36,406 nt of DNA. Origin: an uncultured Clostridia bacterium (GTDB lineage Bacteria; Bacillota; Clostridia; Oscillospirales; Ruminococcaceae). The stretch covers positions 1 to 36,406 of the forward strand of contig CANQLR010000024.1 of NCBI GenBank assembly GCA_947624745.1, given 5' to 3'. The translations under genes and the position numbers were made by a program. Below the pieces are notes generated by a model, which searched no databases, had not been told where the DNA came from, and worked only from the letters and a program-made list of their open reading frames with translations. Positions 1 to 36,406 of this stretch are shown here, in pieces; the first letter of the stretch is position 1, and every line of letters starts with the position of its first letter.

Positions 1-33
1 TCTTTTAACTGCTTTGCCGAACTTTTTCTTCAT
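1..33 (-). CDS. Possible start of a gene running off the left edge
   Basis: Reading the minus strand from 33 gives an open frame that begins MKKKFGKAVKR and leaves the window. A good promoter lies just upstream (86-114). The ribosome binding site before this ATG is weak, so the start is uncertain; a second frame from the same transcript stops at about position 5. Too little is visible to assign a function. The lysine-rich start could be the head of a signal peptide or of a basic protein. Confidence 0.3.
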   Translation of the reverse strand, partial: MKKKFGKAVKR

Positions 34-85
34 ACTTTGTCACTTTTGACGATTGACTTTTTACCATAGGACTTTCCATAGCGGT

Positions 86-114
86 ATTATAGCACATGAG
101 GGGAGGAAAATCAA
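86..114 (-). promoter_or_regulatory. Sigma-A type promoter, leftward
   Basis: On the minus strand TTGATT (109-114) and TATAAT (86-91) are separated by 17 bases. It would drive the gene that leaves the window at the left edge. Confidence 0.6.
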
Positions 115-124
115 GAGAAAAAAC

Positions 125-162
125 ATGAATAGAGGATAGGGGATAGGGGATATGGGATAGAA
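125..162. repeat. Short GGGGATA-type tandem tract
   Basis: Three to four imperfect copies of GGATAGG / GGGATA lie in a row. Related tracts recur only between genes in this window: pyrimidine-strand versions at about 8795-8818, purine-strand ones at about 25425-25460 and a remnant near 35930-35945. Confidence 0.6.
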
Positions 163-186
163 ATTGAGCCAAGGCTAAGAGAGACA

Positions 187-402
187 AACTGAAAAGGTTT
201 TATCCCGCTTTTCCTCAAAAAGCGGGCGAGGTCGAGGGCGAGGAGCCCTCGTCGCGCTCCGCAGAGCGCGAATCCCCTATGCGTAAGCGAGCGCAGGACG
301 GGGGGAGCAATCAGCCCACCTCGGGCGAAGCCGCCGCTCCGGCGGGTTCGCTACGCAACGGGCACTAAGGTACGAGTCAGTAGTCGCTCTGCCGTTGCGT
401 TC
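187..402 (-). repeat. Composite structured intergenic repeat, copy 1
   Basis: The element has two parts. Part one (about 187-275, minus orientation) folds into three hairpins: CGCG/CGCG, GAGGGC/GCCCTC and CCCGCTTTT/AAAAGCGGG. Part two (about 321-402) contains CGAAGCCGCCGC and an outer stem CGCAACGG/CCGTTGCG. The same two-part order, with the same linker around CTACCCTCCTGCG, is found inverted at 8553-8760, and a rearranged copy lies at 602-893. No coding frame is conserved between copies, while the hairpin stems covary, so this is a structured DNA/RNA repeat rather than a gene remnant. Confidence 0.8.
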
Positions 403-590
403 TCGCCGGGGGTCTCCCCGTTTGCCGAGCGATGAGTGAGGCAAAGAAAAGGTAGGGCGAAGCAGTCAAATAAATGGTTGCGCTGCAGGTAAGGCTCGGA
501 GATTAACTCTGCGCCCTCTTAAGCCGGCTGCTGAGCAGAGTTTGCCTCGCTCACCGCTCGGCAAATAGGGAGGGAACCCCCGGCGAGGGT
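398..590. repeat. Long inverted repeat, about 190 bp (MITE-like)
   Basis: The 25-base arms at 421-445 and 541-565 match as inverted repeats at 23 positions. The match continues outward through CTCGCCGGGGGT on the left and its complement on the right (578-590). The right flank also holds a hairpin AGGGAACC/GGTTCCCT (571-595). The interior of about 95 bases has no ORF. This could be a small non-autonomous element inserted between two copies of the composite repeat, or a large folded RNA. Confidence 0.65.
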
Positions 591-601
591 TCCCTACGCC
601 A

Positions 602-893
602 AAACAGTCCACCGGACTGATTTTGGCTACCCTCCTGCGCTCGCTGGCGCGTAGGAGTGTTTCGCGACTGCGGTCGCGACGAGGGGCGCCGCCCCTCGAC
701 CCTGCGGCCTTTTGAGGAAAGGCCGGCGAAACCTTTTCGGTTTGTCTCGCTTAGGCTTGGTACGGGTCAGCAGTCGCTCTGCCGTTGCCCTTCTTCTCAT
801 CATTCCCCCCGGCGAAGCCGCCGCTTCGGCGGGTTCGCTGCGCAACGGGTGCTAAGGTGTGGGTCAGCACTCGATAGGCCGTTGCGTTCCCGT
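602..893 (+). repeat. Composite structured intergenic repeat, copy 2 (rearranged)
   Basis: The linker CTACCCTCCTGCG (628-640) is followed by the three-hairpin part at about 660-745, then by a partial and a full copy of the second part (about 758-790 and 809-893). Relative to copies 1 and 3, hairpin two changes to GGGGC/GCCCC and hairpin three to GGCCTTT/AAAGGCC with pairing kept on both sides. Such paired changes indicate selection for the fold. The block carries no believable gene. Confidence 0.75.
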
Positions 894-937
894 CACAATC
901 CCTAAAAACGGGGCTTTTTCGTTGGCTATAGTGCCGA

Positions 938-966
938 TTGATTTTGGGGCGGATTTGGGTTATAAT
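938..966 (+). promoter_or_regulatory. Sigma-A type promoter of the GH51 gene
   Basis: TTGATT (938-943), a 17-base spacer and TATAAT (961-966) lie about 40 bases before the start codon at 1007. Confidence 0.75.
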
Positions 967-1006
967 TACTTTGCAGGAAAATTTACTTGGAATCAGGAGG
1001 AGAATT

Positions 1007-2605
1007 ATGGCTATCACAAAAATCACTCTGCACCCGAAATTTAGGATCGGGGCGATCTCGCCGAGGCTCTACAGCTCGTTTTTAGAGCCTATCGGCACGA
1101 TGGTCAACGGAATGATGTATAACCCGAAGCACCCTACCGCCGACGAGCAGGGCTTTCGGCAGGACGTCATCGACGCGCTTAAAAGCACCCCGAACCCTGC
1201 TGTCAGGCTGCCGGGCGGGAACTTCGTCTCGGGCTGGGAATGGCGCGACTCGATAGGGCCGATGTCCGAAAGAAAGGGACACCTTGACCTCGCGTGGCAC
1301 CAGTATATCCCGAACGACGTCGGGCACGACGAGTATTTGCAGTGGGCGGAAAAGATCGGCGCGGAGCCGCTTTACACCCTCAACCTCGGTACCGCAGACC
1401 TCAACAGCGCCGTCTCCTGCGTGGAGTACACGAACCACCCCGGGGGGACCTGGTGGAGCGATCTTCGGCGCAAAAACGGGCACGAGGAGCCGTACAATGT
1501 AAAAATGTGGTATCTCGGGAACGAGATGGACGGCCCGTGGCAGGTCGGCTCGTGGGAGCGCGACCCGAGGGGCTACGGCATTCGCGCAAACGAGATCTCG
1601 AAGGCGATAAAGTGGGTCGACGGCTCGATCGAGACCGGCGTATGCGGCTCGTCGGCGCCGTTTATGGCGCATTTTCCCGAGTGGGACCTCACCGTCATGC
1701 AGGAGTGCTATGAAGCGGTGGACTATCTCTCGGTGCACCACTACCACTCGGCCGCGCCGGGCGATATCGGTGCGCTTTTGGGCGGCGCGCTCTATTATGA
1801 GGACTTCATTAACACCGAGTGCGCGATGCTCGACTATGTTCAGGCGAAGTGCCGCAGCCCGAAGAAGATGATGATCTCCTTCGACGAGTACGGCGCGATG
1901 AGCCGCAAGCCCCGCGATTACCGCTTCGGATACGGCCCGCACAACATGTACGCCGACCACTACGTCTTCGACCCCGACCGCAAATACGTCCGCCACGACC
2001 CCGACAACATGTTCCCCGGGAGGCCGCCTATGCCGAGAAGGGGCGAAATGATCGGCACCCTCGGCAACGCTTCGGTGCTGCTGGCGTTTTTGAGGCACGC
2101 CGACCGCGTGAAGATAGGCTGCATGACCGGCGGGCTCGGCACGCTCTGCGCCTCGAACCGCGAGCACGTCTGGCGCTCGGCGGGATTCTATCCGTTTACC
2201 GACCTGATGAAATACGGTCAGGGCGAGTCGCTTAAGGCTTCGGTCGAGGGGGAGACCTTTGACATCGACGGGTACATGGTCGACGACAACTCGCAGTACC
2301 CGAAGAAGGAGGGCGTGCCCTATATCGACGCGGCGGCCGCGATCAAAGACGGCGAGGGAGCGGTGTTCATCATCAACCGCCGAAGCAACGTTAGCGAGAC
2401 GGTGAAGATCGACGTCAGCGCGTTTGAAAACGCCGGGCTCATCGCCCACACCGAGATGTTCACCGACGACCTCGACGCGGCGAACAGTTACGAGAACCCC
2501 GAGGCGATCGTCCCGCGGGAGAACGCGAAGACAAAGCTCGAAAACGGTGTTATCACGGCGGAGATCAGGCCGCTTTCCTGGAACGTCATAAGGTTCAGGG
2601 GATAA
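1007..2605 (+). CDS. Alpha-L-arabinofuranosidase, GH51 family
   Basis: A 532-residue enzyme expected to remove terminal alpha-L-arabinofuranosyl groups from arabino-oligosaccharides. No signal peptide is visible, so it should act in the cytoplasm on imported oligosaccharides. The start at 1007 is preceded by AGGAGG at 995-1000. Family landmarks are clear: HPTADEQGFRQDV and RLPGGNFVSGWEW near the N-terminus, the acid/base glutamate in YLGNEMDGPW (E173), and the nucleophile in ISFDEYGAM (E294). A beta-rich C-terminal domain follows the TIM barrel. The length is normal for GH51. The gene stands alone, with its own promoter and terminator, and no transporter or other pentose gene is adjacent. The nucleophile context DEYG is less common than the usual DEW, so substrate preference could differ. 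Confidence 0.93.
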   Translation: MAITKITLHPKFRIGAISPRLYSSFLEPIGTMVNGMMYNPKHPTADEQGFRQDVIDALKSTPNPAVRLPGGNFVSGWEWRDSIGPMSERKGHLDLAWHQYIPNDVGHDEYLQWAEKIGAEPLYTLNLGTADLNSAVSCVEYTNHPGGTWWSDLRRKNGHEEPYNVKMWYLGNEMDGPWQVGSWERDPRGYGIRANEISKAIKWVDGSIETGVCGSSAPFMAHFPEWDLTVMQECYEAVDYLSVHHYHSAAPGDIGALLGGALYYEDFINTECAMLDYVQAKCRSPKKMMISFDEYGAMSRKPRDYRFGYGPHNMYADHYVFDPDRKYVRHDPDNMFPGRPPMPRRGEMIGTLGNASVLLAFLRHADRVKIGCMTGGLGTLCASNREHVWRSAGFYPFTDLMKYGQGESLKASVEGETFDIDGYMVDDNSQYPKKEGVPYIDAAAAIKDGEGAVFIINRRSNVSETVKIDVSAFENAGLIAHTEMFTDDLDAANSYENPEAIVPRENAKTKLENGVITAEIRPLSWNVIRFRG

Positions 2606-2615
2606 TTAAAAGATA

Positions 2616-2647
2616 AAAAGAGCAGGCCGGAGGGTCTGCTTTTTTTG
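2616..2647. terminator. Bidirectional intrinsic terminator
   Basis: The stem AGCAGGCC/GGTCTGCT (2621-2640) has a T run after it (2640-2646) and an A run before it. It can stop the GH51 transcript and the leftward gene that ends at 2663. Confidence 0.85.
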
Positions 2648-2662
2648 ACGGCTAAACGGGAG

Positions 2663-2956
2663 TTATTTTGTCTCATGGAAGATGATCTCTTTATTGTGCG
2701 CCTGCGCATAGCGTAGTTCTTCTCGGACAGATTCGCCGATATAGCCGCCTATATTTACGACATAAACAGCGTCCGCTATATCTATTTTCTTATAATGGGC
2801 TTTGGAGAGCTTTTCTATTGCGGCGCTGTCCATATCTTTCTTTGCACTGCCAATAGGAGTAAGGGCGCAATAGCCGTATTTTGTTTCAAGTTCGACCGCT
2901 ATATCTTGCATTTCTCTGAAAAATTTCATGCTTCCGCATAATGTTACAACTTTCAT
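2663..2956 (-). CDS. Nucleoside 2-deoxyribosyltransferase-like protein (DUF4406-like)
   Basis: A 97-residue cytoplasmic protein that begins MKVVTLCGSMKFFREM and contains DAVYVVNIGGYIGESVREELRYA. This is the compact Rossmann-like pattern of the nucleoside 2-deoxyribosyltransferase / DUF4406 group: a GS loop after the first strand, a D-V-V-N strand end, and a glycine-rich loop with a Glu before a helix. The expected glutamate nucleophile may be the E in GESV, but this is inferred. The start has GGAGAG about 8 bases upstream. A role in nucleoside salvage or sanitising is possible. Many relatives have no assigned substrate. Confidence 0.65.
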   Translation of the reverse strand: MKVVTLCGSMKFFREMQDIAVELETKYGYCALTPIGSAKKDMDSAAIEKLSKAHYKKIDIADAVYVVNIGGYIGESVREELRYAQAHNKEIIFHETK

Positions 2957-3011
2957 AAATGTGTCTCTCCAAATCCCCGTTCATCGGTAAGCTTCTTTTC
3001 GCGTCTGCTCT

Positions 3012-4271
3012 TTAAAACCCCTCGGCGCCCTCGGCGGAGGCCTCGCTTATTCGGGAGGAGTCAAGCTCATCGACAAGCTGCTCGGGGGTAAGCTTGCCGC
3101 GGAGCATTTTGTTTACCGTCTCGGCGACGCCGTCGGCGCTGTAGCCGATTATCCGCGAGGCGGCGGTCGAGACTCGCTCCTTGGCGCTTATCGAGGCGGC
3201 CGCGTCGGTCACCATCTTCGACTGGATATTCGTCGTCTGGCCCTTGAAGCAGCTCACCGTCGAGATCCCCTCGAACGCGGCGTTGTAGTTGTCGGGCTCG
3301 GCGCAAAAGCGCAGAAAATCGAGCGCGGCTTCGGCTTTTTCGCTGTTTTTGTTCACCATCATCATGTTGAGGTTGCCGCCTTCGTATGTCCCGCCGTCGC
3401 AGGTGTTAAGAAATACCGGCATGAGCGCAAAGTCGTCGACGGTGTACGTTCCGGGGACGAAGTCGGTGTAGAACCAGGTGTCCCAGATAAAGGTCATGAC
3501 TGCGCTGCCCGAGCTTAAAGCGGGGCTTATGCCGTCCCAGCCTGTGCTGAGGTAGTCGCTCCCGAACCAGCCGTTGGAGCTCGCGGCGCTTATCCATTCC
3601 GCCATTTTTTCGATCTCGGGGAGGTCGGAATATTTAATTTCGTTGCGGTTTATTTTTTCGAGGTTTTCGGGAACGTCGGCGAACAGCGGGTCGAGCGCGA
3701 ACTGTATCATCCAGGAGCAGCCGTCGGCGGGCCAGCAAATCGGCGTGCGGCCGCTTTCGAGGATTGCCTCGCAGAGCATGTCGAACTCGGCCTGGGACGA
3801 GGCGGGCTTGAGCCCGAGGCTGTCAAGGAGGGTCTTGTTGTAGTAGCAGCCCGAGACCGAGCTCTCCCAGAACGGGAGCCCTAAAAGCCGCCCGTCGCTG
3901 TCGGTGCAATAGGCCTTCGCGCTGTCGGTGAGATCATTCACCCATTCCTCGCCCGAGAGGTCGCAAAAGCTGCCCGAAACGTCGAAGCGAAGGAGGTCTG
4001 CGTTGTGAAAGTGCATGAGGATATCCGGGCCGTCGCCGCTTTGCATACGCTTTAAGGCCTCGGCCTCGAACTGTGAATCCTCTATTTCGGTGAGCTTTAT
4101 GCGGTTGCCCGTTTCGGCCTCGTAGAGCCGGAATATTTTTTGCATATAGCTCTTGGCGAGATCGCTTTTTTTGCCCATCAGCTCGATCTCTTCGCCGCTT
4201 TTTCCTCCGCAGGAGCAGAGGCAGAGGCAAAGGGCGAGGCTTATCAAAATACATATAGTCTTTTTAAACAT
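3012..4271 (-). CDS. Extracellular solute-binding lipoprotein, sugar ABC type
   Basis: A 419-residue lipoprotein. The N-terminus MFKKTICILISLALCLCLCSCGG is a signal peptide with lipobox LCSC (lipidated C21). The rest resembles family 1 extracellular solute-binding proteins: an early strand with EIELMGKKSD, GPDILMHFHNADLLRF, a WxxxVSGCYYNKTLLDSLGL segment and a C-terminal helical region. No permease or ATPase gene is nearby. Instead the gene overlaps by 8 bases the end of a sensor kinase gene, and its GGAGGG ribosome binding site lies inside the kinase frame, so the two are translationally coupled. The most likely job is to sense a ligand for that kinase, though it may also feed a distant transporter. 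The ligand is unknown. Confidence 0.85.
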   Translation of the reverse strand: MFKKTICILISLALCLCLCSCGGKSGEEIELMGKKSDLAKSYMQKIFRLYEAETGNRIKLTEIEDSQFEAEALKRMQSGDGPDILMHFHNADLLRFDVSGSFCDLSGEEWVNDLTDSAKAYCTDSDGRLLGLPFWESSVSGCYYNKTLLDSLGLKPASSQAEFDMLCEAILESGRTPICWPADGCSWMIQFALDPLFADVPENLEKINRNEIKYSDLPEIEKMAEWISAASSNGWFGSDYLSTGWDGISPALSSGSAVMTFIWDTWFYTDFVPGTYTVDDFALMPVFLNTCDGGTYEGGNLNMMMVNKNSEKAEAALDFLRFCAEPDNYNAAFEGISTVSCFKGQTTNIQSKMVTDAAASISAKERVSTAASRIIGYSADGVAETVNKMLRGKLTPEQLVDELDSSRISEASAEGAEGF

Positions 4272-7218
4272 TTTTACCCTCCTTCTTGTCGGCTTCGCGC
4301 AAAAGCTCCGAAAGAAGCTTTTTCATCGCGGCTATGTCGATAGGCTTTGCAAGGTGCGCGTTCATTCCCGCCTCGAGGGCGTTTTTCACGTCCTCGGCGA
4401 AGGTGTTCGCGGTCATCGCGGCGATGGGGATAGTCTTAGCGTCGGGGCGGTCGAGCGAGCGTATCGCGCGGGTGGCCTCGTAGCCGTTCATCTGCGGCAT
4501 CTGCACGTCCATGAGTATCATGTCGTATTTTCCCTCGGGCGAGGCGGCGAACATGTCGAGAGCCTCGCGGCCGTTTTTGGCGAGCTCGCATTCCGCGCCG
4601 TCCATCTTCAGCATTTCGGTGAGGATCTCGGCGTTGAGGTCGTTGTCCTCGGCGACCAAAAACAGCCTGCCGTCAAGAAGGTTTTCCTCCTCCTGCTCCG
4701 GCTGCTTCTTCGGCGGGGGAGCGGGGCGGTCGCTGTAAAGCGGTCTTAGGACCTCGCATAACGTCGAGACGAAGAACGGCTTCGGCATGAACGCGTTTAT
4801 TCCGGCGCTTCTTGCCTCCTCCTCGATGTCGCTCCAGTCGTAGGAGCTCAGAACGAGGATAGGCACCTTTTTGCCGATGCTGTCGCGGATCTTCCGCGCG
4901 GTCTCAACGCCGTCGAGCCCCGGCATTTTCCAGTCAAGAAGGATGACGTCGTAGCCTCGGCCGGCAAGATAGGCCTTTTCGGCGAGGTTGAACGCGGTGT
5001 GGCCGTCGCAGGCGATGTCGGTCTCGATCCCCGATTCGCTTAAAAGCTCCTTGACGTCGAGGCAGATGTGCTCCTCGTCGTCGGCGACAAGAATGCGGGT
5101 GACCCTGTTTTTAAGCCAGGAGGCTGCGTCCTCGACCTCGGAAAGGGCGAAGGTAAGCTCAACGGTGAAGGTCGAGCCCTCGCCCAAAACGCTGTCGACG
5201 GTGATTATTCCGCCCATAAGGTCGACAAGATTTTTCGTTATCGCCATGCCGAGCCCGGTGCCTTGAATTTTGTTCGTGACAGAGTTTATCTCGCGGCTGA
5301 ACGGCGCGAATATCTGGCTGACGAATTCCTCGCTCATGCCTATGCCGTTGTCTTTGACGGTGAAGCGAAGCTTGGCGTAGTTCGGCGCGGGCGGGGGAAG
5401 CTCCGATACGGTGAAATCTATCTTCCCGTCGGCGGGGGTGTATTTTACGGCGTTTGAAAGTAGGTTTATGATGATTTGGTTGAGCCGCAGCCTGTCCCCA
5501 AGAAGCTTTTCGGGGGGAGCGCCCTCGACCGAGATCTTGAAGTCCTGATTTTTGGCCTTTGCCTGCGGCGAGATTATTATGCCGATGTCGTCCAAAAGCT
5601 CCGGCAGGCTGAAGGTGTCGGTGTTGAGAGAGGTCTTTCCGCTCTCGATCTTCGACATATCCAAGACGTCGTTTATGAGGCTTAATAGATGGTGCCCTGA
5701 GGCGGTTATCTTTCGGGTGTATTCCTTGACCTTTTCCGGCTTGTCGGCGTCCTTTTCAAGCAGCACCGAGAACCCGACGATGGCGTTCATCGGCGTTCTT
5801 ATGTCGTGGGACATGTTCGAGAGGAAGTTGCTCTTGGCCTCGTTGGCGCTTCGGGCGGCGTTCAGGGCTTCGGTGAGCTTTTGGGTCATCTGCTGCTCCT
5901 TGGTGCGGTCGGACATCACGACGATGTATTTTTTGGTGTCCGAAACGCTCATCGAATATATCGTGCCGCGGTACCACCTGCGCTCGCCGGTGAGCTGGTG
6001 GACGTATTCGCACTCCCAGCTCTTGCTGCCCTGAACCGGCACGGCGTCTATCTCGTTTTCGGGGGTCACAAGGTCGTCATAGCCCACCGTGCACTTTTCT
6101 ATTGCGCGGATATTCCGCTTCGCCTCGGCGTAGGGTATCCCCAAGAGGCGCTCGACGTTCGGGCTGATGTAGTCGACGGCGTTCCCGCGGGAGTCTATCA
6201 TTATAAATATGTCGTCGACGCTTTTCGAGAGCACGTCGAACATCAGCTCGCGGTATTTAAGCTCGGTGCGGGACTGCTTGAACCGCCTGCCGAAGCTGTT
6301 GACGATGAGTATCACGAGAGAAGTGAACACCAAAAGGAACATCGCGCCGATGACGAAGAGGGTGATGCGCTGGACCGCCGAAAAGCCCGCTATCACGACG
6401 CTTTCGGGGACGATGCTCAGAAGGACGAGCTCCTGATACTCGACCGGGCGGTAGATGAGAAACTGCCGCTCGCCGCCTATTTTGCAGCGCTTGAGCCCCG
6501 ACGCTTCACCCGACCAGTCGCTCTTGAGCTTTTCAAGCTCGGACTCGGTGAGATCCGACGCGCCCTTTAAATATGTTAAATAATTTCCGTAGATGTTCCC
6601 GCCGGCGGTGGTCGATATCAGAACGCTGCCGTCGCCGTAGATCACGAAGCACTTCGCCTTGCCCTCGAACGCGTTTATTTTCAGCGATTCTGCGAGGTCG
6701 GCGTTGGTGTAGCTTATCGCGGCGGCGAAATATTCAAAGCCGTCAAGATTCCCCGGCTTTATCGGCATGGCGAAGACGGTGACCTCGCTGCCGTCCGATA
6801 GCGAAGCCCCCGAGATGACCAGCTCGTTCTCGCCAAGGCCCTCGAAATCCTGCGGCGCAAGGCCGAGCTGCTCGCGCTCGCCGTCGGCGCTTATGCAGCC
6901 GCCGTCACGCAAGACAAGGTAAAGGTCGGAAAAGCCCCAGTATTGGCGCTTGTTTTCGGCAAAATCGGAGGCGGCGGAGGGGTCGCCGGAGCTCATCCCG
7001 ATATAGTCGCCGAAGCTCTCCAAAAGCTCGCGGTGACGGTTCACAAACTCGGAAAACGAGCGGTTGACCTGGGAGTATATCTCGTCGAGGTGCACCGAAC
7101 TGTCCTCGAAAATTTTCGCGGAAATAAAGCCGTAGTACGCAAGGGATATCGCGACCGCGGCCGCCGCGGTAAGGATTATCAGAAAAACGGGCAGGGCCCT
7201 TTTGAGAGATTTTTTCAT
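4264..7218 (-). CDS. Hybrid sensor histidine kinase with two receiver domains
   Basis: From the ATG at 7218 the protein has 984 residues; an in-frame ATG at 7284 lies inside the promoter and is unlikely. Order of parts: one N-terminal membrane helix, a large extracytoplasmic sensor region of about 260 residues (Cache-like), a second membrane helix before FGRRFKQSR, a PAS domain (IFIMIDSRGNAVDYISPN), HisKA with SHDIRTP (phospho-His about 471), an ATPase with NLLSNAVKYTP, DNGIGM and GTGLGM, receiver 1 with LLDWKMPG (Asp about 762) and receiver 2 with LMDVQMPQ (Asp about 904). No Hpt or DNA-binding domain is present, so the output partner is elsewhere. It is co-transcribed with the solute-binding lipoprotein that overlaps its stop codon. 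Confidence 0.93.
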   Translation of the reverse strand: MKKSLKRALPVFLIILTAAAAVAISLAYYGFISAKIFEDSSVHLDEIYSQVNRSFSEFVNRHRELLESFGDYIGMSSGDPSAASDFAENKRQYWGFSDLYLVLRDGGCISADGEREQLGLAPQDFEGLGENELVISGASLSDGSEVTVFAMPIKPGNLDGFEYFAAAISYTNADLAESLKINAFEGKAKCFVIYGDGSVLISTTAGGNIYGNYLTYLKGASDLTESELEKLKSDWSGEASGLKRCKIGGERQFLIYRPVEYQELVLLSIVPESVVIAGFSAVQRITLFVIGAMFLLVFTSLVILIVNSFGRRFKQSRTELKYRELMFDVLSKSVDDIFIMIDSRGNAVDYISPNVERLLGIPYAEAKRNIRAIEKCTVGYDDLVTPENEIDAVPVQGSKSWECEYVHQLTGERRWYRGTIYSMSVSDTKKYIVVMSDRTKEQQMTQKLTEALNAARSANEAKSNFLSNMSHDIRTPMNAIVGFSVLLEKDADKPEKVKEYTRKITASGHHLLSLINDVLDMSKIESGKTSLNTDTFSLPELLDDIGIIISPQAKAKNQDFKISVEGAPPEKLLGDRLRLNQIIINLLSNAVKYTPADGKIDFTVSELPPPAPNYAKLRFTVKDNGIGMSEEFVSQIFAPFSREINSVTNKIQGTGLGMAITKNLVDLMGGIITVDSVLGEGSTFTVELTFALSEVEDAASWLKNRVTRILVADDEEHICLDVKELLSESGIETDIACDGHTAFNLAEKAYLAGRGYDVILLDWKMPGLDGVETARKIRDSIGKKVPILVLSSYDWSDIEEEARSAGINAFMPKPFFVSTLCEVLRPLYSDRPAPPPKKQPEQEEENLLDGRLFLVAEDNDLNAEILTEMLKMDGAECELAKNGREALDMFAASPEGKYDMILMDVQMPQMNGYEATRAIRSLDRPDAKTIPIAAMTANTFAEDVKNALEAGMNAHLAKPIDIAAMKKLLSELLREADKKEGKNV

Positions 7219-7255
7219 CTTGACCACCGTAGGAAATAAAATTATATACGATAAT

Positions 7256-7284
7256 AGTTTAGCATAGAACGGGGGAAAAGTCAA
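7256..7284 (-). promoter_or_regulatory. Promoter of the kinase / binding-protein operon
   Basis: On the minus strand TTGACT (7279-7284) and TAAACT (7256-7261) have a 17-base spacer. Its position shows that translation starts at 7218 rather than at 7284. Confidence 0.65.
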
Positions 7285-7318
7285 TATAGAAGAAGGTAAA
7301 AGGCGGCGCTATGTAGCT

Positions 7319-7352
7319 GCAAAAAAAGCACCCGCCTCGGCAGGTGCTTTTG
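7319..7352. terminator. Bidirectional intrinsic terminator
   Basis: The stem AAAGCACC/GGTGCTTT (7325-7350) has an A run on its left side, which is a T run for the leftward XRE gene that ends at 7363. Confidence 0.85.
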
Positions 7353-7362
7353 CATAGTTGGT

Positions 7363-8433
7363 TTACTGTTTTTCTCCTTCATTCCGGCCTTCAAGGCTCC
7401 TCATTATCCTTTTGAACCTCTCGCTGTCCCGCACGAAGTCGTACTCGTCGCTCTCGGTGAGCCTGACGTGTATACGCTTAGTCTCGGGCTCGTCGTCCGG
7501 CATGGCGGCGCCGGGGGTGTAGCCCCTGACGGCAGGGGAGGTATGCGCAGCCGCAGGGTCGTAAGTCTCGAACTCCTCGGCATACTTCGCCTCTTTTTCG
7601 AGGCAGTCGAGCAGGCTTTCCGCGGCCTTCCTCTTCGCATAAATTTCGCCGAGGTCGCGGTAGGCGTTCCGCAAAAACTGCGCCGAAAACATCGCGTCGC
7701 CGTCGCTGAAAATCGCCTCGCCGACCGCCGCAGATTGCTTAAGCAGCTTAACTCTGTCATCCTCGGGATACCCTATCTGCGGGCCCGCAAGCTTCTGAAG
7801 ACACATCATCAGCCTGTTCGCCAGAAACTCGGAATACTCGGGGATGGCCTCCAAAATGCACTCGCGTTCTCCGTCGCCGGACATCAGGAGGAATATGTCC
7901 TCGCGACTCGACCAGACGTGCGGCAGCGTCGCGATGAGGCCGAGCGCCTCGTTCCTCTCGCCCGACCCGACGCGGCTGAAAATAAGGCTTTGCGCGGCGC
8001 TTTCGCGGATCTCGCTGTCGCGGCACTCCGCGAGAATTTTTTCGCAGAGCCTCGCCGCCTCCTGCCTTTCGCCGAGGCAGGTGAGGTTGTCTGCCAGCCG
8101 CTCCATCAGCTCGAAGGAGCGGGGAAACTCGCGAAGGCCGTTTTTGAGGACCTCCGCCGCGCCCGCGAAGTTGCCCTGCCTGTAAAATTCGTTCGACTCG
8201 TCGATGATCGCCCGAATTTTCTCGTTCGTTTTCGTGAGGTCGATCCCCAAAATTCGGTCGACGCTCACCCCGAAAACGTTCGCCAAAACGGGCAGCTGCG
8301 AGATGTCCGGCGCGGTCCTGTCGGTCTCCCACTGGCTGACCGCCTGCGGGGAAACGCAGAGAAATTCTGCCAGCTGCTCCTGGGTGATGTCCTGCTCGCG
8401 CCGTAAATTTTTGATGTTTTGTCCGATTGTCAT
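7363..8433 (-). CDS. XRE-family transcriptional regulator with helical repeat C-terminus
   Basis: A 356-residue protein starting at 8433 (MTIGQNIKNLRREQDITQEQLAEFL), with AGGAG upstream. Residues 1-65 form a helix-turn-helix of the Cro/CI type (VSPQAVSQWETDRTAPDISQL). The remainder is predicted to be alpha-helical and TPR-like (FYRQGNFAGAAEVLKNGLREFP, then paired helices), ending in a charged tail. This layout is common in Firmicutes regulators that respond to a peptide or partner protein, but no peptide gene is seen beside it. It has its own promoter (8480-8508) and terminator and is flanked by the intergenic repeat. The targets are unknown. Confidence 0.85.
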   Translation of the reverse strand: MTIGQNIKNLRREQDITQEQLAEFLCVSPQAVSQWETDRTAPDISQLPVLANVFGVSVDRILGIDLTKTNEKIRAIIDESNEFYRQGNFAGAAEVLKNGLREFPRSFELMERLADNLTCLGERQEAARLCEKILAECRDSEIRESAAQSLIFSRVGSGERNEALGLIATLPHVWSSREDIFLLMSGDGERECILEAIPEYSEFLANRLMMCLQKLAGPQIGYPEDDRVKLLKQSAAVGEAIFSDGDAMFSAQFLRNAYRDLGEIYAKRKAAESLLDCLEKEAKYAEEFETYDPAAAHTSPAVRGYTPGAAMPDDEPETKRIHVRLTESDEYDFVRDSERFKRIMRSLEGRNEGEKQ

Positions 8434-8479
8434 GATAAAAACTCCTAAAAATATATTCAAAAGCGCCTTTGTTGACCCC

Positions 8480-8508
8480 ATTATACCGCGCCGGAAGGAA
8501 AATGTAAA
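8480..8508 (-). promoter_or_regulatory. Promoter of the XRE regulator
   Basis: On the minus strand TTTACA (8503-8508), 17 bases, then TATAAT (8480-8485). Confidence 0.75.
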
Positions 8509-8552
8509 GACAGCAGATGTTGATGAGGGGTAAAGCGGGGCTTGGGAACGCA

Positions 8553-8760
8553 ACGGCAGAGCGAGAGCTGACTCGTACCTTAGTGCCCGTTGCGCAGTGA
8601 ATCCGCCGTAGCGGCGGCTTCGCCGGGGGACGGACTGTTTGACCTACCCTCCTGCGATTTTTTGAATAGGGGATTTCGCGACTGCGGTCGCGACGAGGGC
8701 TCCTCGCCCTCGACCTCGCCCGCTTTTTGAGGAAAAGCGGGGTAAAACCTTTTCAGCTTC
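8553..8760 (+). repeat. Composite structured intergenic repeat, copy 3
   Basis: It has the same parts as the element at 187-402 but in the opposite orientation: the CGCAACGG/CCGTTGCG part (8553-8635), the linker CTACCCTCCTGCG (about 8645-8657), then hairpins CGCGAC/GTCGCG, GAGGGC/GCCCTC and CCCGCTTTT/AAAAGCGG (about 8675-8750). Together with the GATAGGGG-like tract at about 8795-8818 it fills the 450-base gap between the XRE gene and the ROK kinase. No gene is seen here. Confidence 0.8.
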
Positions 8761-8825
8761 TCCCACCTCAGCCCCGTGCGGAATTTATCCTCTAATCTCT
8801 ACCCCCTATCCTCTCCCCTCTGATC

Positions 8826-8854
8826 TTGACAATCCGCTTAACATATGTTAAAAT
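8826..8854 (+). promoter_or_regulatory. Promoter of the ROK kinase / ruvX operon with palindromic operator
   Basis: TTGACA (8826-8831), 17 bases, TAAAAT (8849-8854). A perfect 14-base palindrome TTAACATATGTTAA (8838-8851) covers the spacer and the edge of the -10 box, where a repressor would block polymerase. The repressor is not identified. Confidence 0.75.
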
Positions 8855-8885
8855 AAATCATACTTTTTTTCAAAGGAGGAGCGTT

Positions 8886-9833
8886 ATGAAGCGTTACATA
8901 GGCATCGACCTCGGCGGGACAAATATCGCAGCCGGCGTCGTCGATTCCGATTTCAGGATAATTTCCCGCGCCACTACCCCAACAAACCGCCCCCGCCCCT
9001 GCGAAGAGATCTGCAAGGATATGGCTAAGGTCGCTCTGGAGGCCGTAGAGGCCGCGGGGCTCGGTATCAACGACATCGAGTCGGTCGGCATAGGCTCGCC
9101 CGGAACCGTCGACAGCGACCGCGGGGTCATCGAATACTCGAACAACCTCGATTTCTATAACGAGCCGATCGCCGAGATCATCGGGAGGCTCCTCGGCCGC
9201 CCCGTTTATGTCGAGAACGACGCGAACGCCGCAGCTTACGGAGAGTTCGTCGCGGGGGCGGCAAAGGGCGCCGAAAACGCCGTCTGCATAACCCTCGGCA
9301 CAGGCGTCGGCGGGGGAATAATCATCGGCGGGAAGATCTATTCCGGCTTCAATTATGCGGGAGCGGAGATCGGCCACACGGTCATCGAGGCGGACGGCGT
9401 GCCCTGTACCTGCGGCAGAAAGGGCTGCTTCGAGGTCTACAGCTCGGCAACCGGCCTGATCCGCATGACCAAGGAGGCCATGGACGCTCACCCCGAGTCG
9501 AAGATGCACGAGATGGTCGGCGACCACGTTTCGGGGAGGCTCGCCTTCAACGCCATGCGGGCGGGGGACGAAGCCGCGAAGGAAGTAGTGGATAAGTATA
9601 TTAAATATCTCGCGATCGGGATAACTAACACCATTAACATTTTCCAGCCCGAGATACTCTGTATCGGCGGGGGAGTCTGCAACGAGGGCGACGCGCTGAT
9701 GGATCCCCTGAAGGAGCTTGTCAGGGGCGAGGTCTACTCGAAGCGCTCGGCGAAAAACACCCGGATCGTGCGGGCGCAGCTCGGCAACGACGCGGGCATA
9801 ATCGGCGCGGCGTTTCTGGGAATCAGCAAGTAA
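8886..9833 (+). CDS. ROK-family sugar kinase, glucokinase-like
   Basis: A 315-residue cytoplasmic kinase that would phosphorylate glucose or a related hexose with ATP. The start at 8886 has AAAGGAGGAG upstream. It shows the phosphate-binding IDLGGTNIAAGVVD at the N-terminus, ENDANAAAYGE with the catalytic Asp, the ROK signature around GTGVGGGIIIGGKI and GAEIGH, and the zinc site CTCGRKGCFE. The length fits bacterial glucokinases of this family (about 310-320). It lacks an N-terminal helix-turn-helix, so it is a kinase and not a ROK repressor. ruvX begins at the very next base after its stop codon. Confidence 0.92.
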   Translation: MKRYIGIDLGGTNIAAGVVDSDFRIISRATTPTNRPRPCEEICKDMAKVALEAVEAAGLGINDIESVGIGSPGTVDSDRGVIEYSNNLDFYNEPIAEIIGRLLGRPVYVENDANAAAYGEFVAGAAKGAENAVCITLGTGVGGGIIIGGKIYSGFNYAGAEIGHTVIEADGVPCTCGRKGCFEVYSSATGLIRMTKEAMDAHPESKMHEMVGDHVSGRLAFNAMRAGDEAAKEVVDKYIKYLAIGITNTINIFQPEILCIGGGVCNEGDALMDPLKELVRGEVYSKRSAKNTRIVRAQLGNDAGIIGAAFLGISK

Positions 9834-10259
9834 ATGGTAATTTTAGCGATAGATTACGGCGACTCGCGCACCGGCCTCGCCGTCTGCCAAAGGTCCGAGG
9901 CAATCGCCTCGCCGCTCGGAACGGTGTTTGAAAAAAGCCCCGAAAAGCTCTTTTCAAAGCTTTTGGAGGCGATAAAATCCTCGGGCGCCGAGCTTGTCGT
10001 GGTCGGCCACCCGGTGAACATGGACGGCTCGCGGGGCGGGCGCGCAAAGCTCTGCGAGGAGTTAGCAGCAAGGCTTGAGCGCGAAAGCGGGGTAAAAACG
10101 GTCCTTTGGGACGAGCGGGTCACGACCGTTCAGGCGATCGGGATACTTAACGAGACTAACGTTCGGGGCAAAAAGCGGAAGCAGGTCGTCGACACCGTCG
10201 CCGCGACGCTTATTCTGGAAAATTATCTCGATTACAGGCGCAAAAAAAGGGAGACCTGA
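9834..10259 (+). CDS. ruvX: Putative pre-16S rRNA nuclease / Holliday junction resolvase YqgF
   Basis: A 141-residue RNase H-fold nuclease of the YqgF/RuvX family, which takes part in 16S rRNA 5' end maturation in bacteria where it has been studied. Motifs: VILAIDYGDSRTGLAV with the first catalytic Asp, VVGHPVNMDGSRGGRA, DERVTTVQA with the second acidic pair, and a final DTVAATLILENYLD. Its ATG follows the TAA of the ROK kinase directly and no separate ribosome binding site is obvious, so translation probably depends on coupling. The last codons overlap the terminator stem. Confidence 0.9.
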   Translation: MVILAIDYGDSRTGLAVCQRSEAIASPLGTVFEKSPEKLFSKLLEAIKSSGAELVVVGHPVNMDGSRGGRAKLCEELAARLERESGVKTVLWDERVTTVQAIGILNETNVRGKKRKQVVDTVAATLILENYLDYRRKKRET

Positions 10260-10276
10260 GTCTCCCTTTGTTTTTT
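10246..10276 (+). terminator. Intrinsic terminator overlapping the ruvX stop codon
   Basis: The stem AAAGGGAGAC/GTCTCCCTTT (10246-10269) has the loop CTGA, which contains part of the TGA stop codon, and is followed by GTTTTTT. Confidence 0.9.
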
Positions 10277-10414
10277 AAAAAAGTCCGCGTTGCCGTTGTT
10301 TACAGACATAAAACCCGCACTCGGCAGGGTGGGTAAAGACGCCCCATCCGTTTCGCGCTCCCTTCGTCCGGCACACGGCCGGGAGGTCTGCAATCCGCGG
10401 ACGGAGGACGAATC
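10277..10414 (-). ncRNA. Candidate small structured RNA of about 140 nt, family not recognised
   Basis: On the minus strand a promoter (10421-10449) is followed by a GC-rich segment whose ends pair: GTCCGCG near the 5' end (10396-10402) with CGCGGAC at the 3' end (10283-10289), then an inner CAGAC/GTCTG pair, and immediately a run of six T. Internal hairpins CTCCC/GGGAG and CCGGC/GCCGG are visible. A competing pairing TTCGTCC/GGACGAA (10406-10412 with 10363-10369) would break the closing stem, so the RNA may have two folds. No ORF with a ribosome binding site is inside. It runs convergent to ruvX, so it is not a leader of a visible gene. Confidence 0.5.
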
Positions 10415-10420
10415 CCTTAA

Positions 10421-10449
10421 ATTATGTGTTGGATTTAAAAAACTGTAAA
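10421..10449 (-). promoter_or_regulatory. Promoter of the candidate small RNA
   Basis: On the minus strand TTTACA (10444-10449), 17 bases, CATAAT (10421-10426). The RNA would start near 10414. Confidence 0.5.
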
Positions 10450-10473
10450 CTGACGAGCAACGCAGACAAACAT

Positions 10474-10654
10474 TTGCGATTACTTTCTACGGGACTTTTA
10501 CCTTTCGTTGCAAATGTTAGGGTTTCCCTATTCGGCTGTCGCCTCATACGCCGCGCGGCGGCGCCGGGAAACCCCGGACCTTGGCAGTATATTGCGATTA
10601 CTTTGTACGGGACTTTCCCTTTGTTCGCGAACGTCAGGGTTTCCCTATCTCGGC
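10474..10654. repeat. Two-copy direct repeat, 63 bp units with hairpins
   Basis: Units 10474-10536 and 10592-10654 share TTGCGATTACTTT, TACGGGACTTT and AGGGTTTCCCTAT, with differences in between. Each unit takes part in a stem: AACATTTGC/GCAAATGTT in the first, CGCGAACGTC/GACGTTCGCG with its right flank in the second. The spacer holds GC-rich palindromes (CGCCGCGCGGCG, GGGAAACCCC). No gene is evident between 10415 and 10706. Confidence 0.7.
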
Positions 10655-10706
10655 GACGTTCGCGCAGGGTTGGTTGACAGAGATATCTTCCCCCGATTTT
10701 CGGGGA

Positions 10707-11084
10707 TTATACCTCGTCCTCGTAGGTGTCGCCGGAGAAGTCGTCGTCATCGCTTTCGCCCTCTTCGCCTTCGCTCTCCTCATCGTCGCCGTCGAAATAT
10801 TCGGCGAGGCGGTCAAGGAAGATGTTCCCGATCCTCTCGTATTCCGCGTCGTCCTCGATGGTGACGAGGGTGCTTTCGTCGGTCGGGTCCTCAAGCTTTA
10901 AAACGACCAGCTCGGCGTCGCCCGATATCCTCTCGGCGGGGTCGTCGTAAACCGGCGTGAGCGCATAGTAAACCTGCCCGTTTTCCTCGAGGGTGTCCCA
11001 CAGCTCGAAGGTCGTGAGCTCGCCGTTTTCGTCCTCAAGAGTGTAAAGCTCGGGCTCGAAGCTATCGTTACCGTTATATGTCAA
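10707..11084 (-). CDS. DUF1292 (YrzB-like) protein
   Basis: A 125-residue acidic cytoplasmic protein of the DUF1292 family: an N-terminal half of short strands (YTLEDENGELTTFELWDTLEENGQVYYALTPVYD), then EAELVVLKLE and DDAEYERIGNIFLDRLAEYF, then a highly acidic tail. It starts at a TTG (11084) with AGAGG seven bases upstream. In many Firmicutes this gene follows ruvX in the same direction; here it faces ruvX with the small-RNA candidate and a repeat between them. The function of the family is unknown. Confidence 0.82.
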   Translation of the reverse strand: MTYNGNDSFEPELYTLEDENGELTTFELWDTLEENGQVYYALTPVYDDPAERISGDAELVVLKLEDPTDESTLVTIEDDAEYERIGNIFLDRLAEYFDGDDEESEGEEGESDDDDFSGDTYEDEV

Positions 11085-11137
11085 ATCAAGGCCTCTTTCG
11101 TGAAAAATTCCGCGGGATTCAAGCCCGCAACATTATC

Positions 11138-11166
11138 AGTATATCATAAAGCCGAAATACAGTCAA
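11138..11166 (-). promoter_or_regulatory. Promoter of the DUF1292 gene
   Basis: On the minus strand TTGACT (11161-11166), 17 bases, TATACT (11138-11143). The leader contains a small hairpin GCGGG/CCCGC. Confidence 0.7.
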
Positions 11167-11224
11167 GCACTTTTTTGTAAACAATATGTGAACAAATTAT
11201 TTTCAACTTTTTTTAAAAAAACTA

Positions 11225-11253
11225 TTGACATTTGCCAAAAGGTGTGGTATATT
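11225..11253 (+). promoter_or_regulatory. Strong sigma-A type promoter of the mini-ORF array
   Basis: TTGACA (11225-11230), 17 bases, TATATT (11248-11253). Transcription would start near 11260 and enter the mini-ORF array. Confidence 0.8.
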
Positions 11254-11313
11254 ATAGTCAAGGAAGAGGAAGAAAGACAAAGCCGAGGGGCAGACAACCC
11301 CGAAAAAATTTCC

Positions 11314-11645
11314 TGAAAGGGGAAGATTCCGATGAAGAGGTTTGCAGAACTCTGAAGATCAATGAACCTAAAAAGGACTGATGCTTTATGAAACTCGCAA
11401 GATCCTGGATTTAAACCCGAAATAAACCGAAAGAGGTGAGTCCGGCATACAGTTTCGCATGATCATTAGATTCATAAGTCAAAGGTAAAAGATATCTCAC
11501 GGAGGATGATTCCGATGAATGTTAACAAACACAAACTTCACTGAAATTTTATAAAGGATGTGTTTCCGATGTATGTTGACACTCTGAAAATTCTTTAAGA
11601 TCCTTGAAAGGCGTGAATCCGATGAACAGGTTGGTTTACCTTTAG
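11314..11645 (+). other. Tandem array of six mini-ORFs with repeated ribosome binding sites
   Basis: Six tiny frames follow each other at about 55-base intervals: 11332-11355 (MKRFAEL), 11388-11414 (MKLARSWI), 11459-11488 (MIIRFISQR), 11515-11544 (MNVNKHKLH, or 12 residues from an in-frame ATG at 11506), 11569-11598 (MYVDTLKIL) and 11622-11645 (MNRLVYL). Units 1, 4, 5 and 6 have a purine-rich SD (GAAAGG, GGAGG or AAAGG) followed at fixed distance by a TTCCG-ATG or ATCCG-ATG leader. Unit 2 has AAAAAGGA and a diverged leader. Unit 3 keeps AAAGAGGTGAGTCCG but has GCA where ATG is expected, so its start shifts to 11459. The repeat lies in the translation-initiation part while the peptides differ. 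The whole is read from the promoter at 11225 and ends just before the folded element at 11662. Function unknown. Confidence 0.6.
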
Positions 11646-11661
11646 AAATAAACTTTTATAT

Positions 11662-11884
11662 ATAAAGAGCAGACTTAGCCCCTCTTCAATAAGAAAACAA
11701 GCCTGCATAATCCGACTCAAAGCCGCCATCTTCATCGTTGGCGGCTCTTGCATTCCACAAAGGAGTGCGTGCGAGCCGCCGCCTTGAATCTGACGGCTTT
11801 GAGCGACTATGCGGTGCTTCGCAGTGCCCGCCGGGCACTCTTGTTTTCTTATCTCAGAGGGGCTTTCTGCTCCTTTATTTTTTT
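11662..11884 (+). ncRNA. Large multibranched inverted-repeat structure ending in a T run
   Basis: The outer arms pair in three blocks: ATAAAGAGCA with TGCTC-TTTAT (11662-11671/11868-11878), AGCCCCTCT with AGAGGGGCT (11677-11685/11856-11864), and ATAAGAAAACAAG with CTTGTTTTCTTAT (11689-11701/11840-11852). Inside are GCATA/TATGC, CTCAAAGCCG/CGGCTTTGAG, GGCGGCTC/GAGCCGCC with GCATTCC/GGAGTGC nested in it, and a hairpin GTGCCC/GGGCAC. A seven-T run follows (11878-11884). It can be the 3' domain and terminator of the mini-ORF transcript, a free-standing RNA (a weak promoter-like TTTACC/TATATA lies at 11635-11662), or a MITE with about 40-base terminal inverted repeats. Confidence 0.6.
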
Positions 11885-11964
11885 GTCCTTTCGGTCTAAA
11901 AGGTGAACAAGCCGAATATATTATGACAGCAAGCAAAACGAATACCCGAAAAGGAGCATTTCAA

Positions 11965-13494
11965 ATGGATATCAAGCTGTCAAAAGAATCCTTCATGCAG
12001 AAAAAGGTGCTTTTAAGCACGTCGGCGCAGCAGTCGGTCGAGCTCGACTATGTTCTTCCCGACTACTGCCCCGAGATATTCAAGGTACTCAGCCTTAAGA
12101 TCTACCCCTCCGCGTCGAGGCAGTCCGCAGCCGGGCAGAAGCTTTCGTATGAGCTCTGCGCGCACATACGCCTTTGCTACATAAGCGAGCAGGGCGAAAT
12201 TTCCGCCATCGAGCAGTCTTTAAGCTACGACAGGTCGTTCGACCTGCCCTACACGCCGAAGTCCCCGGTGATCTATATCGAGCCGAGGGTCGAGGGCAAG
12301 TCCTGCCGCGTGGTCAACAAGCGCCGTGTCGACATCAGGGGGATAATCGAGACGGCGGTGCGGGTCTTTGCCGACGAGCAGACCCAGGCGGTCTCGGGGG
12401 CCTCGGGCGGGGGACTGCAGCTTAAAAACTCCCTCGTCACATATCCTTCGCGCAGGCTTTTCATCACAAAGCGGGTCACCGTCGTCGACGAGGTCGAGAT
12501 AATCTCCTCGAAGCCGAGGATAGGCGTCGTCCTTCGCGCGGACGCCGTCGCGGGGGCTGCCGAGCGGAAGATCCTTTCCGGGAAGCTTCTTACGAAGGGC
12601 GAGGTCTCCTGCGAGCTGCTCTATATCCCCGAGGAGGGCGGCGAGCCTGAAAAACTAAGCTTTTCGATGCCTTTTTCGCAGGTCAGCGACGTCGAGGGCT
12701 TAGACGAGCGGTTCGACGTTTACGCCGACGCCGAGGTCGCCTCCTGCGATATCCGCCCCCTTCCGAAGTCGGATCCCGCGAAGTTCGAGTGCGAGCTCAA
12801 GATCGACATAAGCTGCCTCGCCCTTAAATTCGAGAGCCTGCGGCTTTCGGACGACGTTTTCTCGACCGATTACGAGGCGGTCTGCGAGAGGGCGGAATGT
12901 CTGGTCGAGAGCGTTCCCGTCCCCTTAAACGAACAGCACCGTCAGAAGGCGGTCCTGACCTATTCCGAGGGGGAGATAAAGGCGGTGATATCCGCCCACG
13001 CCGAGGTCTGCGGCGCGGGAGTGGTCAAAAAAGCGACGGGCGAGTCCGCCGTCTCGGGCAGGATAGCCTTCACGGTGTTCGCCAAAAACGAGAGCGGAAA
13101 GCCGGTCTGCCTCGAAAGCGAGATACCCTTCGAGCACGAGCTCGACGGCTGCAAGGGCGACTGCTCGGCCTCGTTCGTCCGCGCCTGCGCCGAGAGCGTG
13201 AGCTATAACCTCACCGGCTCGAACGCGATCGAGCTGACCGCCGCAATAAAGCTTCGCGGGTATATCTGCGAGGCCGAGACGAAAAGCTTCATCACCTCGG
13301 TGACGGTGGACAGCACAAAACCTTTGGACCGCGACCGCGAGTGCTCGCTGAAGCTTTACTATGCCGAGCCGGGCGAGAGCCCCTGGGAGATAGCGAAAAG
13401 GTGCCGGGCGAGCCTTCGGGCGATCACCGAGGAAAACGACATAGACGGCGAAACGGTGGAAAACGGCGGCATGATCCTTATACCGATCGACTAA
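11965..13494 (+). CDS. sipL: SipL-type spore coat morphogenesis protein (DUF3794 plus LysM)
   Basis: A 509-residue protein that begins MDIKLSKESFMQKKVLLSTSAQQSVEL, with AAAAGGAG upstream of the ATG at 11965. The body consists of beta-rich DUF3794 repeats (VELDYVLPDYCPEIFKVL, then EAECLVESVPVPLNE and GEIKAVISAHAEVCGAG in the second half). The C-terminus is a LysM domain (YYAEPGESPWEIAKRCRAS through GGMILIPID). In Clostridioides difficile SipL binds SpoIVA through its LysM domain and is needed for coat localisation around the forespore. Here the gene lies 12 bases upstream of spoIVA, which supports the same job in the mother cell. No clear sigma-E promoter could be picked out between 11885 and 11964. 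Confidence 0.88.
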   Translation: MDIKLSKESFMQKKVLLSTSAQQSVELDYVLPDYCPEIFKVLSLKIYPSASRQSAAGQKLSYELCAHIRLCYISEQGEISAIEQSLSYDRSFDLPYTPKSPVIYIEPRVEGKSCRVVNKRRVDIRGIIETAVRVFADEQTQAVSGASGGGLQLKNSLVTYPSRRLFITKRVTVVDEVEIISSKPRIGVVLRADAVAGAAERKILSGKLLTKGEVSCELLYIPEEGGEPEKLSFSMPFSQVSDVEGLDERFDVYADAEVASCDIRPLPKSDPAKFECELKIDISCLALKFESLRLSDDVFSTDYEAVCERAECLVESVPVPLNEQHRQKAVLTYSEGEIKAVISAHAEVCGAGVVKKATGESAVSGRIAFTVFAKNESGKPVCLESEIPFEHELDGCKGDCSASFVRACAESVSYNLTGSNAIELTAAIKLRGYICEAETKSFITSVTVDSTKPLDRDRECSLKLYYAEPGESPWEIAKRCRASLRAITEENDIDGETVENGGMILIPID

Positions 13495-13506
13495 TGGAGG
13501 AATAGT

Positions 13507-14979
13507 ATGGAAAATATCTACAAAAGCATCGCCGAGCGCACCGGCGGCGACATCTACATCGGGGTGGTGGGCCCGGTGCGTTCCGGGAAATCGACCTTTA
13601 TCCGCCGCTTCATGGAGGACCTCGTCATCCCCTGCATACCCGAGCAGTACATGCGCGAGAGGGCGGTCGACGAGCTTCCGCAGGCCTCGGCGGGAAAGAC
13701 GATAATGACCACCGAGCCGAAGTTTATCCCCGAGGAGGCGGTCAGCGTGAGCCTCGACGGGGTCGCGGCGGTGAATATCCGCCTTGTAGACTGCGTGGGA
13801 TACATTATCCCCTCGGCGGTGGGATACATCGAAAACGACGCCCCGAGAATGGTAAGAACCCCTTGGTTCGACTCCGAGGTTCCCTTTAACATGGCCGCCG
13901 AGATAGGCACGCAGAAAGTCATAACCGAGCATTCCACGGTCGGAATCGTCGTCACGACCGACGGCAGCATTACGGGGCTTGACCGCGACGAGTACGAGGA
14001 GTGCGAGCAGAGGGTCATAAGCGAGCTTAAGGAGCTCGGAAAGCCGTTCGTGGTCTTGATGAACACCTCCGACGAGACCTCCGAGCGGGCGGAGGCGCTC
14101 TGCGAGTCTCTTCGGCAAAGATACGGGGTCGAGGTGCTGCCGGTAAACTGCCTCACAATGAGCACCGACGATATCCGAAACATTCTCACATCGCTTCTCT
14201 ACGCGTTCCCGGTCAAGGAAATAGGCGTCTGCATGCCCCGCTGGGTGAACGTTCTGCAAAAGGGCCACTGGCTCAAGGAGGAGATCTTCGGCTCTATCCG
14301 CCGCTTCGCCGAAAACGTCAGGTACCTTCGCGACATCAAGGGCCTTTGCGCCGAGATAACCGGCTGCGAGCACGTCCTAAGTTCCGAGATAAAGGAGCTC
14401 GACCTCGGCACCGGCTCCTGCAAGATACGCGCCGAGCTCGACGGAAGCCTTTTCTACCGCGTTTTAAGCGAGGAATCGGGGCTCAATATCTCGGGAGACG
14501 ACGAGCTCATGCCGACGGTTTTAGACCTCGTCCGCTTCAAGCGCAGGTTTGAAAAGTTTTCGAGCGCGCTCAACCAGGTCGAGAAGATCGGCTACGGGAT
14601 AGTAATGCCCGAGGAGGGCGAGCTTACCCTCGACGAGCCGGAGATAATCCGCCAGGGCGGGAAGTACGGCGTAAGGCTTAAGGCGAACGCGCCGTCGATA
14701 CACCTTATCCGCGCCGACATCTCCGCCGAGGTCGAGCCGATAGTCGGCTCCGAGAAGCAGAGCGAGGAGCTCATAAGCTATCTGATGAACGACTTCGACC
14801 GCGACCCCGAGAAGATCTGGGAGACGAACATCTTCGGGAAAAGCCTTTCCGAGCTTGTGAGCGAGGGGCTGCAGCAAAAGCTTTCGCGCCTTCCCGAGGA
14901 CGCCCGCGAAAAGCTTCGCGAGGCGGTCGAGAGGATAATAAACGAGGGCTGCTCGGGGCTCATCTGCCTTCTGATATGA
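13507..14979 (+). CDS. spoIVA: Stage IV sporulation protein A, spore coat ATPase
   Basis: A 490-residue morphogenetic ATPase that polymerises on the forespore outer membrane to form the coat basement layer. The N-terminal domain has Walker A GPVRSGKST (K28) and a TRAFAC-like VDCVGY strand; a long middle domain and the conserved C-terminal end (EGCSGLICLLI), which targets the forespore surface in Bacillus, follow. The length and start (GGAGGAAT seven bases before ATG) agree with the family. It is co-transcribed with sipL and followed by a strong terminator. Confidence 0.97.
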   Translation: MENIYKSIAERTGGDIYIGVVGPVRSGKSTFIRRFMEDLVIPCIPEQYMRERAVDELPQASAGKTIMTTEPKFIPEEAVSVSLDGVAAVNIRLVDCVGYIIPSAVGYIENDAPRMVRTPWFDSEVPFNMAAEIGTQKVITEHSTVGIVVTTDGSITGLDRDEYEECEQRVISELKELGKPFVVLMNTSDETSERAEALCESLRQRYGVEVLPVNCLTMSTDDIRNILTSLLYAFPVKEIGVCMPRWVNVLQKGHWLKEEIFGSIRRFAENVRYLRDIKGLCAEITGCEHVLSSEIKELDLGTGSCKIRAELDGSLFYRVLSEESGLNISGDDELMPTVLDLVRFKRRFEKFSSALNQVEKIGYGIVMPEEGELTLDEPEIIRQGGKYGVRLKANAPSIHLIRADISAEVEPIVGSEKQSEELISYLMNDFDRDPEKIWETNIFGKSLSELVSEGLQQKLSRLPEDAREKLREAVERIINEGCSGLICLLI

Positions 14980-14980
14980 A

Positions 14981-15021
14981 AAAAATGCGGTATGGTTTTT
15001 CGCCACACCGCATGATTTTTT
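14981..15021. terminator. Bidirectional intrinsic terminator
   Basis: The stem ATGCGGT/ACCGCAT (14985-14991/15007-15013) has an A run on the left and a T run on the right. It separates spoIVA from the convergent Rnf-like operon. Confidence 0.9.
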
Positions 15022-15025
15022 TAAT

Positions 15026-16264
15026 TTAATAAACGATTATCAGCTTTTCGTCGTATCCCATTCCGACAAGCTGCTCCCTAAGCGCCTCGTCGTTCACGGC
15101 GGGGATTACAGTGAGCCCGCTGTTCGCAAGCGCCTCGTTCACGCTTTTCATGACGACGGTCAGCTTATCCGCCTCCGAAAGCCCCGAATAGGACACCTCG
15201 GTCTCGTCTGTCTTTACGATCCTAAGCCCGACCGCGGCCGAATCGTATCTAACATACACCGTTTTCGCGTTCAAAAGCGACGGGTTTCTGAGTATCTCCG
15301 CCCGCCCCGCGACGATGTCCTGCGCGTCCACCTCGACGGCGTAGGCGGCGTTTTCCCCGGCGGCAGTCTGAAGCCGGTTTGAAAACTCCACGAGCCCCTT
15401 GTACCGCTCTGCCGACTTCACCGACGCGCCGACGTAGTTTAGATCGGAATTGCGAAACGGCGGAAATTCAAGCTCTCCCGCGATTATCCCCTCGAACCCC
15501 GCGGCGGTTATCTCCCCGACGAGCCCCGAGACATAGTCCCTCGCGGCCTCCGAAAACGCCGACATCCACGGCTTTCCGCCCTTCGAGACTTCGTTGTCGA
15601 GCCAAGTCGAGGTGGAATTTTCAAAGAGATAGCACACCGATTTGTCCCAGCTCACGATGTGATCGGTAAGCGCCGAGACCCTCGCGTAAGGCGCGAGCCC
15701 CGCGTCCTTTATAAGCTTTGCCGCCTCCGAAAGATCAAGCGGGTTGGTGGCTATCGCGTGGGCGGAATTAGCAAGCTCGTTGGCGCTTGAGAATTTCACC
15801 GACCCGCCGCTTGCCAAAAGCTCGACCGACACGCCGTAGTAGCCGCTGACCTTTGCCGCCTCTACCCTCGTGCGAAGATAGTCAATCCCTCCGCCGGTCG
15901 GTATCACGACGTTAAGTATCCCCTTGCCGACGTTCTGCTCCGGCTCCGGTTCCGCCTCGTGGGGAGCTTCCTCCGTCTCTTCGGGCTCCGGCTCATTTAC
16001 GGGGGGCTCGGTCACTGTGGGAGCGGCGGTTTCGGCGGGCAGGGGAGTGTTCTCGCCCCCGCTCTGCGAGTGTTCCTGCCGCGAGCCCAAAAACTCGACT
16101 ATCGGCTTTCCGACGCTGTAGCCCAAAAAAGCTATGCCGAGGAGCAGCGCGATGACGAGCACCGCGTTTATGACGACCCGAACCGGGCTCGTCTTTCTTT
16201 TGAACATCGGTTTTGACTTTTTTTGGTAGATCCTTCTCTTCTTCACAAAAAACCACTTCCTCAT
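15026..16264 (-). CDS. Membrane-anchored putative glycoside hydrolase (DUF4015-like)
   Basis: A 412-residue protein with a basic N-terminus, one membrane helix (about residues 30-52), a Pro/Glu/Thr-rich linker (about 60-115) and an extracytoplasmic alpha/beta domain. The latter resembles the DUF4015 putative glycoside hydrolase family (TIM-barrel pattern with IPTGGGIDYLRTRVEAAKVSGYYGVSVEL, AGLAPYARVSALTDHIV, GGKPWMSAFSEAARDYVSGLV, GFEGIIAGELEFPPF). Where many family members have an acidic residue in a FDYVRFP-like strand, this one reads AGELEFPPF, so its activity is uncertain. It begins 19 bases after the rnfA-like stop and is the last gene of that operon. No ribosome binding site is clear at either possible start (16264 or an internal Met). 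Confidence 0.65.
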   Translation of the reverse strand: MRKWFFVKKRRIYQKKSKPMFKRKTSPVRVVINAVLVIALLLGIAFLGYSVGKPIVEFLGSRQEHSQSGGENTPLPAETAAPTVTEPPVNEPEPEETEEAPHEAEPEPEQNVGKGILNVVIPTGGGIDYLRTRVEAAKVSGYYGVSVELLASGGSVKFSSANELANSAHAIATNPLDLSEAAKLIKDAGLAPYARVSALTDHIVSWDKSVCYLFENSTSTWLDNEVSKGGKPWMSAFSEAARDYVSGLVGEITAAGFEGIIAGELEFPPFRNSDLNYVGASVKSAERYKGLVEFSNRLQTAAGENAAYAVEVDAQDIVAGRAEILRNPSLLNAKTVYVRYDSAAVGLRIVKTDETEVSYSGLSEADKLTVVMKSVNEALANSGLTVIPAVNDEALREQLVGMGYDEKLIIVY

Positions 16265-16283
16265 ATGCTTAAATAAATTAAAT

Positions 16284-16859
16284 TCATATTCTAAGGCTGT
16301 AGATCATCATCGAGATGATCCCGATGTAGAGTATCGAGGCGGGAAATCCCCGAAACGACGCCGGCACCTCCTCGCTCGAGAGCTTTTTGTAGTTTATCGC
16401 CAGAAGATAGGTCGCGAAGATGAACCCCACGCCTATCTGCGCGGCGTATAGAAGCCGTCCCAAAAGCCCCTCGCCGCTCAGGCCGTTGTTGAACAGACAG
16501 CCGAGCACCGCGCAGTTGAACGCCGAGAGGTGGACGTATTTCTTTAAGGTCTTGAAGTATTTTTTTGCCGCGAGCCAGATAAACAGCAGCGTCGCGACGT
16601 AAACCGCGCCGAGGCACAAAACGTAGAGGCTCGGAATAAACAGGCCAGAGACCTTCCCCTGAAATTTAGGCTCCAGAAAGTAGGCCAAAAGCGAGCTTAA
16701 AACCGAGAACTCGGTGATGAACGCCCCGAAGGACAGAAGGTGCTTCGGCGCCCTCGCGCACTCGATGAGGGTCGAGGTGCCGATGGCGGTCGTGAAGATC
16801 ACGTTGTCGAGAGTTACCGCTGCGACGGCGGCAAGAAGAATGTTTAAAAATTCAGCCAT
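16284..16859 (-). CDS. RnfA/NqrE-like membrane subunit
   Basis: A 191-residue six-helix membrane protein starting MAEFLNILLAAVAAVTLDNVIF, with GAGGTGG upstream of the ATG at 16859. It keeps RnfA hallmarks FNCAVLG in the middle and EEVPASFRGFPASILYIGIISM at the end. At the first cysteine site, GLCPF in ordinary RnfA, it reads GTSTL. In Rnf and Na+-NQR structures RnfA and RnfE together hold a [2Fe-2S] cluster in the membrane through four cysteines; only one of the two RnfA ligands remains here. It follows the RnfE-like gene by 8 bases. Related but altered function is likely. Confidence 0.82.
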   Translation of the reverse strand: MAEFLNILLAAVAAVTLDNVIFTTAIGTSTLIECARAPKHLLSFGAFITEFSVLSSLLAYFLEPKFQGKVSGLFIPSLYVLCLGAVYVATLLFIWLAAKKYFKTLKKYVHLSAFNCAVLGCLFNNGLSGEGLLGRLLYAAQIGVGFIFATYLLAINYKKLSSEEVPASFRGFPASILYIGIISMMIYSLRI

Positions 16860-16867
16860 TTTCCACC

Positions 16868-17506
16868 TCACGCGGCGTCTTTTTTGTAAACGCCGTTAAG
16901 TATCTGTATCATCCACCGAAACGCCGCGCTCATCAGAGCAAGAAGGATAAATCCACCGTATGGCGCCGCAAGTATCGGAAACGTAAAGCTTAAGACCTTC
17001 TCCCCGAGCACCGTCCCGTCGATCAGAAACCCTCTGACCGCGGAAAAGAGTATCAGCGCGAGGTCGTACCCGATGACGTAATACCCCGCCGTCTTAAGGA
17101 CATACGGCTTTGCGAGGCGGTAAAACTTCGTCTCGGAGCGAAGGGTGATCAGCGAGTTTGTGATTAAAAGCGGCGCGTATATCCCCACCGCCGAATACAG
17201 CTCCTCGAGCGAGGGGTTCGACGTAAAATAGATATGCACCGGGACATACACCAAAGAAGCCACGAGGGTATATAATGTTATACGCAGGGTGTAAACTATC
17301 CTTCGCGGAACATACCTGCAAAGCGCGAGGGTGACGACGGTGACGACGGTGAACACCGAGGCGAGGATTATCCCGCTGTAGATGTTGGTGCAGGCCGCGA
17401 CCGCCGGGGCGATGATAACTCCGCTCGTGAAAAGCGGGTTCTTGGTGAGAATGCCCTCCCGCTCGCTCTGGTGCAAAAAGCTCCTGTCATTCATCGTTTT
17501 CCTCAC
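16868..17506 (-). CDS. RnfE/NqrD-like membrane subunit
   Basis: A 212-residue membrane protein of the RnfE family: an N-terminal cytoplasmic stretch, NPLFTSGVIIAPAVAACT at the first site, then PLLITNSLITLRSETKF at the second. In typical RnfE these read GLCP and VTNC; here the aligned residues are Ala and Ser, so both iron-sulfur ligands are missing. The C-terminus (RWMIQILNGVYKKDAA) is ordinary. Its start overlaps the end of the RnfD-like gene by 20 bases; an in-frame Met four codons later is the alternative start. It is part of the D-E-A operon without B, C or G. Confidence 0.82.
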   Translation of the reverse strand: MRKTMNDRSFLHQSEREGILTKNPLFTSGVIIAPAVAACTNIYSGIILASVFTVVTVVTLALCRYVPRRIVYTLRITLYTLVASLVYVPVHIYFTSNPSLEELYSAVGIYAPLLITNSLITLRSETKFYRLAKPYVLKTAGYYVIGYDLALILFSAVRGFLIDGTVLGEKVLSFTFPILAAPYGGFILLALMSAAFRWMIQILNGVYKKDAA

Positions 17507-18782
17507 CGTCCTTTATCTCGCCGCTGTCCGCGTTTTCTTCTTCATTTTCTTCGGGATCTTCTTCGGGAGCTTCCTCCGGGGTCTTCTCGGTAGTCTCCTC
17601 GGGGGCTTCTTCGGGAGTCTCCTCCGCCGCCCCGTCGCTCACTATCCCGACTATCTCGGATATCTCTAACTTCGGCTCATCTTTGGCCTTTTTCTTTTCC
17701 GGCTCTTTTCTCGGCCGCCGCTCGGCGATACGGTCCGCTATCCTGTCGCACATTTTATCGAACCCGCCCGCGGCGAGCTTCGCCGCCTTAACGGTATATT
17801 TCTTGGCGAAAGCCCACGCCTTCGCCGAAAAAATCTTCAGGTACTTGAAGATGAATCTCAAAAGCCGTTCGAGCTGATCGGTCAGCCGGTCGAACTCGTC
17901 CCGAAAGACGTTGAGCATCGGCAGGACGAATATCGCGCCGTTTTCTATCCCGGTGTAAAGCCTTATCAGGTATGAGCCGACCGCGAACACCGCGCCGTAG
18001 CATATCTGCGAGAACACCCTGTTCGGGACGAACCGCAGGTCGCACGCCATGAAGATCAGCACGAACAGATAGGAGCCCGCGACGAGGGAGTTGAGCACCG
18101 CGTACCAGCCTGTCTCGCCGACGGGTCGGAGGACGTTTATCAGAACGTTCACCCCGAACCCCGAAAACAGCGCCGCCGAGGGTATATCCCCGAAGAAATA
18201 GAGCGCGACGCCGCATATCAGGATAATGAGCACCGCCGAGGTGCCCATCGGCCCGGCAAGCTTCCCCCAGATTAGGTCGAGCAGGCTGAACGCCGACGCC
18301 GTGCCGTTGTCGAGCGCGTAGGTATACGAGTGCGAGAGCGTATCCGCCACGTTGTTTGCAAGATCAACGCTCCCGAAAGGCACGGGGGTGGGGTATCTCA
18401 CCACCGCCGACGGGAAGCAGAAGGTCGTGAAGATGTACGCCACGCACACCGGGCAGAAGATGAGGTTTTTGTTCCCGCCGAAGGCCTGCTTGCAGACCGA
18501 GGCCATAAAAGCCGAGGCGAACGCGATGACGGTATAGGGCACCGAGGCGGGCATTATGAGCGCCAGAAGCAGCCCCGACATTATCGGCGAAACGTCGCCC
18601 CAGTCGTACTTTATGCGCCTTGCCGTGCAGCAGAGGTATTCCGTGAGCACGGACGCGCCGACCGAGACCCCGGCCGTCAGAAAGGCGCGGAGCCCGTAGT
18701 AGTAATATGACATGAATAAAATGGTACACAAAAGCGCGGTAATTTTACCGAACCTAAGCTTTTCTGATCTTACGGTCGACAT
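17487..18782 (-). CDS. RnfD/NqrB-like membrane subunit with long acidic tail
   Basis: A 431-residue protein. Residues 1-300 have eight to ten membrane helices in RnfD/NqrB order (DWGDVSPIMSGLLLALIMPASVPY, FGGNKNLIFCPVCVAYIF, SLLDLIWGKLAGPMGTSAVLIILICG, GWYAVLNSLVAGSYLFVLIFMACD). The covalent-FMN motif S-G-A-T before the SLLDL segment is not seen; the region reads ALDNGTASAF. Residues about 300-431 are a cytoplasmic extension: amphipathic basic helices followed by repeats of EEAPEETTEKTPEEAPEE. The start has AAGGA upstream and the gene leads the operon. It is divergent from the small gene at 18827. Confidence 0.82.
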   Translation of the reverse strand: MSTVRSEKLRFGKITALLCTILFMSYYYYGLRAFLTAGVSVGASVLTEYLCCTARRIKYDWGDVSPIMSGLLLALIMPASVPYTVIAFASAFMASVCKQAFGGNKNLIFCPVCVAYIFTTFCFPSAVVRYPTPVPFGSVDLANNVADTLSHSYTYALDNGTASAFSLLDLIWGKLAGPMGTSAVLIILICGVALYFFGDIPSAALFSGFGVNVLINVLRPVGETGWYAVLNSLVAGSYLFVLIFMACDLRFVPNRVFSQICYGAVFAVGSYLIRLYTGIENGAIFVLPMLNVFRDEFDRLTDQLERLLRFIFKYLKIFSAKAWAFAKKYTVKAAKLAAGGFDKMCDRIADRIAERRPRKEPEKKKAKDEPKLEISEIVGIVSDGAAEETPEEAPEETTEKTPEEAPEEDPEENEEENADSGEIKDGEENDE

Positions 18783-18826
18783 AATTTTTCCTTATATTAA
18801 GATTTTTCCTTAAGGGGGGTTCACCG

Positions 18827-19105
18827 ATGAAAATTCTCAAAGCACGCCCCGTGAATATCCCTGTTTTAATGATCTGCGGAAGTTCCGCCTCGAAAAGCGC
18901 GCTGAAAACGCGCCTAAATTGCCGCGAGCTTCCCGGCGGCGCGCTGGAGGTCTCTCTTTCCCGCACCGAGCTTAAAAGGCTTCTTCCGATCATCTGCGAG
19001 CACTCCGAAGCGGTGCTCATAGGATCGGTCTATCGCGAGCTCTACCGCGAGCACCGTATCAGCCGCGGAGAGATCTCACCGCCTCGGCCATATCCTCCGA
19101 CTTAA
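18827..19105 (+). CDS. Small hypothetical protein
   Basis: A 92-residue basic protein that begins MKILKARPVNIPVLMICGSSASKSALKTRL and includes RTELKRLLPIICEHSEAVLIG. The codon choice matches neighbouring genes and a GGGGGG-type ribosome binding site lies nine bases before the ATG. The last 15 codons overlap the 3' end of the convergent rpe. No family is recognised. It could be a regulator or partner of the divergent Rnf-like operon, but nothing in the sequence proves this. Confidence 0.5.
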   Translation: MKILKARPVNIPVLMICGSSASKSALKTRLNCRELPGGALEVSLSRTELKRLLPIICEHSEAVLIGSVYRELYREHRISRGEISPPRPYPPT

Positions 19106-19706
19106 AGAGATACGAGCCTGAGACCAGAACGTTCGCCCCCGCGGCGATCACCTTTTTCGAGGTGTTTTTCCCGATCCCCCCGTCGACCTCGATGTCGAGC
19201 GGAAGTCCGAGCCTTTCGGCCTCGCGGCGAATTTCGGTTATCTTCCCGAGCGTTTCGGGGATGAACCCCTGCCCGCCGAAGCCCGGCTCGACGGTCATCA
19301 CGAGCGCCATGTCGATGTCGGCTATGTACGGAATAAGCTCGCCTGCGGGCGTGTTCGGCTTGACGGATATCCCGACGCCGAGCCCCCGCGAGCGTATTTT
19401 TTCTATTATCCCGCGCCTGTCCCCCTCGGCTTCAAGGTGGAAGGTTATGTGATCCGCCCCTGCGTCGGCGAACGCGTCGATATATTTCAGCGGGTCGGTG
19501 ATCATAAGATGCACATCAAACGGAAGATCGCAGCACCGCCGGATCGATTTCAGCACCGGCACGCCGTAGCTTAAATTCGGCACGAAATGCCCGTCCATGA
19601 CGTCGAAGTGGATCATATCGCAGCCGGCTTTTTCCGCGCGCGAAAGCTCGTCCCCGAGCCGCGCAAAGTCGGCGGAAAGAATAGAGGCGGAAATTTTGGT
19701 TTTCAT
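19059..19706 (-). CDS. rpe: Ribulose-phosphate 3-epimerase
   Basis: A 215-residue TIM-barrel enzyme that interconverts ribulose 5-phosphate and xylulose 5-phosphate in the pentose phosphate pathway. Motifs: ISASILSADFARLGDEL, MIHFDVMDGHFVPNLSYG with the metal-binding His and Asp, VMTVEPGFGGQGF, and DIEVDGGI with the second catalytic Asp, then the phosphate site VSGSYLF. The ATG at 19706 with GAGGT upstream was chosen; a longer frame to 19766 runs into the promoter. Confidence 0.96.
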   Translation of the reverse strand: MKTKISASILSADFARLGDELSRAEKAGCDMIHFDVMDGHFVPNLSYGVPVLKSIRRCCDLPFDVHLMITDPLKYIDAFADAGADHITFHLEAEGDRRGIIEKIRSRGLGVGISVKPNTPAGELIPYIADIDMALVMTVEPGFGGQGFIPETLGKITEIRREAERLGLPLDIEVDGGIGKNTSKKVIAAGANVLVSGSYLFKSEDMAEAVRSLRG

Positions 19707-19737
19707 ATTGACCTCGCATACATAAAGATACACTGTA

Positions 19738-19766
19738 ATTATACAATATAATTCTCGGATTGTCAA
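19738..19766 (-). promoter_or_regulatory. Consensus sigma-A promoter of rpe
   Basis: On the minus strand TTGACA (19761-19766), 17 bases, TATAAT (19738-19743). Confidence 0.85.
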
Positions 19767-19924
19767 ACAAAATAAGCCGAAAAGAAAAATTTTTTTCGCG
19801 ATCCTCCCGCCGCCGCACGGAAGACCCCCGCACGGCGGCGTATATAAACGGCCCGGACCGATATTTCATACTATGCTCCCGCCCGCCCCCGCGCGACGGG
19901 CTCGCGCTCATTCACTGAAAACGC

Positions 19925-19950
19925 AAAAAAGGAGGTATAAATACCTCCTT
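19925..19950 (-). terminator. Intrinsic terminator of hflX
   Basis: The stem AAGGAGGTA/TACCTCCTT (19929-19950) is followed on the minus strand by TTTTTT. Between it and the rpe promoter (19767-19924) only a GC-rich hairpin CGCCGCCG/CGGCGGCG is seen, no gene. Confidence 0.85.
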
Positions 19951-19953
19951 AAT

Positions 19954-21222
19954 TCATATGCGGTACCTTTCCGCGGCGCCCAAAAGCCTCACGTCGACGA
20001 GCGCGTCCGCCTCTATCCCGTCCGGAAGGTACTTTTCCTCGAACACCTGTCCCTGCTCCCTTATCTTCGAGAGCAGCCCCGCCTCCGAAAAGGGCAGCTT
20101 CAGCCGCATCCTCCTTGCCGTCTCGGGAAGAGCTTTAGCTATCGCCTCCAAAAGCCTGTCGAGGCCCTTGCCCTCCTTTGCCGAGACGAGCACCGCCCCC
20201 TCGGGCAGCAGGTTCTCGCTCCACTCGCAAAGATCCGACTTGTTGAGCACCGTCACGACCGGTATCCCGTCGCAGCCGAGCTCGGAAAGAAGCTCCCTCG
20301 TGACCCTTGTCTGCTCACCGATGTCCTCGCTCGAACAGTCCGAAACGTGGAGTATCACGTCGGCGTTGGCGGCCTCCTCGAGGGTCGACTTGAACGCCTC
20401 TACGAGGTGGTGGGGCAGCCTGCTTATCAGCCCTACCGTGTCGGTCAGAAGAACGCTTCTGCCGTCCGGAAGCTCGATCGAGCGCGAGGTCGTTTCGAGG
20501 GTCGCGAAGAGCTTGTTCTCGCAGAGAACCCCCGCCTCGGTCAGCGCGTTCATCAGGGTGGATTTCCCGACGTTAGTGTATCCCACTATCGCCGCCGAGA
20601 GCACGCCGTCCTTTTTCCTGCGCTTTCTTAGGAGCTCCCGCCGCTGCGAGATCTCTTTGAGCTCCGCGTTCAGGGCGCTTATCCGCGAGCGAATGTGCCG
20701 CCGGTCGAGCTCTAACTTTGTCTCGCCGGGTCCGCCCCTCATTCCGACCGCGCCGCCGGTCCGCGAAAGCTCCTTCCCCATTCCCGAAAGCCTCGGGAGC
20801 AGGTACTTGTACCTCGCGATCCCGACCTGAAGCTTGCCCTCACGCGTAGTCGCCCTCTGCGCGAAGATGTCGAGAATGAGCATGGTGCGGTCTATCGTTT
20901 CGACGTCGAGGGCTTCCTCGATGTTTCTTATCTGCGTCGCGGTGAGCTCGGTGTCAAAGATCACCACGTCCACCTCGAGGTCCGAAACGAGCCGTTTCAT
21001 TTCCTCGAGCCGTCCCTGCCCGACCGCGGTCGCGTTGTCGTATGCGGGGCGCTTTTGGACGACCTCCGCGACGGTCTCTCCCCCGGCGGTATAGACGAGC
21101 TCCTTAAGCTCCGCTATCGAGCGCTCGATGTCGTACTCGCCGGTGTCAACGGCCGCGATAAGCGCTTTAGGAAGCTTCTCACCGCGGCCTTTAATAAATA
21201 CGTTATCAAAATTTTCAGCCAT
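19954..21222 (-). CDS. hflX: GTPase HflX
   Basis: A 422-residue ribosome-associated GTPase that splits stalled or stressed 70S particles in species studied. The N-terminal subdomain has the HflX pattern KRPAYDNATAVGQGRLEEM, ATQIRNIEEALDVETIDRTMLILDIFAQRATTREGKLQV and GGPGETKLELDRR. The G domain carries G1 GYTNVGKST, switch I FATLETTSR, G3 DTVGLI and G4 NKSD. The gene has a full-length frame and is flanked by its own terminator. The 227 bases between it and argC contain a hairpin GGACTTC/GAAGTCC and a palindrome GTCGCCA/TGGCGAC but no gene. Confidence 0.96.
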   Translation of the reverse strand: MAENFDNVFIKGRGEKLPKALIAAVDTGEYDIERSIAELKELVYTAGGETVAEVVQKRPAYDNATAVGQGRLEEMKRLVSDLEVDVVIFDTELTATQIRNIEEALDVETIDRTMLILDIFAQRATTREGKLQVGIARYKYLLPRLSGMGKELSRTGGAVGMRGGPGETKLELDRRHIRSRISALNAELKEISQRRELLRKRRKKDGVLSAAIVGYTNVGKSTLMNALTEAGVLCENKLFATLETTSRSIELPDGRSVLLTDTVGLISRLPHHLVEAFKSTLEEAANADVILHVSDCSSEDIGEQTRVTRELLSELGCDGIPVVTVLNKSDLCEWSENLLPEGAVLVSAKEGKGLDRLLEAIAKALPETARRMRLKLPFSEAGLLSKIREQGQVFEEKYLPDGIEADALVDVRLLGAAERYRI

Positions 21223-21449
21223 AAAAAATTCCTCCGATATTTTATTTTTTTCCGGGACTTCTATGGCCGAGCCGAAGAAGTCCGCGATCAGCCGCGAATG
21301 CGCATTTCAAACTGCCTCCTTGCAAAAATTTCTATCCTGACCGCCAAAGCGGGGATAAAGCAGAATTGTCCGATAGTGATCTATACTTAAATCCGTCGCC
21401 ATTGGCGACACCTTGAAAATCTGCCCTCTGATTTCCGATCTCTGTCCTC

Positions 21450-22394
21450 TTAAAGCACGCCCTTGAACTCATCAAGCCCGAGCATAATATTCATATTCTG
21501 AACCACCGCGCCAGAGCCGCCCTTGCCGAGGTTGTCGAACCTTGCGGCCAGAAGGCAGATGTCGTTGTCGCCGAAGACGAATATCTGCATCTTGTTCGAG
21601 CCCGCCATGCCGCCCGCGTCCAAAAATCCGCCGACCGAGTCGATCGAGCTGTCAAAATCCACCACCGAGATGAGCGGCTCCTTCTCGTAATACTTCGCGA
21701 AAACATCCCAAATCTGGCGGGAATGGAGCCTTTTTTGCAGCGTGCGCAGGTGCATCGGCATCGTCACCAGGATCCCGTTCGGATAGTCGTCGATCATCGG
21801 GTTGAGCGACGGTCGGTAGGATATCCCGCAGGCGTGCATGATCTCCTTTTGCTGCAAAATCTGCTGGTCGAGGGCGTACTGCCTCGCCGAGGAAAAGCTT
21901 CTCGGCCTCGCGGGGTCCTCGTACATCGCGATCATGTTCGCCCCGCCCGAGGAGTACCCCACCACGCAGTTTATATAGAGCGGCAGGTACGGGGGCATTA
22001 TCTTTCCCCGAAGAAGCGGGTTTATGAGCGCGCAGGAGCCGACCGCCATCGGCGCGGGAAGCGCGACAAAGCGGGCCTCGGCTATTTTTTTCCTCTGCTC
22101 GGGGCAAAGCTCCGGCATTCCGTATACCCACGTCGGCGCGAGCCTGTATGCGTTCGAGGTGTCGATTATTTTGACCTCGCGGTTTGTGATCTTCGGGACG
22201 GTTTCGACCACCGTCTGCGCGGACTGGCATAAAATTACTATATCCGCGGTGTTGAGAAGCGACGTTCTCTTCAGATCCGAGATTTGATTTTTGTTTTCAA
22301 GGCAAATGACCTCAAGATCGTCGCGGCCGCCTATCATTTTTGAAAGATTCAGATTTATGGTGCCGTAGTGGCCGTCTACCAATACCTTTTTCAC
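21450..22394 (-). CDS. Type-II ArgC homologue lacking the catalytic cysteine
   Basis: With the GTG at 22394 (GGAG seven bases upstream) the protein has 314 residues and begins MKKVLVDGHYGTINL, the usual start of short (type II) N-acetyl-gamma-glutamyl-phosphate reductases. Family landmarks include IIDTSNAYRLAPTWVYGMPEL and VVGYSSGGANMIAMYED. At the active site, where the family has PGCHATGF, it reads PAPMAVGS: the nucleophilic Cys is Pro115, and the nearest Cys is C121. The NADP-loop GTTG is GTIN and the STAHR motif is SNAYR. No other arg gene is near. It may have lost reductase activity or use a different chemistry. A longer frame exists to 22496 but has no ribosome binding site and overlaps the promoter. 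Confidence 0.75.
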   Translation of the reverse strand: MKKVLVDGHYGTINLNLSKMIGGRDDLEVICLENKNQISDLKRTSLLNTADIVILCQSAQTVVETVPKITNREVKIIDTSNAYRLAPTWVYGMPELCPEQRKKIAEARFVALPAPMAVGSCALINPLLRGKIMPPYLPLYINCVVGYSSGGANMIAMYEDPARPRSFSSARQYALDQQILQQKEIMHACGISYRPSLNPMIDDYPNGILVTMPMHLRTLQKRLHSRQIWDVFAKYYEKEPLISVVDFDSSIDSVGGFLDAGGMAGSNKMQIFVFGDNDICLLAARFDNLGKGGSGAVVQNMNIMLGLDEFKGVL

Positions 22395-22477
22395 GATAAC
22401 ACTCCGTTCCGTGTCCTCCGAGCCTTTGCCCGGCTTTATTGCTGAAAGGGCAGTCTGCCCCATAATTCCACATAATA

Positions 22478-22506
22478 ATATTCCCACATTTTTCACCGTT
22501 TGTCAA
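22478..22506 (-). promoter_or_regulatory. Promoter of the ArgC-like gene
   Basis: On the minus strand TTGACA (22501-22506), 17 bases, GAATAT (22478-22483). The 332 bases between 22394 and 22727 hold this promoter, a small hairpin GGGCAG/CTGCCC in the leader, the opposite promoter at 22571, and no gene. Confidence 0.5.
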
Positions 22507-22570
22507 GCCTAAAATTGTTAATAAAATATTAAGTTTTTGCATTTATATTATTAAATCTTCCGAAAATCTC

Positions 22571-22599
22571 TTTACAAACCGAAAAAAATATTATAATAT
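22571..22599 (+). promoter_or_regulatory. Candidate promoter of the sigma/anti-sigma operon
   Basis: TTTACA (22571-22576) with TAATAT at 22594-22599 (17-base spacer) or TATAAT at 22592-22597 (15 bases). An ECF-type autoregulated promoter could also exist but cannot be told apart by eye. Confidence 0.4.
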
Positions 22600-22726
22600 A
22601 GTATAAGGAGTATTTTGTCCCGAAAAAGGCGGGAAAAATATTTTTACAAAAAGTGCAATATTTTTGCCCCGAAAAGCGTATTAAGTGTGAAACGGTTTTT
22701 GAGGGCGGAAAGGAGTTTATCGCGGT

Positions 22727-23233
22727 ATGCCGAGCGACATCAATATATACATATCCTCCGCGGTGGAGCGCTATTCCGACATGGTTTACAGGACCGCCTG
22801 CCACGCGCTCAACGACCTTCACTCGGCCGAGGATATAACACAGGAGGTATTTTTAAAGCTCATGCAGGCTCTTCCCGATTTCGAGTCGGACGAGCACGAA
22901 AAGGCATGGCTTTTGCGGGTAACGCTTAACATGTGCGCCTCGCTGAACCGGCGGAAAAAGGCTCACCCCGAGACCGAGCTCGACGAAACTCCCGAAGCTT
23001 CATATGAAGAAAAATTCGGCGAGTCGAGCGTGATGGCGGCCGTAAAAAGCCTCCCCGAAAAATACCGAACGGCGGTCTATCTATACTATTTCGAGGGGTA
23101 TAAGATCGCCGAGATATCTTCCATCACCTCGCAGAACCCGAACACCGTGGCCTCGCTTTTAAAGCGCGCGCGGGAGAGGCTCAAGAATATCTTAAAGGAG
23201 GAATTTGACTGTGAAGAAAACAGAATATCTTAA
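22727..23233 (+). CDS. ECF-type RNA polymerase sigma factor
   Basis: A 168-residue sigma factor. Region 2 is seen in YSDMVYRTACHALNDLHSAEDITQEVFLKLMQ (residues 15-50) and region 4 in LPEKYRTAVYLYYFEGYKIAEISSITSQNPNTVASLLKRARERL (about 108-155). There is no region 3 and no extra domain. AAAGGAG lies upstream. The 3' end overlaps the start of the next gene, a one-helix membrane protein, the usual layout of an ECF sigma factor and its membrane anti-sigma partner. The stimulus is unknown. Confidence 0.92.
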   Translation: MPSDINIYISSAVERYSDMVYRTACHALNDLHSAEDITQEVFLKLMQALPDFESDEHEKAWLLRVTLNMCASLNRRKKAHPETELDETPEASYEEKFGESSVMAAVKSLPEKYRTAVYLYYFEGYKIAEISSITSQNPNTVASLLKRARERLKNILKEEFDCEENRIS

Positions 23234-25424
23234 AGAAGTCGAAAGCCTCCGTTTAAGCGAGGAGTTCAAGGAAAGCCTTAAGAAAAAAATGCTCTCGGAG
23301 TATGAAAAAAACGGGGGAGAGGCCGTCGGCAGTCCCATCACCGTGACCCCCGGCGGAAACAAAAAGAAGATATACCGCTGGGCGGCGGTCGCGGCGTGCC
23401 TTATTTTGGCAGTCTCGACGGTGAGCGTTCTGTCGGTCAAAGGGCTTAAGAGCGCGAACGAAGCCGACGCCGCAAACGGCGCACAGGAGAGCAATATCCT
23501 CTCCGCGCCCGCATATCTTCCCGAGGCCGCCGACGAGGCCGACGAGCCCGAAGCCTACTCCGACGATGCGGAGGTCGGCTCTGAAGTTGACAATGCCATA
23601 GCCGACGACGCGGGCGAAGCCCCCGCGAATGATGAAGACGAGAATACCGTTTTGGGGGAGATTTTCGACGAACCCGAAGCCCCCGCCGACGAGCCCGCCG
23701 ACGAGCCGCAGGCCAAGGAGCAGTCCCAAGCCGAAGAAGATCAGGACGGTGAGCCCGAGCAGGTCTATTCCGCCTACGCCTCGCCGAAGTACGAGGGCGA
23801 TTTCAACGGCGACGACTATGTGAACCGCGACCTCGGCACCCCCGACGGCAAGCCCGACGCGGCGATAACGTCCGAAATAACCTCCCACCCGATAGAGATA
23901 CGCGGCCGCTCGCTCGACGGGCAGCCGGTCGCCGAAACCCCGGCAGCCTCCTCCGAGGCGGAGACCGAGGACACCCCCGTCGAAGCCCCCGCTGCCCCCT
24001 CCGAGGGCGGAGCTGTCCCGTCCGACTATGCCCCCGCGCAGGGCTCTGAAATGCCCGTGGAAGCCCCCGTTCCCGAGAGCGCTGCCGAGGAGGAGACTAC
24101 CCCCGTAGAAGCCCCCGCCCCCGCTCCCGAAGCCTCCGCAGAGGAGGAAACTACCCCCGAATCTTCGGCCGCCGAGGCGGAAACGGAGACCGCCCCCGTC
24201 GAATCCTACACGCCCCCCATTGAGGGCGGCTATGCCCCTGTCCCGAGCGGCGCGAATACCGCCCCCGCGCAGGGTGCCGAAGCCCCCGACGAAGCCCCCG
24301 TCGAGGATACCGATGAGGAGAGCGCGGAAGTCGCGGGAGATGTCCCGGCCGAAGCCCCCGTGCCCGGCCCCGAGGGGTATGACATCTGCACCGGGACGAC
24401 CGCGGAGAAGGAATTTGCCGACTATGCGGACCTTCGGCACAGGAAGCTCGAAGGGAACAGAATGCAGCTCGGGCTGATAAGGTTCGAGATAGTTAAGGCG
24501 TATAAGGTCTGGGAGCTCGAGGACGTCGCCGACATCATCACGGTCGACCCGAACGCCGAAACGCTCTACAGAATAAAAATAACCTACGATTATCTCGGCT
24601 CGCAGGTCTTAAGCGTCGAGACCCTCATGCGCGCCGAGGGCACGAAATATGTTCAGGAGGAGGGCCGCCCGGTCATGGAGGGGGAGTATATCGCGCTGGT
24701 CACCCGATATGACGACGGCAGCGTGTTCACCCTCTACGACGAGCTGATATATAAGGTCATCAACGTCGGCGGGCAGGATATCGCGTATCACCTGACCTCG
24801 AAGCTCGGCAACAACGTCGACCCCGGCGACACCAACATGGGCATCGACCCCTCCGAGACGAAGGTCTACACGACCTCGGCGAACAACCCCGAGACGTATG
24901 TGCACAAGAGCGCGGTAAACGAGCTCACGAGATATTTAAAGAGGAATATAATGCGCCTCGACCCGAATACGGTCGATTTCACAAGCGTCATCGAGCCTCC
25001 CGCGGCGGGTCTCACGGCGACTTATCAGGGCGGCAGCCTTCGGATCACCCTTGCGGGCGAGAGCGAGCCCTGCTTCCCCGATCCCGACGGGCGTATCAAG
25101 GCGATTTTGGAGAGCCTCGGCGCGGATATCGGCGAAAAAAGCTGCAACGTCATCACCAAGGGCAATAAGGCGGTGTTTGAAAACGGCGAGCTCACCGGGC
25201 TCGACATCACCTCCCGCAGCGGTCCGCTCGATCTGGATATCCGCGGCGTAAAGCTCGGCGACAGTATCGAGGACAGCTTCGCAAGGCTGAAGATAAAGGG
25301 CGTCCGCGTCGAGCGCAGCGTCACCGTGACCCTCGTCTCCGCCCCCGAAGACGGCGGCTGGACCGCCCAACTCCTCTACTCCGACGGCCTCCTGGCAGAG
25401 ATAAAGATCAAAATGGGGGAGTAG
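23211..25424 (+). CDS. Membrane protein with acidic Pro-rich stalk, probable anti-sigma partner
   Basis: A 737-residue protein from GTG at 23211; the AGGAGG at 23196-23201 is nine bases away, better than for the TTG at 23205. Residues 1-56 are cytoplasmic and highly charged (KTEYLKEVESLRLSEEFKESLKKKML), 57-76 a membrane helix, about 80-395 a low-complexity stalk of Glu, Ala, Pro and Asp with recurring PVEAP and EEETTP units, and about 400-737 a globular extracytoplasmic domain with a DPNAETLYRIKITYDY segment. No zinc HxxxCxxC anti-sigma motif is visible, so the N-terminal tail probably binds the sigma factor in another way. This is inferred from gene order and topology; no family is recognised for the C-terminal domain. 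Confidence 0.7.
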   Translation: MKKTEYLKEVESLRLSEEFKESLKKKMLSEYEKNGGEAVGSPITVTPGGNKKKIYRWAAVAACLILAVSTVSVLSVKGLKSANEADAANGAQESNILSAPAYLPEAADEADEPEAYSDDAEVGSEVDNAIADDAGEAPANDEDENTVLGEIFDEPEAPADEPADEPQAKEQSQAEEDQDGEPEQVYSAYASPKYEGDFNGDDYVNRDLGTPDGKPDAAITSEITSHPIEIRGRSLDGQPVAETPAASSEAETEDTPVEAPAAPSEGGAVPSDYAPAQGSEMPVEAPVPESAAEEETTPVEAPAPAPEASAEEETTPESSAAEAETETAPVESYTPPIEGGYAPVPSGANTAPAQGAEAPDEAPVEDTDEESAEVAGDVPAEAPVPGPEGYDICTGTTAEKEFADYADLRHRKLEGNRMQLGLIRFEIVKAYKVWELEDVADIITVDPNAETLYRIKITYDYLGSQVLSVETLMRAEGTKYVQEEGRPVMEGEYIALVTRYDDGSVFTLYDELIYKVINVGGQDIAYHLTSKLGNNVDPGDTNMGIDPSETKVYTTSANNPETYVHKSAVNELTRYLKRNIMRLDPNTVDFTSVIEPPAAGLTATYQGGSLRITLAGESEPCFPDPDGRIKAILESLGADIGEKSCNVITKGNKAVFENGELTGLDITSRSGPLDLDIRGVKLGDSIEDSFARLKIKGVRVERSVTVTLVSAPEDGGWTAQLLYSDGLLAEIKIKMGE

Positions 25425-25500
25425 GGGGGATTGGAAGATAGAGGGTAGAGGATAGAGGGGGAGAAAAGCGTGGCAAGCCCTCTCCATCCCCTCCCCCTCC
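25425..25500. repeat. Purine/pyrimidine-rich intergenic tract
   Basis: GGATAGAGGG-type repeats (25425-25462) are followed, after GCGTGGCAAG, by CCCCTCCCC-type repeats (25481-25503) that are roughly their complement and could form an imperfect hairpin after the stop codon at 25424. It is related to the tracts at 125-162 and about 8795-8818. Confidence 0.5.
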
Positions 25501-25524
25501 CCTCAAATTTCCCCAAAATTTTTC

Positions 25525-25553
25525 TTGACAAACCCGAAATTAAGTGCTATAAT
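25525..25553 (+). promoter_or_regulatory. Consensus promoter of rpsF-ssb-rpsR
   Basis: TTGACA (25525-25530), 17 bases, TATAAT (25548-25553). Confidence 0.9.
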
Positions 25554-25568
25554 TCTAATGTTATCCTT

Positions 25569-25589
25569 GTCCGTACAAAAGTTGCGGAC
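25569..25589 (+). promoter_or_regulatory. Leader hairpin before rpsF, possible S6:S18 control site
   Basis: GTCCG/CGGAC closes an 11-base loop right after the transcription start and before the GGAGG site of rpsF. In many bacteria the S6:S18 pair binds an rpsF leader hairpin and represses the operon. The position fits, but the full consensus was not checked. Confidence 0.4.
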
Positions 25590-25611
25590 GAATCCAGAAG
25601 GAGGTGCAAGT

Positions 25612-25902
25612 ATGGCAAAGATCAAGGGAAGCTATGAATCCATGATAGTTTTCTCGGTGAAAAACGGCGAGGAGGCCGCTCAGGCTCTTGTCGCAAAGTT
25701 CAAGGAAATGATCGAAGCTAACGCGGAACTGACCGCGGTCGATGAGTGGGGTAAGCGCAAGCTTGCTTACGACATCAACTATGAGTCGGAGGGCTACTAT
25801 GTCGTCTTCAATTTCGACGCCAAGCCCGATTTTCCTGCCGAGCTTACAAGAGTTCTGAACATCACCGACGGCGTTCTTCGCTCCATCGTTATCGCGAAGT
25901 AA
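25612..25902 (+). CDS. rpsF: 30S ribosomal protein S6
   Basis: A 96-residue protein with the S6 ferredoxin-like fold: YESMIVFSVKNGEEAAQALVAKFKEMI, AVDEWGKRKLAYDINYESEGYYVVFNFDAKPDFPAELTRVLNITDGVLRSIVIAK. The start at 25612 has AGAAGGAGG eight bases before it; the frame extends upstream only into the promoter. First gene of the conserved rpsF-ssb-rpsR operon; S6 binds 16S rRNA together with S18. Confidence 0.97.
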   Translation: MAKIKGSYESMIVFSVKNGEEAAQALVAKFKEMIEANAELTAVDEWGKRKLAYDINYESEGYYVVFNFDAKPDFPAELTRVLNITDGVLRSIVIAK

Positions 25903-25932
25903 TGCCCGAAAACCAAAGGGGGATCAATTATT

Positions 25933-26427
25933 ATGCTTAACAGAGTTATTTTGATGGGCAGGATCACGCAGGACCTCGAGCTTAAGACTACTCAGTCCGG
26001 GGTAAGCGTGCTTTCGTTCACCGTCGCTGTCGACAGAAGCTTTGTCAGACAGGGCGAGGAGCGCCAGACCGATTTCATCGACTGCGTCGCGTGGCGTCAG
26101 ACCGCCGAATTTATCAACAGATATTTCGGCAAGGGAAGAATGATCGCCATCGAGGGCAGCTTACAGAAAAGGTCCTACGACGACAGAAGCGGCAACAAGC
26201 GCTGGGTCACGGAGGTCGTTGTCGACAACGCTTCCTTCACCGGCGAGCCGAAGCAGCAGAGCGGCGGCGACTATCAGCCGAGCTATCAGTCCAGAAACGA
26301 AAACTCTTATCAAAGAAACGACTCCCCCAAGAAACCCGCTTTTGAGGAACCCGACCAGAAGCCTATCTCGATAGGAGATATGAGCGACTTCGAGGACATT
26401 TTGTCGAGCGACGGCGTTCCGTTTTAA
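25933..26427 (+). CDS. ssb: Single-stranded DNA-binding protein
   Basis: A 164-residue SSB. The OB fold covers residues 1-110 (MLNRVILMGRITQDLELKTT, DFIDCVAWRQTAEFINRYFGKG, YDDRSGNKRWVTEVVVDN). It is followed by a Gln/Asn/Ser-rich linker and the acidic partner-binding tip DFEDILSSDGVPF, close to the usual DDDIPF end. It lies between rpsF and rpsR as in Bacillus. Confidence 0.97.
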   Translation: MLNRVILMGRITQDLELKTTQSGVSVLSFTVAVDRSFVRQGEERQTDFIDCVAWRQTAEFINRYFGKGRMIAIEGSLQKRSYDDRSGNKRWVTEVVVDNASFTGEPKQQSGGDYQPSYQSRNENSYQRNDSPKKPAFEEPDQKPISIGDMSDFEDILSSDGVPF

Positions 26428-26455
26428 GCGATGATCTGTGAAAGGAGAATTATCC

Positions 26456-26695
26456 ATGGAGAGATCCAATGACAGGCCCATAAGAAAGGCCCGCAAAAAG
26501 GTCTGCATGTTCTGCGTAGACAGAGCCGAGACCATTGATTACAAGGATACCGCGAAGCTTCGCAAGTGCATGACCGAGCGCGCTAAAATTCTTCCCCGCC
26601 GCGTGACCGGCACCTGCGCGTATCATCAGCGCGAGCTCACCAAGGCCATCAAGAGAGCCCGCTACTGCGCGCTTCTGCCCTATTCGGCCGACTAA
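26456..26695 (+). CDS. rpsR: 30S ribosomal protein S18, cysteine-containing form
   Basis: A 79-residue S18 starting [20 protein letters not shown] with AAAGGAG upstream. The core [48 protein letters not shown] is typical. Cysteines at KKVCMFC, LRKC and GTC match the zinc-binding C+ form of S18; many bacteria in low-zinc settings carry a cysteine-free paralogue, which is not in this window. Confidence 0.97.
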
Positions 26696-26699
26696 AAAA

Positions 26700-26738
26700 A
26701 TTCCCCCCGACCCGCGTTTGGGCCGGGGGGATCTTTTT
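26700..26738. terminator. Bidirectional intrinsic terminator
   Basis: The stem CCCCCCG-CCC/GGG-CGGGGGG (26703-26730) is flanked by an A run before and a T run after. It separates rpsR from the convergent small gene. Confidence 0.92.
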
Positions 26739-26742
26739 TTGC

Positions 26743-26904
26743 TTAGCAGCCGCAGCCGCAATCGTTGCCGCAGCCGTTGCCGCAGTTATTGCCGCAGCTG
26801 TTGCAGCTGTTGCAGCCGCATCCGCAGCCGTTCCCGTTGAAGCCGAACAGGATGATGAGGATAAGAATGACGATCCACCAGTAGCCGTTTCCAAAGCAGT
26901 TCAT
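26743..26904 (-). CDS. Small cysteine/glycine-rich membrane peptide, 53 residues
   Basis: The minus strand from 26904 encodes MNCFGNGYWWIVILILIILF followed by a tail of Gly, Asn and Cys: eleven Cys in 53 residues, arranged as CGCGC, NSCNSC, NNCGNGCGNDC and CGCGC. GAAGGAG lies eight bases before the ATG, and the gene has a terminator and a plausible promoter, so it is very likely real. Residues 8-20 form a single membrane helix. The tail could bind metal or be cross-linked by disulfides, as in some spore coat proteins. A sigma-E-like -10 upstream supports a spore role, but this is inference. No named family is recognised. Confidence 0.75.
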   Translation of the reverse strand: MNCFGNGYWWIVILILIILFGFNGNGCGCGCNSCNSCGNNCGNGCGNDCGCGC

Positions 26905-26931
26905 GTGATTTGCTCCTTCATGTAAAATTTT

Positions 26932-26961
26932 GAAGTTTCAAACTTCATACTACATTGTATG
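26932..26961 (-). promoter_or_regulatory. Possible sigma-E type -10 and palindrome upstream of the cysteine-rich peptide
   Basis: On the minus strand CATACAAT (26954-26961) equals the sigma-E -10 consensus CATACANT; a poorer -35 (ACACATT) lies about 13 bases upstream. Just downstream GAAGTTT-C-AAACTTC (26932-26946) is a perfect inverted repeat, an operator or a leader hairpin. Confidence 0.35.
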
Positions 26962-27098
26962 GCAAAGCGAAAAATGTGTTACACCGCAGCCTTTAGCTAT
27001 CGTAACCAAGCCGGCCTTTCGCATAGAATTAAAAAAGTGATTATTTTTCGTGTTTGAGCCGATAATTACATAAAAGCCATGCGAAAGGGATGAGTTGA

Positions 27099-29423
27099 TT
27101 GTTTGACTTCAACGAGATATACACAAGCTCCGACTTTACGGACAACGCGCTCAAGGCCGTCGGGCACGCTATCCGCAGGGCGGGGCAGATGGGCCACACC
27201 TACGTCGGCACCGAGCACCTTCTGATGGGGCTCATCTACTCCGAGGGCGCGGCCTCGGCTATTTTGGAGCGCTTTTCGGTCGATTACCGCTCGGTCGAGA
27301 AAAAGATCCGCGAGCTCATCGGCACCGGCGAGCCCACCGTCGTCACCGGGGCGATGCTCACCCCCGCCGCCAAGCGCTGCATAAGGTTTTCTAAGCGCAC
27401 CGCCTGCGAGGTGAGCGGCACCAAGGTCGGCACCGAGCACATTTTATGCGCGCTTCTGTCGCAGCAAAACTCCACCGCGCGAAGCATACTGTACGATCTG
27501 AACTGCAACATTTCAAAGCTGGTCTCGACAGCAGGCGAGGCGGTCGAGAAAAGCTCCGCCGTCGGGAAAAGGGAGGCGGGAAAGCTCACCCAGCTCGAAA
27601 AATACGCCTTCGACATGGTCGAGAGGGCGGCGGCGGACGGCTACGACCCCTGCGTAGAGCGGGACGGCGAGATCGGAAGGCTCATCGAGATCCTTCTTCG
27701 GCGGACAAAAAACAACCCCTGCCTTGTGGGGGAGGCCGGGGTCGGAAAGACCGCAATAGTCGAGGCGCTGGCCTCAAAAATAGCCTCGGGAGACGTGCCC
27801 CGCGCGCTCTCGGGGAAAAGGATATACTCCCTCTCGCTGACCTCGCTTTTAGCGGGCGCGAAGTACCGCGGAGACTTCGAGGAGCGCCTTAAAGCCTGTA
27901 TCGACGACGCCTGCCGCTCGAAGGACGTGATACTTTTTATAGACGAGATGCACACCCTCGTCGGCGCGGGCGCGGCCGAGGGCGCCATTGACGCCGCGAA
28001 TATCTTAAAGCCGATGCTTGCAAGGGGAGAGCTTCGCCTCATCGGCGCGACGACCTATGACGAGTACCGAAAGACGGTAGAGGGCGACAAGGCGTTAGAG
28101 CGGCGGTTCTGCGTTTTAAAGGTTGGCGAGCCGAGCGGCGAGGCGGCGGTGAAAATGCTCAAGCGCCTTAAGGAGCGCTACGAGACCCACCACGGGGTAA
28201 GCATTACCGACGGCGCGCTCGAGGCGGCGGTCGAGCTGTCAAAAAAATACATCGCCGAGCGCTGCCTGCCCGACAAGGCGATCGACCTTATCGACGAGGC
28301 CTGCGCCTCGGTGAATCTTCGGGGAAGCTCGCCCTCGGGGAGCCGAAACGACCTCTCGGCGGCGTTCAGCGACTATGTGAGCGGGCGGATCAGCAAGGAA
28401 AAATACTTCGAGGAGCTGTTTGAAAAGACCCCCGAGCAGGCAGTCCTGCCCTCCGTCACCGAAAAGGACGTGGAAAGGGTGATAGCTTTACAGACAAGCA
28501 TACCCGAACGGGGATTTTTCGCCCGCCGCTCGGAGGAGCTCATCGGCTCTTTGAGCGAGAAGATAATCGGCCAGCCCGAGGCGATAGAGGCTGTCGTAAC
28601 GGCCTTAAAGCGCGCAGGCACGGGGCTTCGCTCACATTCGGGACCGATGGCGGCGCTGATGTTTTCGGGCCCGACGGGGGTCGGGAAAACGGAGCTGTCA
28701 AGGCTTTTGGCTTCACAGCTTTTCGGCGAGGGCTCGCTGATAAAATTCGACATGTCCGAGTTTTCGGAGCCGTTCACCGTCTCTCGGCTGATAGGCTCGC
28801 CCCCGGGATACGTCGGCCACGAGAGCGGAGGCGAGCTCACCGAGCGGGTGAGAAAGCGCCCCTCGAGCGTTATCTTATTCGACGAGCTCGAAAAGGCGGA
28901 CAGGGGAGTAATTTCGCTCCTTCTGCAAATTTTGGACGCCGGCGTTCTGACCGACAGCCTCGGGCGGCAGGTGTCCTTCAAAAGCAGCGTGGTGATACTC
29001 ACGACCAACGCCGTCGCGGGATCGGGCGGCTCTCTCGGCTTCGCAAGCGATCAGAAAAGCGCCCGGGCGGCGCTCTCAAAGACATTTTCCTATGAGCTGA
29101 TGAACCGCCTCGACGCGGTCTGCTCCTTCAACCGTTTAAGCGGCGGCGACTGCGAGAGGATCGCGAAAATGCGGCTCGACGAGCTCTCTTGCAGGGCGGC
29201 CGGGCAGGGGATCGAGCTTTCTTACTCCGAAGCCGTCCCCGTGGGGATAGCGCGGCTCGCGGACTTTTCGCTCTTCGGCGCTCGGGACATCTCCCGCGTG
29301 GTTGACGAGAGGGTGGGGGACCCGCTCTCCGACCTTCTGATAAAGGGCTTTCGCGGCAGGGTCTTCGCCGAGTGCGACGGCGAGGGGATCGCCCTGAAAA
29401 AAGCGCCTGTCGTCTCGGCATAA
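27099..29423 (+). CDS. ClpC-type AAA+ unfoldase with reduced middle domain
   Basis: A 774-residue protein from a TTG at 27099 with AAAGGG nine bases upstream. It has two Clp N repeats (residues 1-145, GHTYVGTEHLLMGL and GTKVGTEHILCALL), AAA1 with GEAGVGKT (about 211) and ILFIDEMH, and AAA2 with GPTGVGKT (about 523) and ILFDELEK. The ClpP-docking loop is present as SLGF. Between the AAA domains the coiled-coil middle domain that ClpC uses to bind adaptors is shortened to a stretch around SGSRNDLSAAFSDYVSGRISKEKYFEELFEK, and the total is about 35 residues shorter than ordinary ClpC. It should feed ClpP, but adaptor control is probably different. No ctsR, mcsA or mcsB neighbours and no CtsR box were found. 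Confidence 0.9.
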   Translation: MFDFNEIYTSSDFTDNALKAVGHAIRRAGQMGHTYVGTEHLLMGLIYSEGAASAILERFSVDYRSVEKKIRELIGTGEPTVVTGAMLTPAAKRCIRFSKRTACEVSGTKVGTEHILCALLSQQNSTARSILYDLNCNISKLVSTAGEAVEKSSAVGKREAGKLTQLEKYAFDMVERAAADGYDPCVERDGEIGRLIEILLRRTKNNPCLVGEAGVGKTAIVEALASKIASGDVPRALSGKRIYSLSLTSLLAGAKYRGDFEERLKACIDDACRSKDVILFIDEMHTLVGAGAAEGAIDAANILKPMLARGELRLIGATTYDEYRKTVEGDKALERRFCVLKVGEPSGEAAVKMLKRLKERYETHHGVSITDGALEAAVELSKKYIAERCLPDKAIDLIDEACASVNLRGSSPSGSRNDLSAAFSDYVSGRISKEKYFEELFEKTPEQAVLPSVTEKDVERVIALQTSIPERGFFARRSEELIGSLSEKIIGQPEAIEAVVTALKRAGTGLRSHSGPMAALMFSGPTGVGKTELSRLLASQLFGEGSLIKFDMSEFSEPFTVSRLIGSPPGYVGHESGGELTERVRKRPSSVILFDELEKADRGVISLLLQILDAGVLTDSLGRQVSFKSSVVILTTNAVAGSGGSLGFASDQKSARAALSKTFSYELMNRLDAVCSFNRLSGGDCERIAKMRLDELSCRAAGQGIELSYSEAVPVGIARLADFSLFGARDISRVVDERVGDPLSDLLIKGFRGRVFAECDGEGIALKKAPVVSA

Positions 29424-29450
29424 AAAACGGGGGAGCGGCACTGCTCCCCC
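29422..29450 (-). terminator. Intrinsic terminator of radA
   Basis: The stem GGGGGAGC/GCTCCCCC (29429-29450) has TTTTTT after it on the minus strand (29422-29427). For the plus-strand clpC gene the U run is missing. Confidence 0.8.
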
Positions 29451-29457
29451 AAAAAAT

Positions 29458-30831
29458 TTATTTCATCGCCTCGAACGCCTGTCTTAAGCTGTTCACGCCG
29501 ATTATTTCGATCCCCTTCGGCGCGCGTATGCTCTTAAGCGAGTGCTTCGGGACGACGCACTTTGTGAACCCGAGCCGCGCCGCCTCCGAAATTCGCTGCT
29601 CAAGGTGGGAGACCGTGCGTATCTCCCCGCCGAGGCCGATCTCGCCGAACGCGATGACGTCGTCGCCGACCTCCTGATCCGTAAGAGACGAGTAGAGCGC
29701 CATCGCCACCGGCAGATCCGCGGCGGGCTCGGTGATCCGCAGCCCTCCGATGATGTTGACGTAAACGTCGAGCGAGCCGTAATAGAACCCGAGGCGCTTT
29801 TCCAGAACCGCGAGTATCATCCACAGCCGGTTGAAGTCATACCCCGTGGCGACGCGCCTTGGGGAGGAAAGCGAGGATTTCGCGACCAGCGCCTGCACCT
29901 CGGCCAAGATGGGGCGGGTGCCCTCCATCACGCAGGCCACGCAGCAGCCCGAGACCCCGTGCGGCCTCCCCGAAAGAAGCATCTGCGATGGGTTTTCGAC
30001 CTGCCGGAGCCCTATGTCGAGCATCTCGAAAACGCCTATTTCGTTTGTCGAGCCGAAGCGGTTCTTGGCGGCGCGAAGTATGCGGTAGCTAAGGTTTCGG
30101 TCGCCCTCGAAGTATAAGACCGCGTCGACGATATGCTCCATTACCTTCGGCCCCGCGATCGCGCCGTCCTTGTTGACGTGGCCGACGATGAAAAACGGTA
30201 TCTCCTCTGATTTTGCGAGCCGCATAAAGAGGTTCGTGCACTCCCTCACCTGGGTGATTGATCCCGGCGCCGAGTTTATCTCGGATATCGACATTGTCTG
30301 TATCGAGTCGATGATGACGATGTCCGGCTTTATCTGCAGGACCGCGTCATAGACCGTCTGCGCGTTAGATTCGGCGAGGATCGAGAGGCTGTCGCAGTCG
30401 ACCCCGAGGCGTATCGCCCGAAGCTTTATCTGCCGCGCCGATTCCTCTCCCGATACATATAAGATGGTGTGGGACTGTCCCAGAAATTCGCATATCTGAA
30501 GGAGCAGGGTGGATTTTCCTATACCCGGTTCTCCCCCTAAAAGCACCAGCGAGCCCTTCACGAGCCCTCCGCCCAGAACGCGGTCGAGCTCGTTCATGCC
30601 GGTGAAATAGCGCACCTCCGAGTTGTCCGAAAGATCAATTTCGTTCAGAGGAGTCACCCTCGCCGCGCTTACCGCTCTTGCCCGGGAGGAGGAGCTGCCG
30701 CTTACGCGCACCGGCGCGCTTTCGACCTCCTCAAAGGTGTTCCATTCGCCGCAGGAGGGGCATTTTCCGTTCCACTTCGGGCTTTCATAGCCGCAGGAGC
30801 GGCAGACGTATACCGAGCGTTGTTTTGCCAT
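29458..30831 (-). CDS. radA: DNA repair protein RadA (Sms)
   Basis: A 457-residue RecA-like helicase that drives branch migration in recombination. N-terminal zinc finger C10-x2-C13 / C24-x2-C27, Walker A GGEPGIGKST, the RadA-specific KNRFGSTNEIGVF, then a Lon-like C-terminal domain (GGLRITEPAADLPVAMALYSS, FGEIGLGGEIRTV). Full length for the family. AAGGATG lies before the ATG. It is 21 bases downstream of the cwlD-like gene, in one operon. Confidence 0.97.
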   Translation of the reverse strand: MAKQRSVYVCRSCGYESPKWNGKCPSCGEWNTFEEVESAPVRVSGSSSSRARAVSAARVTPLNEIDLSDNSEVRYFTGMNELDRVLGGGLVKGSLVLLGGEPGIGKSTLLLQICEFLGQSHTILYVSGEESARQIKLRAIRLGVDCDSLSILAESNAQTVYDAVLQIKPDIVIIDSIQTMSISEINSAPGSITQVRECTNLFMRLAKSEEIPFFIVGHVNKDGAIAGPKVMEHIVDAVLYFEGDRNLSYRILRAAKNRFGSTNEIGVFEMLDIGLRQVENPSQMLLSGRPHGVSGCCVACVMEGTRPILAEVQALVAKSSLSSPRRVATGYDFNRLWMILAVLEKRLGFYYGSLDVYVNIIGGLRITEPAADLPVAMALYSSLTDQEVGDDVIAFGEIGLGGEIRTVSHLEQRISEAARLGFTKCVVPKHSLKSIRAPKGIEIIGVNSLRQAFEAMK

Positions 30832-30852
30832 ATTTTCACATCCTTAAATTAT

Positions 30853-31590
30853 TTATACCCCGCCCATTCCCGAGATATAGTCGCAGAGGGTCTTGTAGAT
30901 GGTGAAGGCGACCTGCGTCTGATAGTCGTCGCTTTCGAGCTTTGCGGCCTCGTCGGGGTTTGAAAGGAACCCGCACTCGCACATCACCGCCGGGCAGGAG
31001 GCGTTGTTAAGAAGGTATATCTCGTCGCCGACCGGCTTTATCTCGCGAAGATTTTCAGGCTGAAGTAAGCTCACGAAATTTTGCTGCATCAGAGCCGCCA
31101 GCCGCTCGCTCTCGGAGCTTTTTTCGGGATAAAACATCTGCGCGCCGTAATACTGCGGGTCGGAAAAGAGGTTCTGATGGATCGACACGAACACCGCGTT
31201 GTCGAAGGAATTTATTATCTTAAGGCGGTTTTCCATGTCAGACTTTTTCTGATTGCCGAGCCCCTGAACGCCGCTGTCGTGGATAGAGCGGTCTGTTTCG
31301 CGGGTGACCGTGACCTCATACCCCGACATATCGAGCATCGAGCGGAGCTTCAGAAGAATGTTAAGGTTGATGTCCTTTTCCTCCGCGCCGTTCACGCTCA
31401 CGCAGCCGCTGTCGATCCCTCCGTGCCCCGCGTCCAAAACTATCATCGGCAGGGCGCCGTCGGTCTCGCTGCCGGCGGCCAGGATATCCTCCGGCATATG
31501 GGACGTCCTTATGAACCCGAACACCAAAAGATATGTGCACAAAAGCACTATAAGCGCGCCCACCCTGTTTACCCAAAGCTTCTGAAACAT
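30853..31590 (-). CDS. cwlD: N-acetylmuramoyl-L-alanine amidase, CwlD-like
   Basis: A 245-residue protein with one N-terminal membrane helix (about 10-27) and an extracytoplasmic Amidase_3 domain. Zinc ligands are visible in VLDAGHGGIDSG (H56), NGAEEKDINL (E71), SIHQN and CECGFLSN. The segment RETDRSIHDSGVQGLGNQKKSDMENRL and QNLFSDPQYYGAQMFYP are typical of CwlD, the sporulation amidase that prepares muramic-delta-lactam in the cortex, where lactam formation is needed for germination. GGAGG precedes the ATG. The gene lies upstream of radA. Confidence 0.87.
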   Translation of the reverse strand: MFQKLWVNRVGALIVLLCTYLLVFGFIRTSHMPEDILAAGSETDGALPMIVLDAGHGGIDSGCVSVNGAEEKDINLNILLKLRSMLDMSGYEVTVTRETDRSIHDSGVQGLGNQKKSDMENRLKIINSFDNAVFVSIHQNLFSDPQYYGAQMFYPEKSSESERLAALMQQNFVSLLQPENLREIKPVGDEIYLLNNASCPAVMCECGFLSNPDEAAKLESDDYQTQVAFTIYKTLCDYISGMGGV

Positions 31591-31665
31591 AAGTTTACCT
31601 CCAAAGGTTGTTTTATTACAAGCTTATGAAGGCAAACCCCCGTTTAGAATCCAAGCCCCCGAAAA

Positions 31666-32262
31666 TCAGTCCCTTCTCCCGCCGTAGAGTATCCTCTCCT
31701 TAAGGTCGATATGATCAAACCCGACGCGGAACGCCGCCCAGCAGGCCAAAATAAAGGTCAGAGGCATTATCGCCGCAAGAATGAGCATGCCGGCGTTTAA
31801 GTCCTGCGCCAGAACGTTTGCAGTATTCACCCCGCCGTCCGCCTCGTATACTATCGAGTTCGGCGCGAAGATATAGGTAAAGGGCATGAAGTAGAGGGTG
31901 AGGGTCTTATAGATCGGGAAGAAGTCGAATTTTATCACCCCGAATTTTGAAAGGTAGAGAAGTATCACGAAGATATAGTTTATCCCCGCGGGGACAAGCC
32001 CGATGAACGCGCCGAAGTTACGGTCCGCTGTGACCTCGTTATTCAGGCGCATCGACTTCGTGTTCATCTTTCCGCCCGCCTTCCAGCAGAAATCGGCGTA
32101 GATGGCAAGGGTCGCCCCGAGCGAGCAGAACCCGAACAGAAAGCACATTATCATCCCGAAGCGGAAATAGAGCATCGCGAAGAAGGTGGTTATTACCAGC
32201 GAGGCGAGCCAGCAGGGGATAAGATACAGCCCGGACTTAAGAAGCAGGGACGATTTTTTCAT
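31666..32262 (-). CDS. Hypothetical integral membrane protein
   Basis: A 198-residue protein with about five membrane helices: two at 10-55 (SGLYLIPCWLASLVITTFFAMLY, MIMCFLFGFCSLGATLAIYA), one at about 85-108, one near 115-135 and one at about 160-182. Short charged segments lie between (KAGGKMNTKSMRLNNEVTADR). AAAGGAAG precedes the ATG and a good promoter lies at 32296-32324. It precedes cwlD by 75 bases. No family is recognised. A divergent promoter for trkA starts nearby. Confidence 0.7.
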   Translation of the reverse strand: MKKSSLLLKSGLYLIPCWLASLVITTFFAMLYFRFGMIMCFLFGFCSLGATLAIYADFCWKAGGKMNTKSMRLNNEVTADRNFGAFIGLVPAGINYIFVILLYLSKFGVIKFDFFPIYKTLTLYFMPFTYIFAPNSIVYEADGGVNTANVLAQDLNAGMLILAAIMPLTFILACWAAFRVGFDHIDLKERILYGGRRD

Positions 32263-32295
32263 GGATATCTTCCTTTCTGAGATGAGCTATGATAA

Positions 32296-32324
32296 ATTAT
32301 AGCACAAAACGCATAAAATTTCAA
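32296..32324 (-). promoter_or_regulatory. Promoter of the leftward membrane protein gene
   Basis: On the minus strand TTGAAA (32319-32324), 17 bases, TATAAT (32296-32301). Confidence 0.75.
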
Positions 32325-32342
32325 TAGCGGGCAAGAAAAGAG

Positions 32343-32371
32343 TTGCAAAACCGAAATAAAAGTGGTATTAT
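32343..32371 (+). promoter_or_regulatory. Promoter of trkA-trkH
   Basis: TTGCAA (32343-32348), 17 bases, TATTAT (32366-32371). The 60-base leader is too short for a c-di-AMP riboswitch of the ydaO type. Confidence 0.6.
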
Positions 32372-32431
32372 ATAAGGTGATGTTTTTTAAAGAGTAATAA
32401 TATAAGCTGATATTTTCTGACGGAGGGTAAT

Positions 32432-33790
32432 ATGAAGATAGTTATTGCGGGCTGCGGGAAGATCGGGTCGTCGGTCCTTGCGAGCCTTGCCGCCGAGGGC
32501 CACGACGTCACGGCGATAGACAAAAAATCCGAGGTCATAAGCGAGCTCACCAACGTTTACGACGTCATGGGAGTCTGCGGCAACGCGGTCGACTGCGACA
32601 CGCTCTCCGAGGCGGGGGCGGGGGACAGCGGGCTTTTCGTCGCGATGACCGAATCGGACGAGCTGAATATGCTTAGCTGCTTTTTGGCGAAGAAAATGGG
32701 CGCGAAAAACACCATCGCCAGGATAAGAAACCCCGAGTACAACGATTCGAGCTTAAGCTTTCTGAGGCAGCACTTAGAGCTTTCCATGGCGATAAACCCC
32801 GAGCTCAGAAGCGCGCAGGAGCTCTATAATATCTTAAAGTTTCCTTCGGCACTTAAGATCGAGACCTTTTCGCGGCGCAACCTCGAGATGATCGAGTTCC
32901 GCCTCGGCGACGACTCCGACCTCGTCGGCAAGAACCTTTTGGAGATAAGAAAAAAATACGACGCGCAGTTTCTCATCTGCGCCGTCCAGCGCGGCGAGGA
33001 GGTATTTATCCCGAACGGGCTTTTCCGCCTTGAAGCGGGGGACAAGATCGGCCTCACCGCCTCGCTGCCCGAGATGCAAAAGCTCCTTAAAATGCTGAAT
33101 TCCCTGCAGCGCCAGGCAAGAAAGATACTTATTTTGGGCGGCTCTAAGACCGCGTTTTACCTCGCGAAGATGTTTGAGTCGTCCGGCAACAGTGCGAAGA
33201 TAATCGAGCAGGACGAGCAGCGCTGCACGGAGCTTGCCTCCGCGCTTTCGACCTCGACCGTTATCCACGGAAACGGCGCCGAGCAGGAGCTTTTAATGGA
33301 GGAGGGCCTCGGCAGCTGCGACGCGTTCGTCGCCCTCACCGGTATGGACGAGGAAAATATTCTTTTAGGCATTTTCGCCTCGCAGATGAACGTCCCCAAG
33401 ACGATAGTCAAGATAAACCGCGACGAGCTGGTCGCCCTCGCCCACAAAATAGGGATAGACTCGGTCGTCTCGCCGAAGGAGATAACCTCGAATATCCTCG
33501 TTCAGTACGCAAGAGCGCTGGAAAATTCCTCCGGCTCGGCGGTGGAGACGCTATACAAGATATTCGACGGCAAGGCCGAGGCCCTGGAGTTCCGCATAAC
33601 CGGCGAATCCCGCCTCACGGGAGTGCCGCTTAAGGAGATAAAGCTCAAGCCGAATATCCTCTTAGGGGGGATAATGCGCGGCAGAAAAACGGTTATACCC
33701 TCCGGCTCGGACACAATCCTTCCCGGCGATAGGGTAGTGGTCATATCCTCGAACAATCGCCTCGGGGATATCCTCGACATTCTGGCGTAA
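32432..33790 (+). CDS. trkA: Trk potassium uptake system, NAD-binding subunit TrkA
   Basis: A 452-residue peripheral protein that gates the TrkH channel in response to nucleotides. It is made of two RCK halves: Rossmann loop GCGKIGSSVLASL (residues 7-19) with VTAIDKKSEV, then ILGGSKTAFYLAKMFESSG near 233, each followed by a TrkA_C domain (LVGKNLLEIRKKYDAQFLICAV and LTGVPLKEIKLKPNILLGGIMRG). GGAGGG precedes the ATG. trkH starts 12 bases downstream. Confidence 0.96.
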   Translation: MKIVIAGCGKIGSSVLASLAAEGHDVTAIDKKSEVISELTNVYDVMGVCGNAVDCDTLSEAGAGDSGLFVAMTESDELNMLSCFLAKKMGAKNTIARIRNPEYNDSSLSFLRQHLELSMAINPELRSAQELYNILKFPSALKIETFSRRNLEMIEFRLGDDSDLVGKNLLEIRKKYDAQFLICAVQRGEEVFIPNGLFRLEAGDKIGLTASLPEMQKLLKMLNSLQRQARKILILGGSKTAFYLAKMFESSGNSAKIIEQDEQRCTELASALSTSTVIHGNGAEQELLMEEGLGSCDAFVALTGMDEENILLGIFASQMNVPKTIVKINRDELVALAHKIGIDSVVSPKEITSNILVQYARALENSSGSAVETLYKIFDGKAEALEFRITGESRLTGVPLKEIKLKPNILLGGIMRGRKTVIPSGSDTILPGDRVVVISSNNRLGDILDILA

Positions 33791-33802
33791 AGGAGCGCGG
33801 AG

Positions 33803-35248
33803 ATGAATCGCAAAATGGTTTTTTACACCTGCGGAAGAATGCTTCATCTTGAAGCGGTGCTTTTGCTCCTCCCGCTCGTGACTGCGCTGTGGTACCGCGA
33901 AAGCTGCGCGTACCCGATACTTATAACGATGGCCGCCGCCGTTCTGGCGGGGCTGCTGATAATGGCTGTCTCGAAGCCGAAGGACACGGTGATATACTCC
34001 CGCGAGGGGTTTGTAATAACCGCGCTGACCTGGGTGATGTTTTCCCTCATCGGCGCGCTGCCGTTCGTCATCAGCCGCGAGATACCGAGCTATACCGACG
34101 CCTTTTTCGAGACGGTCTCCGGCTTCACGACCACCGGGGCGTCGATCCTCACCGACGTCGAGTCGATGAGCCGCGGGCTTTTGATGTGGCGAAGCTTCAC
34201 TCACTGGGTCGGCGGCATGGGTATACTCGTGATGGTCATGGCGGTCGCGCCGATGAGCACCGACCGCACTATCCACATAATGCGCGCGGAAATGCCGGGC
34301 CCGGTCGTCGGCAAGCTCGTCCCGAGGGTGAGGCAGACCGCAAAGATACTTTACATCATTTACTTTATTCTGACCGTTCTGGAGATCATACTTCTTCTGG
34401 CGGGCGGAATGAGCGTGTTCGAGTCGATGATCTATGCCTTCGGCACCGCGGGCACCGGCGGCTTCGGCTGCTATGCCGACAGCATGGCGGGGTTCAGCCC
34501 CTACTTGCAGTGGGTGGTGACGGCGTTCATGTTCATCTTCGGCATCAACTTCAACCTCTACTACCTCGCCCTGATACGGCGCTTCAAGGCGGTATTCTCC
34601 TCCGAGGAGCTCTGGACCTACGTCGGGATAGTCCTTCTTTCGGTCTGCGCCATCGCCCTCAATATCCGCGGAATGTATGAGACCGCGGGCGAAGCGGTGA
34701 GAAATTCGGCGTTTCAGGTCATGTCGATAGTCTCGACCTCCGGCTTCGCGACGGCCGACTTCAACCTCTGGCCCGACTTTTCCAAGACAATACTTGTGAT
34801 ACTCATGATGATCGGCGCCTGCGCCGGCTCGACTGCGGGCGGCTTAAAGGTCTCCCGCGCGGTAATGCTCTTCAAGGCGGTCCGCCGCGAGCTGAAAAAA
34901 ATGCTCCACCCGCGCTCGGTGTCGTCGGTCAAGTTCGAGGGCAAGCCCCTCGAGGACGGCACGATCTCCGGCGTGTCGACCTATTTCGCGGTCTACGTCG
35001 CGATGATCTTCGCCATCTTTCTTTTGATAAGCTTCGAGCCGTTCGACTTCGAGACCCGCTTCACCTCGGTGCTCGCCTGCTTCAACAACGTCGGCCCGGG
35101 GCTCGGCGCGGTGGGCCCCGCGGGCAGCTTTGCGGGCTACAGCGGCTTTTCAAAGGTGGTCCTTTCGGTCGCGATGCTCCTCGGCAGGCTCGAAATTTAC
35201 CCCGTTCTGTTCGCCTTAAGTCCGTCCGTCTGGACGAAGAAAAATTAA
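33803..35248 (+). CDS. trkH: Trk potassium uptake system, membrane subunit TrkH
   Basis: A 481-residue potassium channel-like transporter with four pseudo-repeats, each with a pore loop: TTTGAS near 110, GTGGFG near 220, STSGFA near 311 and NNVGPG near 430. The glycine in the middle of each filter segment is present. Many membrane helices lie between (MNRKMVFYTCGRMLHLEAVLLLLPLV at the N-terminus). It works with TrkA, encoded just upstream. A histidine phosphatase gene follows by 9 bases. Confidence 0.96.
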   Translation: MNRKMVFYTCGRMLHLEAVLLLLPLVTALWYRESCAYPILITMAAAVLAGLLIMAVSKPKDTVIYSREGFVITALTWVMFSLIGALPFVISREIPSYTDAFFETVSGFTTTGASILTDVESMSRGLLMWRSFTHWVGGMGILVMVMAVAPMSTDRTIHIMRAEMPGPVVGKLVPRVRQTAKILYIIYFILTVLEIILLLAGGMSVFESMIYAFGTAGTGGFGCYADSMAGFSPYLQWVVTAFMFIFGINFNLYYLALIRRFKAVFSSEELWTYVGIVLLSVCAIALNIRGMYETAGEAVRNSAFQVMSIVSTSGFATADFNLWPDFSKTILVILMMIGACAGSTAGGLKVSRAVMLFKAVRRELKKMLHPRSVSSVKFEGKPLEDGTISGVSTYFAVYVAMIFAIFLLISFEPFDFETRFTSVLACFNNVGPGLGAVGPAGSFAGYSGFSKVVLSVAMLLGRLEIYPVLFALSPSVWTKKN

Positions 35249-35257
35249 GGAGGCCGT

Positions 35258-35854
35258 ATGACCAAGGTTTATTTTGTCCGACACGCGCAGCCGAGGCATG
35301 ACCACGCCGACGACCGCACAAGGCCCCTCACCGACGAGGGGATCGCCGACTCCCGCGCGGTTCTCGGATTTTTCCGGGACAGGCAGGTCGACGCGATATA
35401 TTGTAGCCCCTATAAGCGCAGCGTTGATACGATCAAAAGCACGGCCGAGCATTTCGGCCTGGAGATTATTCTCGACGAGCGCCTTCGCGAGCGCGAAAAG
35501 TGGGAGGGCGGCAACAACTTAGGAATGTTTCAGAAGCGCTGGGCAGATCACGACTATCACGAGGAAAACGGCGAGTCGATAGCCATGGTGCAGCGGCGGA
35601 ACATCGAAGCTCTGAACGAAATTTTAAAGGAAAACGGCGGAAAAAGCGTCGTCGTCGGCACCCACGGCACCGCCTTAAGCAGCATCATTAACTATTTTAA
35701 GCCCGATTTCGGCTGCGGCGATTTCCTCCGCATAATCGACCGGATGCCCTATATTCTTGAAATGGACTTCGACGGATTGCGCCTTTCCTCCATGACCGAG
35801 CACCTTCATGTCGAGAAGGAGTTCAAGGGCAGCGCCCGGGCGGATAAGGCGTGA
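35258..35854 (+). CDS. Histidine phosphatase family protein
   Basis: A 198-residue phosphoglycerate-mutase-like phosphatase. It carries the RHAQ catalytic motif (R8, H9 phospho-acceptor), CSPYKRSVDTIKSTAEHF with the second Arg, the proton donor in ERLREREKWEGG, and GTHGTALSS with the second His. The length and motifs suit a small-molecule or sugar phosphatase rather than dPGM, which would be about 50 residues longer. AAGGAGG precedes the ATG. Its place at the end of the trk operon may be co-transcription only; the substrate is not known. Confidence 0.88.
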   Translation: MTKVYFVRHAQPRHDHADDRTRPLTDEGIADSRAVLGFFRDRQVDAIYCSPYKRSVDTIKSTAEHFGLEIILDERLREREKWEGGNNLGMFQKRWADHDYHEENGESIAMVQRRNIEALNEILKENGGKSVVVGTHGTALSSIINYFKPDFGCGDFLRIIDRMPYILEMDFDGLRLSSMTEHLHVEKEFKGSARADKA

Positions 35855-36017
35855 GGTAAATCTTCTTTCGCGCAGGTTTTTTACACCCGCACTTTACCCG
35901 CTTAATGAAAATCGCCGCAAAGGCTTTTGGGGCGGGGGATAGGGGACGATGTGCAAAATATCTAAAAGCTTGCAATTATTCTGCAAAAATCTATACATTT
36001 TTTTGGCCGAAAATCTA

Positions 36018-36046
36018 TTGACAAATCCTAAGATAAGGCTTATAAT
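36018..36046 (+). promoter_or_regulatory. Consensus promoter of the leader sORF
   Basis: TTGACA (36018-36023), 17 bases, TATAAT (36041-36046). Confidence 0.85.
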
Positions 36047-36108
36047 ATCCAAGATTTCAAAAAAAGATCACCGCAAAACCTCAAATTTCAGGGAAAGGAG
36101 CCGCTAAA

Positions 36109-36201
36109 ATGAAGATCCGTCAGTTTTCGCTTTACTCGCACAATTTCATACGAATGCACTCAATCTCACGACACGGCTCCGAAAAAAGAGATACCTTTTA
36201 A
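36109..36201 (+). CDS. 30-codon sORF, probable leader peptide
   Basis: MKIRQFSLYSHNFIRMHSISRHG and seven more residues, 30 in all. GGAAAGGAG lies 9 bases before the ATG. The peptide is basic and rich in Ser, Arg, His and Phe. It sits between a consensus promoter and an intrinsic terminator about 60 bases away, the usual plan of an attenuation leader. The controlled gene would lie beyond the right edge of the window. Three His and five Arg codons do not form a clear run, so the amino acid sensed, if any, is not evident. Confidence 0.55.
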   Translation: MKIRQFSLYSHNFIRMHSISRHGSEKRDTF

Positions 36202-36205
36202 CACG

Positions 36206-36242
36206 CCCGTCCACGATGAGTTTTCATCTCGGACGCTTTTTT
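36206..36242 (+). terminator. Intrinsic terminator after the leader sORF
   Basis: The stem CGTCC-GATGA/TCATC-GGACG (36208-36235) has a two-base internal mismatch on each side and is followed by CTTTTTT. Confidence 0.85.
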
Positions 36243-36406
36243 ATTGCCGGACGGCCCCGAGCTTTATGCAGCGCCGCCCGAAAACGGAGTGATAGACAAA
36301 AAAACTCTCAAATTTCACGACAAGACCTACCGAAAGTCTAATGGTGTGATGTCAATAGTGCGATGATAAGAAATTTTCAACAATGGACATCTAAAATCGG
36401 GCAAAG
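36243..36406 (+). other. Right-edge stretch with no firm gene
   Basis: An open frame of about 40 codons runs to a TGA near 36365 and contains GVIDKKTLKFHDKTYRKSNG. It has no start codon with a ribosome binding site and enters from the terminator, so it may be a gene remnant or chance. Nothing else is seen up to the window end. Confidence 0.25.

What the first reader, a model, noticed from the sequence alone, without database searches (positions are those of the whole stretch)
11225..11645. Tandem array of six 7-9 codon mini-ORFs with a repeated initiation region
A consensus promoter leads into six mini-ORFs spaced about 55 bases. In the repeat it is the ribosome binding site plus the TCCG-ATG-like leader that is conserved, while the peptides (MKRFAEL, MKLARSWI, MIIRFISQR, MNVNKHKLH, MYVDTLKIL, MNRLVYL) all differ. 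Repeating an initiation signal, each with its own stop, is not a pattern of any leader known to me. It could load ribosomes to keep the RNA translated, act as a decoy for 30S subunits, or encode several short peptides. It lies just upstream of the coat operon sipL-spoIVA.
Basis: partly seen in the sequence, partly recalled or inferred. Interest (0 to 1): 0.8.

Follow-up and report, generated by a model that had tools for sequence, protein, structure and literature searches.

The report
Stand-alone array of ribosome-capturing mini-genes
A gut bacterium and many of its relatives carry a strongly promoted, self-terminated RNA built almost entirely from serial ribosome-binding sites, each followed by a tiny reading frame or none, which probably occupies ribosomes rather than encoding an ordinary protein.

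Summary
The array is real and goes well beyond this window. It looks like a gene of its own: near-consensus sigma-A promoter, serial units, intrinsic terminator. It usually lies divergent from a DUF1292 gene, often with 6S RNA on DUF1292's other side. Of 100 family genomes anchored on DUF1292, 54 have the promoter plus at least two distinct units; one passes on the opposite strand. Units (Shine-Dalgarno, CC-N-ATG) number 190 forward, 5 reverse and about 13 in shuffles.

The conserved leader GGAGTGAGTCC(R) can pair with nearly the whole 16S tail. About half of the strict sites have no start codon; 24 of 71 of these sit exactly 9-10 nt after the stop of a short peptide. Many ATG units are two-codon ORFs. 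In the window's genus MKLARSWI varies only synonymously; in a second genus peptide constraint is weak.

sipL-spoIVA is a variable neighbour.

Most likely the RNA captures ribosomes at initiation (confidence 0.42). Rivals: peptide-coding mRNA, minigene tRNA trap. Expression is untested. No described counterpart turned up in Rfam or ten paper searches.

The parts
11225..11253 (+). Sigma-A promoter: TTGACA, 17-nt spacer, TGGTATATT (11 of 12 hexamer matches), A/T-rich upstream; start of RNA predicted near 11260
   Evidence: a promoter of at least 10/12 with spacer 17 lies on that side of DUF1292 in 66 of 100 family genomes
11313..11355 (+). Unit A: leader CTGAAAGGGGAAGATTCCG plus ORF MKRFAEL* (11332-11355); relatives read MKR*, MKRHLSD* and the like
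   Evidence: the leader pairs with the 16S tail at -16.4 kcal/mol
11371..11414 (+). Unit B: leader AAAAGGACTGATGCTTT plus ORF MKLARSWI* (11388-11414)
   Evidence: 14 copies in 11 loci; 8 of 8 distinct codon variants are synonymous
11429..11443 (+). Unit C: GAAAGAGGTGAGTCC, extended Shine-Dalgarno without a start codon at the start position; strongest pairing in the array (-19.0 kcal/mol)
11497..11544 (+). Unit D: leader TCACGGAGGATGATTCCG plus ORF MNVNKHKLH* (11515-11544); relatives mostly MNVNKHKIL*
   Evidence: -16.0 kcal/mol
11551..11598 (+). Unit D': duplicate of D seen only in the window, ORF MYVDTLKIL* (11569-11598)
   Evidence: -13.8 kcal/mol
11605..11645 (+). Unit E: leader TGAAAGGCGTGAATCCG plus ORF MNRLVYL* (11622-11645)
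   Evidence: -15.8 kcal/mol
11667..11885 (+). Likely terminator of the array RNA: arms GAGCAG (11667-11672) and CTGCTC (11867-11872) plus T-run, interrupted in its loop by the element below
   Evidence: read; intact hairpins at this place in relatives
11677..11866 (.). 190-nt palindromic MITE-like insertion; not part of the array
   Evidence: five further copies in the own genome (one a partial match) and many in the genus; flanks
10707..11084 (-). DUF1292 gene, the usual divergent neighbour
   Evidence: PF06949, 55.2 bits
10278..10471 (-). 6S RNA beyond DUF1292, a frequent neighbour
   Evidence: RF00013, 64.3 bits; found in 11 of 20 sources searched

Best explanation
The array is a stand-alone RNA gene whose product captures initiating ribosomes (30S subunits). 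A near-consensus sigma-A promoter makes an RNA of roughly 0.3 to 1.3 kb. The RNA carries serial extended Shine-Dalgarno sites that can pair with nearly the complete 16S 3' tail (GGAUCACCUCCUUUCU), including the bases next to helix 45. Sites with AUG let the subunit start, translate 2 to 25 codons and stop. Sites without AUG cannot start in the ordinary way and would hold a 30S. Many AUG-less sites lie exactly 9-10 nt after the stop of a short, often basic peptide, so a subunit released there would be recaptured next door. The net effect would be to set aside part of the pool of initiation-competent ribosomes: in effect, for ribosomes what 6S RNA is for RNA polymerase. Shown here by sequence: promoter, terminator, units, complementarity, missing AUGs, fixed spacing, short ORFs, distribution. 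Inferred: transcription, ribosome binding, trapping, net effect on the cell. The short peptides may add a second role (pausing at their stops).
For: Scan without any motif for 18-mers pairing with the 16S tail at -13 kcal/mol or better: 112 on the array strand against 4 on the other in 23 arrays (20.0 kb; 1 to 9 per array); window array 13.9 per kb against 2.2 elsewhere. Full tail read from two family members, GGCTGGATCACCTCCTT from 4 of 10 genomes. Mean duplex energy -14.0 (190 ATG units) and -15.9 (97 AUG-less sites) against -10.4 for 12 ordinary window genes. 141 GTGANWCC sites: ATG at the start position in 70, a near-cognate codon in 6, neither in 65. AUG-less sites: a peptide stop 9-10 nt upstream in 24 of 71, against 3 of 70 ATG sites and 7 of 705 random positions. 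Two-codon ORFs 32 of 100 units against 3.8% of 397 other ATGs, repeated in a second set, 14 of 56 against 22 of 453. Terminator-like hairpins downstream in 43 of 63 loci. The leader is not the ordinary RBS: GTGANTCCNATG occurs twice in the 2.57-Mb genome, one of them in this array, with 1 hit for the reversed control.
Against: No expression or ribosome data. A pure decoy would not need peptides, yet MKLARSWI is under codon-level constraint. Predicted pairing does not leave the sites more open: mean unpaired probability 0.39 at the sites against 0.45 elsewhere in 21 RNAs. About 15% of ATG leaders have A, not T, before the CC, which weakens the pairing. Replacing the last 8 nt by A costs the ATG units 5.7 and the AUG-less sites 7.6 kcal/mol, but ordinary genes lose 4.0 too, so the extra pairing of the 'spacer' is moderate. 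In the window's close clade the stop of MKLARSWI lies about 21 nt, not 9-10 nt, before the AUG-less site. In 46 of 100 DUF1292-anchored genomes the criterion was not met at that place, although a few of these seem to have arrays elsewhere. The 16S tail of the window's own genus was not found and is assumed to be that of the family. The energies are for sites chosen by motif; one search is free of that bias.
Confidence: 0.42

Rival explanations
1. Micropeptide mRNA: a polycistronic message for several functional peptides (an MDxxE-type first peptide, basic peptides ending in NI, MKLARSWI, MNVNKHKIL); the strong sites only ensure expression.
For: MKLARSWI: 8 of 8 distinct codon variants synonymous, expected fraction 0.21. 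MNVNKHKIL: 22 synonymous against 9 non-synonymous codon cells, 8 against 8 distinct variants. First ORFs of many genera begin M[DE]xxE (by eye). Basic peptides often end in I (by eye).
Against: About a third of the units encode only two residues and about half of the strict sites have no start codon. In a second genus ORF1 and the last basic peptide vary mostly non-synonymously (3 synonymous to 8 non-synonymous, each), B1 is 4 to 4, and one of five ORF1 copies has a 1-nt deletion.
Confidence: 0.22
2. Minigene trap: two-codon ORFs with strong sites make ribosomes cycle and drop short peptidyl-tRNAs, tying up certain tRNAs and peptidyl-tRNA hydrolase, so the RNA slows translation through tRNA rather than 30S.
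For: Two-codon ORFs are strongly enriched. 65 of them use mainly AAA (17) and TAC (14) as last codon, and TAA most often as stop (32 of 65). PMC8708949 (passages read) states that two-codon minigenes are the most toxic, that a strong SD makes the ribosome reinitiate without dissociating, and that UAA stops are worse. MY*, MR* and MT* are identical in five g87 loci, one of them at 82% identity to the query, and MY* and MR* recur in the more distant L156 and L157.
Against: Does not explain AUG-less sites or their fixed distance from a stop. Last codons are varied, not one rare codon. In the window itself the conserved ORFs are 7-9 codons long.
Confidence: 0.15
3. Sponge for another factor: the GUGAGUCC motif is read by an RNA-binding protein or a regulatory RNA, and the likeness to the 16S complement is secondary.
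For: The motif is kept without ATG. A downstream GACTCAC can pair with it in one clade (L044, L048).
Against: The conserved leader is largely what pairing with the 16S tail predicts. The complement GGACTCAC was absent from the window's 6S RNA and from the four rRNA-end loci checked.
Confidence: 0.12
4. Cis-acting leader (attenuator or coupling device) for the downstream gene, such as sipL here.
For: Lies 5' of sipL-spoIVA in the window, and of sipL in 9 of 26 fetched relatives, 0.3 to 2 kb away. In six loci the first hairpin found lies more than 250 nt past the last unit.
Against: Terminator-like hairpins downstream in 43 of 63 loci, within 250 nt of the last unit in 37. No sipL match in the fetched stretch of the other 17 of 26 relatives.
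Confidence: 0.06

Closest known systems
Minigenes (lambda bar type; recalled) and two-codon mini-ORFs before toxin genes such as axe-txe (PMC8708949, passages read)
   Same: Strong ribosome-binding site plus a two-codon ORF; ribosomes cycle, pause or drop peptidyl-tRNA
   Different: The examples described there are single or paired and act in cis before a gene; here they are serial in what looks like a gene of their own, mixed with AUG-less sites and peptides of up to about 25 codons
6S RNA (RF00013)
   Same: Works-like comparison only: an RNA that mimics the binding site of a central machine to take it out of use (recalled). A 6S gene is a frequent neighbour
   Different: No Rfam 6S match within the arrays searched; target would be 30S, not RNA polymerase
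Leader peptides and attenuators (trp, erm, tna types; recalled)
   Same: Short ORFs with their own sites in an RNA leader; some stall at a stop codon
   Different: No constant downstream gene; serial, minimal, partly AUG-less
Extended Shine-Dalgarno sites of Staphylococcus aureus (PMC13009471, passages and start of the abstract read)
   Same: SD pairing extended towards the start codon
   Different: Those sites precede genes and guide start-codon choice; here they are arrayed and often lack a start codon
AUG-stop upstream ORFs (plant NIP5;1, PMC11915504, search listing with start of abstract only)
   Same: Minimal ORF stalls the ribosome
   Different: Eukaryotic, in the 5' leader of a gene

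Membership tests
Minigene (bar/axe-txe type) | Two-codon ORF behind a strong SD | tested here: met
   32 of 100 CC units are two-codon; 14 of 56 in a second set. Not met for the window's own ORFs, which are 7-9 codons
Minigene (bar/axe-txe type) | Peptidyl-tRNA drop-off or local mRNA effect | not testable with these tools
   needs experiment
Minigene (bar/axe-txe type) | Located before a gene that it regulates in cis | tested here: not met
   hairpins downstream in 43 of 63 loci; downstream gene not constant
Leader peptide / attenuator | Same transcript as a regulated downstream gene | tested here: inconclusive
   terminators and changing neighbours speak against it, but transcripts were not mapped and 20 of 63 loci gave no hairpin
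6S RNA | RF00013 sequence and structure | tested here: not met
   6S matches lie beyond the neighbouring gene, none in an array
Any Rfam 15 family | Match at gathering score within an array | tested here: not met
   window and 20 loci; a lax search of five loci gave seven hits, all below their gathering scores, among them L20_leader at 23.0 of 58.7 bits
30S decoy RNA (proposed) | Sites complementary to the 16S tail, partly without start codon | tested here: met
30S decoy RNA (proposed) | Binds 30S in the cell and lowers free 30S | not testable with these tools
   needs experiment

The most novel reading that the evidence does not exclude
A translational counterpart of 6S RNA: a dedicated, highly transcribed RNA that sequesters 30S subunits through serial full-length anti-anti-Shine-Dalgarno sites, with repeating two-part traps in which a short peptide is made, terminated, and the released subunit is recaptured 9-10 nt further on at a site that has no start codon. 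It would be an RNA-based control of ribosome availability, kept beside 6S RNA in a large family of gut bacteria.
Probability: 0.33. Interest if true: 0.93.

Novelty: categorically new. Interest (0 to 1): 0.82.

Why it matters
How bacteria park or ration ribosomes is known mainly through proteins (hibernation factors) and nucleotide signals (recalled). An RNA made of serial, partly AUG-less initiation sites would add a new layer, testable with simple in-vitro toeprinting. It also offers a natural system of two-codon ORFs and of termination followed by a site without a start codon at fixed distance. Even if the decoy reading fails, an RNA gene with this architecture in many genera of one family gave no Rfam 15 match at gathering score and did not turn up in the ten paper searches made here.

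Tried and rejected
Ordinary RBS consensus: rejected. Only two GTGANTCCNATG in the own genome, one in the array; none of the 16 window gene starts listed shows the leader.
Link to infC: in three loci of two other families the promoter divergent from DUF1292 drives infC. In the 19 family genomes searched, infC lies on another contig or at least 40 kb from the locus. Dropped.
Pairing with 6S RNA or other rRNA parts: no GGACTCAC in the window's 6S or in L144-L147.
Conserved global fold: fold z-scores of 21 RNAs average -1.5 with wide spread (0.55 to -4.95); no common structure pursued and no covariance model built.
Palindrome 11677-11866 as part of the array: rejected, it is a mobile repeat.
Viral origin: no hit of one pattern in viral contigs; nothing else was tried.
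Codon evidence in a second genus: weak (ORF1 3 synonymous/8 non-synonymous, B1 4/4, B3 3/8).
The promoter control (other strand, 65 of 100) is not a usable control, because DUF1292's own promoter lies there. One search counted a site with ATG twice (as CC unit and as GTGANWCC site); one search recounts distinct sites and gives the same 54 of 100.
One search is the fair codon count; one search used a pattern that let only chosen positions vary and is not relied on. One search had wrong orientation for part of the loci and was replaced.
Rows dropped before counts: L086, L091, L104, L108 (no promoter of 10/12) and L056 (a tRNA gene); the 34 of 100 loci below 10/12 count as negatives. Of 107 DUF1292-bearing genomes (one per genus) were read; not in that count are the own genome, G022 (read as L034), G032 (read as L043), G062, G069, G125 and G163. 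One search used 29 loci: 26 cut at terminators, L034 and L039 cut by eye, and the window cut at 430 nt. In some searches the stretch after the promoter was of fixed length and can run past the terminator.

Full report
What is there. The window segment 11225-11645 holds a near-consensus sigma-A promoter (TTGACA, 17 nt, TGGTATATT) and a run of short frames behind strong Shine-Dalgarno (SD) sites. A search of 60 relatives with 11200-11960 split the region in two. The array part is a single locus, with strong matches in some genus members and weak ones in others. The part 11677-11866 is a repeated palindromic element, inserted in the loop of what should be the array's terminator.

Anatomy in the genus. 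Aligning the window with eight close relatives gives five units, A to E; in two further relatives A-B is present two and three times (L038, L040). A: AAAGGGGACGATTCCG-ATGAAGAGG. B: ATGAAACTCGCAAGATCCTGGATTTRA (MKLARSWI*). C: GAAAGAGGTGAGTCC without ATG. D: CGGAGATGATTCCG-ATG (MNVNKHKIL*). E: GAAAGGCGTGAATCC-R-ATGAAC. D shows 8 synonymous and 8 non-synonymous distinct variants in 12 copies, with the window's two copies among the outliers. So B at least appears to be translated and its peptide selected.

Family-wide gene. The neighbour most often kept is the divergent DUF1292 gene, found in 23 of 26 fetched relatives; it is missing in L032, which has the array, L042 starts too close, and L056 has no array. 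Using it as anchor, 100 genera of the family were read. 66 have a promoter of at least 10/12 with spacer 17. 54 of 100 have in addition at least two distinct units or sites downstream on that strand, and one on the other strand; total sites in the 66 are 215 against 9. One locus of another family in the order, L123, has a compact version; I saw none in the other 19 order loci fetched. GGTGAGTCCNATG occurs 47 times in 119 family genomes against 6 for the reversed pattern; by my count, 27 of the 47 lie beside DUF1292. Of the other 20 (all fetched) two look like arrays in another place (L230, L233) and two more are possible (L231, L237). GGAGTGAGTCCNATG was found in 7 of 295 genomes across the order; that pattern is strict and says little about diverged arrays. 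6S RNA lies beyond DUF1292 in the window and was found at gathering score in 11 of 20 sources; of the nine others, L088, L089, L098 and L110 do not include that side, L035 ends close to it, and L032, L044, L048 and L052 gave no match.

A stand-alone RNA. In 43 of 63 loci a terminator-like hairpin with T-run was found downstream: within 80 nt of the last unit in 19, within 250 nt in 37, further in six. Where the hairpin follows closely, RNA lengths run from about 0.3 kb (L123) to about 1.3 kb (L111). sipL is downstream in 9 of 26 relatives, 0.3 to 2 kb away, and not in the fetched stretch of the rest.

Two kinds of unit. (i) Leader GGAGTGAGTCC or GGTGANTCC, then R, then ATG and a very short ORF: 32 of 100 CC units are exactly two codons and 59 of 100 at most four, against 3.8% and 17.6% of 397 other ATGs in the same RNAs; in the second set 14 and 24 of 56 against 22 and 86 of 453. 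65 two-codon ORFs use mainly AAA and TAC. In genus g87 MY*, MR* and MT* are unchanged in five loci. (ii) Leader like GGAGTGATGCNTTATG with an 8-15 codon, often basic peptide, often ending in I. Of 71 AUG-less GTGANWCC sites, 42 have a stop of an SD-ORF (6-25 codons) within 60 nt upstream, 24 of them at exactly 9 or 10 nt and 8 at 15 or 16. ATG sites give 3 of 70 at 9-10 and random positions 7 of 705. This fixed register is the strongest sign that termination and the AUG-less site work together. In the window's close clade the MKLARSWI stop lies about 21 nt away; there an overlapping frame ends at 10 nt in the window.

What the leader is. The 16S tail GGAUCACCUCCUUUCU was read from two family members, and GGCTGGATCACCTCCTT from 4 of 10 genomes. 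The window's own genome, and the three genus mates tried, gave no match to the tail patterns, so the tail is assumed there. GAAAGGAGTGAGTCCG pairs with nearly all of it at -18.8 kcal/mol. A scan that used no motif found 112 sites at -13 or better on the array strand and 4 on the other in 23 arrays; in the window 13.9 per kb in the array against 2.2 elsewhere. Ordinary window genes do not carry this leader. About half of the strict sites have a codon at the start position that is neither ATG nor near-cognate, mostly AAA, AAG, CCN, ACA or GCA.

Mechanism. The parts read as a device that takes in ribosomes: a promoter close to consensus, many long pairings with the 16S tail, ORFs too short to make a protein, and sites that cannot start in the ordinary way. 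I favour capture of 30S subunits with release and recapture (0.42). Peptide function (0.22) is favoured by MKLARSWI but not by the two-codon ORFs or by the second genus, where ORF1 and the last basic peptide vary mostly non-synonymously and one ORF1 has a 1-nt deletion. Minigene-like depletion of tRNAs (0.15) is favoured by the two-codon ORFs, for which PMC8708949 (passages read) gives the rules. The decoy and minigene readings may act together. Against the decoy: predicted structure does not leave the sites more open (0.39 against 0.45), the extra pairing of the spacer is moderate, and nothing shows expression.

Comparison and novelty. No Rfam family matched an array at gathering score in the window and the 20 loci searched; a lax search of five loci gave seven sub-threshold hits. 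Ten paper searches for decoys, minigenes, tandem short ORFs and RNAs of these families listed nothing like it, judged by titles and abstract starts of the rows shown (15 of 373, 10 of 13); the library holds open-licence papers only. Extended SD pairing is known from genes of S. aureus (PMC13009471, passages and start of abstract). I therefore rate the architecture categorically new, with function inferred.

Noticed in passing
window 11677-11866; L160-L169: A 190-nt palindromic MITE-like element. In the window and at least four of the ten other copies read (L160, L161, L166, L167) its flanks form the two arms of an intrinsic terminator with a T-run (by eye), so it seems to insert into terminator hairpin loops.
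   Followed up: partly
window 10278-10471 (-) and relatives: 6S RNA, DUF1292 and the array form a recurrent neighbourhood; 6S found in 11 of 20 sources.
   Followed up: partly
L128, L134, L141: In other families of the order the strong promoter divergent from DUF1292 drives infC (IF3) with an apparent non-AUG start.
   Followed up: partly
G034:C3:1076398 and 1079359: DUF1292 plus an array unit appear twice about 3 kb apart, as if the whole locus is duplicated.
   Followed up: no
L044, L048 (unit C): A downstream CGACTCACAG, kept in that clade, could pair with GTGAGTC of the AUG-less site and hide it.
   Followed up: no
L087, L105, L107, L115: After AUG-less sites a small hairpin with loop TGAAAG and a stem that varies between copies (e.g. 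AGTGATGAAAGTCACT, AACGATGAAAGTCGTT).
   Followed up: no
window 11381-11425: An overlapping frame from the first ATG (MLYETRKILDLNPK*) ends exactly 10 nt before GTGAGTCC, the register typical of the family; the codon constraint is in the other frame.
   Followed up: partly
G000, G003, G024: IF3 C-terminal domain scores 88-91 bits in the window's genus against 105-131 in the other 17 genomes searched, so IF3 may be unusually diverged in this genus.
   Followed up: no
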